Positions 1 through 60,336 of a stretch of 60,336 bases of DNA are shown here, piece after piece (positions within the stretch are counted from its first letter, which is position 1; each line of letters opens with the position of its first letter). Under the pieces are notes generated by a model. The model searched no databases. It was not told where the DNA came from and saw only the letters and a list, made by a program, of their open reading frames with translations. Origin of the DNA: Mycobacterium sp. Its GTDB lineage: Bacteria > Actinomycetota > Actinomycetes > Mycobacteriales > Mycobacteriaceae. The position numbers were made by a program, and so were the translations under genes. The stretch is taken from the NCBI GenBank assembly GCA_020438845.1, contig JAGQTV010000100.1:1-60336 (forward strand), given 5' to 3'.

Positions 1-19
1 CAAACTCTCCAAACAAAAA
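1..19 (-). rRNA. rrs: 16S rRNA, first ~19 bases only (partial)
   Basis: Read on the minus strand, the last bases before the window edge (TTTTTGTTTGGAGAGTTTG) match the known 5' end of mycobacterial 16S rRNA. The rest of the gene lies outside the window. The position directly downstream of murA is the usual place of the mycobacterial rrnA operon. Confidence 0.85.
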
Positions 20-226
20 CTCCCCAAACAAACATCCAGGGCGAATCAATCAGAGACAATCTGACCAAGCAACCAGTCAAAACTGGCAAAACAAAACAGT
101 CACACCCCAACACGGGGGTATCAAGGCATGACAAAAAACAAAAACAACAAACAAAAACCACCAAACACACTATTGAGTTCTCAAACAACACACCCGCTCG
201 CTGCCCTTACTCAGGGCAACCCTGCC
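20..226 (-). promoter_or_regulatory. rRNA operon leader with antitermination element
   Basis: This is the transcribed leader between the rRNA promoter and 16S rRNA. Read on the minus strand it carries the conserved mycobacterial leader block GTTTGAGAACTCAATAG at 170-186, in the region known to hold the BoxA-type antitermination signals. It is followed by a T/G-rich stretch with TTTTTTGTCATGCC and a short hairpin (ACCCC/GGGGT arms near 104-120). No ORF here is credible. Together with the promoters, this accounts for the 324 bases before murA. Confidence 0.75.
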
Positions 227-256
227 AGCTTACTTCATTCCTTGGCGGAAAGTCAA
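227..256 (-). promoter_or_regulatory. rRNA promoter (PCL1-like)
   Basis: On the minus strand a TTGACT -35 hexamer (251-256) and a TAAGCT -10 hexamer (227-232) are separated by 18 bp. The following bases GGCAGGGTTGCCC match the CL1 block that marks the conserved rRNA promoter of mycobacteria. Confidence 0.75.
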
Positions 257-324
257 CAGGCAATTTTCTAGAACCTGTTTCCGATCGCTGGCCAGCACTG
301 ACGAGCACTGCTGACGGTTAACGC

Positions 325-1578
325 CTAGTGTACCCGTTCTATTTCCGCGCCCAAACTCAAGAGATTCTCGACGAAGAGCGGATAGCCGCGATCGATGTGG
401 AAAACGTCGTGGACCTCGGTTTCTCCGTCCGCGACAAGCCCGGCCAGCACCAGTCCCGCGCCGGCGCGAATGTCCGACGACCACACAGGTGCACTGGAGA
501 GCTGCGGGATGCCACGGACCACCGCATGGTGGCCGTCGGTTCGGGCGTCAGCACCCAGCCGAATCATCTCCTCGACGAACCGGAACCGCGCCTCGAAGAC
601 GTTCTCGGTGATCATCGAGGTGCCGTCGGCAATCGCAGCCAGGGCAATCGCCATAGGCTGCAGGTCGGTGGGGAATCCGGGAAACGGCAGCGTCGCGACG
701 TTGCAGGCTTTGGGCCGCTCGTACTGCACAACCCGGAAACCGTTGTCGTGCTGGGTGACGGTGGCCCCTACGTCATGGAGTTTGTGCAGAACCAATTGCA
801 GGTGGGCAGGATCCACCCCGGTCACCGCGATGTCCCCGCGGGTCATCGCCGCGGCGATTCCCCAGGTCGCCGCCACGATGCGATCACCGATAACCCGGTG
901 TTCGGTCGGGTGCAGCTTGTCCACGCCGGTGATCGTCAAAGTCGGAGTGCCGGCGCCCTCGATCCGGGCACCCATCTGGTTGAGCATCACGCACAGATCG
1001 ACGACGTCGGGTTCGCGGGCAGCGTTGTGAATGGTGGTGACGCCCTCGGCGACAACGGCAGCCATCAGGATGTTCTCGGTGGCGCCCACCGACGGAAACT
1101 CCAACTGTATGTCGGCTCCCCGCAGGTGCTCCGCCGAGGCGACCACACAGCCGTGTTCGATGGTGCACTCGGCCCCCAACTGGCGCAATCCGGATTGGTG
1201 CATGTCCAGCGGGCGCGAACCGATTGCGTCACCCCCCGGCAATGCCACTCTGGCGCGTTTGCAGCGGCCGACCAGCGGGCCGAGCACACACACCGACGCC
1301 CGGAACTGGCGAACCGCGGCAAAATCGGCCTCGTACTTGGGCTCGTCCGGGGAGGTGATACGAACCACCGTTCCGTCGAGTTCGACATTGGCGCCCAGAC
1401 CCCGCAGCACCTCGGCCATCAACGGCACGTCGAGGATGTCCGGGGTATTGGTAATTGTCGTAGTGCCCTCGGCAAGCAGAGCGGCGGCCATGAGCTTCAG
1501 AACGCTGTTCTTCGCGCCGCCCACGGCCACTTCGCCGGACAACCGGTTACCGCCGGTCACCAGGAAACGCTCACCCAC
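325..1578 (-). CDS. murA: UDP-N-acetylglucosamine 1-carboxyvinyltransferase
   Basis: MurA transfers enolpyruvate from phosphoenolpyruvate to UDP-GlcNAc, the first committed step of peptidoglycan synthesis, in the cytosol. The 417-residue product has the family length and the N-terminal [13 protein letters not shown] signature. The catalytic loop reads [11 protein letters not shown], with Asp117 where the E. coli enzyme has Cys115. This Asp is the known basis of intrinsic fosfomycin resistance in mycobacteria. The start is a GTG with no clear Shine-Dalgarno site. A TAAGCT hexamer lies 8 bases upstream, so a leaderless mRNA is possible. The gene reads into the rRNA leader and is divergent from the cobalamin adenosyltransferase gene. 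Confidence 0.97.
327..355 (-). promoter_or_regulatory. possible second rRNA promoter (P1-like) overlapping the murA stop
   Basis: Minus-strand TTTGGG (350-355), 17 bp, TACACT (327-332). Its position about 75 bp upstream of the PCL1-like promoter and over the end of murA is like mycobacterial P1. The -35 match is poor, so this is only a candidate. Confidence 0.3.
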
Positions 1579-1586
1579 AGGTCAGT

Positions 1587-1592
1587 AGCTTA
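1587..1592 (-). promoter_or_regulatory. -10 hexamer for murA (leaderless candidate)
   Basis: Minus-strand TAAGCT ends 8 bases before the murA GTG. This matches the TANNNT consensus and the spacing typical of mycobacterial leaderless transcripts. No clear -35 is seen. Confidence 0.4.
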
Positions 1593-1628
1593 GTGGAGAG
1601 GCGCCCGCCTGCTGCCGCGGTTGGCCGG

Positions 1629-1634
1629 TACCGT
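1629..1634 (+). promoter_or_regulatory. -10 hexamer for the adenosyltransferase gene (leaderless candidate)
   Basis: TACCGT followed by seven bases and the ATG at 1642, with no purine-rich ribosome site between. This fits a leaderless start. Confidence 0.35.
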
Positions 1635-1641
1635 TCTCCTC

Positions 1642-2232
1642 ATGGCAGTGCATCTGACCCGCATTTATACCCGAACCGGCGACGACGGCACCTCAGGCCT
1701 CAGTGATTTCTCGAGGGTTGATAAGAGCGACTGCCGCCTCATCGCTTATGCCGACTGTGACGAGGCCAACGCCGCACTCGGCGTCGCGGTGGCGCTGGGC
1801 CATCCCGAAGAGCGGCTTCGCGCCGTCCTCATCGGGATTCAGAACGACCTGTTCGATGCCGGCGCCGACCTGTCCACGCCGATCGTGCAGAACCCGCAGC
1901 ATCCGCCGTTGCGGATCACCGAGCCCTACATCGAGCGGTTAGAGCGATGGTGTGACCGCTACAACGAGGGCCTGCCTGCGCTGACGTCATTCATTCTGCC
2001 GGGCGGAACCCCGTTGTCGGCGCTGTTGCACGTGGCTCGAACCGTCACCAGGCGGGCCGAACGATCGGCGTGGACAGCGGTGAAAGCCCATCCCGACACC
2101 GTCAGCCCACTACCGGCCCGCTACCTCAATCGATTGTCCGACCTGCTGTTCATCCTGTCCCGCGTGGCGAACCCGGACGGCGACGTCCTCTGGCAGCCCG
2201 GAGCATCCCGGACCGACGACATCGGCACCTAG
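1642..2232 (+). CDS. ATP:cob(I)alamin adenosyltransferase, PduO type
   Basis: The enzyme transfers the adenosyl group of ATP to cob(I)alamin to make coenzyme B12, needed by enzymes such as methylmalonyl-CoA mutase. The 196-residue product starts MAVHLTRIYTRTGDDG, the PduO-family N-terminal ATP-binding signature. It contains the C-terminal helix motif RAERSAW and the LNRLSDLLFILSR block. I chose ATG 1642 over a TTG seven codons upstream because it matches the family N-terminus. It is the apparent orthologue of Rv1314c, in the same place beside murA, and converges with the DUF2550 gene with four bases between stops. Confidence 0.93.
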   Translation: MAVHLTRIYTRTGDDGTSGLSDFSRVDKSDCRLIAYADCDEANAALGVAVALGHPEERLRAVLIGIQNDLFDAGADLSTPIVQNPQHPPLRITEPYIERLERWCDRYNEGLPALTSFILPGGTPLSALLHVARTVTRRAERSAWTAVKAHPDTVSPLPARYLNRLSDLLFILSRVANPDGDVLWQPGASRTDDIGT

Positions 2233-2236
2233 AAGG

Positions 2237-2680
2237 TCAGGCGGTTCGCCGCCGGGACCGGGGCGACGGGCTCGATTCCACCCAGGACAGGAAAGCGGTC
2301 AGTGCCCCGCGGTCCAAGGCCATCTCGTAGCGGCGCAGCTGATCTCCATTGGCGTCGAATAATTCCAGCACCACGGTCTGGTCGGTCATGATGTCGAACT
2401 CGTCGCCACGCGGAGAACGCCGCCCGGTGATCTCCAGCCCGCGGCGGCTCAGCCGACGGTCCGGCCAGAGCCGAACGCTGGACAACCGGTAGAACCGCGC
2501 TTCCTCCCCGCGGTAACGGATCACGCCGTGCCGCCAGCCGTGACCTCCCGACGCCGGAAGGTCACGCACGATGGCGGCGGTTCCGCCCTGGCGCATCTTC
2601 CACAGCCGGAAGCCGAGCATCAGCACTGCAAGCAGCAGCACAACCAGAATCGCGTCTTGGGCCACCACCGACGCGCTCAC
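2237..2680 (-). CDS. DUF2550 membrane protein (Rv1312-like)
   Basis: A 147-residue protein with one N-terminal membrane helix (about residues 8-26) followed by a cytosolic domain containing HGVIRYRGEEARFYRLSS. This is the pattern of actinobacterial DUF2550 proteins, whose function is unknown. It lies 12 bases downstream of atpC on the same strand and is probably cotranscribed with the ATP synthase operon, as Rv1312 is placed in M. tuberculosis. Its location suggests, but does not show, a link to the ATP synthase or the membrane. Confidence 0.85.
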   Translation of the reverse strand: MSASVVAQDAILVVLLLAVLMLGFRLWKMRQGGTAAIVRDLPASGGHGWRHGVIRYRGEEARFYRLSSVRLWPDRRLSRRGLEITGRRSPRGDEFDIMTDQTVVLELFDANGDQLRRYEMALDRGALTAFLSWVESSPSPRSRRRTA

Positions 2681-2692
2681 AAGGGTTATCCC

Positions 2693-3058
2693 CTAGTCGA
2701 GTTGGCCGAGCGCTCGCAGCCGGGCCCTCCCGCGGGCGGCCGTCTGCGGATCATCCGATGCCGCATCGGCTTTCGCTTGATCCGCGTCGATTTCTGAAGC
2801 GAACTCGGCGGATTCGGCCAACACCATCACGCCGGCTTCGGTCACCGACAGATAGCCACCATCGACGGCAATACGAAGGTCGTCCTTGCCCTCACGTTCG
2901 ACGCGCACCACGGCATCGTCGACAAGTCGGGCCACCAACGGGATGTGCCGGGGCAGGATGCCGATCTCGCCTGACGTGGTCCGGGTGAAGACGAATGTCG
3001 CTTTGCCGGACCAGACCTTGCGCTCGACCGCGACGATGTCGACGTCCAGTTCGGCCAT
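2693..3058 (-). CDS. atpC: ATP synthase F1 subunit epsilon
   Basis: Epsilon is part of the rotating central stalk and couples F1 to the c-ring. The 121-residue protein begins [18 protein letters not shown] and contains [14 protein letters not shown], typical of the N-terminal beta-sandwich. The C-terminal helical part is short and rich in Ala, Asp and Arg, as usual in mycobacteria. It is the last atp gene of the operon, 30 bases after atpD. Confidence 0.95.
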
Positions 3059-3088
3059 CTCACATCACCTTTCGATTGTGCAGCGCTG

Positions 3089-4546
<1,458 letters not shown>

Positions 4547-4562
4547 CTAAGCTCTCGGGGGT

Positions 4563-5489
4563 CTACTTTTTCGCTGCGTCGGCCAGAGCGTTTGCGCCGC
4601 CGACGATTTCGCTGATTTCCTGGGTGATCTGAGCCTGACGCTCGCGGTTGGCCATCAAGGTGAGGATCTTGATGAGGTCATCGGCGTTGTCGGATGCCGC
4701 CTTCATGGCCCGACGGCGCGATGCGGACTCCGACGCCGCGGCCTCGAGCATGGCCGAGAAGATACGGGTTGCGACGTAGCGCGGAAGCAGCGACTCGAAC
4801 AGCGTCGTGGCATCTGGTTCGAAGGAGAACAGGGTCTTCGGCCCGGATTCCACCTCCTCGTACTCCACCACCATCGGGGCGATCCGGCGTGCCTCTGCCG
4901 TCTGCGCCAGCATCGACCGGAACTCGGTGAACACGATGTGCAACTCGTCGACACCGAGGATGTCGTCCGGGCCGGGGTTGTCGCCTTCGTCGTCTACACC
5001 GGCGAGGAAGGCTGCCACCAACGTGTCGGCGATCTCCTGGGCTTTCTCGTAGGTCGGCTTCTCGGAGAACCCGATCCACGACTCCTTGATGTCCCAGTTA
5101 CGGAAGCTGAAGTAGCCCAGCGCTTTCCGGCCGACCACGTAGAGCACCGGCTCCTTGCCCTCGTCCCGCAGCAGCGAGAACAGTTCCTCGGAACGACGCA
5201 GCAGATTGGCGTTGTAGGCACCGCACAGGCCACGATCCGAAGACACCACCAGAACGGCTGCGCGCTTGGGGTTCTTGCGCTCCACCAGAAGCGGGTGATC
5301 CAGCGCCGACTCGGCGGCCAGATTCGTCAGCATGTCGGTAATCTGAACCGCGTACGGCCGAGCTGCCTCGACGCGGGCCTGCGCCTTGGCGATGCGCGAG
5401 GTCGCAATCAACTCCTGAGCTTTGGTGATCTTCTTGATCGCCCCAGCGGAGCGGATACGCCCGCGGAGTTCGCGCAGTGTTGCTGCCAT
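4563..5489 (-). CDS. atpG: ATP synthase F1 subunit gamma
   Basis: Gamma is the rotor shaft inside the alpha3beta3 head. The 308-residue product begins [21 protein letters not shown] and ends with an Ala-rich helix containing [19 protein letters not shown], the two long helices of the shaft. Around residues 165-180 it has the acidic insertion [14 protein letters not shown]. This gamma loop is specific to mycobacteria and has been studied as a regulator of coupling and as a drug-target site. Confidence 0.96.
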
Positions 5490-5509
5490 CGGACTCTAGA
5501 CCCTCCGCG

Positions 5510-7156
5510 TCACTTCTTCTTCGGGGCGGGCTTGCGGACGTGTACGGCCTCTTTCTCAACATCAGCCTCGTCCATCGCCGCAACATGGGCGTCGGGAACC
5601 ACCGAACTGCCGTCCGTGGTGGCGAAGCCGCGCTTGAAGTCGGCGACGATTCCCTCCAAGCGTGTCTGAGTGTCGTCGCTCAGTTTCTGGGTGGTCCGGA
5701 TCTCGGTCAACACGTCGGAAGCCGCCGCCCGCATGTGCTCGAGGAACTCGGCCTCGAAACGCGCGACATCGGCAACCGGGACGGAGTCCAGATGGCCCTT
5801 GGTGCCGAGGAAGATCGCGATCACCTGCTCCTCGACCGGAAGCGGGCTGTACTGAGGCTGCTTGAGCAACTCCACCAGTCGGGCGCCCCGTTCCAGCTGC
5901 GCCTTGGAGGTCTCGTCCAGATCAGAGGCGAATGCGGCGAAGGCCTCCAGTTCGCGGTACTGCGAAAGATCCAGACGCAGCGAGCCGGCCACCTCCTTCA
6001 TCGCCTTGATCTGAGCGGCACCGCCCACGCGGGACACCGATACACCGACGTTGATGGCCGGCCGCACACCCTGGTTGAACAGGTCGGTCTCCAGGAAGCA
6101 CTGGCCGTCGGTGATCGAGATGACGTTGGTGGGGATGTAGGCCGAGATGTCGTTGGCCTTGGTCTCGATGATCGGCAGGCCGGTCATCGACCCACCGCCG
6201 AGCTCGTCGGACAGCTTCGCGCAGCGCTCGAGCAGGCGCGAGTGCAGGTAGAAAACGTCACCCGGGTAGGCCTCGCGGCCCGGCGGACGACGCAGCAGCA
6301 GCGAGATGGCCCGGTAGGCCTCGGCCTGCTTGGTCAGGTCGTCGAAGACGATCAGCACGTGCTTGCCGTCATACATCCAGTGCTGGGCGATGGCCGAACC
6401 GGTATAGGGCGCAAGCCATTTGAAGCCGGCCGCGTCTGAGGCCGGCGCAGCCACGATGGTCGTGTAGTCCATCGCGCCGCCCTCCTCGAGCGCACGACGG
6501 ACGCTCGCGATGGTGGTGCCCTTCTGCCCGACGGCTACGTAGACACAGCGCACCTGCTTCGACGGATCGCCGGTTTCCCAGTTCTGCCGCTGGTTGAGGA
6601 TGGTGTCGACGCACACTGCGGTCTTGCCGGTCTTGCGGTCGCCGATGATCAGCTGCCGCTGGCCGCGGCCGATCGGGGTCATGGCGTCGATGGCCTTGAT
6701 GCCAGTCTGCAGCGGCTCGCTGACGCTCTGGCGTTGCACCACCGAGGGGGCCTGCATCTCGAGCGCTCGGCGGGTTTCGGCGACGATTTCGCCGCGCCCG
6801 TCGATCGGCTCGCCAAGCGGGTTCACCACACGGCCCAGGAATCCGTCGCCGACGGGCACCGACAGCACCTCGCCTGTGCGCTTGACCTGCTGCCCTTGTT
6901 CGATCTTGTCGAAGTCGCCGAGGATCACCGCGCCGATGCTGTGTTCGTCGAGGTTGAGCGCCACCCCGAGCACGCCGCCGGTGAACTCCAGCAGCTCCTG
7001 GGTCATGGCCGAGGGCAATCCCTCGACGTGGGCGATGCCGTCTCCGGCGTCGATGACGGTACCGATCTCCTCGCGCCCCGTGCCTGCCTCGAAGCTCGAC
7101 ACGTAGCTGGCGATCGCGCCCTCGATGTCATCAGCCGAGATTGTCAACTCTGCCAT
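5510..7156 (-). CDS. atpA: ATP synthase F1 subunit alpha
   Basis: Non-catalytic nucleotide-binding subunit of F1, 548 residues. Walker A is GDRKTGKTA in the normal place. The last ~35 residues, from TTDGSS to the basic end KPAPKKK, form the mycobacterial C-terminal extension. In published work this extension suppresses ATP hydrolysis by hooking onto gamma. The gene sits 57 bases downstream of atpH. Confidence 0.97.
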
Positions 7157-7213
7157 GGCTTTTCGTCTTCCTGCCTTCTTGTCTGGGGTGGTTCGTGGCT
7201 GGTCGGGTGGGCC

Positions 7214-8548
7214 CTAGTCGGGCAGATTCGTCTCGGCTGCGGCCAGCCGTGAGGACAGTGTTCCGTCAATCACCTCATCGCCGACGGCGACCGAAAGACC
7301 GCCCAGCAGCGAAGGGTCGACGTCGACCTGGACCGAGACCCGATGGTGATAGATCCGGGTCAGGACTTGGGTCAATCGGGTGCGCTGTGCCTCGGTCAAC
7401 TCGCAAGCCGACCGCACCTGCGCGACAACTTCGCCGCGACGGGACACAGCGAGTTCGGCAAGGTCGCCCACCGCGTCGTCAGCACGTTCGCCGCGCAATA
7501 GGTCAACGGTCTGGGACAACAGCGCAACAGCTGTCGGGTTCACACCACTGGCTCGGTCAAGCACCGTGCGCAACAATGCTTCCCGGTCCTGTGCCGGTTT
7601 GGAGAAGTCGCTGAGCAACGCGCTCAACTGAGGCTCGTTGTCCAGAATCCGGTCGAAGCGGAACAGCTGCTCGGCCACACTTTCGGCCTGCTGCTCCCGC
7701 TCGGCGCGCGCCAGCAGGCTCAGCCGGGCGATGTGCTCGATCGCGTCGATGAAGTCCGACGTATGCGACCAGCGCACCGAGACCGCGGTGTCCAGGATGT
7801 CCATCGTGGCGGCGCCGACCCGGCCGCCCAGCAGCTGCTGAAGCAGTTGCCGCTTGGCCTCGGTCTCGCGCGAGGCCTCCGCCAGATGCCGGGCAAGAAT
7901 CGGCTCATGCACAAGGAGCTTGTCGACCGCCGTTAATTCGTCGGCCAGCGTCGACAGGTCGTTGACACTCATCGAGCCAGCCACCGAGTCGAAGCGCCCG
8001 ACCATGCTTGCCTGTGCCTCACGGCTGGCCGAGCGGAGGTCTGAGGCGCTCACTTCCGGAGCAAAGGCCGCCGGTGCCATGGAGTCGAGTTCGTCGAGGA
8101 AACGATCGACGGTGGCCGAGCGTGCGGACGGGTCCGACACGTGTGCCCGCACTATGTCGGCTGCCCGTTCGACCGACTCGGAGCCGAGATCGGCCCGAAG
8201 CTGACGGATGGTCTGCGTGCGGAGCAGCGCAACCTGCTGTCCGCCTTGGACTTTGATCCGCTCGGCATCGACTACGGCTTGGGAAGCCAATTGCTCTTCA
8301 ATGCGCACCGAGTCCGTCCGCGCCTCTTCGACGATGTGCTTGGCCTCAACCCGGCCCTGCTCGACCCGCTGTGCGTGGTACTGGTCGGCCGCAGCCAACC
8401 GCTTAGCGGCTTTCGCGCTGTCCTCAAGTTGGGTTCGCACCGTCTCCTTCTGGTCGGTCATGAGGCGACGCACCGGTGGGACCACGTACTTGACGATGAT
8501 CCACACGATGACCGCGAAGCCGATCAGCTGCCCGATGAAAGTTGACAT
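7214..8548 (-). CDS. atpH: ATP synthase fused b-delta subunit
   Basis: A 444-residue fusion. The N-terminal part has one membrane helix (about residues 4-24) and a long charged helix like subunit b. From about residue 165 onward it is the delta (OSCP-like) domain that caps F1. This fusion is typical of mycobacteria and related actinobacteria and forms half of the peripheral stalk with AtpF. It begins 6 bases after atpF. Confidence 0.95.
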   Translation of the reverse strand: MSTFIGQLIGFAVIVWIIVKYVVPPVRRLMTDQKETVRTQLEDSAKAAKRLAAADQYHAQRVEQGRVEAKHIVEEARTDSVRIEEQLASQAVVDAERIKVQGGQQVALLRTQTIRQLRADLGSESVERAADIVRAHVSDPSARSATVDRFLDELDSMAPAAFAPEVSASDLRSASREAQASMVGRFDSVAGSMSVNDLSTLADELTAVDKLLVHEPILARHLAEASRETEAKRQLLQQLLGGRVGAATMDILDTAVSVRWSHTSDFIDAIEHIARLSLLARAEREQQAESVAEQLFRFDRILDNEPQLSALLSDFSKPAQDREALLRTVLDRASGVNPTAVALLSQTVDLLRGERADDAVGDLAELAVSRRGEVVAQVRSACELTEAQRTRLTQVLTRIYHHRVSVQVDVDPSLLGGLSVAVGDEVIDGTLSSRLAAAETNLPD

Positions 8549-8554
8549 CGACGC

Positions 8555-9043
8555 CTACCGCCCCGCCACCGTCGTGCCGAGGACGCGGCTGGCCAGCGTC
8601 TCGGACAAAGTTTCGACCGATGCACGCAATTCGCCGGAGATGGCGTCCTTCTGCAGCTTCAACTCCTCGTTGGCCTGCTGAAGCGTCCCGGCAACCTCGT
8701 CGTTGGCCTCGCAACGCTTCTCGTCGATGACGGCCCGACCAGCCGACCTGGCCTCATCTCGGATGGCGGCCGCCTCTGCACGCCCGACGCCGATTTCCTT
8801 GTTGTAATCGGCCTCGGCGGCAGCCTCCTGCGCGGCTGCCCGGCGGTTGTCGTCATGGGTCTTGGCGAGCATCTGCTCGCGCTCTCCGAGGACCTTCTGG
8901 ATCGGCGGAACGACGAACTTGGCAATCACACCCAGCACGATCAGGAAGATCGCCAAGACGAAGAAGAAGGTGCCGTTGGGGACGAGGAAGTTGCTGGTGC
9001 CGCCTTCCTCGGCCGCCAACAGGGTGACGCTGTGCTCCCCCAT
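8555..9043 (-). CDS. atpF: ATP synthase F0 subunit b
   Basis: A 162-residue peripheral stalk subunit. A membrane helix at about residues 24-46 ([18 protein letters not shown]) is followed by a long Ala/Glu/Lys-rich helix. The gene lies 5 bases after atpE and 6 before atpH. It pairs with the b-like part of the fused AtpH. Confidence 0.95.
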
Positions 9044-9048
9044 GCCGA

Positions 9049-9306
<258 letters not shown>

Positions 9307-9322
9307 TTATCCTCCTTGATTG

Positions 9323-9341
9323 CTGGTAGGACTCCTACCAG
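9323..9341 (-). promoter_or_regulatory. intercistronic hairpin between atpB and atpE
   Basis: CTGGTAGG (9323-9330) and CCTACCAG (9334-9341) form a perfect 8-bp stem with a 3-base loop, in the 97-base atpB-atpE gap just upstream of the atpE ribosome site. There is no T-tract, so it is not an obvious terminator. It could stabilise or process the mRNA to raise atpE output. Confidence 0.55.
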
Positions 9342-9400
9342 GGCTTTGGGTCTTCCCGGGGTGGTCCCAGCCGGGTTCGGCTGAGGGTCGAGCTATGGGT

Positions 9401-10162
9401 TCAGTGGTGCTCCTCATCCAGTTCCATGGACTGGCTGAAGTACAGAATCGTCAGCAGGGCGAAGATGAACGCCTGGATCAGACCAACGAAGAGGTCGAAG
9501 GTTTTCCAGATCGCGTTCGGCGCCCACATGATGTACGGCGGGAACAGCGCGATCAGCGCGACCATGATGCCACCGGCGAAGATGTTGCCGAAAAGTCGGA
9601 GAGACAGCGAGATCGGCTTGGCCAGTTCCTCGACGATGTTGATCGGGGCGAGAAAGGCCACGTGCCCCTTCAGAACCTTGATCGGGTGGCCGATGAGGCC
9701 GCGCCGCCAGATGCCGGCGGCGTGATAGCAGAGGAAAACGAACAGGGCCAACGCCAGCACGAAGTTGATATCGGAAGCGGGCGGTTTGAGGAGTTCCTCG
9801 GTCTTGCCGTCTGCGCTGTACTGGACCGGCAGCACCGAGATCCAGTTGGCGATGAGGATGAATACGAACAGCGTCACCGCAAGGGGAAGAACGAACGGGG
9901 CGATCTTCATGCCGATCGCCGACTCGATCTGTTCCCGCATCTGGATGGTGATGGCTTCCCAGAACAACTGGACGCCGCTGGGTTCTCCGGTCGAGGTGAT
10001 CTTGGCGCGCAGGAAGAACGCCAGCGCCAGGGTGACGACGGCCGCCAATGCGGTGGCGTACACGGTGTCCGTGTTGACGGTCATCCCCAACCAGGTGGCC
10101 GTGGTGTGGTGGCCGACCTCGATCGCGCCCTCGGCGAGGATTCGTTCGGTCATGGTGCTCAA
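9401..10162 (-). CDS. atpB: ATP synthase F0 subunit a
   Basis: Subunit a forms the proton half-channels next to the c-ring. The 253-residue polytopic protein contains the essential arginine region in [15 protein letters not shown] and the C-terminal helix [17 protein letters not shown], both family hallmarks. Its ATG overlaps the atpI stop by four bases (ATGA), so the two are translationally coupled. Confidence 0.96.
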
Positions 10163-10635
10163 TCCTTGGGCATGTCGACGGAAATTGAGGGCGAAATGGC
10201 CGAACCCGTTTCCACTCCGTCCGGATCACCGCTACGGATCTTCTTCCAGACCGGAAGAGCGGTGCTCAGAACCAGCACCACCTGGAATGAAGCCAGGCCG
10301 AAAACGACGCCGAGGCCCATCGGGCGGAAGGCGAACGCGATGGCCAAACCGATCGCGGTGATGATCAGAAGCCGGGTTGCCGAGTTCAGCGCCATCTTGC
10401 GCTTGAGCGGGTGGGCGTCGGCGGTGATACTGGCCACCGAGCGCTGGACCAGCAGGGCGTTGACCAGGCCAAGCGTCAGACCGATACCGAAGAAGACCCC
10501 GAACATGATGTGTCCGGCCCAGGCCGCAAACCCCACCGCCGCCGCCGTCAGCACGGCGCACAGAGCCAGCAGGCGAACCGGTTGAAACGCAACGGACGGG
10601 AACACCAACGGCGCATCTTGCGCTGGCGTTGTCAC
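10159..10635 (-). CDS. atpI: ATP synthase-associated membrane protein, AtpI-like (Rv1303-like)
   Basis: A 158-residue protein with four predicted membrane helices, first in the atp operon. AtpI-type proteins are thought to help assemble or stabilise the c-ring; for mycobacteria this is inferred. I chose the GTG at 10635 (protein beginning [14 protein letters not shown]) because it matches the mycobacterial family start and follows GGGTGGA. A longer frame to 10719 exists but looks non-coding. The stop overlaps the atpB start. Confidence 0.85.
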
Positions 10636-10728
10636 ACGTCCACCCACAATCTTTTTCACTGCTGACGAGGCGCCGAACGGCGAACTCGCGAGCACGGTAC
10701 CACACGGAAAACGGCCCAATCCGGACTA

Positions 10729-12030
10729 CTACCTACGGTCGTAAATGCTGTCTCGCAGCAAGGTGAGATCCCTGTCGTCGTCCTCACCATCGGACCGGCC
10801 GTCACCGTCGCCGCGCAGCAACGGAATGACCGTGACCACGAAGGCGACCGCTATCGCCGCGAGCAACACCGCACCGGTGTAACGCGGGTCGACGAAGATC
10901 GTGCTCGCCGCGCCGAGGGCCACCAAGGAGGTCCACAGATAGATGAGCAGCACAGCGCGGCGGTGGGAATGACCGATCTGCAGCAGTCGGTGATGCAGAT
11001 GCATCTTGTCCGGGCTGAACGGGCTACGGCCGGCCCGGGTGCGGCGAACGATCGCAAGCGCCATATCCAGCGCCGGTACGAACATCACCGCCACCACGAG
11101 CAGGAAGGGCGATAGCAGTGCGAAAACGTCACGGGCGCCGTAGGCACTCTGCGAAATCGGGCCCGCCGCCGTCGTCGACGCCGCAGCCAGCATCAGCCCC
11201 ACGAGCATCGAGCCGGAATCGCCCATGAAAATCCGGGCACGGTAGAAGTTGTGGGGCAGGAATCCCAGGCACGCGCCGGCCAAGACCACCGAGATCACCG
11301 CCGGCGGGTAGAACAGCACGTCCCCACCATGGTCCCGCAAAAGACCGATGGAATAGAGGCAGATTGCCAGCGCGGTGATCAGTCCCAGCCCTGCGGCCAG
11401 GCCGTCGAGCCCGTCGACGAAATTCATCGCATTCACGATCGACACCGTCAAGGCAAGGGTCAGCAGGATCGACGAGGCCTGGTCGAGCACGATGGTCCCG
11501 ACCCCTCCGAAGGGAATGTAGAGGACGCTCCAGGCCACGCCCATGGTGACCATGACGCTGGCGGCGGTGATCTGCCCGGCGAACTTGGTCAGCGCGTCCA
11601 GTCCCCAGCGGTCGTCGATCAGGCCCACTCCCATGATCAGGCCGCCGGCGATCACCACCGCGGGCATCCCGGACGAGTAGACAAACCCGCGGTTCAGCGC
11701 CGGCAACTGGGAGGCGAGAAAGACCGAGAACACCACCCCGAGGTACATCGACAGCCCGCCCATCCGCGGGGTGGGCCGGTGATGGACATCCCGTTCCCTC
11801 GGAACGGCCACCGCCCCCAGCCGAAGAGCCAGGACCCGAGCGCCGCCGGTCGCGAAGTAGGTGACGATGGCGGCGGTCAACCCGACGAGGGCCAGCTCGC
11901 GTAGCGGCACCCCGGCACCCCGATCGGCCAGCGCGAGAATCGCGCGGGGGCCGGACTGCGCGAGAATCGCGCCGGGGCCGGACTGCGCGAGAATCGCGCC
12001 GGGGCCGGACTGCGCGAGAAGGGTGTTCAT
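10729..12030 (-). CDS. wecA: decaprenyl-phosphate GlcNAc-1-phosphate transferase
   Basis: Polytopic membrane enzyme that loads GlcNAc-1-phosphate onto decaprenyl phosphate, the first lipid-linked step towards the arabinogalactan linker. The 433-residue protein has the family motifs NFVDGLDGLAAG, MGDSGSM and HLHHRLLQ, and about eleven hydrophobic segments. The ATG at 12030 was chosen; a TTG six codons upstream is possible. The N-terminus is unusual: three copies of a nine-residue unit (AQSGPGAIL) from a 27-bp tandem repeat precede the first membrane helix. The M. tuberculosis protein lacks these, as far as I recall. Confidence 0.93.
   Translation of the reverse strand: MNTLLAQSGPGAILAQSGPGAILAQSGPRAILALADRGAGVPLRELALVGLTAAIVTYFATGGARVLALRLGAVAVPRERDVHHRPTPRMGGLSMYLGVVFSVFLASQLPALNRGFVYSSGMPAVVIAGGLIMGVGLIDDRWGLDALTKFAGQITAASVMVTMGVAWSVLYIPFGGVGTIVLDQASSILLTLALTVSIVNAMNFVDGLDGLAAGLGLITALAICLYSIGLLRDHGGDVLFYPPAVISVVLAGACLGFLPHNFYRARIFMGDSGSMLVGLMLAAASTTAAGPISQSAYGARDVFALLSPFLLVVAVMFVPALDMALAIVRRTRAGRSPFSPDKMHLHHRLLQIGHSHRRAVLLIYLWTSLVALGAASTIFVDPRYTGAVLLAAIAVAFVVTVIPLLRGDGDGRSDGEDDDRDLTLLRDSIYDRR
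11933..12013. repeat. 3 x 27-bp in-frame tandem repeat in wecA
   Basis: Three adjacent 27-bp units (11933-11959, 11960-11986, 11987-12013), the last two identical and the first differing slightly. The frame is kept, so copy number changes would only change the length of the WecA N-terminal tail. It is a candidate variable-number repeat. Confidence 0.85.
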
Positions 12031-12060
12031 CAGGACAAACGGTAGCAACCGGCGGCCGGG

Positions 12061-12714
12061 TCAACCGGCCAGCGACGTCGCGTCGACACCCAGTGCAGCG
12101 GCTATCGCCGCCACGCTCACCGGGCCTTCACGAAGGATCCGCGGCGCCGGGCCGGTGACGTCGACGATCGTGGACGCCGCCTGCTGTGCGGACGACCCGG
12201 AATCGAGATAGACGTCGACCAGGTCTCCGAGTTGTCGTTGTGCCTCCTGCGCGGTGGTGGCGGGCGCCTCGCCGGAGATGTTCGCACTGGACACCGCCAT
12301 CGGGCCGGTTTGCCGAAGCAGATCGATCGCGACGGGGTGCAGCGGCATACGCACCATCACCGTGCCGCGCGCGTCGCCGAGATCCCACTGCAGCGATGGC
12401 GCCTGCTCCACCACCAGGCTCAGCGCCCCGGGCCAGAACGCGCGGATGAGTTCGCGCGCGACGTCGGGCAGGGAATACACCAAGCCCTCGATCGTGTGCC
12501 AGGAGCCGACGAGCACCCCGACGGGCATGTCACGACCACGCCCCTTGGCCGCCAGCAGATTGCCGACCGCCCGGCTGTCGAACGCATCGGCCCCAATGCC
12601 GTACACGGTGTCGGTCGGGACGACGACCAGGCGGCCGCTCTTGACAGCCGAGGTAGCCGCCGCGACGGCCGCGGGACGCTGTGCAAGATCGCGGCAGTCG
12701 AGCATCTGGGTCAT
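12061..12714 (-). CDS. L-threonylcarbamoyladenylate synthase (YrdC/Sua5 family)
   Basis: Makes threonylcarbamoyl-AMP from threonine, bicarbonate and ATP for the t6A37 modification of ANN-decoding tRNAs. The 217-residue protein has the YrdC-fold motifs VPTDTVYGIGADAF, PVGVLVG and MAVSSANISGE. It lacks the long C-terminal Sua5 domain, so it is the short TsaC type (Rv1301-like). Its ATG overlaps the prmC stop by four bases and wecA follows, a conserved mycobacterial order. Confidence 0.92.
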   Translation of the reverse strand: MTQMLDCRDLAQRPAAVAAATSAVKSGRLVVVPTDTVYGIGADAFDSRAVGNLLAAKGRGRDMPVGVLVGSWHTIEGLVYSLPDVARELIRAFWPGALSLVVEQAPSLQWDLGDARGTVMVRMPLHPVAIDLLRQTGPMAVSSANISGEAPATTAQEAQRQLGDLVDVYLDSGSSAQQAASTIVDVTGPAPRILREGPVSVAAIAAALGVDATSLAG

Positions 12715-13616
12715 CCGACTCCCCCTCTGAAGTCTCCGCCGGTTCTGCGGGCCGTCACGAATCTGGGCCTTTCGGTCAGGTCCCGGTGCGCAGTGATCTC
12801 TCGGAAAACGCCGGCGCCGCTGAATGTCTCCACGGTGGCATCAGAGGTGGTGTCGTCGTGCTCCACCGCGGCGGTTCCCCCGGCCTTCAGCCAGGCTGCC
12901 GCAAGGGTGACGATCGGAGTGATCACCGCCATGCCGTCGGCTCCACCGAACAGCGCATGTACCGGATCATGCTCGGCCACTTCCGGTTCCAGTTCGGAGC
13001 CGATAGGGATGTAAGGCGGATTGGCTACCAACACGTCGACACAGCCGGCAAGTTCGGGCAACAGGGCGGGGTCGGTGACGTCGCCCTGCACCAACCTCAC
13101 CCCCGTCGAGAACCCGGTCAACTCCAGGTTGCGCCGGGCGTATTCCAGCGCGGACGGGTCGTCATCGACGGCAATCACCTCGGCATCCGGCCGGCCGGCA
13201 GCCAACGCGATCGCCAGGGCGCCCGAGCCTGTGCACAGATCGACGATCACCGGGCGATCCGGAAGCGTTTGGGCCAGAACCCACTCCAGCATCGACTCAG
13301 TCTCTGGACGCGGGATGAAGACGCCGGGACCGACCTGCAGTCGCACTGGTCCGAACGCTGCAGTACCGGTGATGTGCTGCAACGGAATCCGCTGCGAACG
13401 CTGCTGGACCGCATGTTGGAACCGGTCGAAGAAACCCGCATCGGGGAGGTCGATCACGGCCAGCCGGCCGCGTTCGGTCCCGGCGAGATGAGCCGCCAGA
13501 AGTTCGGCATCGGTTCGCGCCGAGTCGATTCCCGCCTCGGCGAGGACGGTGGCGGCGGAGTCGATCACCTGACGCAGCCGGTTCGGCATGGCTCGCCTTC
13601 CGTTCGCACCGGTCAT
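12711..13616 (-). CDS. prmC: release factor glutamine methyltransferase
   Basis: Methylates the glutamine of the GGQ motif in peptide release factors using S-adenosylmethionine. The 301-residue protein has a helical N-terminal domain and a Rossmann methyltransferase domain with [15 protein letters not shown] and the catalytic NPPY motif (VANPPYIP). The ATG overlaps the prfA stop (ATGA), which fixes the start and couples the enzyme to its substrate gene. Confidence 0.95.
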
Positions 13617-14692
13617 GCCTGCGCGAGCCGCGCCTGTTTATCGGCGGCGGCCAGCGCATCGAGTAACGGGTCGAGGTCCCCGTCGAGGACCTGATCGAGG
13701 TTGTGCGCTTTGAAGTTGATCCGGTGGTCGGCGATCCGGTTCTCCGGGAAGTTGTAGGTGCGGATCCGCTCACTGCGGTCCACGGTGCGGATCTGGCTCG
13801 CGCGGTCCGCCGAGGCGTCGGCTTGGGCCTGCTCTTCGGCCAGAGCCTGCAATCGGGCAGCCAGCACCTGCATGGCGCGGGCCTTGTTCTGCAACTGTGA
13901 GCGCTCGTTCTGGCAGGTGACGACGATCCCGGTGGGCAGATGGGTGATCCGCACCGCCGAGTCGGTGGTGTTCACGCCTTGGCCACCCTTGCCCGACGAT
14001 CGGTAGACGTCGATCCGCAAGTCGGATTCGTCGATCTGAACCTGCTCGACTTCTTCGGGCTCGGGGTAGACCAGGACACCCGCCGCAGAGGTGTGCACCC
14101 GGCCTTGCGACTCGGTGACCGGTACCCGCTGGACCCGGTGCACACCACCCTCCCACTTGAGCCTCGACCAGACTCCGTCGACGGCGTCACCCTTGGAGGC
14201 GATGGCGATGGTCGCTTCCTTGTAACCGCCGAGGTCGGAGAATGTCTCGTCGAGCACGTTGACGGTCCAGCCGTGGCGTTCGGCGTACCGGATGTACATC
14301 CGCGCCAGGTCGGCGGCGAAGAGCGCCGATTCCTCGCCACCCTCGCCGGACTTGACCTCCAGGACGATGTCGTCGGCGTCGTGCGGATCCCGCGGGGCCA
14401 GCATGTCGGTGAGCTGATTGTCCAGATCTTCGACCAAGGCCTCCAACTCAGGCACCTCGGCGGCAAACGACGCGTCATCGGCGGCCAACTCCCGAGCGGC
14501 CTCCAAGTCACCTCGGGCCGCCTCGAGTTTGCGGTGGGTGGCCACAATGGGCGCGATCTGGGCGAAACGCCGCCCCACTCGGCGGGCATTGGCCGCGTCG
14601 CCGTGCAGCTCGGGATCGGATAGCTGACGTTCAAGGTCGGCGTGCTCGGTCAGGACGGCTTCGACTGCGTCGGCGGGAGCGCTCTGCGTCAT
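13613..14692 (-). CDS. prfA: peptide chain release factor 1
   Basis: RF1 reads UAA and UAG stops and triggers peptide release. The 359-residue protein has the stop-codon reading tripeptide PVT (191-193) in [15 protein letters not shown] and the catalytic GGQ at 236-238 in [17 protein letters not shown]. PxT is the RF1 form, distinct from SPF of RF2. Followed directly by prmC, which modifies this GGQ. Confidence 0.97.
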
Positions 14693-14779
14693 CGGTCGTC
14701 CTTTCGCACGTCAGGTTGCCTGAACGCAAACCGACGCCCGGCCTCGCGCAACTGCGAGCGACGGGCGTCGGCGGTCAAG

Positions 14780-15007
14780 CTAGCTCTCGGTGGGCTTGGC
14801 AGTCCGCTTGCCGTAGCGCTTCTCGAAGCGCGCCACGCGGCCGCCGCTGTCGAGGATCTTCTGCTTGCCGGTGTAGAACGGGTGGCACTGCGAGCACACC
14901 TCGACCACGATGTGGCCGCTCGGCTTGGTGCTGCGCGTTGTGAAGCTGTTGCCACAGCCGCAGACGACGGTGGTCTCGCCGTACGCGGGATGAATTCCGG
15001 TTTTCAT
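14780..15007 (-). CDS. rpmE: 50S ribosomal protein L31, zinc form
   Basis: A 75-residue ribosomal protein. Cysteines at 16, 18, 38 and 41 form the zinc site of the C+ type L31. Mycobacteria usually also hold a zinc-free copy used under zinc limitation; none is in this window. It lies between the DinB-like gene and prfA on the same strand. Confidence 0.96.
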
Positions 15008-15167
15008 TGGGTCCTCTAACTTGTCGTGGTCGCCGGGTCGCCGAATTTGGTGATGGCGTGAACCGGTACCTGAGGTGGTCGACCGCCATTATGCCAGTTC
15101 AGCCGCTACCTGCCCAAACGGGCAGTCAGCGCTGTTGGTAGCGCCCGTCTGATCCGTGTCGGCCGCC

Positions 15168-15770
15168 TCAGATCTGATCCGGGTCTCTCCGGCCGGCGAT
15201 CACCATGACCAGGTCGCGGATCGGCGCCCGCACCTCGCGACCCTCTCCGACAGCGAAGTCGGCATCGGTGGCCACCAACCGGAGCCCCCGTAACCGGGCG
15301 GCGGGATGCATCGGGAATCGCATGCGCCACATATGGTTTGCCACTTCGACAGCAGCTTCGGTGGGCATCGGCCGGTCGATGCCGAGGGGCACCGCGATGT
15401 CCTGGCCGTGCACCAGAACGTCCATCAGCGGGTCGCGCACGCTGGTGGTCGGAATCTTCTTGCGGGATCCGACCATGCCGCGCAGCGCCGCGACGATCTC
15501 GGCCTGGGAGCGTGAGTCTTCAAGGGCCAGACGGCGGATCATCGGGTCGAAGCGGAAGCCCGAGCGCAGCGCCTCGAGGAAGACGCGTGGCACAGCCATC
15601 TGCGAGTGAGTGAGGTGAGCGGCGACCTCACGCACCCGCCAGCCGTCGCACAGTGAGGGACTCATCCACTGCTCGGGACTCAAACCCGCAAGCAGGTCGG
15701 CGAGGTCAGCGCGCTGCGAGTCGATGCAGCACCAGATCTCTTCCGGCTTCACCGTCGCCACCGGGTGCAC
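15168..15770 (-). CDS. DinB/mycothiol-dependent maleylpyruvate isomerase-like protein
   Basis: A 200-residue protein with the metal-site pattern of the MDMPI_N/DinB superfamily: CDGWRVREVAAHLTHSQ near the N-terminus and DVLVHGQDIAVPLG further on, giving histidines suited to bind a divalent metal. Members are thiol- or metal-dependent transferases of varied function, so the substrate is unknown. It sits 7 bases downstream of rho on the same strand. I do not recall an equivalent between rho and rpmE in M. tuberculosis, so it is probably accessory. Confidence 0.75.
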   Translation of the reverse strand: MHPVATVKPEEIWCCIDSQRADLADLLAGLSPEQWMSPSLCDGWRVREVAAHLTHSQMAVPRVFLEALRSGFRFDPMIRRLALEDSRSQAEIVAALRGMVGSRKKIPTTSVRDPLMDVLVHGQDIAVPLGIDRPMPTEAAVEVANHMWRMRFPMHPAARLRGLRLVATDADFAVGEGREVRAPIRDLVMVIAGRRDPDQI

Positions 15771-15777
15771 ATGACTG

Positions 15778-17640
15778 TCAGTAGTCGGAATCCATCGCGC
15801 CGCCCGGTGCCGTTTTAGACACCTGGACCAGGAACTCGTAGTTGTTCTTGGTCTTGCGCAACTGGCTCATCAGCAGGTCGATCGCCTGGTGGGAGTCCAA
15901 GCCGCTCAACACCCGGCGCAGTTTGTGCACGATGGCGAACTCGTCGGGCGACAGCAGCAGTTCGTCCTTGCGAGTGCCCGACGGGTTGACGTCGACGGCG
16001 GGGAATACCCGGCGCTCGGCTATCTTGCGATCCAGCTTCAGCTCGGCGTTGCCGGTGCCCTTGAACTCCTCGAAGATCACGGTGTCACCGGTGGAGCCCG
16101 TCTCCACCATGGCGGTCGCGATGATGGTCAGCGACCCGCCGTCCTCGATGTTGCGGGCCGCGCCCAGGAACCGCTTGGGCGGATAGAGCGCGGTCGAGTC
16201 CACGCCGCCGGACAGGATTCGCCCTGACGCCGGCGAGGCGTTGTTGTAGGCACGACCCAGACGGGTGATCGAGTCGAGCAGCACCACGACGTCGCGACCC
16301 TGCTCAACAAGCCGTTTGGCCCGTTCGATCGCCAACTCCGCCACCGAGGTGTGGTCGGACGGCGGCCGGTCGAAGGTGGAGGCGATGACCTCACCCTTCA
16401 CCGAGCGCTGCATGTCGGTCACCTCTTCGGGTCGCTCGTCAACGAGTACGACCATTAGGTGACATTCCGGGTTGTTGCGGGTTATCGCATTGGCGATGTC
16501 CTGCAGGATCGTGGTCTTACCGGCTTTCGGCGGCGAGACGATCAGCGCACGCTGACCCTTGCCGATCGGCATGATCAGGTCGATGACGCGGGTGGTCAAC
16601 CGCTCAGGGGTGGTCTCCAACCGCAGCCGCTGGTTCGGGTACAGCGGAGTCAGCTTGCCGAATTCGGGCCGGTTGCGCGCCGCTTCCACGGGCCCGCCGT
16701 TGACGGTGTCGAGGCGGACCAGCGGGTTGAACTTCTGCCGCTGATTCTGGCCGGCCGACTCTCCCTCGCGGGGTATGCGCACTGCACCAGTGACAGCGTC
16801 CCCTCGGCGCAACCCGTTCTTGCGCACCATATTCATCGAGACGTAGACGTCGTTGGGGCCGGCCAAGTAGCCGGAGGTTCGCACAAAGGCGTAGTTGTCG
16901 AGCACGTCGAGGATTCCGGCCACCGGCTGGACGACGTCGTCCTCGCGCAATTCAGCCTCGCCAGCGCCTCCCTCGCCCCCAGTCCGCTCGCCCCGGCGGC
17001 GGCGGTCACGGAACCGCCGACCCCGGCGACCGCCGCGGCCCTCGCCGTCGTCGTCACGGTTCTGCTGATTGCCACCGTCATTGGATCCCGACGTCTCAGC
17101 ACTTCCCGACGACCCAGCGTTCTTCGCGGTTTCAGCGTTCTTCGTGGTTTCAGCGTTCTTCGTGGTTTCAGCGTTCGTCGCGGTTTCAGCGGCTGCAGAC
17201 GCCTTTGTGGTCGCCTCTGCGGACCGGGCATCAGACCGGTTGTCGGCCTTGGGTTCGCGGCTGGCTTCCCGGCCAGCGTCCTGAGCGGGTTCCCGGTCAG
17301 CGCGCTGCGTGGTCTCACCGCCCTCGTTGGCGGCCTCACGCTGCGGAGCCTCAGCGGGAACCTGCTGTCGTCCCCCGCGGGTCCGTTCGGCACCCTCTCC
17401 GGTGCGGCCATCGGTTCGGCCAGGTTGACTGCCCCCGCCGTTTCCAGGCTCCCGGGCAGTGCGGATTGCCGCGATGAGTTCGCCCTTGCGCATCCCTGAG
17501 GTGCCCTTGACGCCCACCTTCGTGGCCAGCGCCCTGAGTTCCGGCAGCACCATGGTGGACAACTCACCCGATGCCGAGACTGCGGTGTCTGAGCGGGTCT
17601 GAGTGTCGGCGTCAGCCGTGATGAGGTCCGTATCGGTCAC
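15778..17640 (-). CDS. rho: transcription termination factor Rho
   Basis: Hexameric RNA helicase that ends transcription and silences foreign RNA. The 620-residue product has a Rho_N SAP-like segment (ELRALATKVGVKGTSGMRK) and then a ~180-residue Gly/Arg/Asp/Glu-rich insertion typical of actinobacterial Rho. The RNA-binding domain follows, then the ATPase with Walker A SPPKAGKTT and the Q/R-loop region. I chose the GTG at 17640 (VTDTDLITADAD) because it follows AAAGGA and matches the M. tuberculosis start. An in-frame extension to 17700 is unlikely. The insertion contains an 18-bp tandem repeat. The 245 bases upstream carry no gene and may hold an autoregulated leader. Confidence 0.95.
   Translation of the reverse strand: MTDTDLITADADTQTRSDTAVSASGELSTMVLPELRALATKVGVKGTSGMRKGELIAAIRTAREPGNGGGSQPGRTDGRTGEGAERTRGGRQQVPAEAPQREAANEGGETTQRADREPAQDAGREASREPKADNRSDARSAEATTKASAAAETATNAETTKNAETTKNAETAKNAGSSGSAETSGSNDGGNQQNRDDDGEGRGGRRGRRFRDRRRRGERTGGEGGAGEAELREDDVVQPVAGILDVLDNYAFVRTSGYLAGPNDVYVSMNMVRKNGLRRGDAVTGAVRIPREGESAGQNQRQKFNPLVRLDTVNGGPVEAARNRPEFGKLTPLYPNQRLRLETTPERLTTRVIDLIMPIGKGQRALIVSPPKAGKTTILQDIANAITRNNPECHLMVVLVDERPEEVTDMQRSVKGEVIASTFDRPPSDHTSVAELAIERAKRLVEQGRDVVVLLDSITRLGRAYNNASPASGRILSGGVDSTALYPPKRFLGAARNIEDGGSLTIIATAMVETGSTGDTVIFEEFKGTGNAELKLDRKIAERRVFPAVDVNPSGTRKDELLLSPDEFAIVHKLRRVLSGLDSHQAIDLLMSQLRKTKNNYEFLVQVSKTAPGGAMDSDY
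17117..17188. repeat. 4 x 18-bp tandem repeat inside rho
   Basis: Four adjacent 18-bp units (17117, 17135, 17153, 17171) encode repeats close to NAETTK/NAETAK in the disordered insertion of Rho. In frame; probably length-variable without harm to the catalytic core. Confidence 0.85.
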
Positions 17641-17885
17641 GGATGTCCTTTCTCTCCCTCGCGTAGATGAGTCTCGCGGGGGGTTCTGGCGTTCAGCCAA
17701 TGAACTGAACGCAAAGTCTCACCGCCATCTGAGCCAACAGTGATTTCTGTCTTGGGTAGCTAGAGTCCACCCGTAATTTCCCTGCACTGATGACACGAAG
17801 CGTGAAAGTCCTGCGGCCGGCGTAAGCGCCGCGATTGCGGGACGCCATCGAGAGTAGTCCCCTTCCCTGCCTTAAGCAAGAAGAC

Positions 17886-19934
<2,049 letters not shown>

Positions 19935-19938
<4 letters not shown>

Positions 19939-21287
19939 TCGCTGGTTCCTTCCAGACGCAACACGCTGTTGATCTTCTCGACCGCCTCGAGTTGGCCGAG
20001 CGCGTGAACGGTCTCGGACAAAGCGGCATCGGTGGCCCGGTGCGTCACAACGACGATCCTGGCTCCGGCGGGGGCGCCGTCGTCGCTGAGGAGGCCCTCC
20101 TGGCGCACTTCGGCGATGCTGACTTCCCGCTTGCCGAATTCGGCTGCCACCGAAGCCAATACACCAGGGCGATCCTTGACGGTCATGCTGACGTAGTAGC
20201 GAGTGGAGATCACCCCCATGGGCGCGACCGGCAGTTGTGCGTATTTTGATTCGCGTGGGCCGCGTCCGCCCTGTACCCGGTTCCGCGCGGCCATGACGAC
20301 GTCTCCCATCACCGCCGACGCGGTCGGGTTGCCGCCGGCGCCCTGCCCGTAGAACATCAACCGCCCAGCCGCCTCGGCCTCGACCACAACTGCGTTGAAT
20401 GCGCCGTTGACCGCGGCCAGTGGGTGACTCAACGGCACCAGGGCCGGATAAACGCGGGCTGAAACCCGTTGCTGCCCATCGACACCGGTGATTCGTTCGC
20501 AGATCGCCAGCAGCTTGATGGTGCAGCCGAGCGCCTTGGCCGCCGCGAAGTCGGCCGGGGTCACCTTGGTGATCCCCTCCCGGTAGACGTCATCGGCGGT
20601 GACGCGGGTGTGGAAGGCTATCGAGGCCAGAATCGCCGCTTTCGCCGCGGCGTCGTATCCCTCTACGTCAGCCGTCGGGTCGGCCTCGGCGTAACCCAGT
20701 GCGCTGGCATCAGCCAGAGCGCTGGCGTAATCGGCTCCAGTGGAGGCCATCTCGGAAAGGATGTAGTTGGTTGTGCCGTTGACGATTCCGGCCACCCGCA
20801 ACACTGTGTCGCCGGCCAGCGACTGAGTAAGCGGACGGATCACCGGGATGGCGCCCGCCACCGAGGCTTCGAAGTAGAGATCGACGTGGGCGCGTTCAGC
20901 GGCCTGCGCCAACTCGCCGGTGGCCTGCGCCAGCAGCGCCTTGTTGGCGGTCACCACCGACTTGCCGTGTCTGAGGGCAGCCAGAATGGCCTTACGCGCC
21001 GGCTCGACCGGACCCATCAGTTCGACGACGATGTCGACGTCGTCGCGCGAGGCCAGTTCTTCGGGGGTTTCGGTGAGCAAGTCCACCGGAACCCCGCGGT
21101 CACCGCTGATCTGTCTTACCGCAACGCCTCGCAACTGCAACGGCGCACCGATGCGAGCGGCCAGATCGGCGGCGCTCTCCTCGATTATGCGCACCACTTC
21201 GCGACCGACGTTCCCTAAACCGAGCACCGCCACACCGATCGGCGCGCTGTCCGCGCGCGATACGCCTTCGCTACCCGCTGAATCCAT
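19935..21287 (-). CDS. hom: homoserine dehydrogenase
   Basis: Reduces aspartate semialdehyde to homoserine, the branch point towards threonine and methionine. The 450-residue protein has the N-terminal NAD(P) fold [17 protein letters not shown] and the catalytic NGTTNYIL block. A C-terminal ACT domain ([16 protein letters not shown]) probably senses threonine. The ATG directly abuts the lysA stop. Confidence 0.96.
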
Positions 21288-22706
21288 CTAATTCACCTCC
21301 AGGCTCAACAAATCCTCGACGGTCTCCCGGCGCAGCACCAGGCGGGCCCGCCCATCGCGAACGGCCACCACTGCGGGGCGACCGATCAGGTTGTACCGAC
21401 TCGACATCGAGTAGCAATACGCGCCGGTGGCAGCTACCGCCAACAAGTCACCGGGCGCGACGTCGCCGGGCACCCAGGCGTCGCTCACTACGATATCGCC
21501 ACTCTCGCAATGCTTTCCGACGACGCGTGCCAGCACAGGCGGTGCGTCGCTGCACCGCGAGACCAGTCGGACGTCATATTCCGCCCCGTAGAGTGAAGTG
21601 CGGATGTTATCGCTCATGCCGCCGTCAACGCTGATGTACCGGCGGCGTTTACCGTGGCCTATCGATACGTCTTTAACCGTCCCGACCTCGTAAACGGTGA
21701 TAGTGCCCGGGCCGGCGATGGCGCGGCCCGGCTCCACCACCAGCCCGGGGGTGGGCAGACCGACCGCTGCCGACTCGACGGCCACGATCGAACTCAGCTT
21801 GGCGGCAAGGTCCGCAACCGGGGGTGGATCGTCCTGCGGCAGATAGGAAATCCCGAGGCCGCCACCGAGGTCCACGGTGGCGATCTGCGCGGTCTTGGAC
21901 ACCCCGAATTCGGCCACGACATCGCGCAAGAGCGCTATCACTCGGCGGGCCGCGAGTTCGAAACCGTCGACATCGAAAATCTGCGAGCCGATGTGGCTGT
22001 GCAACCCGACCAGGCGCAGGTTGTCCGTCGCGAAAACTCGGCGTATGGCGTTCATGGCATCACCACCGGCCAGCGACAGCCCGAACTTCTGATCCTCGTG
22101 GGCGGTCGCGATGTATTCGTGGGTATGCGCCTCGACACCCACTGTGACCCGGACCATCACGTCCTGCACTACGCCGGCCGCGCCTGCTACGGCGTCCAGG
22201 CGGTCGATCTCGGTCATCGAGTCCAACACCACGCACTCCACCCCGGCTTTCACCGCGGCGGCCAGTTCATCGATCGATTTGTTGTTGCCGTGCACAGCGA
22301 TTCGCGCGGCCGGAAAGCCGGCTCGCAAAGCGACCGCGAGTTCGCCTCCGGTGGCGACGTCCAGCGACAGGCCCTCCTCGGCCACCCAGCGGGCGATCTC
22401 GGTACACAGAAAAGCCTTGGCGGCGTAATGCACGTTCGCCCCGCCGCCGAACGCGGCCGCCATTTCGCGGCAGCGCCCGCGAAAGTCATCCTCATCGAGG
22501 ACGAACAGTGGCGTGCCGTACTCGAGCGCCAACTCGGTGACCGTCACACCGGCTACCCGAACCACACCGTCCGACCCGCGAAAAGCGTTGCGCGGCCATA
22601 CGTTCGGGGCCAATGTCAGCACATCAGCGGCGCTCTGGGGGCGCGGTGGCGAGCCCCCGTGATGGATCTCCTCAGCGTGCCGAGGGCCGGCGGGGTGTAC
22701 GTTCAC
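21288..22706 (-). CDS. lysA: diaminopimelate decarboxylase
   Basis: PLP enzyme of fold type III that makes lysine from meso-diaminopimelate. The 472-residue product has the PLP lysine in [10 protein letters not shown], the glycine-rich GGGLGISY loop and the ESGDIVV substrate-site motif. The first ~25 residues are variable, so the exact start is less sure. The ATG overlaps the argS stop by four bases, which favours this choice. Confidence 0.95.
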
Positions 22707-24355
22707 ATCCGCTCCGGTGCGCTCACGCCGAGGATGCCAAGGCCGTTGGCGATCACCTGGCGGGTGGCCTCACACAGCGCCAGCCGGGCTCGGTGCAGGT
22801 CTGCCGGCTCCTCGTCGCCCTGCGGCAGTACCCGACACAAGTCGTAGAATCGGTGGTAGTCACCGGCCAGGTCCTCGAGGTACCGGCATACCCGGTGCGG
22901 TTCTCGCAGAGCCGCGGCCGCCTGCAGCACCCGGGGAAACTCACCGAGGTTGCGGATCAGCGTGCCTTCCTTGTCATGGCTGAGCAAGGCGAGATGCGCG
23001 GTGTCGGCCTGCAGACCGAGGTCAGCGGCGTTACGCGCGAGCGCGCAGAGTCGGGCGTGCGCGTACTGCACGTAGTAAACGGGGTTCTCGCTGGACGCCG
23101 AGGACCACAGCGCGAGATCGATGTCGATGGGAGAATCCACCGACGAACGGGTCAGGGCATAACGCGCGGCGTCCACCCCGATGGCCTCCACCAGGTCGTC
23201 GAGCGTGATGACGGTCCCGGCCCGCTTACTCATCCGCACCGGCTGGCCGTCCCGAACCAGGTTGACCATTTGCCCGATGAGCACCTCGACGGTGTCGGGG
23301 TTGTCTCCGAGCGCGGCGGCCGCCGCTTTCAACCGGGCGATGTAGCCGTGGTGATCGGCGCCGAGCATGTAGATGCACAGGTCGAACCCACGCTGCCGCT
23401 TATCCAGGTAGTAGGCCAGGTCACCGGCGATATAAGCCGGCTGACCGTCGCTCTTGATGACGACGCGGTCTTTGTCGTCACCGAAATCGGTGGTGCGCAG
23501 CCAGGTCGCGCCGTCCTTCTCGTAGATGGCACCGTTGGCGCGGAGCCTGGCGATGGCCTGGTCAACCCGCCCGCTGGTGTGCATCGAGTCTTCGTGGGTG
23601 AAGACATCGAAGTCAGTGCCGAACTCGTGCAGGGAGGTCTTGATGTGGTCGAACATCAACTCCACGCCGACTTTCCGGAACGTCTCGCGTTGCTCGGTGT
23701 CGGGCAGGCTCAGGGCGTCGGGCGACTTGGCCAGTACCTGGGCGGCGATGTCGCCGATATAGGCCCCCGCGTACCCGTCCTCGGGGGTGGGGTCACCCTT
23801 CGCCGCTGCGATCAGCGAGTTGACGAACCGGTCGATCTGGGCGCCGTGGTCGTTGAAGTAGTACTCCCGCACCACCACGGCCCCCTGGGTGCTCAGCAAC
23901 CGGCCCAGTGCGTCGCCAACCGCAGCCCATCGCGTACCGCCGATGTGGATCGGGCCGGTGGGATTGGCCGAGACGAACTCGAGGTTGATGTCCACGCCTT
24001 CCAGTGCCCCGGAATCTCCGTAGCCCCGGCCCGCGCGCAACACGTCGGCGACAATGGCGCCCTGAGCTGCGGCCTCGATGCGCAGATTGACGAAGCCCGG
24101 CCCGGCGACCTCGGCCGCTGCGATACCGTCGGCGGCCGCCAATGCGGTGGCCAGCCACCCTGCCAGTTCACGCGGGTTAACGCCCGCTTTCTTGCCCATC
24201 TGGAGTGCCAGGTTGGTGGCGTAGTCGCCATGCTCGGGATTCCGCGGCCGCTCGATTGTGACCGTCGCCGGTAGGGCGGCCGGGTCCAGGCCGTGCTCGG
24301 CCAGCACCACGGCGGCCGTGGTCTTGAGCAACTCGGCGAGGTCGGCTGGGGTCAC
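22703..24355 (-). CDS. argS: arginyl-tRNA synthetase
   Basis: Class I synthetase charging tRNA-Arg, 550 residues. It has the N-terminal additional domain, the HIGH-type motif HIGG at residues 137-140, the KMSKS-like MSKR loop and the C-terminal anticodon-binding domain (DALRP type). First gene of the lysine/threonine operon and divergent from a tRNA-Arg gene, the same order as in M. tuberculosis. The close link may help balance arginine charging. Confidence 0.97.
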
Positions 24356-24450
24356 GGTGGTTCATCCTATGGTCAGGCTCACCCTGCACCCGAATCCGGA
24401 TGCGTTACTCTGTGAAGGCCCTATGGCGCGGTTTTCGCATGCACGCCCGC

Positions 24451-24523
24451 GCCCCCGTAGCTCAGGGGATAGAGCGTCTGCCTCCGGAGCAGAAGGCCGC
24501 AGGTTCGAATCCTGCCGGGGGCA
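24451..24523 (+). tRNA. tRNA-Arg (anticodon CCG)
   Basis: Full cloverleaf: acceptor arms GCCCCCG/CGGGGGC, D-arm GCTC..GAGC, anticodon stem TCTGC/GCAGA with loop CTCCGGA (anticodon CCG), T-arm GCAGG-TTCGAAT-CCTGC. The CCA end is not encoded. It reads CGG, a common arginine codon in high-GC genomes. Divergent from argS. Confidence 0.95.
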
Positions 24524-24529
24524 CCGTAT

Positions 24530-24546
24530 CGGTCAGCTTCTGACCG
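24530..24546 (+). terminator. hairpin after tRNA-Arg
   Basis: CGGTCAG-CTT-CTGACCG, a perfect 7-bp stem starting 7 bases after the tRNA. There is no T-run, but mycobacterial terminators often lack one. A second short GCAGCG/CGCTGC hairpin follows just downstream. Confidence 0.5.
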
Positions 24547-24629
24547 CGCCCAAGCAGCGCAGGCGCTGCGGCGGGGCGACCTTCGCCTGACGTAGGACCC
24601 GGTGCGCGCCGTCGGCAGGCGCTTGGGCG

Positions 24630-25574
24630 TCAATCATCTTGTTCAGTAGCAATTGGCACTCCTGCGTCCGGACCCACGTCTCCCACGCCACGCCGGCGGG
24701 AGCGGTTCCGTAGTACGACCGTCGCGCCCAGGACAACCAGGAGTGGAACCACGAGAACGAATGCCCCGACCACCATGTGGAAACCGGTGAGGGTCTTAAA
24801 TTCCGTGGAGAAGTACGGCAGGATCATCGACAGCACAAAATCCTTGGAGTTGAGGACCCACAACGACCACTGCGTCAAACCGATGATCACGACGCCCGCG
24901 ACCATTAGCCAGTCCACCGCGATGGCCTCCCTGCGGCTGGGCCGGGCTGATCGGGGTGCGGCGGCCATGACGCCGGAGAGCACCATCCCCAGGAGCACGA
25001 TCACGATGAGAATAATGCCCGGCACACCCGGGGAGTTGGCGGATCGGGACAGTTGCATGAAGGCCCGCTCGGCGTCTTTGGCATGCGCCTTGAGCTCGGT
25101 TCCCACCGCCGCCGGTGCCTGGGCCCACGCACCGTCGAGTTCATCCCACCCGCCGGTGAGCTCACCCCACACCTGGCTGAAAGTCTGATTCGCACGAGGT
25201 AGGACGGATACGACTTCTACGATCACATCTGGTTGCCTTAGCGCCTCGATCCTCTCGCCGATCTCGGCCGGCAGGTCGTCGGCATGTTCCTGCGCAGCAT
25301 CCTTGAGCACACTCACGGAGTAGTCGAACGACAGCGCCGCGTTACCCAACTCAATGTCCTGATACCACAGGGTGTTGACGGAGAACGCCACCGTGAAGGT
25401 GTACGCGCTGATGCCCAGCAGTATTAGCTTGGTCCGGGCGTCGACCACGGCATCGCTATACGGGATGAACCTTCGCAATGGAAAGGCCGCCGCTGCGGCC
25501 AGTGCCGGGGGCGAAACAGCCAACAGCAGCAGACCCCACCACGGAAAGAAGAAGACGGTGTTGGCGATCCGCAC
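24630..25574 (-). CDS. uncharacterised five-helix membrane protein
   Basis: I do not recognise this 314-residue protein. It shows membrane helices at about residues 5-30 and 49-70, a soluble ~110-residue segment, and three more helices at about 183-207, 218-242 and 260-287, ending in an Arg-rich then acidic tail. The soluble loop (EHADDLPAEIGERIEALRQP) is likely extracytoplasmic and helical. The GTG start lacks a ribosome site, but TAGTTT lies 6 bases upstream, so it may be leaderless. It is in the accessory block downstream of tRNA-Arg. Confidence 0.7.
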   Translation of the reverse strand: MRIANTVFFFPWWGLLLLAVSPPALAAAAAFPLRRFIPYSDAVVDARTKLILLGISAYTFTVAFSVNTLWYQDIELGNAALSFDYSVSVLKDAAQEHADDLPAEIGERIEALRQPDVIVEVVSVLPRANQTFSQVWGELTGGWDELDGAWAQAPAAVGTELKAHAKDAERAFMQLSRSANSPGVPGIILIVIVLLGMVLSGVMAAAPRSARPSRREAIAVDWLMVAGVVIIGLTQWSLWVLNSKDFVLSMILPYFSTEFKTLTGFHMVVGAFVLVVPLLVVLGATVVLRNRSRRRGVGDVGPDAGVPIATEQDD

Positions 25575-25698
25575 GAAGGGAAACTACACCGGGCCACGCG
25601 ACACGAGGCACATGGATCATTGGGTGACACAGGACCGGCGGTGGCTATAAGCCCGTCGTTCGTTGCGGCCACCTGTCGATGTGGGGCGAACCGGCCCC

Positions 25699-26871
25699 TC
25701 ACACGCGGCGCAGGGCCTCGGACGTCAAATCCCGCGGGCTCGGGTAGCCGTCGACGGCCATGATCAGGTCCGCCTCAGCAAGAATCGACCGCAGTACGTG
25801 CGCGATCCCGTCAGCGCCACCCAGCGCCGCCCCGTAGACATAGGGCCGGCCGACCCCGACAGCCCTGGCGCCCAACGCAAGGGCCTTGATGACGTCGGCA
25901 CCGGAGCGGATACCGGAGTCGAATAACACGGGCACGTCGCCGGCTGCCGCCACCACGTCGGGCAGGCAGTCGATGGCTGGCAGCCCTCCGTTGGCCTGGC
26001 GACCGCCATGATTGGAGCAGTAGATGCCGTCGACCCCCGCGTCGATGGCCCGACGGGCGTCATCGGGATGACAGATTCCTTTGAGAATGAGCGGCAGGTC
26101 TGTCAGTGACCGCAGCCAGGGTAAGTCCTTCCACGTCAACGGGTTTCCGAAGATGCTGACCCAGTGCGGAACAGCGGCGCGGGGGTCGGCATCCAGGGTG
26201 CCTTCGACGTCAGCGCCCACTCTGCTGCGGAAGACCGGGTCGCTGATGTAGTTGGCCAGGCACAACCCCCGCAGCTGGGGGAAGTTGCCCGTGGATAGAT
26301 CACGGGGCCGCCAGCCCGGTATCCAGGTGTCCAACGTGACGACGATTCCCGAATAGCCGGCAGCTTCTGCCCGGCGCACCAGGCTTTCGGCCAACTCTCG
26401 GTCAGTCGGGGTATAGAGCTGGAAAAGGCCCGGGGTATCACCGAATTCGGCGGCGACGTCCTCCAACGGGTCCATCGTCAACGTGGAGACGCACATCGGC
26501 ACCCCGGTGCGAGCCGCGGCGCGAGCGGCTGCGAGGTCGCCGTGCCGATCGGTCGTACACAGCCCGATCACCCCGACCGGGGCCATGAAGACCGGGACCG
26601 GCCAGCGTCGGCCCCACAACTCGACAGACAGGTCTCGCTCCGCGGCTCCGACGAGCATCCGCGGAATCAGTCCCCACCTGCTGAACGCCTCGGCGTTGAC
26701 GCGTTGAGTCCGTTCGTCTCCCGCCCCACCCGCGACGTAGGTCCACAGCGTCGGCGGCATCGCACTCTCCGCCCGTGCTTCCAATTCGGCGAAGGACATC
26801 GGCAGCGTCGGCAAGACCCCGCTGAGTGCCTGGAAGTAGATCTCGAGCTGATAGTTGCCAGGCGGATTCAT
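25699..26871 (-). CDS. FMN-dependent lactate 2-monooxygenase
   Basis: Family of alpha-hydroxy-acid oxidising flavoenzymes. This 390-residue protein closely resembles the M. smegmatis lactate 2-monooxygenase, which turns lactate and O2 into acetate, CO2 and water. Seen motifs are the N-terminal [15 protein letters not shown], the FMN region LTMDPLED, the active-site His/Arg segment [12 protein letters not shown] and [15 protein letters not shown] chose the ATG at 26871 because it follows AGAAGGGG; an in-frame extension to 26913 is possible. A lactate oxidase or dehydrogenase activity cannot be excluded without assay. Confidence 0.88.
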
Positions 26872-26909
26872 GGGGCCCCTTCTCGGCGAGCTGGACGAAT
26901 TGGCTGGAT

Positions 26910-27842
26910 TCACTCGGCTTTTCGCGCCGAAATGTCGGTTTGGGCGGTGGTGACGAAGCCGGTGACGACGTCGGCCACGCGGCGAAGCTGGTCGACATCG
27001 GAGCTGGTCGGGATCAGATGGATCTCATCGGTCCCGATGGCCTTGAACCGGTTCAACAGGTCGGCAAGGTCGTCCTCGGTGCCGGCCCATCCGGTGGTCG
27101 GCGCCATCGCGTCGACGTATTCGGACGGAATCCAGTTCATGTAGTGGCGAAGGTGTCGGTGAATCTGTGCCCGGGCTTCGTCAGGGCGACCGAGGGCGAA
27201 CCAGAACGACGTGGCCAGGTGGGGTTGCGGCTTGCCGGCTTGGTCCCAGGCGCCACGTGCCACCTCGAAGAGTTCAGCCTGCCTGGCGATGTCGAGGTCG
27301 AGCGTGATGCCTGCCAATCCGTCCGCCCACCTCGCAGCGTGCCGCAGGGTTTTGGGCCCGATGGTGCCGACCAGAAGGCGGGGCCCGCAGCCGTTCACCG
27401 GACGCGGGCCAACCGGCACCACCGAGTCGGTCAACTTCTCCCCCGCCCATACCCGCTTCATGAGTTCCACCCGTTGCGCCATCTCGCCCATGGTCTGCCC
27501 GGCCGGGTCGGCACCGACAGCCCGGTAGTCCTCACGTCGGCCGCCCACCCCGATCCCGACGGTCAGCCGTCCTCCGCTGAGCATGTCGCCGGTGGCCAAG
27601 GCCTTGGCCAGCAGCACCGGATCACGCAGTTGGGGCACCACGACGGTGGTGATCAGAGACACCCGATCGGTCCAGGCTGCCAACGCGCCGAGCAGGGTCA
27701 GCGCATCGGGGTTGGTGAAGGCGATCCGTTCGCCCCAGCACAGTGAGGAGAACGGACCGGCGTCGACGGCCTGCGCCCAATGTCGCAGGGTGGTCGCGTC
27801 GAGGTCCGGTTCCATAACCGGCAGGGTCATTCCGACCTGCAC
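26910..27842 (-). CDS. LLM-class flavin/F420-dependent oxidoreductase
   Basis: A 310-residue luciferase-like (LLM) protein. Typical segments are [20 protein letters not shown] and the C-terminal barrel end. Mycobacterial members mostly use coenzyme F420, which is an inference here. The substrate is unknown. It lies 38 bases upstream of the lactate monooxygenase gene on the same strand, so the two may be cotranscribed. Confidence 0.85.
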
Positions 27843-27896
27843 TCCGTGATTCTGGCATCTTCCCCTGCCGATACCGGGCAGGTCTGGCCGGAGGGT

Positions 27897-29027
27897 TCAA
27901 GCGGGAGGGTCTTTGTGCGCGCGTACCGGGGTACTGCTCGGCGGTACCAGCAGATTGCCCTGCACACTGCCCCGGGCAGTTCGGAACGCCACCAGCAACC
28001 AGGTACTGAGGAGCCCGATGTAGGCGATCGCCGCGGCGACCTTGAACACGGGAAGGCCGGTATGCACCGCCATCTGGGTGGTACCGGTGACGAAAGTGCC
28101 GACCGGGAAAGTGAGACTCCACCAGGTCAGTGCGAAAGGCATGCCACGGCGCATGGTCCTGATGGTGAGTGAGGCCGCCAATGCGATCCAAAGCACGGCG
28201 AAGCCCCACACCGGTACGCCGTAGATGACAGCGAAGACGTTCATGACCCGAGCGGTCTCCGGATCAACGGCCAACGCTGCGTTCAGACCCAGAAGCCCAG
28301 CCGCGGTTACCGACTGACCCAGGGGGCCCAGCACGATCCACAGGGTCGGCACCCGGGCCGTTCCCGAAGTTCCGAAATAGGCCAAGCGACTCCAGATCAT
28401 CGTGATGATGATGAACCCGGCGATCAGAGACAGCCCGAACATCGCCCAGCACCCGTACAGCATGGTCTGCCGCGCGGTGCCCGGTGATAGGTGACCGATG
28501 AGCGGTGCGCCGGTGGCCGCCGAGACCATGGGGGGAACCACCGGCATCAGCCAGCCGCCGAATGCGGCGTCCGGTTCGACGTTGTGCTGAGTGAACAGCA
28601 GGTACGGGATGCTGACCGCGGTGAACAGGCCACCAACAGTTCCGGCGATCCAAAGAACCCAGGCAAGCGTGATGGCCCGATGCTCACCGATCAGACCGCC
28701 GCCCACCAGCACGGAACCTCCGGCGACCGTGAGCAGCGCCATCGGGGCCGCGCCATAGAAGTGCGCCATCTGTGGGTTGCGGGCATGGCTGCGCGCCACC
28801 GTCGGGTGCCGCAGCCAATGGCCGCCGACAACAACCGCCAGCACCCCGAGCCAGAGGGCGGCACCGACCCACACCACACACGCGAAGGTGTGCAGCCCGG
28901 GAGGCTGAACGGGCAGTGTCGCAGCGGCATTGGCGACGATCCCGGTTCCCATCACCGATGCGAACCAGTTCGGTCCGATTGTGCCGAGTTTCTCCCCCAA
29001 CACATCCGGCGTATCCGTGTTCGCCAT
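27897..29027 (-). CDS. TDT-family transporter (TehA/Mae1/Ssu1/SLAC1-like)
   Basis: A 376-residue protein with about ten membrane helices and the TDT-family start GPNWFASVMGTGIVANAAATL. The family includes malate carriers, tellurite-resistance protein TehA, the yeast sulfite exporter Ssu1 and plant anion channels. Sequence alone does not tell which substrate applies. The ATG at 29027 shares one base with the stop of the Rrf2 regulator (TGATG), so the two are translationally coupled and probably one regulatory unit. Nearby sulfate-activation genes make sulfite export a fair hypothesis. Confidence 0.85.
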   Translation of the reverse strand: MANTDTPDVLGEKLGTIGPNWFASVMGTGIVANAAATLPVQPPGLHTFACVVWVGAALWLGVLAVVVGGHWLRHPTVARSHARNPQMAHFYGAAPMALLTVAGGSVLVGGGLIGEHRAITLAWVLWIAGTVGGLFTAVSIPYLLFTQHNVEPDAAFGGWLMPVVPPMVSAATGAPLIGHLSPGTARQTMLYGCWAMFGLSLIAGFIIITMIWSRLAYFGTSGTARVPTLWIVLGPLGQSVTAAGLLGLNAALAVDPETARVMNVFAVIYGVPVWGFAVLWIALAASLTIRTMRRGMPFALTWWSLTFPVGTFVTGTTQMAVHTGLPVFKVAAAIAYIGLLSTWLLVAFRTARGSVQGNLLVPPSSTPVRAHKDPPA

Positions 29028-29515
29028 CAAGGTCTCCCGTCGTTGGTGTAGCGGCCTCGTCCGTCCTCTTGGGCCAGGTAGTCGCGCGCCAACTGGCCGA
29101 CGTGCTCAGGGAGCGCGCCGGCTGCGACATCAGCCAGAGTGGTCTGCTCCAACACCAGACGCATGCCGGCGCGCAACGCCCGCCACACGTCGGTGAGAGC
29201 CGCGGTGGGTCCGGCATAGTCGAGGTCGACAAGTGCGATATCACGCACGCTGGCCAGCGGTCCGTCGATGCACCGCAATACGTCGGCCACGCTGATCTGA
29301 TTGGGTGGTCGCGCAAGCTCATAGCCACCGTCGCGGCCGCGATGACTGCGAACGAGCCGGTCGGCACGCAGTTCAGAAAGGATGTCGACCAGAAACTGCG
29401 CGGGGATGGCCTGGGCTTTGGCCAATTCGTCGGTCTTGACCACGCCGCCGGGAGGCGTCGCCGCCAGTTGGATCATGGCGCGGACGGCGTACTCCGCCTT
29501 CGCCGACATGCGCAT
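29027..29515 (-). CDS. Rrf2-family transcriptional regulator (Rv1287-like)
   Basis: A 162-residue winged-helix protein beginning [18 protein letters not shown], with the Rrf2 recognition segment [19 protein letters not shown] and the wing [15 protein letters not shown]. Fe-S members (IscR, NsrR, RsrR) use three cysteines in the C-terminal half. Here I see only one cysteine (VLRCIDG), so a cluster of that kind is unlikely. The protein looks closer to CymR, the cysteine/sulfur regulator of Firmicutes. Its M. tuberculosis counterpart lies beside cysDN, which agrees with a sulfur role, but this is inference. Confidence 0.88.
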
Positions 29516-29552
29516 GCCGCGGATTCTGCCACCAGCGGCCGACGCCGAAAAG

Positions 29553-30623
29553 CTAGCGGTGCCCCGCCCGGGAACCAGCAGCGCTGCGGCTCAGCCTCGT
29601 CGGGCGATCACTGCGACTGCTATCCCCTCCGCCAGGGCTGGCGGCCCGCGCAATCTTCGTGCGAGCAGGTTCGGCCGGCCTGCGCGGCCCGCCAACGGGA
29701 TTCGTCGTTGACGGACCGCCGGTTGTCGCCGCTGCGGCAGGACTGGGCCCAGCTGCATTTCCGGGTACCACCGGGGCGAGAACTCCCGGGACAGTGCGGC
29801 GGTGCGCGTTTGTCGCGGGCGCGACGGGGATCGACTCGCCCACGTCGCCGCGAGTGGGAACCGAGGCTGCCGGGGCTGGCGTGACCAGCGAAGCGAGATG
29901 TCCCCGCGCAAGTGTGCGCAACGCTTCCAGGACCATCCCGGGCGGCCTCAGCGGCGCCGCTACCGCGCTGACTGCGCTCTCAAGCGCGGCCTCGATGTCA
30001 CCGGCCACCAGGGCACGCAGGGTGGCGGCGAGCAACGCGGGTTCCGACACGGCTACGGCCCGGGCCTCGACGGCCGCGGCCATCAGCTGGCGGCTGACGG
30101 AGAAAGCATCCGCCGCAAGGGCGGCCACGAGCTCGGCAACGGAGGCCGGATCCGCAGTCGCAGAAGAGGCGACACTGGTGACCAACGGAACGGGGGTGAT
30201 CGGGCCGCTCAGCGATGCGGCGGCCTCAAGCTCGAATACCTCGCGGAAGCCGACGGGCGGCCCAACGTAGGGAAACGCCGCCGCCGTAAGTTCGGGCTCG
30301 GAAACCGCGGCAACGCCGGTGAGGCCGGCAACGACAGCGTCGACGATGGCAGCTCTGCTGAAGTAGCTCACGTCAGCGGCAAGTGATGAGATCAGTTCCT
30401 TGAGTACCGACAACGGGTTGTTCGACGCCGGTGGTGTGGGGCCGATGGCGTTGAGGAAGGCGGCGTCGAACATTCCGGTCCCGGATGAATCGGTACCTGC
30501 GGAAAGCTGTACCGAGGCAATTTGGACGTCGGACCTAGGTGCAACGATCGGGTTGGCAACAACCACCCCGGCGACCACCAAAGCCACCCCCGTCGTCATG
30601 ATCGGACCTATCGCCCGCCGCAC
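29553..30623 (-). CDS. secreted/surface-type protein of unknown function (paralogue cluster member 1)
   Basis: Not recognised. The 356-residue protein starts at a GTG after AGGAAGG ([12 protein letters not shown]) and has an N-terminal hydrophobic segment (about residues 9-25). An Ala/Val/Ser-rich helical body follows, then a Pro/Ala/Arg-rich tail ending in many Arg and Ser. The body holds an internal duplication: LAAD...SR...VSEPELTAA at about 81-116 and LAAD...SR...VSEPALLAA at about 169-200. It is only loosely like the two genes upstream, but it shares their promoter design, the hydrophobic start and the basic tail. No PE, PPE or PGRS signature is present. Confidence 0.65.
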
Positions 30624-30653
30624 CTTCTCGCCTTCCTTCGTAAATTGGCCCAC

Positions 30654-30676
30654 AGCATAGCTGAGAAATATCTGAG
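30654..30676 (-). promoter_or_regulatory. CTCAG-type promoter of surface protein 1
   Basis: Minus strand: CTCAG, 6 bases, CTCAG, C, then the -10-like hexamer TATGCT (30654-30659). The hexamer ends about 30 bases before the GTG. The same layout stands before the other two surface-protein genes. Confidence 0.55.
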
Positions 30677-30739
30677 AAGTAGACGAAACTCACGGCGTCG
30701 GACATCCCCGGCCAACCGACCGATGGGCAGGATGACCAA

Positions 30740-30785
30740 AAAGCCAGGGTGCCCCCTCCCGAAAAGGAGGGGGCACCCTGGCTTT
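30740..30785 (-). terminator. strong intrinsic terminator after surface protein 2
   Basis: A perfect 20-bp stem (30740-30759 with 30766-30785) and a 6-base loop, 16 bases beyond the stop at 30802, continuing into TTTTT on the minus strand. It would isolate the downstream surface-protein gene from read-through. It has an A-run on the other side and could work in both directions. Confidence 0.9.
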
Positions 30786-30801
30786 GCGCGCGCTGTCGCG
30801 C

Positions 30802-32004
30802 CTACCTGGAAGCGGCAGCCTTGGCGGCTTTGCGGGAGACACCGTGCTTGGCAGTCCGCTTGGGAGTGGACGACTGGGAGCGGGCACTGCGGCCATCGCT
30901 GGCACCTGCGGCGCCGGCCGCCGCTCTCGAACCGGCCCCCTGCTCGGCAACCGGGTTGCCCGCAGCAGAGTCGCCACCGGCACTGCCATTGTCGCTGGAA
31001 GCCACCTCAGCAGCCGGTGAAGCGGTGACCGCCGCCACCGAAGCCGCTTTCCGCGGTGCCCTCGCTGCAGCCGACTTCGGGACAGCAACGGAGGCAACCG
31101 GCCAGCTTGAGCCCACGGCGTTGGCGATGGTCAGCTGCGACTGCTCGCCCCACATCCGGAAGCTCTGGACTTCGTAGCCGTTGCCGACACCCAGCGGACC
31201 AATGCCCGGGCCGATGGTCAGGGACTCGAGTACTCCCGGCACACTTGAGGTGACAAAGCCGTCATTGCCGATCGGACCGAACAACCCGTCGACGACGGTG
31301 TTCCACGCCGTTTCGAAATCGCCTCCGAACAGCGCGTCGGCGGTCTGCGTGGTGATTTCCACAACCGCGTTGAAGGTGGCCTTGACGGTGCCGACGGAAG
31401 TGTTTAGCAGACCCTTGGCGATGTCCGGCAGCGCGGCAATGACATTGGTCAGGTTGGTAATCACGTTGGAGGCGACGTAGGTTGTGGCACCCACCACGGA
31501 GGTCACCGCGTCCTGTATCGGAACGACGATGGCGTTATTCAGCGTGTCGACAGCTCCGGAGAAGTTACCGCTGAAAACCTGCTTCGTGGCAGTGATAAGC
31601 GCTCCCGGCAGGTTCCACACCGCCTCGCTCAGGATGTAAGCGGAGTCGTTCACGGCGTAGAGGCTGTTGTAGACGTAGTCGGCGCCGTTGTAGCCAAGCT
31701 GGCTGATGACCGGCAGAGCGGTGAAAATGAATTCCGGCAACATGCCCGCGTAGGGCTCCCAGGTGTAGTTGTCGTCGATGTCCGCCACATTGCCGTTGAA
31801 CAGGTCGTAGTTGATCCAGCTCGCGGTGTTGAGCATCTCGGAGATGGGGCTGTCCAAACCGGTGAGAGCCACCTGCGCCGCCGATGGGACCTTGACGGTG
31901 GGCACTTGAGCAACGGTGCCTGGCGTCATGGCGATGGCGATGGCGCTGGCTCCGACGACCGCAGCTGTTCCCGCGATCAGTTGAGAACGAAGCGAGATTT
32001 GCAT
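30802..32004 (-). CDS. secreted/surface-type protein of unknown function (paralogue 2)
   Basis: A 400-residue protein beginning MQISLRSQLIAGTAAVVGAS, a signal-like or anchor segment. The ATG at 32004 follows AAAGGAA; seven in-frame codons upstream were rejected. The middle is rich in Asn, Ala, Val and Thr with amphipathic helices and aromatic patches (YNGADYVYNSLYAVND), suggesting a surface or membrane-associated protein. From about residue 290 the sequence is Ala/Ser-rich, ending in a basic Lys/Arg/Ala tail (RKAAKAAASR). Shared with paralogue 3 are the N-terminus, the PGAL...NVI.NL central region, a LFGP-type motif and the basic tail. It has its own promoter and terminator. Function unknown. 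Confidence 0.8.
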   Translation of the reverse strand: MQISLRSQLIAGTAAVVGASAIAIAMTPGTVAQVPTVKVPSAAQVALTGLDSPISEMLNTASWINYDLFNGNVADIDDNYTWEPYAGMLPEFIFTALPVISQLGYNGADYVYNSLYAVNDSAYILSEAVWNLPGALITATKQVFSGNFSGAVDTLNNAIVVPIQDAVTSVVGATTYVASNVITNLTNVIAALPDIAKGLLNTSVGTVKATFNAVVEITTQTADALFGGDFETAWNTVVDGLFGPIGNDGFVTSSVPGVLESLTIGPGIGPLGVGNGYEVQSFRMWGEQSQLTIANAVGSSWPVASVAVPKSAAARAPRKAASVAAVTASPAAEVASSDNGSAGGDSAAGNPVAEQGAGSRAAAGAAGASDGRSARSQSSTPKRTAKHGVSRKAAKAAASR

Positions 32005-32043
32005 TGCAGTTCCTTTGATAGGCATTCGAAGACTGACAAAATA

Positions 32044-32066
32044 AGCTTAGCTGAGAATGAGCTGAG
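32044..32066 (-). promoter_or_regulatory. CTCAG-type promoter of surface protein 2
   Basis: Minus strand: CTCAG (32062-32066), 6 bases, CTCAG (32051-32055), C, TAAGCT (32044-32049). It lies 39 bases before the ATG and has the same geometry as the element upstream of surface protein 1. The ~240 bases between it and the next terminator are relatively AT-rich and hold no gene that I can see. Confidence 0.6.
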
Positions 32067-32311
32067 CAACAAACAATCCGGTGACGCGGGAGCTCGCGAC
32101 CCGGCATAGGCATGGGCAAATCGAAAGAACTTCCCTGATATGCCTCTGAAGTGCTACAAGCAAGCTGGAAGCAGAGCTGCTAGCAACGGCGATTGATCGT
32201 CGAAACAGCATCCGATAGCCGAGGTCGACAGAGTCATTTCTGTGATTTTCCGAATAGAGAATCAGCAGGCGCAACTCGCTGAACAAGTTTGCTGGAGTGC
32301 GCCAAACAAGA

Positions 32312-32341
32312 ACGGTGCCCCTCCCGAAGGAGGGGCACCGT
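32312..32341 (-). terminator. intrinsic terminator after surface protein 3
   Basis: A perfect 13-bp stem (32312-32324 with 32329-32341) with a 4-base loop, 21 bases after the stop at 32363, followed by a T-rich tract (TCTTGTTTGG) on the minus strand. Its core GGTGCCCCTCC is nearly that of the terminator at 30740. Confidence 0.88.
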
Positions 32342-32362
32342 CTTATCTGACTAGTGCGCGGA

Positions 32363-33871
32363 TCAGTCGCCCGCGCCAGCCTTGGCGGCCTTACGGGCGG
32401 CCCCGTGCCGACTCTTTTGATGTGCGGCCGTTCCCTTGCCGGCAGCGGCCCTGGTCGAACCGCCGGCCCTCGGATGCGATCTGCGGGTACTGCCCGCCGT
32501 TGACTGTGAATCGGTCGTCGCCGCCTCATTGGCAGACTCATCACGGACCGACACGGACTCATCAGGGACCGACACGGGGTCGTCCGATGCGGACTCCGGG
32601 GTCGTGCCCGTCTGCGGTGCGGCCGTCTCCAACGCGGCTGTTTCCGACGCGGCCGCAACCGCGGCAGCCGCCCGCGCCCCCCTGGTGGCCGCCGCGCTAG
32701 GCGCGACGGAACTGGCGGACGACACGGGTGGGGTGAAGAGCGGATCGTTCAGGATGCCGCCCCACCTGCAGGTTCCGCTCGCTCCGCTGGCATCGTCGGC
32801 TGAACATCCACCCCCTTCCACGATCTTGGGGTACCCGTCGGTCTGGTCGATGGGGACGTACTCCAATCGGTAGCCGCCCAAGTGCTGGCCCCAACTGGTC
32901 AGCACCGAACGAATGCTCGGAATCGTCACGCCCCAGGATTGGTTCACGTCGTCGTACTGGATGACCCCAAGGCCGGCGGTCAGCGACTCGAACTGGCCCA
33001 GCGTGCCGTTGGGGCCGAGGAATCCGTAGATCGAGTCGTTCCAGGCCTGCTTGAAGTCGAGTTTGCTGATGTCCTGGAAGACCGCCTGGACCGTGTACAC
33101 AGCAGACTGAACCATGTAGGCGGCACCGGCCGCGATCTGCTTGCTGACGTCGCCGAGCAGCCCGGGGAGGCCGATATTGATCACGGATTGGAGGTTGGCG
33201 ATGACGTTGTTCACGATGTAACTGAGCGCGTTGAACGACTGCTCGACGCCGGCCGTCAAGGGCGCCAGGATTTCATCCTTGAGCGTGGCGATGGCCCCCG
33301 CGGAATCGCCTGCCGCCAACTGTTGGATGGCGGCGACAAGCGCGCCAGGAGCGTTGAAAAGAGCTTGGGACCCGTCGGTGACGAGCGCCAGCGGAATGGC
33401 CAAAGCGGCTTGACCGTACTCCGAGAAGTTGTTGGCCAGCGCTGCCAGACCACCGAAGGAGAACTGTTTGACGAAGTCCGGGATCAAGCCCAAGTACCCC
33501 GGTGAGTACTGCAAGCCATAGAAGGCTTCTTTGACCTGGGGGTTTGCGTCGCAGTTGGCCTGGTTGGCACACGTTTCGTACCAGCTGTAGAAGTTGTAGC
33601 CGTTACCGCCCAGGGCTTCGGGCGAAGGCCAGTTCAGGTAACCGCCGTAATAATCGTCGGCGTAGATGCTGCTGAAGATGTCACTGTTGAGGTACTGGAG
33701 CACCGTGCCGACTGCAGAGATCGGGTTGGCGACAGCAGACAGCTGGACGGCTGCCGCCACCCGCTGCATCGACGGAATCACGTCCGGCTGGATCGTCGGG
33801 TTCACGGCGATCGCCACTGCGCCGACGGCCGCGACCCCCGCGATCATCTGCGAACGAAGTGAGATTTGCAT
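32363..33871 (-). CDS. secreted/surface-type protein of unknown function (paralogue 3)
   Basis: A 502-residue protein beginning MQISLRSQMIAGVAAVGA, almost the same N-terminus as paralogue 2. A region with many Tyr, Asn and Trp and two cysteines close together (CANQANC) is followed by the shared central part (PGAL..., NNVIANLQSV, AWN...GFLGPNG, SLTAGLG). A second Cys pair (GGGCSADD, GTCRWGG) follows, then an Ala/Ser/Asp/Glu-rich low-complexity stretch and a basic His/Arg/Lys/Ala tail. The four cysteines could form two disulfides, which fits export. The start follows GAAGGAA. Function unknown. Confidence 0.8.
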   Translation of the reverse strand: MQISLRSQMIAGVAAVGAVAIAVNPTIQPDVIPSMQRVAAAVQLSAVANPISAVGTVLQYLNSDIFSSIYADDYYGGYLNWPSPEALGGNGYNFYSWYETCANQANCDANPQVKEAFYGLQYSPGYLGLIPDFVKQFSFGGLAALANNFSEYGQAALAIPLALVTDGSQALFNAPGALVAAIQQLAAGDSAGAIATLKDEILAPLTAGVEQSFNALSYIVNNVIANLQSVINIGLPGLLGDVSKQIAAGAAYMVQSAVYTVQAVFQDISKLDFKQAWNDSIYGFLGPNGTLGQFESLTAGLGVIQYDDVNQSWGVTIPSIRSVLTSWGQHLGGYRLEYVPIDQTDGYPKIVEGGGCSADDASGASGTCRWGGILNDPLFTPPVSSASSVAPSAAATRGARAAAAVAAASETAALETAAPQTGTTPESASDDPVSVPDESVSVRDESANEAATTDSQSTAGSTRRSHPRAGGSTRAAAGKGTAAHQKSRHGAARKAAKAGAGD

Positions 33872-33907
33872 TCGGGTTCCTTCAGAGCTGGGGTGAGTGA
33901 TCGCCCA

Positions 33908-33930
33908 ACAATACCTGAGAGCAAGCTAAA
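33908..33930 (-). promoter_or_regulatory. CTCAG-type promoter of surface protein 3 (degenerate)
   Basis: Minus strand: TTTAG (33926-33930), 6 bases, CTCAG (33915-33919), G, TATTGT (33908-33913), 36 bases before the ATG. The upstream pentamer matches only three of five bases, but the layout is the same as for the other two genes. Confidence 0.45.
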
Positions 33931-34074
33931 CGGGGTAGCGCTCCACGGAGATTTCAGCAAACAATATTTCCAACGCAGGGACAGGTCAGCGCGTAGACGG
34001 GCGAACCTTCCCCGCGTTGGTCCGGCTGCTCTACTGCGACGCCTCTCGATGAACAGAAGCTAAGAACCCGTCGG

Positions 34075-34866
34075 TCAGCGCAAGGCCGCAAGAACGGCAT
34101 CGGCGTATTCGGGGCGGCAGACCACCAGGTCGGGCAAGAGCGGGTCAGCACGGTTGTAACGCAGCGGCGTGCCGTCGATCCGCGACGTGTGTAAGCCCGC
34201 TGCGCGGGCGACCGCGACCGGCGCGGCCGAGTCCCACTCGTACTGACCACCGGCGTGCACGTACACCTCCGCGCGGCCCTGAACCACCGCGGCGACCTTG
34301 GCGCCCGCCGAGCCCATCGGTAGCAACTCCCCATTCAGGTATTCCATGACCTGCAGCGCGGCGGCCGGCGGACGGGTCCGCGACACCAGGATCCGCGGCG
34401 CCGCGGGTGGCGGCGGGGGCGGTGCGACCTCGGGGGTCGCCAGGGTGATCCCCTGCCCTGGCAGCGCCACCGCGCCGGCCACCAACCCGCCGTCCTGCCA
34501 GAGCGCGACATGCACCGCCCAGTCGTCGCGCCCGTCCTCGGAGAACTCCCGAGTCCCGTCCAGTGGGTCGACGATCCACACCCGATCGGCTTTCAATCGC
34601 ACCGGGTCGTCGGCCCCCTCTTCGGAGAGCACCGCGTCCCCCGGGCGCGCGACTGCCAGCGCCTGCATCAGGAAGTCGTGCGACCGCGCGTCACCGGCCG
34701 CCTTGCGCTCGGCGGCCGGGGCCTCGGCAAGTTCGGCCCGGACCGCCAGCAGCAGCTGGCCGGCATCCTGCGCCAGTCGGGCGGCCAGTTCGTGGTCACT
34801 AGTCATCTCAGGGCTCAATTCAGGGCTAGGTGGACGGCTCACGCCTGGGCTAGACGGACGGCTCAC
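34075..34866 (-). CDS. cysQ: 3'-phosphoadenosine 5'-phosphate phosphatase (inositol monophosphatase family)
   Basis: CysQ removes the 3' phosphate of PAP (and PAPS), the toxic by-product of sulfotransfer, and so tunes sulfate assimilation. The 263-residue protein has the metal-binding motifs SEEGADD, DPLDGTREFS and WDSAAPVAVA. The GTG at 34866 overlaps the cysNC stop (GTGA), supporting coupling. An ATG at 34806 (MTSDHELAARLA) is the alternative and would match the family N-terminus. The codons between them encode a Ser/Pro-rich duplication. Third gene of the cysD-cysNC-cysQ operon. Confidence 0.88.
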   Translation of the reverse strand: MSRPSSPGVSRPPSPELSPEMTSDHELAARLAQDAGQLLLAVRAELAEAPAAERKAAGDARSHDFLMQALAVARPGDAVLSEEGADDPVRLKADRVWIVDPLDGTREFSEDGRDDWAVHVALWQDGGLVAGAVALPGQGITLATPEVAPPPPPPAAPRILVSRTRPPAAALQVMEYLNGELLPMGSAGAKVAAVVQGRAEVYVHAGGQYEWDSAAPVAVARAAGLHTSRIDGTPLRYNRADPLLPDLVVCRPEYADAVLAALR

Positions 34867-36737
34867 GCCTGGGGCGTCAGCATGTCTACCACCTGTTGGG
34901 CCAATTCCTCCGCGGTGTGGTCGGGGGTCAGCCGCAAGTCGGGGTTCTTCGGGCGCTGGTAGGGGCTGTCGATTCCGGTGAAGTGCGTAATCTCGCCGCG
35001 ACGGGCGCGCGCGTAGAGGCCCTTGGGGTCGCGGCGCTCACAATCCACCAATGGCGTATCGACGAAGACCTCAAAGAACTCGATGCCGGCGTCGGCGTGC
35101 ACTCCGCGGGCCAGGTGCCGGTGCTCAGCTAGCGGACTGATCGCCGGCACCAACACCGTCAGGCCGGCATCTGCCATCAGGCTGGCGACGTGAGCCAGGC
35201 GACGCAGGTTCTCGGCCCTGTCGGCCATCGAGAAACCAAGGTCCGCGTTGAGCCCGTGCCGAAGGTTGTCTCCGTCGAGAATATAAGCAGGGCAACCATT
35301 TTCGAGCAGAATTCGCTCGACCAGCACCGCAACCGAAGACTTCCCCGAACCCGACAATCCGGTGAACCAGACCGTACGCCCCTTGGTCAGCCGATCGGTT
35401 ACCAGCGACTCGTGACGCACCGTGTTCGGCGAAGCACCCCGCGAGGACACCGGTGCGGTGTCGCGGACCATTCCCGCTGCAACAGTGCCGTTGGTTTCCG
35501 GGTCGATCAGAATGAATGAACCGGTCGCCGCATTGCGGGCGTATTCATCGAGCAGCAGCGGAACCTGGGTGCGCAGACTGATTCGGCCGAGTTCGTTGAG
35601 CTTCAAGGCGGTTGCACTCATGTCCCGGTGCAGGGTGTTGACATCGAGGCGGTAGTCCAGCGCGGTTACCCGGGCGCGGGTGGTACGTGTGGTCTGTTTG
35701 ATGACGTACTCACGGCCCGGCTCGAGCGCCGAACCATCGGCCATCCAGCACACCATGGCGTCGAACTCGCTGGTGGTTTCCGGCTGATTGTGCGGCCGAG
35801 CGATCATGTCGCCGCGGGAAATGTCGATGTCGTCGGCCAGGCTGACGGATACCGCCATTGGCGGGAATGCTTCGGCCACCGGACCGGTCGGACCGTCAAT
35901 GGTGGTGATGCGGCTCTTCACGCCGCTGGGCAACACGACTACGTCGTCACCGGGCCGGATGATTCCGCCGGCGACGGTGCCGGCGTAGCTGCGGTGGTCG
36001 GCGTGTTCCCGGGTCTGTGGCCGGATCACGTACTGCACCGGAAAGCGGGCGTCGACGAAGTTGACGTCACCGCCGATATAGACGTGCTCGAGGTGGTGCA
36101 GCAGAGACGGCCCCTCGTACCAAGAGGAATTGGCCGACTTGGACACCACGTTGTCGCCATGGAGCGCCGACATCGGAATGGTGGTGACGTCCTGAATATC
36201 CAAGCGGGCGGCAAAGGAGTGGAATTCCTCGCGAATAGCACTGAACCGCTTCCGGTCCCAGTCGATGAGGTCCATCTTGTTCACCGCCAGCACGATGTGC
36301 GACACCCCCAGCAACGAGGCCAGGAATGCGTGTCGGCGCGACTGCTCGAGCAGTCCGTGGCGAGCGTCGACCAGAACGATCACCAGTTGTGCGGTCGAGG
36401 CCCCGGTGACCATGTTGCGCGTGTACTGGATGTGCCCCGGGGTGTCGGCGATGATGAATTTCCGCTTGGCCGTGGCGAAATAGCGGTAGGCGACGTCGAT
36501 GGTGATGCCCTGTTCGCGTTCCGAACGCAGTCCGTCAGTGACCAGTGCCAGGTCGGTGTAGTCGTTGCCCCGCTCTCGCGACGTGCGCTCGACGGCCGCG
36601 AGCTGGTCTTCCATGACGGCCTTCGAGTCGTACAGCAACCGCCCGATCAGGGTTGACTTGCCGTCGTCGACCGAGCCGGCGGTGGCCAGCCGGAGCAGGT
36701 CGGTTGATTCAGGAACGTCGTTACCTGTGCTGACCAT
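34863..36737 (-). CDS. cysNC: bifunctional sulfate adenylyltransferase GTPase subunit / APS kinase
   Basis: The N-terminal half is the GTPase that drives APS formation with CysD; the C-terminal half phosphorylates APS to PAPS. In 624 residues the GTPase motifs are GSVDDGKST (21-29), DTPGH (98-102) and NKMD (153-156). The APS-kinase P-loop GLSGSGKSS lies at 460-468 and DGDN at 488-491. This fusion is the mycobacterial form. The start shares one base with the cysD stop (TGATG), and the stop overlaps cysQ. Confidence 0.97.
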   Translation of the reverse strand: MVSTGNDVPESTDLLRLATAGSVDDGKSTLIGRLLYDSKAVMEDQLAAVERTSRERGNDYTDLALVTDGLRSEREQGITIDVAYRYFATAKRKFIIADTPGHIQYTRNMVTGASTAQLVIVLVDARHGLLEQSRRHAFLASLLGVSHIVLAVNKMDLIDWDRKRFSAIREEFHSFAARLDIQDVTTIPMSALHGDNVVSKSANSSWYEGPSLLHHLEHVYIGGDVNFVDARFPVQYVIRPQTREHADHRSYAGTVAGGIIRPGDDVVVLPSGVKSRITTIDGPTGPVAEAFPPMAVSVSLADDIDISRGDMIARPHNQPETTSEFDAMVCWMADGSALEPGREYVIKQTTRTTRARVTALDYRLDVNTLHRDMSATALKLNELGRISLRTQVPLLLDEYARNAATGSFILIDPETNGTVAAGMVRDTAPVSSRGASPNTVRHESLVTDRLTKGRTVWFTGLSGSGKSSVAVLVERILLENGCPAYILDGDNLRHGLNADLGFSMADRAENLRRLAHVASLMADAGLTVLVPAISPLAEHRHLARGVHADAGIEFFEVFVDTPLVDCERRDPKGLYARARRGEITHFTGIDSPYQRPKNPDLRLTPDHTAEELAQQVVDMLTPQA

Positions 36738-37666
36738 CAGAAGTAACCCTCCCGTTTCCTGTCCTCCATGCCCGCCTCGGAGATGCGATCGTCGGCTCGG
36801 GTGGCCCCCCGTTCAGTGAGCCGTGACACCGCGGTCTCGGCGATCACGTCCTCCACCGTGCCGGCCGTGGATTCCACGCACCCGGTACAGGTGACGTCGC
36901 CAACGGTCCGGAAGCGAACCGACGTCTCGAATACCTCCTCATCGACGGAAGGCTGCATGTGCTCGTGCACCGCCAGCAGCATGCCGTCTCGCCGAAACAC
37001 CGGCCGGCGATGGGCGTAGTAGATGGCGGGCAGTTCGATGCCTTCTTCGCCGATGTAGGACCAGATGTCGTACTCGGTCCAGTTCGACAGCGGAAACACG
37101 CGAATGTGCTCCCCCTTGCGATACCGGCCGTTATAGAGATTCCACAGCTCGGGCCGTTGCGCCTTGGGATCCCACTGGCCGAACTCGTCGCGGAAGCTGA
37201 ACACCCGCTCCTTGGCCCGAGCCTTCTCTTCGTCGCGGCGCGCCCCTCCGAACGCGGCGTCGAATCGGTTCTCCCGGATCGCCCGAAGCAGGGTGACGGT
37301 CTGCAGCGGGTTACGCGACGGACCGTTGTCGACGACCCGGCCCGCGTCGATGTCCTCCTGCACGCTGGCGACCACCAACCGCAGCCTGTGGCGGTCGACG
37401 AGCGTGTCGCGGGTGGAGATCACTTCGTCGAAGTTGTGCCCGGTGTCGACGTGCATCACCGGAAACGGCAACCGGCCGGGCGCGAAGGCCTTGATCGCCA
37501 CATGGAGCATCACGATGGAGTCCTTGCCGCCGGAAAACAGCAGTACCGGCCTTTCGAACTCGGCTGCGACCTCCCGGAAGATATGGATGGCCTCGGCCTC
37601 CAGCGCGCGCAGTTGACTCAGCTGGTACCGGCCCGCAGTACGGTCTTCGACGACAGTGCCCGCCAT
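36737..37666 (-). CDS. cysD: sulfate adenylyltransferase subunit 2
   Basis: ATP sulfurylase subunit that forms adenylyl sulfate from ATP and sulfate. The 309-residue PP-loop protein has SGGKDS at 45-50 and the C-terminal motif DRISEAGMEDRKREGYF typical of CysD. First gene of the sulfate-activation operon, divergent from oppB. In M. tuberculosis I recall a carbonic anhydrase gene (canB) between them; here only 174 bases are left and no such gene is present. Confidence 0.97.
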   Translation of the reverse strand: MAGTVVEDRTAGRYQLSQLRALEAEAIHIFREVAAEFERPVLLFSGGKDSIVMLHVAIKAFAPGRLPFPVMHVDTGHNFDEVISTRDTLVDRHRLRLVVASVQEDIDAGRVVDNGPSRNPLQTVTLLRAIRENRFDAAFGGARRDEEKARAKERVFSFRDEFGQWDPKAQRPELWNLYNGRYRKGEHIRVFPLSNWTEYDIWSYIGEEGIELPAIYYAHRRPVFRRDGMLLAVHEHMQPSVDEEVFETSVRFRTVGDVTCTGCVESTAGTVEDVIAETAVSRLTERGATRADDRISEAGMEDRKREGYF

Positions 37667-37723
37667 GGTTCCTCGTTAAGTTGGTCGGATTTACCCGAAT
37701 TATCGAGCGTTTCCGCCATTAAG

Positions 37724-37762
37724 CCAGCCAGCTCGCAGGGGTGTCAAACCGTTGCTGGCTGG
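37724..37762. promoter_or_regulatory. 9-bp inverted repeat in the cysD-oppB divergent region
   Basis: CCAGCCAGC (37724-37732) and GCTGGCTGG (37754-37762) are perfect inverted repeats 21 bp apart, between two divergent operons. The arm spacing (two helical turns from arm edge to arm edge) fits a regulator dimer or looped pair. Confidence 0.4.
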
Positions 37763-37827
37763 AAATCCGACACGCCCGGATGACGCGCCTGGCACCCCGC
37801 CCGCGCGCTGCGTCGCCTGTGATCTCC

Positions 37828-37833
37828 TACCCT
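37828..37833 (+). promoter_or_regulatory. -10 hexamer of the opp operon (leaderless candidate)
   Basis: TACCCT followed by 7 bases and the oppB ATG, with no Shine-Dalgarno site. This fits a leaderless mRNA. Confidence 0.35.
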
Positions 37834-37840
37834 GTGCTGC

Positions 37841-38818
37841 ATGACGCGGTTCCTCGCGCGGCGGTTCGCCAACTACGTGGTGCTGCTGGCGTTGGCGTCG
37901 TTCCTGACGTTCACTCTGACGTCCTACACCTTCACTCCGCTCAACAGCTTGCTGCAGCGCAACCCACGCCCGCCACAGTCGGTCATCGATGCCAAAGCCG
38001 CCGAGTTGGATCTGGATAAACCAGTGCCTCTGCGCTATGCGCACTGGGTGTCCGGTGCGGTCCGCGGCGACTTCGGCACCACCGTCAACGGCCAGCCGGT
38101 CTCGGCGGAGTTGTGGCGCCGGATAGGGGTCAGCCTGCGGTTGCTGGTCCTCGGCTCGGTGCTGGGCACCGTGATCGGAGTCCTGGTCGGAGCGTGGGGG
38201 GCCATCCGCCAGTACCGGCTGTCGGACCGGCTGGTCACGCTGGCCTCGTTGCTGATCATCAGCACGCCGACCTTCGTGCTGGCCAATTTGCTGATCCTGG
38301 CCGCACTGCGGGTCAATTGGGCCACCGGCCTGCAGATCTTCGAGTACACCGGCGAAACCGCGCCGGTTCCGGTGGTCGGTGCCTGGAACCAATTCCTGGA
38401 CCGGCTGCAGCATCTGGTGCTGCCCACGATGACGCTGGCGCTGGTGTCGATCGCCGGATACAGCCGCTACCAGCGCAACGCCATGCTCGACGTACTCGGG
38501 CAGGATTTCATCCGCACCGCCCGGGCCAAGGGCCTGACCCGCCGTCAGGCCTTGTTCAAGCACGGCCTGCGCACTGCGCTGATCCCGATGGCGACGCTGT
38601 TCGCCTATAGCGTGGCCGGCCTGGTCACCGGAGCGGTGTTCGTCGAGAAGATCTTCGGCTGGCACGGCATGGGCGAGTGGGTGGTCCAGGGCATCGCCAC
38701 CCAGGACACCAACATCGTCGCCGCGATCACCGTGTTCTCCGGGGCGGTAGTGCTCCTGGCCGGGCTGCTCTCCGATGTCATCTACGCGATCCTCGACCCC
38801 CGGGTGCGGGTGACGTGA
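37841..38818 (+). CDS. oppB: oligopeptide ABC importer permease OppB
   Basis: One of two permeases of a peptide importer. The 325-residue protein has six membrane helices and the EAA coupling motif region TARAKGLTRRQALFKHGLR. It matches Rv1283c in place and order; the M. tuberculosis system is reported to take up glutathione-like and other oligopeptides. The stop overlaps the oppC start (GTGA). Confidence 0.95.
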   Translation: MTRFLARRFANYVVLLALASFLTFTLTSYTFTPLNSLLQRNPRPPQSVIDAKAAELDLDKPVPLRYAHWVSGAVRGDFGTTVNGQPVSAELWRRIGVSLRLLVLGSVLGTVIGVLVGAWGAIRQYRLSDRLVTLASLLIISTPTFVLANLLILAALRVNWATGLQIFEYTGETAPVPVVGAWNQFLDRLQHLVLPTMTLALVSIAGYSRYQRNAMLDVLGQDFIRTARAKGLTRRQALFKHGLRTALIPMATLFAYSVAGLVTGAVFVEKIFGWHGMGEWVVQGIATQDTNIVAAITVFSGAVVLLAGLLSDVIYAILDPRVRVT

Positions 38819-39713
38819 CCGCAAGCCCGGATATTGCCGTCGACAATCAGGAGTTCGTCTCCCGGCGCACCCTGGTGACCCGGCGCTTCCTGCACAACCG
38901 GCTGGCTGTCGTCGCACTGGCGGTGCTCGCCCTGTTGTTCGTCGCCGCCTACGCGGCGCCACCGCTGTTGCCCTACTCCCACACCGACATCGACTTCTTC
39001 GCTCTACAGGCCCCGCCGAGCCCAGAGCACTGGTTCGGCACCAACGCCATCGGCCAGGACGTGCTGGCGCAGGTGCTCCGGGGGATGCAGAAGTCGCTGC
39101 TGATCGGTGTCAGCGTGGCGGTGGTTTCGACGTTGATCGCGGCGACGGTGGGATCGGTGGCCGGATATTTCGGCGGCTGGCGGGACCGAGCCCTGATGTG
39201 GTTCGTCGACCTGCTGCTGGTGGTGCCCAGCTTCATCCTGATCGCGATCGTCAGCCCCCGCACCAAGAACTCGGCGAACATCGCGCTGCTGATCGTGCTG
39301 TTGTCCGCCTTCAGTTGGATGATCAGCTCGCGCATGGTGCGCGGTCTGACGATGAGCCTGCGGGAACGCGAATACGTTCAAGCCGCGCGGTACATGGGCG
39401 TTCCGAGTTGGCGGATCATCGCGCGCCACATCGTGCCGAACGTGGCGTCGATTCTGATCATCGACACCGCACTCAACGTCGGGGCGGCGATTCTGGCCGA
39501 AACCGGACTGAGCTTCCTGGGTTTCGGTGTCCAGCCTCCCGACGTCTCGCTGGGAACCCTGATCGCCGACGGCACCAAGTCCGCAACCACGTTCCCGTGG
39601 GTCTTCCTGTTTCCGGCCGGTGTGCTTGTGCTGATCCTGGTGTGCGCCAACCTGACTGGTGACGGCCTTCGGGACGCGCTCGACCCCGGCAGCCCCAACC
39701 TGCGGGGCAAGCG

Positions 39714-39717
<4 letters not shown>
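38815..39717 (+). CDS. oppC: oligopeptide ABC importer permease OppC
   Basis: Second permease, 300 residues, with an N-terminal cytosolic extension ([14 protein letters not shown]), the OppC_N helix and five more membrane helices. The coupling motif region is [20 protein letters not shown]. The GTG at 38815 overlaps the oppB stop and fits the family length; the longer frame from 38677 lies within oppB. Its stop overlaps the oppD start by four bases. Confidence 0.95.
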
Positions 39718-41555
<1,838 letters not shown>

Positions 41556-41559
41556 CATC

Positions 41560-43239
41560 GTGTCCGTGACCACACTGCTCCGCCGGCTGGCGGTCCTGTT
41601 ATGTGCGCTAGCGCTTGTCATTGCCGGCTGTTCGTCGAGCAAGCATGAAACGCCCTCCCCCGGCGGCAACGCCGAACTCGGCACCACCGCCGATATCAAC
41701 CCCCAGGATCCGGCCAGCCTCCAGAAGGGTGGCGACCTGCGGCTGGCGGTGGGCTCGTTCCCGGCCAACTTCAATACCCTCAACATCGACGGCAACGAGG
41801 CTGACACCGGCGGAATCCTGCGCCCCACCATGCCGCGGGCCTTCATCATCGCCGCCGACGGCTCGATGAAGGTGAACACCGACTACTTCACCTCGGTCGA
41901 GCTGACCAGCAGTGAGCCGCAGGTGGTCACCTACACCATCAACCCGAAGGCAACCTGGTCGGACGGGACGCCGATCACCTGGGAGGACATCGCCTCCCAG
42001 ATCAATGCCACCAACGGCAAGGACAAGTCTTTCGCCATCGCGGCACCCAACGGCAGCGACCGCGTCGGTTCGGTCACGCGAGGCGTCGACGACCGGCAGG
42101 CCATCGTCACCTTCGCCAAGCATTACGGCGAGTGGCGCGGCATGTTCGCCGGAAACACCATGCTGCTGCCAAAGAGCATGACGGCAACCCCAGAGGCCTT
42201 CAACAAAGGACAGTTGACCTCCCCGGGTCCCTCAGCCGGGCCGTTCATGGTGTCCGGGCTTGATCGCACCGCGCAGCGAATCACGCTGAGCCCAAACCCG
42301 AAATGGTGGGGGACGCCACCGTTGCTGAATTCGATCACCTATCTCGTACTCGATGATGCTGCTCGAATCCCGGCACTACAGAACAACACCATTGACGCCA
42401 CCGGGATAGCGTCCCTGGACGAGATGCAGATCGCGAGGGGAACCGCGGGGATATCGATCCGCCGTTCCCCGGGGCCGAGTTGGTACCACTTCACCTTCAA
42501 CGGTGCTCCGGGGTCGATCCTGTCGGACAAGGCCCTGCGACTGGCGATCGCCAAGGGAATCGACCGGCAGGCCATCGCCGATGTCACTCAGCGCGGACTG
42601 GTGGACAAGCCGGTACCGCTGAACAACCACATCTTCGTGGTGGGCCAGCAGGGCTACCAGGACAACAGCGAGGTAGCCGCCTACGACCCGGAAAAGGCCA
42701 AGGCCGAACTCGACGCACTGGGCTGGAAGCTCAATGGACAGTTCCGCGAGAAGGACGGCAAGCAGCTGGTGATCCGCGACGTTCTCTACGACTCCCAAAC
42801 CACGCGACAGGTGGCATTGGTGGCACAGAACAGCCTGGCGCAGATCGGGGTGAAGCTCGAGATCGACGCCAAGCCCGGCAACGGGTTCTTCACCAACTAC
42901 GTCAACGTGGGAGACTTCGACATCACCCAGTTCTCCTGGGTCGGTGACGCCTTCGCGCTGTGCTGCCTGAATCAGATCTACACCACCGGAGCCGAGAGCA
43001 ACTTCGGCAAGATCTCCAGTCCAGAGATCGACGCCAAGGTGGAGCAGACCCTCGACGAGCTGGATCCGGCGAAGGCCCGTGCACTGGCCAACGAGGTCGA
43101 CAAGCTGATCTGGGGCGAGGTGTTCAGCCTGCCGCTGACTCAGTCGCCGGGGAACGTGGCGGTACGCAGCACGCTGGCCAACTTCGGACCTGCCGGACTA
43201 GGCGACTTGGATTACAGCGCAATCGGTTTCATGAAGTAG
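41560..43239 (+). CDS. oppA: oligopeptide-binding lipoprotein OppA
   Basis: Substrate-binding lipoprotein of the importer, 559 residues, family 5 solute-binding protein. A signal sequence ends in the lipobox LVIAGC, so it is anchored on the outer face of the membrane. The body has typical SBP_bac_5 motifs such as TWSDGTPITWEDIASQI and DKALRLAIAKGIDRQAI. The start is GTG 41560 (VSVTTLL), 4 bases after oppD, or GTG 41566; the longer frame lies inside oppD. The stop overlaps the convergent hydrolase gene by 11 bases. Confidence 0.93.
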   Translation: MSVTTLLRRLAVLLCALALVIAGCSSSKHETPSPGGNAELGTTADINPQDPASLQKGGDLRLAVGSFPANFNTLNIDGNEADTGGILRPTMPRAFIIAADGSMKVNTDYFTSVELTSSEPQVVTYTINPKATWSDGTPITWEDIASQINATNGKDKSFAIAAPNGSDRVGSVTRGVDDRQAIVTFAKHYGEWRGMFAGNTMLLPKSMTATPEAFNKGQLTSPGPSAGPFMVSGLDRTAQRITLSPNPKWWGTPPLLNSITYLVLDDAARIPALQNNTIDATGIASLDEMQIARGTAGISIRRSPGPSWYHFTFNGAPGSILSDKALRLAIAKGIDRQAIADVTQRGLVDKPVPLNNHIFVVGQQGYQDNSEVAAYDPEKAKAELDALGWKLNGQFREKDGKQLVIRDVLYDSQTTRQVALVAQNSLAQIGVKLEIDAKPGNGFFTNYVNVGDFDITQFSWVGDAFALCCLNQIYTTGAESNFGKISSPEIDAKVEQTLDELDPAKARALANEVDKLIWGEVFSLPLTQSPGNVAVRSTLANFGPAGLGDLDYSAIGFMK

Positions 43240-44539
43240 GGCGGCCTGGGAGCTTCGGCAGGGCCGCCTCGATGCGGGCAGCGGCGTCCAATGCCGAACC
43301 CGCAAGCCGCACCGCCGGGCTGGCCGGCAGGCTGTCCAGGGCCTCCCCCTGACCGGCCAAGGTCTCTGTGCGGCCCGCGCACACTTCGCGGGCGATGTGC
43401 AACGCCGCCCGCTCCCGGGTGTCGAGCACGCTGTGACCCGCAGTCGCCAGCCGTACCAGAGCTGACGAGGGGATCAGCTCCGCGATGCGGTCGGCCACCG
43501 TCGGTGGGGTGACCAGATCACGTCCACCGGAAATCACCACCGTGTGCCAGTCGAAGGTCGGCATCTTGGCCACGAGATCGAATGGTTCGCCCGCGAACGA
43601 CGTGTCGTCGCCCATGAGCTCCCGCCATGCGACAGCCGGGTCCAGCGGCAGGCCGTCGGGTTCTCCGGCAAAGTTGAGCTCGCGGAACCCGATCGGCCCG
43701 ACCAGGTCGGTTTCGTTGCGATAGGGCAACTTTCGACGAGCGACCCGCCGGCTCACCTCGAGCAGTGCGGTCCACAGCAGCCTCCTGCCGCCCAACAACA
43801 GGTCCAGGTGCCGATGCAGCAGTTCCTCCCCACCCAGTCCGTAGACCACGGCAGCGATCTGCGCATCCACCGGGGTCATGGCGTCGACGTCGACCAGGCG
43901 ACGTACCTTGGCCGCCAAATCGGGGACCTGCGCACCCAGCGCCGGGGATTGGGGCTCCTCAGGTTCGGCCGCATCAGGTGCGGCCACCTCAAGTTCAGGG
44001 CCGTGCCAGAGCAGTTCGCGCAGTGCCTGACGGACCGCCTCGATGTCGTGGCGGTTGAGCAGGGGCGAGTCGAGGATCATCGCCTCCACTCGGCAGGGGT
44101 GGCGAACCCCAAGCCCGGCGGCCAGGTAGGTGCCGTAGGACGTGCCGTAGACAACCGCCCGGTCGACCTGCGCATCGTCGAGCACCGCGGTCATATCGTC
44201 GACAACCTGCTCGATGGTGAGCGCATCGGGCGGCAGATCCGCACCCGATTCGTCGCAGCGTGACAGGCCGACACCACGATGTTCGACCATGATGACGTCC
44301 AGGCCGGCCGCGGCAGCCCTCCGCCGTAGTCCCTGGTAGCTGCCAATCGAGGCCATTCCGGGTCCACCTGGGACCACCAGCAGCGGGTGGTCGCTCTTGG
44401 GCCCGGTACGGACGTAATAGAGGTCGAACCGGTCTGCTGCATTCGGGGTGACCGGCCGGCGCACCGCACGCACGCCGGGCAGCCCGGCCAGCCTGTCGCC
44501 GACCCGGCTGCGCCGGGGACGCGGCGGCGTCGACGTCAT
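43229..44539 (-). CDS. alpha/beta hydrolase, prolyl aminopeptidase-like
   Basis: A 436-residue serine hydrolase of the S33 type. The oxyanion-hole loop is VVPGGPGMAS (about 55-64), a HRGVGLS motif follows, and the nucleophile elbow is GTSYG with Ser134. Near the C-terminus is VVISGGRDLVTPP with the likely acid, followed by AGHSV with the likely histidine. Such enzymes release N-terminal residues from peptides or act on esters. Lying tail-to-tail with a peptide importer is suggestive only. Confidence 0.85.
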   Translation of the reverse strand: MTSTPPRPRRSRVGDRLAGLPGVRAVRRPVTPNAADRFDLYYVRTGPKSDHPLLVVPGGPGMASIGSYQGLRRRAAAAGLDVIMVEHRGVGLSRCDESGADLPPDALTIEQVVDDMTAVLDDAQVDRAVVYGTSYGTYLAAGLGVRHPCRVEAMILDSPLLNRHDIEAVRQALRELLWHGPELEVAAPDAAEPEEPQSPALGAQVPDLAAKVRRLVDVDAMTPVDAQIAAVVYGLGGEELLHRHLDLLLGGRRLLWTALLEVSRRVARRKLPYRNETDLVGPIGFRELNFAGEPDGLPLDPAVAWRELMGDDTSFAGEPFDLVAKMPTFDWHTVVISGGRDLVTPPTVADRIAELIPSSALVRLATAGHSVLDTRERAALHIAREVCAGRTETLAGQGEALDSLPASPAVRLAGSALDAAARIEAALPKLPGRPTS

Positions 44540-44578
44540 CTATCCACCCTACCGAGAGCCAACTCCGTGAATGACGTC

Positions 44579-46303
44579 TCAGATCGGCATCCGATACCCG
44601 AAGTACTCGTAGTCTTCGTGTGATCCGCCCTGGCCCAGGCCGATGTTGTCGAAGCTGTCGACGAACTCGATGGATTCGATCCATTTGATCTGCTTGAAAC
44701 CCAACTCGATCTCGTTGCGCAAGCGCAGCGGAGCACCGTGCACCACGCCGAGCGGCTCGCCGTTCATCTCGTAGGCCAGCAGCGCCATTGGGCTGCGCAT
44801 GTGTTCGATCTTGTGGCAGTCGTAATAGGGCTCGGCCCCTGGTTCGCCGTCATCGGCAAAGGAGTAGAAGACCACGAAACGTGCCGACGGCAGCGGGCGC
44901 ACGGCGTCCAGGATGTCCGACATCCGGACCCCGCCCCACTTGGCGATGCCGGACCAGCCCTGGATGCAGTAGTGCTGGGTGATCTGCTCGTGTTTGTCCA
45001 TCGCGAGCAGTTCCGGATAGCTGAACTCCCGTGGCTGTTCCACCTGGCCGCCGACGCGCAGCCGGTAGGCGGACCAGTCGTCAGCCCGCAGCCGCTCGAA
45101 GGTGTCAGCGTCCGGTTGCTTGCCGTTCGGCCAGAAGAATTCGGAGATGTCCTTTTCGGAATAGTTCGCATGCGGATGGAACCACTCCATCAGAGCCTTG
45201 AACCAACCGATGCCGGCGCGCCCGACGGTCTGCACCAGCCGGGGGTGGCGCAGCGTGAACGGGCTGGCCGCCAGCCAGAGCACCACGATGACCGCCATTG
45301 CCATCAGGTAGATCCACAGCGCCCACAACGAACCTGTGTCGGTGCCGAAGACGATGTGGTTGAGGTTGCCCACCAGACCAGTGCTGAACACCATGATCGT
45401 GTGGATTCCGATGAACATGACCATCCACACCAGGATCAGAAAATGCAGCGACCGGGCGACCTGCCGGTTGGCAGGCCCCGCGCCCAGCCCGAACCGCGCG
45501 GCGATCGCGGGGGCCTGCATGAGCCCGGTGACGAAGGCCGCCGGGGCGAAGACGAACACGGTCAGGAAGTAGGCCATCAGCTGAAGCCCGTTGTAGGCGA
45601 CGAACCCCTCGTTGGCGGGGAAGTCCAGCGAGGCGTACTGGATCGCGGTGGAGGCCGCGTTGGGCACCACATCCCAGGACTGTGGCACGATCCGGCGCCA
45701 CTGCCCGGTGCTGAACAGCAGCACATAGAACACCGCTCCGTTCAACAGCCAAAGCGCATCGAACCCGAAATGCCACCAGCGGGCCAGTCCGATCGAATGC
45801 CGCAGGCCCGGGATCCCCAGCCAGCGCGGCAGGGACACCGAATCGTCCTTCGCGGTCCAGACCTGGGCCGGGTCGGCGGGGTTGAGCCGCTCCGGGGGAA
45901 CCGGACTGCGCATCCGCATCCACGCGGTTCCCGGGGTGCTTCCGGAGTTCAGGTACAACCGCGGGTGATCGGCGAGAATCTGCAGGCCAGCCCTGATGAT
46001 GAACATCATGAACACGAGGTTGAACAGGTGCTGCCAGCGCAGCCAGGCCGGCAGGCCGGGCTCGATCCGACCGCGCGGTGCCGAGGTTCCCGGATAGCGT
46101 TCGATGAAGTCCTGCATCCAGGCGTAGTGCCGCAGATGCTGGGCGATCGCCACCATCACGATCAGCCCGACGACGGTCAGCGGCAGCAGCCACAGCGAAC
46201 TCACCCAGTGGCCACGAATCCGCAGCGAAGGCGCCCGCGCGGGCTCGTCGGTCATCCCGCCGGACCATTCGTCGACCCGCAACCGCTCGCCGAAGATATC
46301 CAC
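44579..46303 (-). CDS. fused cytochrome b-like membrane domain / molybdopterin oxidoreductase (SUOX fold)
   Basis: A 574-residue two-part protein. The first ~340 residues hold about five or six membrane helices with histidines suited to bind heme b (QHLFNL, WWHFGFD, RSLHFLIL, GIHTIMV). The last ~200 residues are a sulfite-oxidase-fold molybdopterin domain (YRLRVGGQVEQPREFSYPEL), with the molybdenum-ligand cysteine at 446 in HYCIQGWSG, as in MsrP/YedY. No Tat signal is seen, which is odd for an exported molybdoenzyme; the domain may ride with the membrane part or stay inside. The GTG at 46303 was chosen because it follows AAAGGA at a good distance; longer frames reach into the divergent gene. 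Confidence 0.85.
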   Translation of the reverse strand: MDIFGERLRVDEWSGGMTDEPARAPSLRIRGHWVSSLWLLPLTVVGLIVMVAIAQHLRHYAWMQDFIERYPGTSAPRGRIEPGLPAWLRWQHLFNLVFMMFIIRAGLQILADHPRLYLNSGSTPGTAWMRMRSPVPPERLNPADPAQVWTAKDDSVSLPRWLGIPGLRHSIGLARWWHFGFDALWLLNGAVFYVLLFSTGQWRRIVPQSWDVVPNAASTAIQYASLDFPANEGFVAYNGLQLMAYFLTVFVFAPAAFVTGLMQAPAIAARFGLGAGPANRQVARSLHFLILVWMVMFIGIHTIMVFSTGLVGNLNHIVFGTDTGSLWALWIYLMAMAVIVVLWLAASPFTLRHPRLVQTVGRAGIGWFKALMEWFHPHANYSEKDISEFFWPNGKQPDADTFERLRADDWSAYRLRVGGQVEQPREFSYPELLAMDKHEQITQHYCIQGWSGIAKWGGVRMSDILDAVRPLPSARFVVFYSFADDGEPGAEPYYDCHKIEHMRSPMALLAYEMNGEPLGVVHGAPLRLRNEIELGFKQIKWIESIEFVDSFDNIGLGQGGSHEDYEYFGYRMPI

Positions 46304-46427
46304 CTGGTCCTTTCCCACGAGATGAACGGTAGCCGCGGAGTGGGGCAGCCTCAACGGATTGCGACTCGCCGGCTTGCAGGACGGCATGGGAGCGTTGCAC
46401 CCCCTTCCAAGACCCGGTTCTGCCAAG

Positions 46428-46442
46428 TTCACCAAAGGTGAA
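46428..46442. promoter_or_regulatory. perfect 15-bp inverted repeat in the divergent region
   Basis: TTCACC-AAA-GGTGAA, with six-base arms, between the divergent molybdoenzyme and WS/DGAT genes. It could be the operator of a dimeric regulator. Confidence 0.4.
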
Positions 46443-46459
46443 GAATGGGCTTGTTCAGT

Positions 46460-46490
46460 AGCCGTATCGCAGCCGTATCGCAGCCGTATG
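46460..46490 (+). repeat. three 11-bp direct repeats upstream of the WS/DGAT gene
   Basis: AGCCGTATCGC twice (46460-46470, 46471-46481) followed by a partial third copy, AGCCGTATG (46482-46490), ending just before the GGAGG ribosome site. The 11-bp period is close to one DNA helical turn. Confidence 0.7.
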
Positions 46491-46501
46491 TTGGAGGCAC
46501 G

Positions 46502-47875
46502 ATGACAGATTTCATGAGCCAGAGCGACGCCTTCACCTGGGCGATGGAGTCCGATCCCCGGCTGCGGTCCACCGTCGTGACGGTGATCCTGCTGGACAAA
46601 TCGCCCGATTGGGATGTGGTGCGGGAACGCTTCGCGGTGGTGTCGCGCAACCTGCCAATGTTCCGCAAGATCGTGGTCGAGTCGCCGGCTCCCACACCAC
46701 CGCGGTGGGAGTTCGCCCCTGATTTCGACCCTGACTTCCACCTCCGCCGGGTGTCGGCACCCGAGCCGGGCAACCTCGAGGGCGTTCTCGAGATGGCCCG
46801 GGTGGCGGCAATGGCGGACTTCGACCGGGCCAGACCGCTGTGGACTGCGACCCTGATCGAGGGGCTCGAGGACGGCGGAGCCGCTGTGCTGTGCAAGTTC
46901 CATCACGGGCTGACTGACGGCGTGGGTGGAGTACAGATCGCGATGACGATCTTCGACCTGAGTGAGGAGCCGCGCTCGATGGAGACGGTTGCGACCAAGG
47001 TCGAAGACCCGGAGGTACACGAACACGGATTACTCAGCGAGTACGCCGAAATCGTGCGCTATGACGTGGATCTGCTGCGCAAGGCGGTGCGTGGGGTAGC
47101 GACGAAAACTCCGAAAATGTTGTTCGAGACCATCCAGCACCCTTTGAAGTCCGCGGTTTCGGCCGGGGAGTTGGCCGCCTCGGTGTACCGGACGATACGC
47201 CCGGTGAACGAGACCGGTTCGCCGTTGATGACCGAGCGCAGCCTGACCCGGCACCTGGCAGTGCATGAAGTTCCCCTGCCGAAGCTCAAAGAGGCGGCCC
47301 ATCGTGGCGGCGGATCGCTCAACGACGCATTCGTCGCCGGTATCGCAGGCGGACTTCGCCTGTACCACGAGAAACACTGCGCACCGGTCGCCGATCTGCA
47401 CCTCACGATGCCGATCAGCATCCGCAAGGAAGACGACGGCATGGGTGGTAATCACATCACTTTGGCTCGTTTCGACGTGCCGGTCGGTCTGGCGGATCCA
47501 GCCCAGCGCATCAGCGAGACCCGCGAACGCACCAATCAGGTTCGTAATGAGAAGGCGATCCCCTACACCCAGGCGATCGCCGGCGCGATGAACCTGATGC
47601 CGCGCTGGTACATCGGCTCGGTGCTGCGCAAGGTCGACTTCCTGGCAAGCGACGTTCCCGGCGTACCGGTGCCGGTCTATCTGGGCGGGGCGAAAGTGCG
47701 GGTGCAGTACGCATTCGGCCCAACCATTGGTTCGGCGGTCAACGTCACGCTGTTGACCTACGTCGACACCTGCGCGCTAGGCATCGATGTCGATACCGGC
47801 GCTATCCCCGACTACGACGAGTTCCTTGACTGCCTGGTGCAGGGGTTCGACGAGGTTCTGGCCCTGGCCGACTGA
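46502..47875 (+). CDS. wax ester synthase/diacylglycerol acyltransferase (WS/DGAT)
   Basis: Acyl-CoA-dependent acyltransferase making triacylglycerol or wax ester for storage lipid. The 457-residue protein has the catalytic HHxxxDG motif as HHGLTDG (134-140) and a family segment near residue 290 (SLNDAFVAGIAGGLR). The ATG at 46502 follows GGAGG; the 19-codon upstream extension runs through the 11-bp repeats and is rejected. The stop lies in the first unit of the 56-bp tandem repeat. Mycobacteria hold many paralogues, so the exact substrate is open. Confidence 0.92.
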   Translation: MTDFMSQSDAFTWAMESDPRLRSTVVTVILLDKSPDWDVVRERFAVVSRNLPMFRKIVVESPAPTPPRWEFAPDFDPDFHLRRVSAPEPGNLEGVLEMARVAAMADFDRARPLWTATLIEGLEDGGAAVLCKFHHGLTDGVGGVQIAMTIFDLSEEPRSMETVATKVEDPEVHEHGLLSEYAEIVRYDVDLLRKAVRGVATKTPKMLFETIQHPLKSAVSAGELAASVYRTIRPVNETGSPLMTERSLTRHLAVHEVPLPKLKEAAHRGGGSLNDAFVAGIAGGLRLYHEKHCAPVADLHLTMPISIRKEDDGMGGNHITLARFDVPVGLADPAQRISETRERTNQVRNEKAIPYTQAIAGAMNLMPRWYIGSVLRKVDFLASDVPGVPVPVYLGGAKVRVQYAFGPTIGSAVNVTLLTYVDTCALGIDVDTGAIPDYDEFLDCLVQGFDEVLALAD

Positions 47876-48093
47876 CGACGATGCGGGCGCCCCGCGCCCG
47901 GAAAGGAGTCGGTCCATCAGGCAGCGACTGACGACGATGCGGGCGCCCCGCGCCCGGAAAGGAGTCGGTCCATCAGGCAGCGACTGACGACGATGCGGGC
48001 GCCCCGCGCCCGGAAAGGAGTCGGTCCATCAGGCACCGACTGACGACGATGCGGGCGCCCCGCGCCCGGGGAGGAGTCGGTCCACTGGCGAGT
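47870..48093. repeat. 4 x 56-bp tandem repeat (MIRU/VNTR-like)
   Basis: Four units of 56 bp start at 47870, 47926, 47982 and 48038; the last is diverged. Each contains a 7-bp hairpin CGGGCGC-CCC-GCGCCCG, an AAAGGAG (GGGAGGAG in the last) and an ATG. The first three have a short frame, 17 codons with its TGA, ending 5 bases before the next ATG. The array begins in the stop codon of the WS/DGAT gene and ends at the stop of the convergent SbcC-like gene. This resembles mycobacterial interspersed repetitive units. Confidence 0.9.
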
Positions 48094-48094
48094 G

Positions 48095-50722
48095 TCAGGC
48101 GCTCAGTTCAATGACCTCGGCACAGGTGATGCCCTGATAGCGGTCGGGCTGACAGGTCAGCACGATCACCTGACCACGATCGCCGACGGCGTCGAAGACC
48201 GCGCCCATCTTGTCCAGCCGATCGGGGTCGCTGAAGCCCAGGGCATCGTCGATCACCACGGGCACGGTGTCGACTTTCGCAACCAGGGCCGCTCCAGCCA
48301 GCCTGGCCAGAATGCCCAACTGCTCCTTTGCGCCGCCAGACAGTGAGTCGAACGGTACTGTTCGGCCATCGAGCGTGCGGGCACAGATCGTCAGTTCGGT
48401 GTCGACGTCCACCTCGAAGGACGGCCCGAACACGATGCGGCCCAACCGCTCCAACTCGATGCGGTACGGCCTCACATAACGCTGTCGCGCGTTGTCGCGG
48501 TGCCGGATGATGGTTTCGCGCAGCAAGAGCGCGGCTGTGCCCCGCTCCTCGACTCGGGCATGTTCTGCGCGGGCACGGTCGAGTACGGCCTCAGCGTCGT
48601 CGAGTTGACCCTGCCGCCCCTCGCCGCCGATGACGCCGAGTTCGACGGTTACGTCGTGCAATTGCAGCTTGACGGCATCCCGATCGGAAGTGAGCGAGCC
48701 GGCCGCTTGAGCTGCCGCAGCCAATTCCGCTCCGACCGCTACAGGACTGGCGGCGTCATACCGTTCCGCCAGGACCGTCACCGCAGCATCGGCGCTGCGC
48801 TGCGCACCGGCGGCTTCGGCGGCCTGGGCGGCGAGTACCTCATCACACAGGGCGGAACGCAGGATAGCTAGTTGCTTACAGACTGCCTCGTGCTCAGCTT
48901 TAGCCGTGGCCAGCCGCTCCCGCAGAACCGTTGTCTGCATACGTTTTTCAGCAAGGGCTGCCGCTGCCTCGGCGGCGAGTCTCTGCTGCGCTTCGGCATC
49001 CTCGCGGGTGGCGCCCAAAGCTTGACCGGCGCCGGCCAGTTCGGCAGCCGCCAGCTCAGCGTCGATTCCGGGATCTGATGACCCGCCTGCCGCCTTGAAG
49101 TCCGCCAGGCGTGAACGCAACCGTTCGACGTCGTCGCCATCGCACAACACCTCAACTGTGGTGCTCAACTGCCCGGCGGCGGCGATCAACGCACGCCGTT
49201 CCCGGTCCAGATCGTGGGCCGCAGCCAGGCTGGCAGCGCCCCCTCTGGTCAGAGCATCGGCCAGAACCTGCTGCGCTGCGAGCAGATCTGACCGGAGTTG
49301 CACCGCAGTAGCACCGGGGTCGATCCGGACGCTCAACAGCCCGGGGACATCCACAACGACGGCAGCCGAGGCGCGCTGAGTCCAGACCTGGCCGGCAGTC
49401 AGGGTTTGTGGCACGCCGTCGACCGTGATCGAAAGGTCTGCGGGAGCTGTGAATTCGACTGTGCCGGCCTCGGTCTGCAGCGCAGCCTCCAGCTTGTCCA
49501 CCGCCGCAGCGGCCTTGTCGATGTCGGCCAGCATGTCGTCGGTGAGCGCAATATCAGCTAATTGCCCGGCAACCTCAGCGAGCTTCTCGTTGGCTTCGCC
49601 GATGCGCCTCAGCCGGGCCGAAAGTCGGTCCGCCTCGTCGCGGGCGACGCACGCTTCGGCTACCGCGCGTGCGGCATCCAGCCTTTCCTGGGCCGCGACC
49701 AGCGCCGTCGCCGACATCGCGGCCATCGTCGCTGCCGACTCTGCGACCCTGCGCGCTTCGGCCTCCTGCGTCGCGGCGTCGGCAACCTGCGCAGCCAGTT
49801 CGGCCGACTTTCCTTCCCGCCGTTCAGCATCGGCTACCAGTTGTTGGCGCTGACTGTTGGCCAGTGTGGCGTTGGAATTGGTTGCCGCAGCCACGGTCGC
49901 TACCAGCCTGGCCTGATCCAACTGTTCGGCAAGGTCGGCAACGACAGCGTCAGCCTGCCGTGCGGCAGCCAAGCGCTCTGTAGCCGGCACGAGTGCCGCA
50001 TCGAATTCCCGCAGCAGCGCGGTGAGTTCCTCGTGGCGGCGCACCCGCTCATCGACCTCCACGACCAGATCCCGGCACCGTTGGAACTCCTTTTCGGCAG
50101 CATCCAACCGGTCGATGGCACCCTTCAGTTCTTTGGTCGGCCGTCCAGTCGAGGTGAAGAACTTCAGGTACTCGGCTTCGACGCGGTCTACCAGCAGAGA
50201 CCCTGCATCTCCTCCGCCGCCATCTGCCGCCTGCACCTCGCCACCGGCGGCGTCCAGTGCCCGGGATAGGGCGTCGCAGCCCGAAAGCTTCACCGCGTTG
50301 GTCGAAACCGACTGCAGAACCCGCTGAGCGTCCCACAGTTTGGTGTCGACGGTCTGTGCCAGCATGGCCACGACTCGTTCGTGAGCCTCATCGCCAGTCA
50401 GGTTCTCGCGCTTGGGTTCAACGATCTCGAGCTCGGTCCGATGCTTCTTGTGGAAGCGCTTCCGGTAGACGAACCGATACGGGCCGGTGCTGATTTCAGC
50501 CTCGACCTCGGCACCGACATCGGCGTGGGCCGGCTTGACCTGCTTCACGTCACGATGGTTCGACCGGTCCCGGTAGCTCAGCAGCAGGTCAAGTGCCTCC
50601 AACATCGAGGACTTTCCGATCTCATTGGGACCATGCACCACCACAACGCCACGCTCGGGAAAGGTGATCTCGCGATCTTCCACGCCCCGGAAGTCAGTCA
50701 GCCGCAATCGGTGCAGGATCAT
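48095..50722 (-). CDS. SbcC/SMC-like ATPase (Rv1278-like)
   Basis: A large 875-residue ABC-type ATPase of the Rad50/SbcC kind. It starts MILHRLRLTDFRGVEDREI, with Walker A HGPNEIGKSS near residue 31. A long Ala/Glu/Arg-rich coiled-coil region spans roughly residues 200-740. It ends with the signature SLSGGAKEQLG and Walker B VPVVIDDALGFSD. No clear zinc-hook CxxC is seen in the coil. The ATG overlaps the stop of the phosphoesterase gene (ATGA), so the two are likely partners in DNA end processing. Same length as I recall for Rv1278. Confidence 0.9.
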   Translation of the reverse strand: MILHRLRLTDFRGVEDREITFPERGVVVVHGPNEIGKSSMLEALDLLLSYRDRSNHRDVKQVKPAHADVGAEVEAEISTGPYRFVYRKRFHKKHRTELEIVEPKRENLTGDEAHERVVAMLAQTVDTKLWDAQRVLQSVSTNAVKLSGCDALSRALDAAGGEVQAADGGGGDAGSLLVDRVEAEYLKFFTSTGRPTKELKGAIDRLDAAEKEFQRCRDLVVEVDERVRRHEELTALLREFDAALVPATERLAAARQADAVVADLAEQLDQARLVATVAAATNSNATLANSQRQQLVADAERREGKSAELAAQVADAATQEAEARRVAESAATMAAMSATALVAAQERLDAARAVAEACVARDEADRLSARLRRIGEANEKLAEVAGQLADIALTDDMLADIDKAAAAVDKLEAALQTEAGTVEFTAPADLSITVDGVPQTLTAGQVWTQRASAAVVVDVPGLLSVRIDPGATAVQLRSDLLAAQQVLADALTRGGAASLAAAHDLDRERRALIAAAGQLSTTVEVLCDGDDVERLRSRLADFKAAGGSSDPGIDAELAAAELAGAGQALGATREDAEAQQRLAAEAAAALAEKRMQTTVLRERLATAKAEHEAVCKQLAILRSALCDEVLAAQAAEAAGAQRSADAAVTVLAERYDAASPVAVGAELAAAAQAAGSLTSDRDAVKLQLHDVTVELGVIGGEGRQGQLDDAEAVLDRARAEHARVEERGTAALLLRETIIRHRDNARQRYVRPYRIELERLGRIVFGPSFEVDVDTELTICARTLDGRTVPFDSLSGGAKEQLGILARLAGAALVAKVDTVPVVIDDALGFSDPDRLDKMGAVFDAVGDRGQVIVLTCQPDRYQGITCAEVIELSA

Positions 50723-51867
50723 GCGACTTTCCCCTCTTTGAGTCGCAGCAGCAGTGCGAGCGCACCGCGGGCCGCCTCGGCATTGGTTCCGTCTGAGCGG
50801 GCGGCTTCCACTAGTTCGGCTACAGCGTCGGCCGCGAATCCGCCGATACCGAGGTCGTCGAACTCGTCGTCGGCCGGCATCACCATCAGGTTGGTGTGGC
50901 GCTCCCAGGTACCCAAGCGAGCGAAGAGTCGGGAGTACTTGTCCAGACACGCGTCCAACCCGGCTCGGTCCGTGACGGTGAGAGTGCCGACCAGACCGAG
51001 CTGCACGACGGTGCGGTCTTTGTCGGCGAGGTGGTCAAGGTTGATGTCGAGATCGGCGATATCGCGCACATTGTTGATCTCGCGGTGCAAGGTGAGAAAG
51101 CGCCAACCGCCGACTTTGCGGGATTCGACGGCGACCGGGTGCGCCGGGTCATCGAGATCCATGTCGACGATGAGCACATGACCGGAGTCGGCCTCCACGT
51201 GGTCGTAGTTGGTGACCTCCGGCGATCCGGAGTACCAAACCCGGCCGCTCTGACCCACCGCAGTACGAGAGTGCTTGTCTCCCAGTGCCACATAGTGAAC
51301 AACTGAGCGCTCCAACGCGACACAGAGCCCGGCCATCCGGATGTGGGCCGGGTTGTTCGGGTCGGGATCGAGCACGTCGACCGCGCCATGGGCAACCAAA
51401 ATCCGCGCCGTCCCGTCATCAGGAAGTTCGGCCAGCGCCTCGGCGGTCAGATCGCCGGTCGGGCGTTTGGACCGCCACGGCGCGGCAACGATCTGGACGC
51501 CGGCATGGACATCGAAAACTCCGGTGCGATCGAGCACCGTGACGTTCTCAGGACATTCCTTGGAAAATAACGCACTCCGGTACACCGATGCAGCGTCGAG
51601 TGGGTCGTGGTTACCGGGAAGCAGGTACGTCGGAACACCGATGGCGCGCATTGCTTCCAGCGACTGGCTAATCACCCGAGGTGCCAATTGGTTGGCGTCG
51701 AAGACGTCGCCGGACACCACCACGAACTCCGCACCTGTCTCCCGGGCCAGCGACCCCAGAGCGGCCACCGCGTCGCGGCGGGCCGCCGAATAGCGCGCTT
51801 GGGCCTCAGGATCCAGGAAGCTGCGGGTCATGCCGAGCTGCCAGTCCGCGGTGTGCAGGAACTTCAT
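50719..51867 (-). CDS. SbcD/YhaO-like metallophosphoesterase (Rv1277-like)
   Basis: A 382-residue calcineurin-type phosphoesterase, the likely nuclease partner of the SbcC-like ATPase. Motifs are HTADWQLG (Asp8, Gln10), SGDVFDANQ (Asp54), GNHDPLD (Asn87), VAHG (His160) and ALGDKHS (Asp197, His199). In typical Mre11/SbcD the positions of Gln10 and Asp197 are metal-binding histidines. The ATG at 51867 gives the family N-terminus; the in-frame upstream extension to 51948 is less likely. The 270 bases up to the divergent TauE gene hold no gene that I can support. Confidence 0.9.
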   Translation of the reverse strand: MKFLHTADWQLGMTRSFLDPEAQARYSAARRDAVAALGSLARETGAEFVVVSGDVFDANQLAPRVISQSLEAMRAIGVPTYLLPGNHDPLDAASVYRSALFSKECPENVTVLDRTGVFDVHAGVQIVAAPWRSKRPTGDLTAEALAELPDDGTARILVAHGAVDVLDPDPNNPAHIRMAGLCVALERSVVHYVALGDKHSRTAVGQSGRVWYSGSPEVTNYDHVEADSGHVLIVDMDLDDPAHPVAVESRKVGGWRFLTLHREINNVRDIADLDINLDHLADKDRTVVQLGLVGTLTVTDRAGLDACLDKYSRLFARLGTWERHTNLMVMPADDEFDDLGIGGFAADAVAELVEAARSDGTNAEAARGALALLLRLKEGKVA

Positions 51868-52137
51868 GACCCCGACCTTATGGCCGGGGTCCGACAACTC
51901 CGTGAATCTCGATCGGCATGTGCCCCAACCTGGGACAAATGGGGACACTGGTGCTGAAGGGACACGCCAGGTTATCCCGCGGAGTCGCCGACTGCGAGCA
52001 GGTTACGGGTCCTCCGGCAAGCCAGCCGCGCCGCGTTCGAAGCTGAGCCCCTGCGCGGTAACATTCACGCGTTCATCTCAGCCGATGTCACGGTCCGCTC
52101 TGGACCCGAGCCAGAAGTTCGAAGGACCGTATTCCAA

Positions 52138-53046
52138 GTGTCCCTGGGCGACCTAGACGTATTCCTGGCTTTGGGTGGTCTACTTGCAGGCCTTCTCGTA
52201 GGTCTCACCGGCATGGGCGGTGCACTGATTGTCACCCCCATGCTTGTGCTGATCTTCGGCGTGCCGCCTGGGCCTGCGGTCTCGTCAGATCTGGTTGCCG
52301 CCGCGGTCATGAAGCCGGTAGGAGCGTCGGTGCACATCCGCGCCGGGACCGTCCACTGGAGACTTGTGCTCTGGATCTCCGTCGGCTCGATCCCGGGGGT
52401 CCTGGTCGGAACGTGGCTGTTTTCCGGGGTTCTCGCAACACCGGAGGCCGGGGAAACCCTGCGCACGCTTCTCGGCGTGGTGGTTCTCATCGCGATCGCC
52501 GCGATACTTGCCAGAAAATGGGTGGGGAGCCGGGCCGCCCGCACCCAGGAGCTCTCGCACGTTCAGCAAGGTACTGACATGCCCGTCCGGCCCCTTCCCA
52601 CGGTTCTCGTGGGGGCCGGAGTTGGGCTGCTCGTCGGTCTCACGAGCGTGGGTTCGGGCTCTCTGGTGGTCACCACCCTCATGGTGATGTATCCGCTGTT
52701 GCGCCCGTCGGTGCTGGTGGGAACCGACCTTTCCCAGGCTGTGCCGATGCTCATAACCGGCGCGATCGCGCACGCCGGATTCGGCGAGATCCTTCCGGCC
52801 GTTGTCGTGTCTCTGCTGCTGGGCCAAATCCCCGGCGTGTGGATCGGGGCGCGGCTGTCCGCTCGTTATGACGGGTCAACGCTGCGTTGGCTCCTGATGG
52901 CAGTGCTGGCTGCCACCGCAGCGAAGTTGCTGGGCGCCACCGACCTGGCGGCCGGCGCGGTCGGTGTGGCCGGTCTTTGCGCTGCGGGTATCGCAGCTTT
53001 GATGCGTCGGAATCGCCCAGGAAACTTTCGATCCAACGGCCACTGA
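52138..53046 (+). CDS. TauE/SafE-family sulfite/organosulfonate exporter
   Basis: A 302-residue protein with about eight membrane helices arranged as two repeats. Each repeat starts with a glycine-rich signature: GLLAGLLVGLTGMGGALIV and GVGLLVGLTSVGSGSLVV. The family exports sulfite, sulfoacetate or related anions, and the substrate here is unproven. The GTG start has GAAGGA about 12 bases upstream. I do not recall this gene at the M. tuberculosis locus, so it looks like an accessory insertion between the Rv1277 and Rv1276c equivalents. Confidence 0.88.
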   Translation: MSLGDLDVFLALGGLLAGLLVGLTGMGGALIVTPMLVLIFGVPPGPAVSSDLVAAAVMKPVGASVHIRAGTVHWRLVLWISVGSIPGVLVGTWLFSGVLATPEAGETLRTLLGVVVLIAIAAILARKWVGSRAARTQELSHVQQGTDMPVRPLPTVLVGAGVGLLVGLTSVGSGSLVVTTLMVMYPLLRPSVLVGTDLSQAVPMLITGAIAHAGFGEILPAVVVSLLLGQIPGVWIGARLSARYDGSTLRWLLMAVLAATAAKLLGATDLAAGAVGVAGLCAAGIAALMRRNRPGNFRSNGH

Positions 53047-53064
53047 AAAGCTAACCTGGGACCG

Positions 53065-53556
53065 ATGAGAACACTGGTGCTGATGCGGCACGCCAAGTCC
53101 GACTATCCCGCCGGTGTCGCCGACCACGAGCGCCCGTTGGCGGCTCGGGGCAGGCACGAGGCCGGACTGGCCGGCGAGTGGCTGCGTGAAAACGCTCCGA
53201 CGATCGACGCAGTCCTGTGCTCGTCCGCGATTCGCACACGGCAGACTCTGAAGCGTGCCGGAGTCGAAGCTCCGGTGACCTATCTCGACGCTCTGTACGG
53301 AGCGGCGCCCGGGACGATGATCGCCGAGATCAATCAGGTCGACGACAGCGTCGGCACCCTTCTCGTGGTCGGCCACGAACCCACAATCAGCGACGTGGCA
53401 CTGGGTTTAGCCGGAGCAGGCAGCAATCGCGACGCCGCCGCTCAGATCAGCCTCAAATACCCGACGTCAGCCATCGCCGTGCTCCACGTACGCGGACCGT
53501 GGGCGGCCCTTGAACTCAGCGGTGCGGAGTTGGCGTCCTTCCACGTTCCCCGCTGA
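53065..53556 (+). CDS. SixA-type histidine phosphatase (Rv1276c-like)
   Basis: A 163-residue short histidine phosphatase. The catalytic RHAK motif is at residues 8-11 (VLMRHAKSDYP) and the second histidine is in VVGHEPTISD. SixA enzymes dephosphorylate histidine in phosphorelay proteins, but the substrate in mycobacteria is not known to me. It is 18 bases downstream of the TauE gene and convergent with lprC. Confidence 0.9.
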   Translation: MRTLVLMRHAKSDYPAGVADHERPLAARGRHEAGLAGEWLRENAPTIDAVLCSSAIRTRQTLKRAGVEAPVTYLDALYGAAPGTMIAEINQVDDSVGTLLVVGHEPTISDVALGLAGAGSNRDAAAQISLKYPTSAIAVLHVRGPWAALELSGAELASFHVPR

Positions 53557-53559
53557 ACG

Positions 53560-54114
53560 CTACGAGTTCGTGGCCAGCGTCAGTTCCATCAGTTTGATGG
53601 CCTGACTGCACGCGTCGATCCCGGGCGCCTGCGGGTTGATCCACCAGCCCACGACGCCGGCCGCGTCGCTGGCCACGCCGCAACCGCCATAGGGGTCGTT
53701 GCCGTGCATGACGATCGACGTGACGCCGTTGATTGCACGACTCTCGGTCTTGTATTTGAGGAAGTCAGCGACCCTGCGCTCGTTGTCGAGGCTGCCCTCC
53801 TCGAACCAGAAGCGGGTGATGTCGATGAGGCCGGTGGGGTTGGCGGCCTGCCACCGACACACCGCCCCGACGAAGGTGCTCTGGATGTCAAGCGGGTCGG
53901 CGCCCACCGTCTTGGCCAGCACATCGCTTGTGAGCACGTCGCATTCCTTGAGCAGGTTCGGATACTGCTTGGCAGAGTTCTCACCGCCTCTGGGGCCCGA
54001 ACCGGCTTTCATCGCGGTGCCGCCCACCGTCTTGGCGCACCCGCTCAACACGGTGAGGGCCGACACCGCCACCACCACGCCGACGACCGGACGACTTCGC
54101 AACAAAGTTCTCAT
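53560..54114 (-). CDS. lprC: DUF3558 lipoprotein LprC
   Basis: A 184-residue lipoprotein with a signal peptide and lipobox LTVLSGC, followed by a DUF3558 domain (PNLLKECDVLTSD, VCRWQA, WWINPQAPGIDACSQAI) with conserved cysteines. Function unknown. The ATG at 54114 overlaps the lprB stop by four bases; a longer frame to 54201 lies inside lprB. Orthologue of Rv1275 by sequence and place. Confidence 0.92.
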   Translation of the reverse strand: MRTLLRSRPVVGVVVAVSALTVLSGCAKTVGGTAMKAGSGPRGGENSAKQYPNLLKECDVLTSDVLAKTVGADPLDIQSTFVGAVCRWQAANPTGLIDITRFWFEEGSLDNERRVADFLKYKTESRAINGVTSIVMHGNDPYGGCGVASDAAGVVGWWINPQAPGIDACSQAIKLMELTLATNS

Positions 54115-54683
54115 TTCGCGTTCACAATCGACTGGCGGGTGAGTTCTTTGGCCACGTCGCAGGCCGGCGGGAAGCCCTTCTCGGCAAAGCTGATCGACCA
54201 CTCGATGAAGTCATCGTCGAACTGGATCGCGATCTCGCACAGGTTGTCGCCGAGTATCGGGTCGCTGCCAACCGCCACCCAGCCGTTGTGGCCCTCGATG
54301 GTGATGTCGTCAACGCTGGTTCGGGTCAACTCCTCGGTTTTGCGCTCCCGACCGATCGGGCTTCCGCGATACCAGGTGAAGGAGAAGTGCGGGCCCAGGA
54401 TGCCCCCACCGGCCAGCCATTGGCACCCCACGGAGTTCACCGCCGTCTTCACCAGTCCGTTCACCCGCGTCTGCTCCGCGACAGTCTGGTCCGAGATCCC
54501 GCCGCACTCGGGGAACATCGGGCCGTGCTTTCCGGTCCCGCCTTGGATGCTCGGGGTGTCCGGCTGATCCGAGGCGGCCGGGTTATCGGTGCTCGGTGAG
54601 TTCGAGCAGCCACCCAGCACAATCATCGACATCACCGATGCAGCAGCAACGGACAGACCGCCGAATGTGCGTCGTAAAGTCAT
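54111..54683 (-). CDS. lprB: DUF3558 lipoprotein LprB
   Basis: A 190-residue lipoprotein with lipobox IVLGGC near residue 26 and a DUF3558 domain containing FPECGGISDQTV and GCQWLAGGGILGPHFSF. The ATG at 54683 (MTLRRTFGGL) was chosen; upstream in-frame codons reach to 54821 but have no signal peptide logic. Coupled to lprC and divergent from the ABC exporter pair, as in M. tuberculosis Rv1274. Confidence 0.93.
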   Translation of the reverse strand: MTLRRTFGGLSVAAASVMSMIVLGGCSNSPSTDNPAASDQPDTPSIQGGTGKHGPMFPECGGISDQTVAEQTRVNGLVKTAVNSVGCQWLAGGGILGPHFSFTWYRGSPIGRERKTEELTRTSVDDITIEGHNGWVAVGSDPILGDNLCEIAIQFDDDFIEWSISFAEKGFPPACDVAKELTRQSIVNAK

Positions 54684-54808
54684 GTGCAACCTATCGGGCG
54701 CCTGCTGATTCTCACAGCATGCACTGTAGCGGCAGCAGCCGGAGGATCCACCGACATGCCGAGTGAACTGCTCGTTTACCGATGTCGAGGGTGTGGGACA
54801 GTAGCCAG

Positions 54809-56554
54809 ATGCTGCTGGCACTGCTGCGAACTTATGTGCGGCCGTACCGGAGGCTGGTAGCCGCCGTGATGCTGTTTCAGATCGTCAGCGCGTCCGCATC
54901 GTTGTATCTGCCCGGCATCAATGCGTCCATCATCGACGACGGTGTCGCCCAGGGGGACACCGCGGTTATCACCCGGCTCGGACTGCTGATGCTGGCGGTG
55001 ACAGCCATCCAAGGCGGTTGTGCCGTCGGGGCGGTGTATTTCGGGTCGCGGACCGGTATGGGGTTCGGCCGCGACCTGCGCTGCGCAATGTTCAACCACG
55101 TCCTCAGCTTCTCCGAGTTCGAGACCGCCCGGTTCTCCGCACCCTCGCTACTGACCCGGACGACCAACGACGTCCGGCAGATCCAGGTCTTGGTGCAGAT
55201 GACCGCGACCGTGTTGGTGACTGCGCCAATCATGTGTGTCGGAGGCATCGCCATGGCCGTTCACCAGGACGCTGCCCTGTCCTGGCTGCTCCTGGTCAGC
55301 GTCCCGGTCCTGGTGATTGCCAACTACCTCGTCGCGTCCCGGATGTTGCCGATCTTCCGCAGCATGCAACGGCTTGTCGACGGCATCAACCGGGTCATGC
55401 GGGAGCAACTCTCCGGCGTCCGGGTGATCCGGGCGTTTACCCGGGAACCCCTTGAGCGCGCCCGGTTCGATGCGGCCAACCAAGCGGTCACAGACACCGC
55501 CTTGGCGGCCGGCCGTTGGCAGGCACTCATGCTTCCCGTCACCACGCTTACCATCAACATCTCCAGTGTCGCGGTGATCTGGTTCGGCGGACTGCGCATC
55601 GACGCAGGCCAGATGCAGGTTGGCTCGCTGATCGCATTTCTCTCTTACTTCATGCAGATTTTGATGGCGGTGCTGATGGCGACTTTCGTAGTCGTGATCC
55701 TGCCCCGCGCCTCGGTCTGCGCCGAGCGCATCACCGAGGTCCTGAACACCCCCAGTGCCATCACCAGCCCAGTCCGCCCGGGGAAGCCCACCGGTCAGCG
55801 TCGGGGCGTGGTGACGGTCGATGAGGTGACGTTCCGCTACCCAGGCGCTGAACGTCCCGTACTGGAGGATGTTTCGTTCACCGCGTTTCCGGGCACCACG
55901 ACGGCCATCGTCGGGGGCACCGGATCGGGCAAGTCGACGCTGGTGTCGATCATCGGTCGGCTTTTCGATGTCACCGGGGGCTGCGTGCGGGTCGACGACG
56001 TCGACATCCGCGACTACAACATCGAGGATCTGTGGTCTGAATTAGGTCTGGTGCCGCAACGCGGTTACCTGTTCTCCGGAACGATTGCCGAGAACCTTCG
56101 CTACGGGAAATCCGACGCCACCGACGATGAGATGTGGGAGGCGCTGCGGATTGCTCGCGCCGACACCTTCGTCCGCGCGAGCCCCGACGAGCTGGAAACC
56201 CGAGTCGCCCAAGGCGGCAGCAACTTCTCCGGTGGTCAACGGCAGCGGTTGGCGATAGCGCGAGCGGTGATCCGCAGGCCGACCGTCTACCTTTTCGACG
56301 ATGCTTTCTCGGCGTTGGACGTGCACACCGACGCCCAGGTCCGGTCGGCCCTGGCTCAGGTTGCCGCAGATTCCACGGTTATCGTTGTCGCCCAGCGTGT
56401 TTCGACGGTGAAAGAAGCTGACCAGATCGTCGTGCTCGACGACGGTCGCGTGGTGGGTATCGGAAAGCATGCCGACCTGTTGCAGCAATGCCCCAACTAC
56501 GCTCAGTTCGCCGCCTCTCAGACCGTCGGCGCCGGGGTGGGGGGACGGCCGTGA
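54809..56554 (+). CDS. ABC exporter half-transporter with degenerate ATP site (Rv1273c-like)
   Basis: A 581-residue protein with six membrane helices followed by an ATPase domain. Walker A is GGTGSGKST and the signature is FSGGQRQR. Walker B is [12 protein letters not shown], where the usual catalytic Glu is Asp. One degenerate site is typical for one half of heterodimeric type IV exporters. The ATG at 54809 ([10 protein letters not shown]) matches the family start; an ATG at 54782 is an alternative. The stop overlaps the partner gene (GTGA). Confidence 0.92.
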
Positions 56555-58476
56555 CGGCCCCGCCCCCGCGCCGAGGGCTTTCCGTCATGTCGGCGAATGC
56601 AACCCGGGCTGCAAATGAGCCTCGGTCCAAGGACTTCACCGGGTCGGCACTGCGACTCTTGCGCAGGCTGGCACCGCAGCGGCCTCAGGCCATCGCCGTC
56701 CTGACGATGTCAGTCTGCGGGGTCGCCCTGTCGGTCATCGGCCCCCGCGTACTCGGCCATGCGACCGACCTTCTGTTCGATGGTGTAATCGGTCGGCGCC
56801 TGCCCGCCGGACTAACCAAGGAACAAGCCGTCGCAGCCGCACGAGCCCGTGGCGACAACACCTTCGCCGAGATGCTCTCCGCTATGGATGTCGTACCCGG
56901 ACGAGGAGTTGACTTCGCCGCCGTTGGGCACACCCTGAGTCTTGCGTTGATGCTCTATATCCTTGCAGCGCTGCTGATCTGGATCCAGGCTCGGCTACTG
57001 AACGTCATCGTCCAGCGGACCGTCGCCGCGCTGCGGGCCGATGTGGAGGACAAGGTAAATCGCCTTCCGTTGGCGTACTTCGACTCCCGCCAGCGCGGGG
57101 AATTACTGAGCCGGCTGACCAATGACGTCGACAACATCCAGGCTTCGGTCTCGATGACGGTGGGCCAACTGCTCAGTGCCGTTCTCACCGTCGTGGCCGT
57201 GCTGGCGATGATGGTCAGCATCTCAGGCCTTTTGGCGCTGATCACTGTACTGACAGTGCCGCTCACGCTTTGGCTGACCCGCGCCATCGCGCGTCGCTCG
57301 CAACGGATGTTCGTCGCACAGTGGGCCAACACCGGCCGCCTCAACGCCCACATCGAGGAGACCTATAGCGGATTCACCGTGGTCCGCACCTTCGGTCATC
57401 GTGTTGCGGCCCAGAAAAGGTTCGACGAACTCAACGCCGATCTCTACCGATCCGGCTTCGGCGCGCAGTTCTTCTCCGGCCTGGTGTCGCCGGCCACCAT
57501 GTTCATCGGGAACATCAGCTATGTTGCTGTCGCCGTCATCGGTGGATATCAAGTCGCCACGGGCCAGATCACGCTGGGCAGCGTGCAAGCGTTCATCCAG
57601 TACGTCCGCCAGTTCAACCAGCCACTGACCCAGGTCGCGGGTATGTACAACACGCTGCAGTCTGGGGTAGCAAGCGCTGAACGCGTATTCGACTTCCTCG
57701 ATGAACCGGAGGAAACGCCCTCAGCCGCTGTGGATTTGCCAGCGGGCCCCGGCCGGGTGGAGTTCCAGAATGTCTCGTTCGGTTACCGGCCCGGATCGCC
57801 GGTGATCGACGATCTTTCCTTGGTCGCCGAGCCGGGCAGCACAGTGGCGATCGTCGGCCCAACCGGTGCCGGCAAGACAACACTGATGGCCCTGCTCATG
57901 CGGTTCTATGATCCCGAGTCGGGCCGAATCCTGGTCGACGGCGAGGACATCAGAGAGTGCAGTCGCAGGTCCCTGCGTCTGCGCATCGGCGTTGTCCCGC
58001 AAGACACCTGGCTGCTGGGAGGCACCATCGCGGAGAACATCGCCTTTGGCCGACCCGAAGCCACCGAGGAGCAGATCATCGAGGCTGCGCGCGCGGCCCG
58101 CGTCGACCCCTTTGTGCGGTCGCTGCCAGATGGCTACCAAACCAGGATCGGTGACGACGGTGGCACCGTCAGCGCGGGCGAGAAGCAGCTAATCGCGATC
58201 GCCAGAGCGATTCTGGCACGACCGCAATTGCTGATTCTCGATGAGGCGACCAGTTCCGTGGACACCCGCACCGAGTTGCTCGTGCAGCAGGCCATGACCG
58301 AATTACGGCGTAATAGAACGAGTTTCATTGTTGCTCATCGGCTGTCGACGATTCGCGACGCCGATGTGATCGTCGTGATGGGCGGTGGTCGAATCCTCGA
58401 AAGAGGAAGCCACGCCGAACTCATCGCGCGGCGCGGCCCCTACTTCGAGATGGTCTTTCAGACGCCGGGACCCTGA
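56551..58476 (+). CDS. ABC exporter half-transporter (Rv1272c-like)
   Basis: A 641-residue partner of the upstream half-transporter. It has an N-terminal cytosolic arm, six membrane helices with a long extracytoplasmic loop after helix 1, and an ATPase domain. Walker A is GPTGAGKTT, the signature-like segment is VSAGEKQ and Walker B is [12 protein letters not shown] with an intact Glu. The GTG at 56551 overlaps the upstream stop, the arrangement of an obligate heterodimer. The exported substrate is unknown. The 3' end overlaps the convergent ribbon-helix-helix-like gene by 19 bases. Confidence 0.92.
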
Positions 58477-59030
58477 GCACGCAAATCGTCGACTTCCGAC
58501 ATCGCCGCACGCAACTTGTCCAGCCACTCCTCGGCGTGATCGCCGACCAGTCGCACCGACCATGCCAGGGCGTCCGACCTGGACCGCGCGACTCCGGCAT
58601 CGACCAGGGTGTCCAGCACCTGACGTTCGGGCTGACGCAGCCGAGTCATGACCGGTACAGCCAGGTGCGTGAAGAGAATCCGCTCGGTTCCGTCGCCGCC
58701 ACTGATGTCCACTCCCCAGGAGACCTTGCGTCCGTACCGTTGCTCGGCCTCGTCGGCGATGCGCATCCGTTCAGCCCGGGTCTCTTCACGGAACCGCGCG
58801 GCGCGGCCCGCCGCCCGGGCCCCCGATTCGGGTGCGGATTGATCGGCAGGGTCAGTCAGACGACCGATGACGGTTATCTCTTCGCGGTCGACGACCACGG
58901 CCGGGTCTGCGGCAAACCAGTTGTCAGGAAGGCGGCCGGCGAACCAGTCGGTCGCGTCTCCGGCGTCCGGTTGATCGGCTTGCTGCCATCCACCGTGACG
59001 GCGATGGGGGTGATGGTGGCTTCGTTTCAT
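58458..59030 (-). CDS. conserved actinobacterial protein with ribbon-helix-helix-like C-terminus
   Basis: A 190-residue protein of unknown function. After a His-rich N-terminus ([11 protein letters not shown]) there is a middle domain with [11 protein letters not shown] and a charged Arg/Glu helix. The C-terminal part [21 protein letters not shown] then [15 protein letters not shown] looks like a strand, helix A and helix B of a ribbon-helix-helix DNA-binding fold. This is my reading, not a known annotation. A palindrome covers its start codon, suggesting autoregulation. Confidence 0.75.
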
Positions 59031-59048
59031 GTATTACATGATTACACG
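59028..59048. promoter_or_regulatory. operator-like palindrome and 8-bp direct repeats at the start of the RHH-like gene
   Basis: CATGTA-T-TACATG (59028-59040) is a perfect 13-bp palindrome that includes the start codon. It overlaps two 8-bp direct repeats, ATTACATG (59033-59040) and ATTACACG (59041-59048). Ribbon-helix-helix dimers commonly bind tandem sites with such short spacing. Confidence 0.5.
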
Positions 59049-59132
59049 CTTTCATCACTTGCCTGGCTGCGTTCACTGTTAGCGATCATGATCGGCGCAC
59101 TTCTGTCCGACGAGCCGAGTAGTCTCTCGAAC

Positions 59133-60336
59133 ATGAGTTCGATTAACGAGGTTCTCTCCCGGCTAGAGGCCGGGGTGGAAGAACTCGGGACCTGTCAGTG
59201 GGACGGGCTCTGCGCCGGTGAGCGCCTGGCCGCACTCGAGCGGTTGGAGACGCTGCGGCGCAAGGCCACCGCGTGTTCCTATGACCTGGGGTTGGCGGTT
59301 CAGCGGTGTAGCACTGAGGAGCTGGGCGGCCGGGCGGCCACGGTGATCGCCGACGTGCTGCGGATCAGCCCCCGGGAATCCACCAGGCGGCTGCGCGAGG
59401 CCGCTGTGGTGAGCGCCCGCAGCACCCTGATCGGCCACACCCTGCCCGCGGCGTTGCCGGCCACCGCCAAAGCCTGGCACGCCGGGCTACTCGACCTGGC
59501 CCACCTGCACACCATCGATAAGTTCGTCGGTGACCTTCCCGAACGCCTGCCCCCAGACGAGGTGCAGAAGGCTGAGGCGTTCCTGGCCCGCAACGCCACC
59601 GAGCTACGACCCGATCAGTTGGAGAAGCTCGCCGACCGGCTGGCGGTCACCCTCAACCCCGATGGCACCTTCAGCGACGAGCACCGCGCCCGCCACCGCG
59701 GATTCACCTGGACCGGCCGCCAACGCCCCGACGGCATGAGCACCGGCAAACTGGTCGCCTCCCCCGAACTGCGCGCCATGATCGACGCCCTGTTCGCCAA
59801 ACTCGCCGCCCCCGGCATGGGCAACCCCGCCGATCAAACCCCCACCTGCACCGATGATCCCACCCAGGACGTCATCGACCGCGACGCCCGCAGCCACCCC
59901 CAACGCCAGCACGACGCCCTGGCCGCCCTGTGCCGCAACTTCCTCGGCGACCCGAAACTCGGCCAGCACCGCGGCCTGCCGGTCACGGTGATCGTCACCA
60001 CCACCCTCGAGCAACTCCAGAGCGCCACCGGCCACGCCGTCACCGCCGGGGGCACCCTGATCCCGATGTCGGATGTCATCCGCCTGGCCAGCCACGCCCA
60101 CCACTACCTGGCCGTATTCGACTCCCACACCCAACAGCCGCTCTACCTCGGCCGCACCAAACGCATCGCCTCCCCAGACCAACGCATCGTCCTACACGCC
60201 ACAGACCGAGGCTGCACCGCACCCGGCTGCACCGCACCGGGCTACCTCTGCGAAGTCCACCACGTCGAAGAATGGGCCGACGGCGGCCACACCAACATCG
60301 ACACCCTCACCTTCGCCTGCGGCCAACACCACAAAC
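59133..60336 (+). CDS. 13E12-family DUF222/HNH endonuclease-like protein (partial, cut by window end)
   Basis: At least 401 codons are open from the ATG at 59133 to the window edge, with no stop. The N-terminal DUF222 domain includes ALERLETLRRKATACSYDLG and VIADVLRISPRESTRRL. Near the end an HNH nuclease motif begins (CTAPGCTAPGY, then CEVHHVEEWADGGHTN and CGQHH). This is the 13E12 repeat family, present in many copies in mycobacteria; in M. tuberculosis such copies serve as integration sites of phage-like element phiRv1. The function of the protein is not settled. Confidence 0.9.
   Translation, partial: MSSINEVLSRLEAGVEELGTCQWDGLCAGERLAALERLETLRRKATACSYDLGLAVQRCSTEELGGRAATVIADVLRISPRESTRRLREAAVVSARSTLIGHTLPAALPATAKAWHAGLLDLAHLHTIDKFVGDLPERLPPDEVQKAEAFLARNATELRPDQLEKLADRLAVTLNPDGTFSDEHRARHRGFTWTGRQRPDGMSTGKLVASPELRAMIDALFAKLAAPGMGNPADQTPTCTDDPTQDVIDRDARSHPQRQHDALAALCRNFLGDPKLGQHRGLPVTVIVTTTLEQLQSATGHAVTAGGTLIPMSDVIRLASHAHHYLAVFDSHTQQPLYLGRTKRIASPDQRIVLHATDRGCTAPGCTAPGYLCEVHHVEEWADGGHTNIDTLTFACGQHHK

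Follow-up and report, generated by a model that had tools for sequence, protein, structure and literature searches.

A conserved mycobacterial promoter design with a predicted MprA-type repeat abutting the -10-like hexamer of leader-protein genes

Three genes for leader-bearing proteins, lying within a 60,336-nucleotide stretch of Mycobacterium sp. DNA (contig JAGQTV010000100.1; hereafter the window), share a promoter design, CTCAG-N6-CTCAG-S-TANNNT, that is real and conserved in many mycobacteria. The paired repeat, or box, is very probably a site read by the known envelope-stress regulator MprA, as predicted from its sequence. The broader claim, joining MprA as the regulator and its box as the site to repression of the window genes, has slightly less than an even chance of being correct. 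A first-pass annotation had located the three sites and had described sites 1 and 2 as exact and site 3 as degenerate in the distal pentamer, all of which was borne out on rescoring (Table 1).

Table 1. Promoter elements and genes of the three leader-bearing proteins (positions in the window).
Feature	Position	Strand	Remarks
Site 1, full motif	30654-30676	(-)	CTCAGATATTTCTCAGCTATGCT; 0 mismatches to CTCAG-N6-CTCAG-S-TANNNT
Site 2, full motif	32044-32066	(-)	CTCAGCTCATTCTCAGCTAAGCT; 0 mismatches to CTCAG-N6-CTCAG-S-TANNNT
Site 3, full motif	33908-33930	(-)	TTTAGCTTGCTCTCAGGTATTGT; 2 mismatches, both within the distal pentamer
Predicted MprA-type box, gene A	30661..30677	(-)	TCTCAG-N5-TCTCAG, exact
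-10-like hexamer, gene A	30654..30659	(-)	TATGCT, 1 nt past the box
Gene A, leader-bearing protein	29553..30623	(-)	No Pfam/NCBIfam match above cut-off
Predicted MprA-type box, gene B	32051..32067	(-)	GCTCAG-N5-TCTCAG, 1 mismatch
-10-like hexamer, gene B	32044..32049	(-)	TAAGCT
Gene B, leader-bearing protein	30802..32004	(-)	N-terminus MQISLRSQLIAGTAAVVGASAIA; no family match above cut-off
Predicted MprA-type box, gene C, degenerate	33915..33930	(-)	TTTAG-N6-CTCAG
-10-like hexamer, gene C	33908..33913	(-)	TATTGT
Gene C, leader-bearing protein	32363..33871	(-)	N-terminus MQISLRSQMIAGVAAVGAVAIA; no family match above cut-off

The distance from hexamer to start codon, put at 30-40 bases in the first-pass annotation, was measured as 30 nt for gene A (from GTG 30623, a start inferred from homologues), 39 nt for gene B and 36 nt for gene C. 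The structure model of the gene B product was unusable (mean pLDDT 33.8). Rfam returned zero matches at the gathering threshold for 13 loci, and sub-threshold matches only for positions 29000-34400 of the window. A scan of the window allowing up to three mismatches gave a weak excess, with 9 matches against 3.91 expected and at least 9 in 4 of 100 shuffles. Throughout the genome to which the window belongs (4.53 Mb), the exact pattern (S relaxed to N) is present twice, on both occasions at a window site, and the reversed pattern is absent.

The signal is much clearer at the level of the genus. CTCAG-N6-CTCAG-N-TANNNT had 159 matches, in 73 of the 297 genomes searched, versus 3 for the reversed pattern, confirming that the design is a genuine one; with TANNNT moved to 4 nt from the box, there were 14 matches versus 9 reversed. 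A single cluster of leader-bearing, presumably exported proteins, related to those of the window, lies behind 89 of the 117 sites read (those left of the 159 matches, not all listed or fetched, after the merging of identical upstream sequences), so the motif is found mainly before homologues, as had been anticipated. The downstream gene was taken as the longest mechanical open reading frame, which is in the wrong frame in some picks. Because TANNNT was built into this query, the design was re-tested, without imposing TANNNT, on genes picked by protein similarity. In this set (n = 18, including genes B and C of the window), the box scored at least 8/10 in 14 genes (1.1 in shuffles), and 11 had both the box and TANNNT at 1 nt (0.01 in shuffles); without genes B and C, these counts were 12/16 and 9/16, respectively. 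Two of the 20 loci (L037 and L038) had been left out, their match starting inside the gene, and other matches were set aside as additional fragments of genes that were in the count. The absence of an obvious housekeeping -35 element, also claimed initially, was upheld: across 89 such promoters, the upstream sequences come no closer to TTGACA than shuffled ones do (mean best match 3.09/6 versus 3.28 in shuffles).

Searched for without the hexamer, TCTCAG-N5-TCTCAG gave 298 matches in 88 genomes versus 3 reversed, recurring across the genus at the mprA, htrA/pepD and sigB promoters. An exact box lies upstream of mprA in 25 of the 30 fetched loci. All 16 regions retrieved on the 3' flank of mprAB have a box before an HtrA-type gene (identified by HMM for the copy in the window's own genome and by eye for the other 15), and a box was found at sigB in 13 of 30 first-match loci, with more among these 3'-flank regions. 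In the genome of the window, in which the genes called mprA and phoP are putative assignments made in part from synteny, the box is exact at pepD, at window site 1 and next to one other leader gene; it has a single mismatch at sigB (the product of which scores above the SigB model cut-off) and at window site 2. At no more than one mismatch, there are 14 matches versus 4 reversed. The box at mprA in this genome is degenerate (TCTTAG-N5-TCTAAG, two mismatches), as it is in genome G003, and those of G025 and G032 are weaker. The DNA-binding domain of MprA is nearly invariant across the 26 sequences read. He and Zahrt, in 2005, are said to have described the MprA box as two direct repeats of about 8 bp, with an 11-bp period (8+3+8 bp); the geometry of the boxes before the leader-protein genes matches this description, and in those genomes mprA, htrA/pepD and sigB have the same repeat. 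The initial view that the site was undescribed and had no named regulator is not supported, since the same repeat lies at published MprA targets (PMC3062566, PMC12569306); the first of these papers names sigE, sigB, acr2 and pepD as targets (PMC3062566).

Where the leader-protein genes differ is in the position of the box. Among the 150 matches listed, the gap between box and TANNNT peaks at 1 nt (44 matches) and 11 nt (38 matches), about one helical turn apart, and the window genes use the 1-nt register. A further peak at 15 nt (21 of the same 150) is due mostly to the leaderless promoter of mprA; there, 26 of 30 loci have 10 nt between the box and GANACT, two of these 26 having degenerate boxes. 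A CTCAGCG subtype makes up 28 of the 38 sites at 11 nt among the matches listed. At PhoB class II promoters, such as E. coli phoA, about 10 nt separate the box from the -10 element downstream. Like that class, the promoters considered here have paired half-sites with an 11-bp period where a -35 element would lie; the PhoB-type spacing is found at mprA but not at the window genes, where the box lies 1 nt from the -10 rather than 10 nt upstream, so that the leader-protein class sits 9-10 bp nearer to the -10. The 11-bp phasing had been taken to indicate either an activator on one face of the DNA beside RNA polymerase or an alternative sigma factor. It does suit one regulator beside the polymerase. 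A sigma factor reading the CTCAG pair as -35 and TANNNT as -10 would account for the missing housekeeping -35 and for the fixed spacing in the leader-protein class, but is very hard to credit because the repeat is found at three distances from a -10-like hexamer (1, 10 and 11 nt), a variation that a sigma factor would not tolerate.

The mycobacterial PhoP box is TCACAGC-N4-TCACAGC, including the site at phoP; its core, TCACAG, differs from the TCTCAG half-sites found here. PhoP was the first alternative to be named, having the same repeat geometry: direct repeats of 7 bp separated by 4 bp (PMC4832192; PMC3413638). It was dropped because matches recur genus-wide at mprA, pepD and sigB and there is no good site at the genome's own phoP, the upstream region of which reaches a best score of 8 of 13.5 in a scan made with the CTCAG pattern rather than a PhoP matrix. 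More generally, the boxes before the leader-protein genes might be read by another OmpR-family regulator, either PhoP or an MprA paralogue, their likeness to those of mprA, pepD and sigB then reflecting shared half-site ancestry. The 11-bp period common to the PhoP repeat (PMC4832192), the existence of the CTCAGCG subtype and the presence in this genome of 11 regulators with the same DNA-binding domain are consistent with this idea, but it is improbable given that the core letters are identical to those of the mprA, pepD and sigB boxes.

With MprA as the reader, a member of the OmpR/PhoB family would bind as a head-to-tail dimer, one subunit on each CTCAG, 11 bp apart. MprA phosphorylated by MprB would be the form bound to these boxes, TANNNT would be the -10 element, and in the 10-11-nt register activation would probably proceed as at PhoB promoters. 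Less certainly, MprA bound in the 1-nt register would cover about -30 to -13, a stretch that RNA polymerase itself has to occupy, and envelope stress, while turning on mprAB, htrA and sigB, might shut down the genes in this register. Repression of the window genes is slightly favoured over activation, a preference drawn from position only: bound this close, MprA would be expected to clash with RNA polymerase. An activator could account equally well for the constant 1-nt gap and the lack of a -35. From the spacer next to the -10, bound MprA might hold or recruit RNA polymerase, in a geometry absent from its other targets; this is a serious possibility, if somewhat doubtful. It would fit the constancy of the spacing (44 of the 150 matches listed; 159 matches at 1 nt versus 14 at 4 nt), the lack of any -35-like element and the raising by MprA of sigE, sigB, pepD and mprA (PMC12569306). 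Sigma factor needs the DNA adjoining the -10, as polymerase structures show, and the box of such an activator would overlap this DNA. The MprA of Corynebacterium glutamicum also speaks against activation: its sites contain CTAAG or TTAAG, and it lowers one of its secreted-protein targets, cg0793 (PMC12113857). These cores and the secreted-protein targets resemble those described here, whereas the 10-bp consensus given there, TKTTAAGAAM, is unlike the CTCAG pairs (PMC12113857).

Repression by MprA at 1 nt leads to a tentative position code, in which a shift of the box by about one helical turn (10-11 versus 1 nt) reverses the direction of control, such that one envelope-stress signal might switch mprAB, htrA and sigB on and simultaneously switch off, across the genus, a large set of exported proteins that varies between lineages. 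A literature search on MprA and this motif found no leader-protein target class with a box abutting the -10; the CTCAG-pair site itself has been described, and the promoters in which it abuts the -10 seem to form a new variant class. The sequence rule from the scan would predict MprA targets in any mycobacterium, and would tie a widespread set of exported proteins without names to the envelope-stress response. It also distinguishes two promoter arrangements used by a single regulator, the control sign of each being directly testable.

The box is not universal. TCTCAG-N5-TCTCAG is missing from 7 of 88 genomes (G016, G022, G093, G096, G097, G102 and G110), and no box was found at mprA of G016 or G022. 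In five loci searched in genomes without TCTCAG-N5-TCTCAG, no leader gene of the family was found; G022 and G093 retain GCTCAG-N5-ACTCAG upstream of one exported-protein gene, and in this comparison loss of the box at mprA did not cleanly coincide with its loss elsewhere. In a related locus from a metagenome-assembled genome (L021), no box precedes the homologue. The idea that the box is general to the whole leader family was rejected after a search with a second leader-protein type, in which the full box was present at 1 of 30 loci; 7 more of the 30 reach a box score of 8/10, versus about 2 of 30 in shuffles. Many of these 30 loci have, in place of the box, a palindrome resembling ACTTAC-N6-GTAAGT.

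The pattern CTCAG-N6-CTCAG-S-TANNNT lies upstream of all three neighbouring leader-protein genes of the window (A, B and C); the match is exact for A and B, C has two mismatches, and the hexamer ends 30, 39 and 36 nt, respectively, before the start codon. Relatives of gene A start with an RRAIGP-like leader, and its start was accordingly placed at the GTG at 30623 rather than at the open frame's first GTG. The window by itself shows a modest excess (9 matches with up to three mismatches versus 3.91 expected), and in the 4.53-Mb genome the exact pattern occurs only at A and B. Across the genus it has 159 matches, in 73 of 297 genomes, versus 3 for the same pattern read backward, and the shared promoter motif proposed in the first-pass annotation is thus real. 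It was also expected to lie mainly before homologous proteins, and 89 of the 117 distinct sites examined for a downstream gene precede one BLAST-linked leader-protein cluster; the first base of the box is 56–73 nt from the start in 59 of these 89, with starts picked mechanically. The remaining 28 sites are small groups or singletons, including some wrong-frame picks. The consensus is T-CTCAG-S-T-T-N-Y-T-CTCAG-S-TA-N3-T, in which CTCAG, TA and the final T were fixed by the query. As TANNNT had been part of the genus-wide query, it was tested separately in 18 usable promoters, including those of B and C, of genes picked by protein similarity to B. In this set of related, and hence not independent, genes, a box matching at least 8 of 10 positions was present in 14 promoters (shuffles, 1.1), and 11 had both the box and TANNNT at exactly 1 nt (shuffles, 0.01); without B and C, the counts were 12 and 9 of 16. 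With the hexamer at 4 nt, there were 14 matches in the 297 genomes versus 9 for the reversed pattern.

The A, B and C proteins have, by eye, an N-terminal hydrophobic segment and basic C-terminal tails, and are likely to be exported. None has a match above cut-off in Pfam or NCBIfam, and the structure model of the gene B product was unusable. Downstream of B and C, G+C-rich hairpins followed by T-runs, identified by eye, resemble intrinsic terminators, and the three genes would therefore be transcribed separately.

Coordinates of the leader-protein genes and associated features (window positions unless a contig is named)
Feature	Position	Strand	Description
Gene A	29553-30623	minus	leader-bearing protein
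Gene B	30802-32004	minus	leader-bearing protein
Gene C	32363-33871	minus	leader-bearing protein
Hairpin and T-run	30740-30785		3' of B
Hairpin and T-run	about 32318-32350		3' of C
CTCAG copies, same genome	contig C52, about 34497-34580	both	5' of another leader-protein gene

Searched without the hexamer, TCTCAG-N5-TCTCAG has 298 matches in 81 of 88 genomes (reversed, 3), and three locations recur across genomes: the promoter of a gene that we identify as mprA (exact box in 25 of 30 loci), that of htrA/pepD (all 16 regions examined) and that of sigB (13 of 30 first-hit loci, and more among further regions). In the genome under study, an OmpR-family response regulator gene is followed, about 1.6 kb past its end, by that of an HtrA-type protease; from its family and this synteny, we take the regulator to be MprA. 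The same gene order, mprAB-pepD, appears in an excerpt of PMC3062566, which lists sigE, sigB, acr2 and pepD as MprA targets; an excerpt of PMC12569306 lists sigE, sigB, pepD and mprA. The site, initially regarded as undescribed, is therefore a repeat found at published MprA targets. In the same genome, pepD, gene A and one locus beside another leader-protein gene have exact boxes, and sigB (whose product passes the SigB model) and gene B have boxes with one mismatch; up to one mismatch, there are 14 matches versus 4 reversed. The MprA DNA-binding domain is nearly invariant among 26 mycobacterial sequences, which fits an invariant site.

Some observations do not fit. The mprA box of this genome is degenerate (TCTTAG-N5-TCTAAG), which was counted against MprA, and its form is intermediate between the mycobacterial one and that of Corynebacterium glutamicum, for which an excerpt of PMC12113857 gives TTTTAAGAGA at mprA and a site including CTAAG at cg0793. 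Genomes G016 and G022 have no box at mprA; a CTCAG pair is still present upstream of an exported-protein gene in G022 and G093. The wider leader family is only partly boxed, with a full box in 1 of 30 relatives of a second leader type and none at one relative's locus (L021).

The geometry differs between the two kinds of promoter. In 26 of 30 mprA loci, 10 nt separate the end of the box from GANACT, which lies 6–7 nt upstream of a leaderless GTG; a register of 10–11 nt is that of PhoB-type activation. Among the 150 matches listed from a variable-gap scan of 118 genomes, the box-TANNNT gap was most often 1 nt (44 matches) or 11 nt (38); a third peak, at 15 nt (21), stems mainly from the leaderless mprA promoter, and no other gap length had more than 11 matches. 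If TANNNT is the -10 element, the CTCAG pair of the 1-nt register lies near -29 and -18, in the spacer against the -10. The first-pass annotation saw no housekeeping -35, and no TTGACA-like element is enriched across the 89 leader-protein promoters; positions about -12 and -22 relative to the box are recurrently A/T-rich. The intuition of the first-pass annotation was mostly right, and what emerges is a genus-wide set of genes, probably for exported proteins, whose probable MprA box stands about one helical turn nearer the -10 than it does at mprA.

The MprB and MprA proteins are known to be activated by envelope stress. Phosphorylated MprA would bind the box as a head-to-tail dimer; at mprA, htrA and sigB it would sit at the usual place of the -35 and recruit polymerase, and at the leader-protein genes it would occupy the place that polymerase requires, excluding it. 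This exclusion is slightly favoured. It is nearly as likely that MprA activates these genes from an unusual register, as the fixed box-hexamer spacing and the absent -35 would suggest. Repression has a precedent in the C. glutamicum secreted-protein gene cg0793, which, according to an excerpt of PMC12113857, increases 3.45-fold when mprA is deleted and decreases when it is overexpressed; MprA-bound fragments there span -64 to -35 and -43 to -14, with the reference point of this numbering unspecified.

At seven loci and others, related RPY-type leader genes have, in place of the MprA box, a partly degenerate ACTTAC-N6-GTAAGT palindrome about 50–75 nt upstream of the start, so that proteins of this kind apparently have a second regulator. 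Three sets of conserved boxes (at seven, three and three loci) lack a convincing gene start nearby, although the DNA after them is conserved; they could mark MprA-controlled small RNAs, and gave no Rfam match at the gathering threshold. A CTCAGCG subtype makes up 28 of the 38 11-nt matches listed and is possibly read by a paralogous regulator; at seven loci, mostly with TANNNT at 11 nt, CTCAGCG-N4-CTCAGCG precedes genes that presumably encode iron-permease-like, DedA-like and small exported proteins. At four loci, belonging to a group that holds 5 of the 117 sites, CTCAGCTTGCTCTCAGCTAGTTT or a variant lies 178–246 nt upstream of a gene starting MRFGLFIPQGW..., presumably F420-type oxidoreductase-like, which would have a long transcript leader. 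The several CTCAG copies on contig C52 (locus L290) include repeats on both strands, and the gene downstream encodes another leader protein, MDVSARSYLTAGVAALG... At two further loci, TCTCAG pairs lie about 130 nt upstream of a gene that we take to be MmpL-like.
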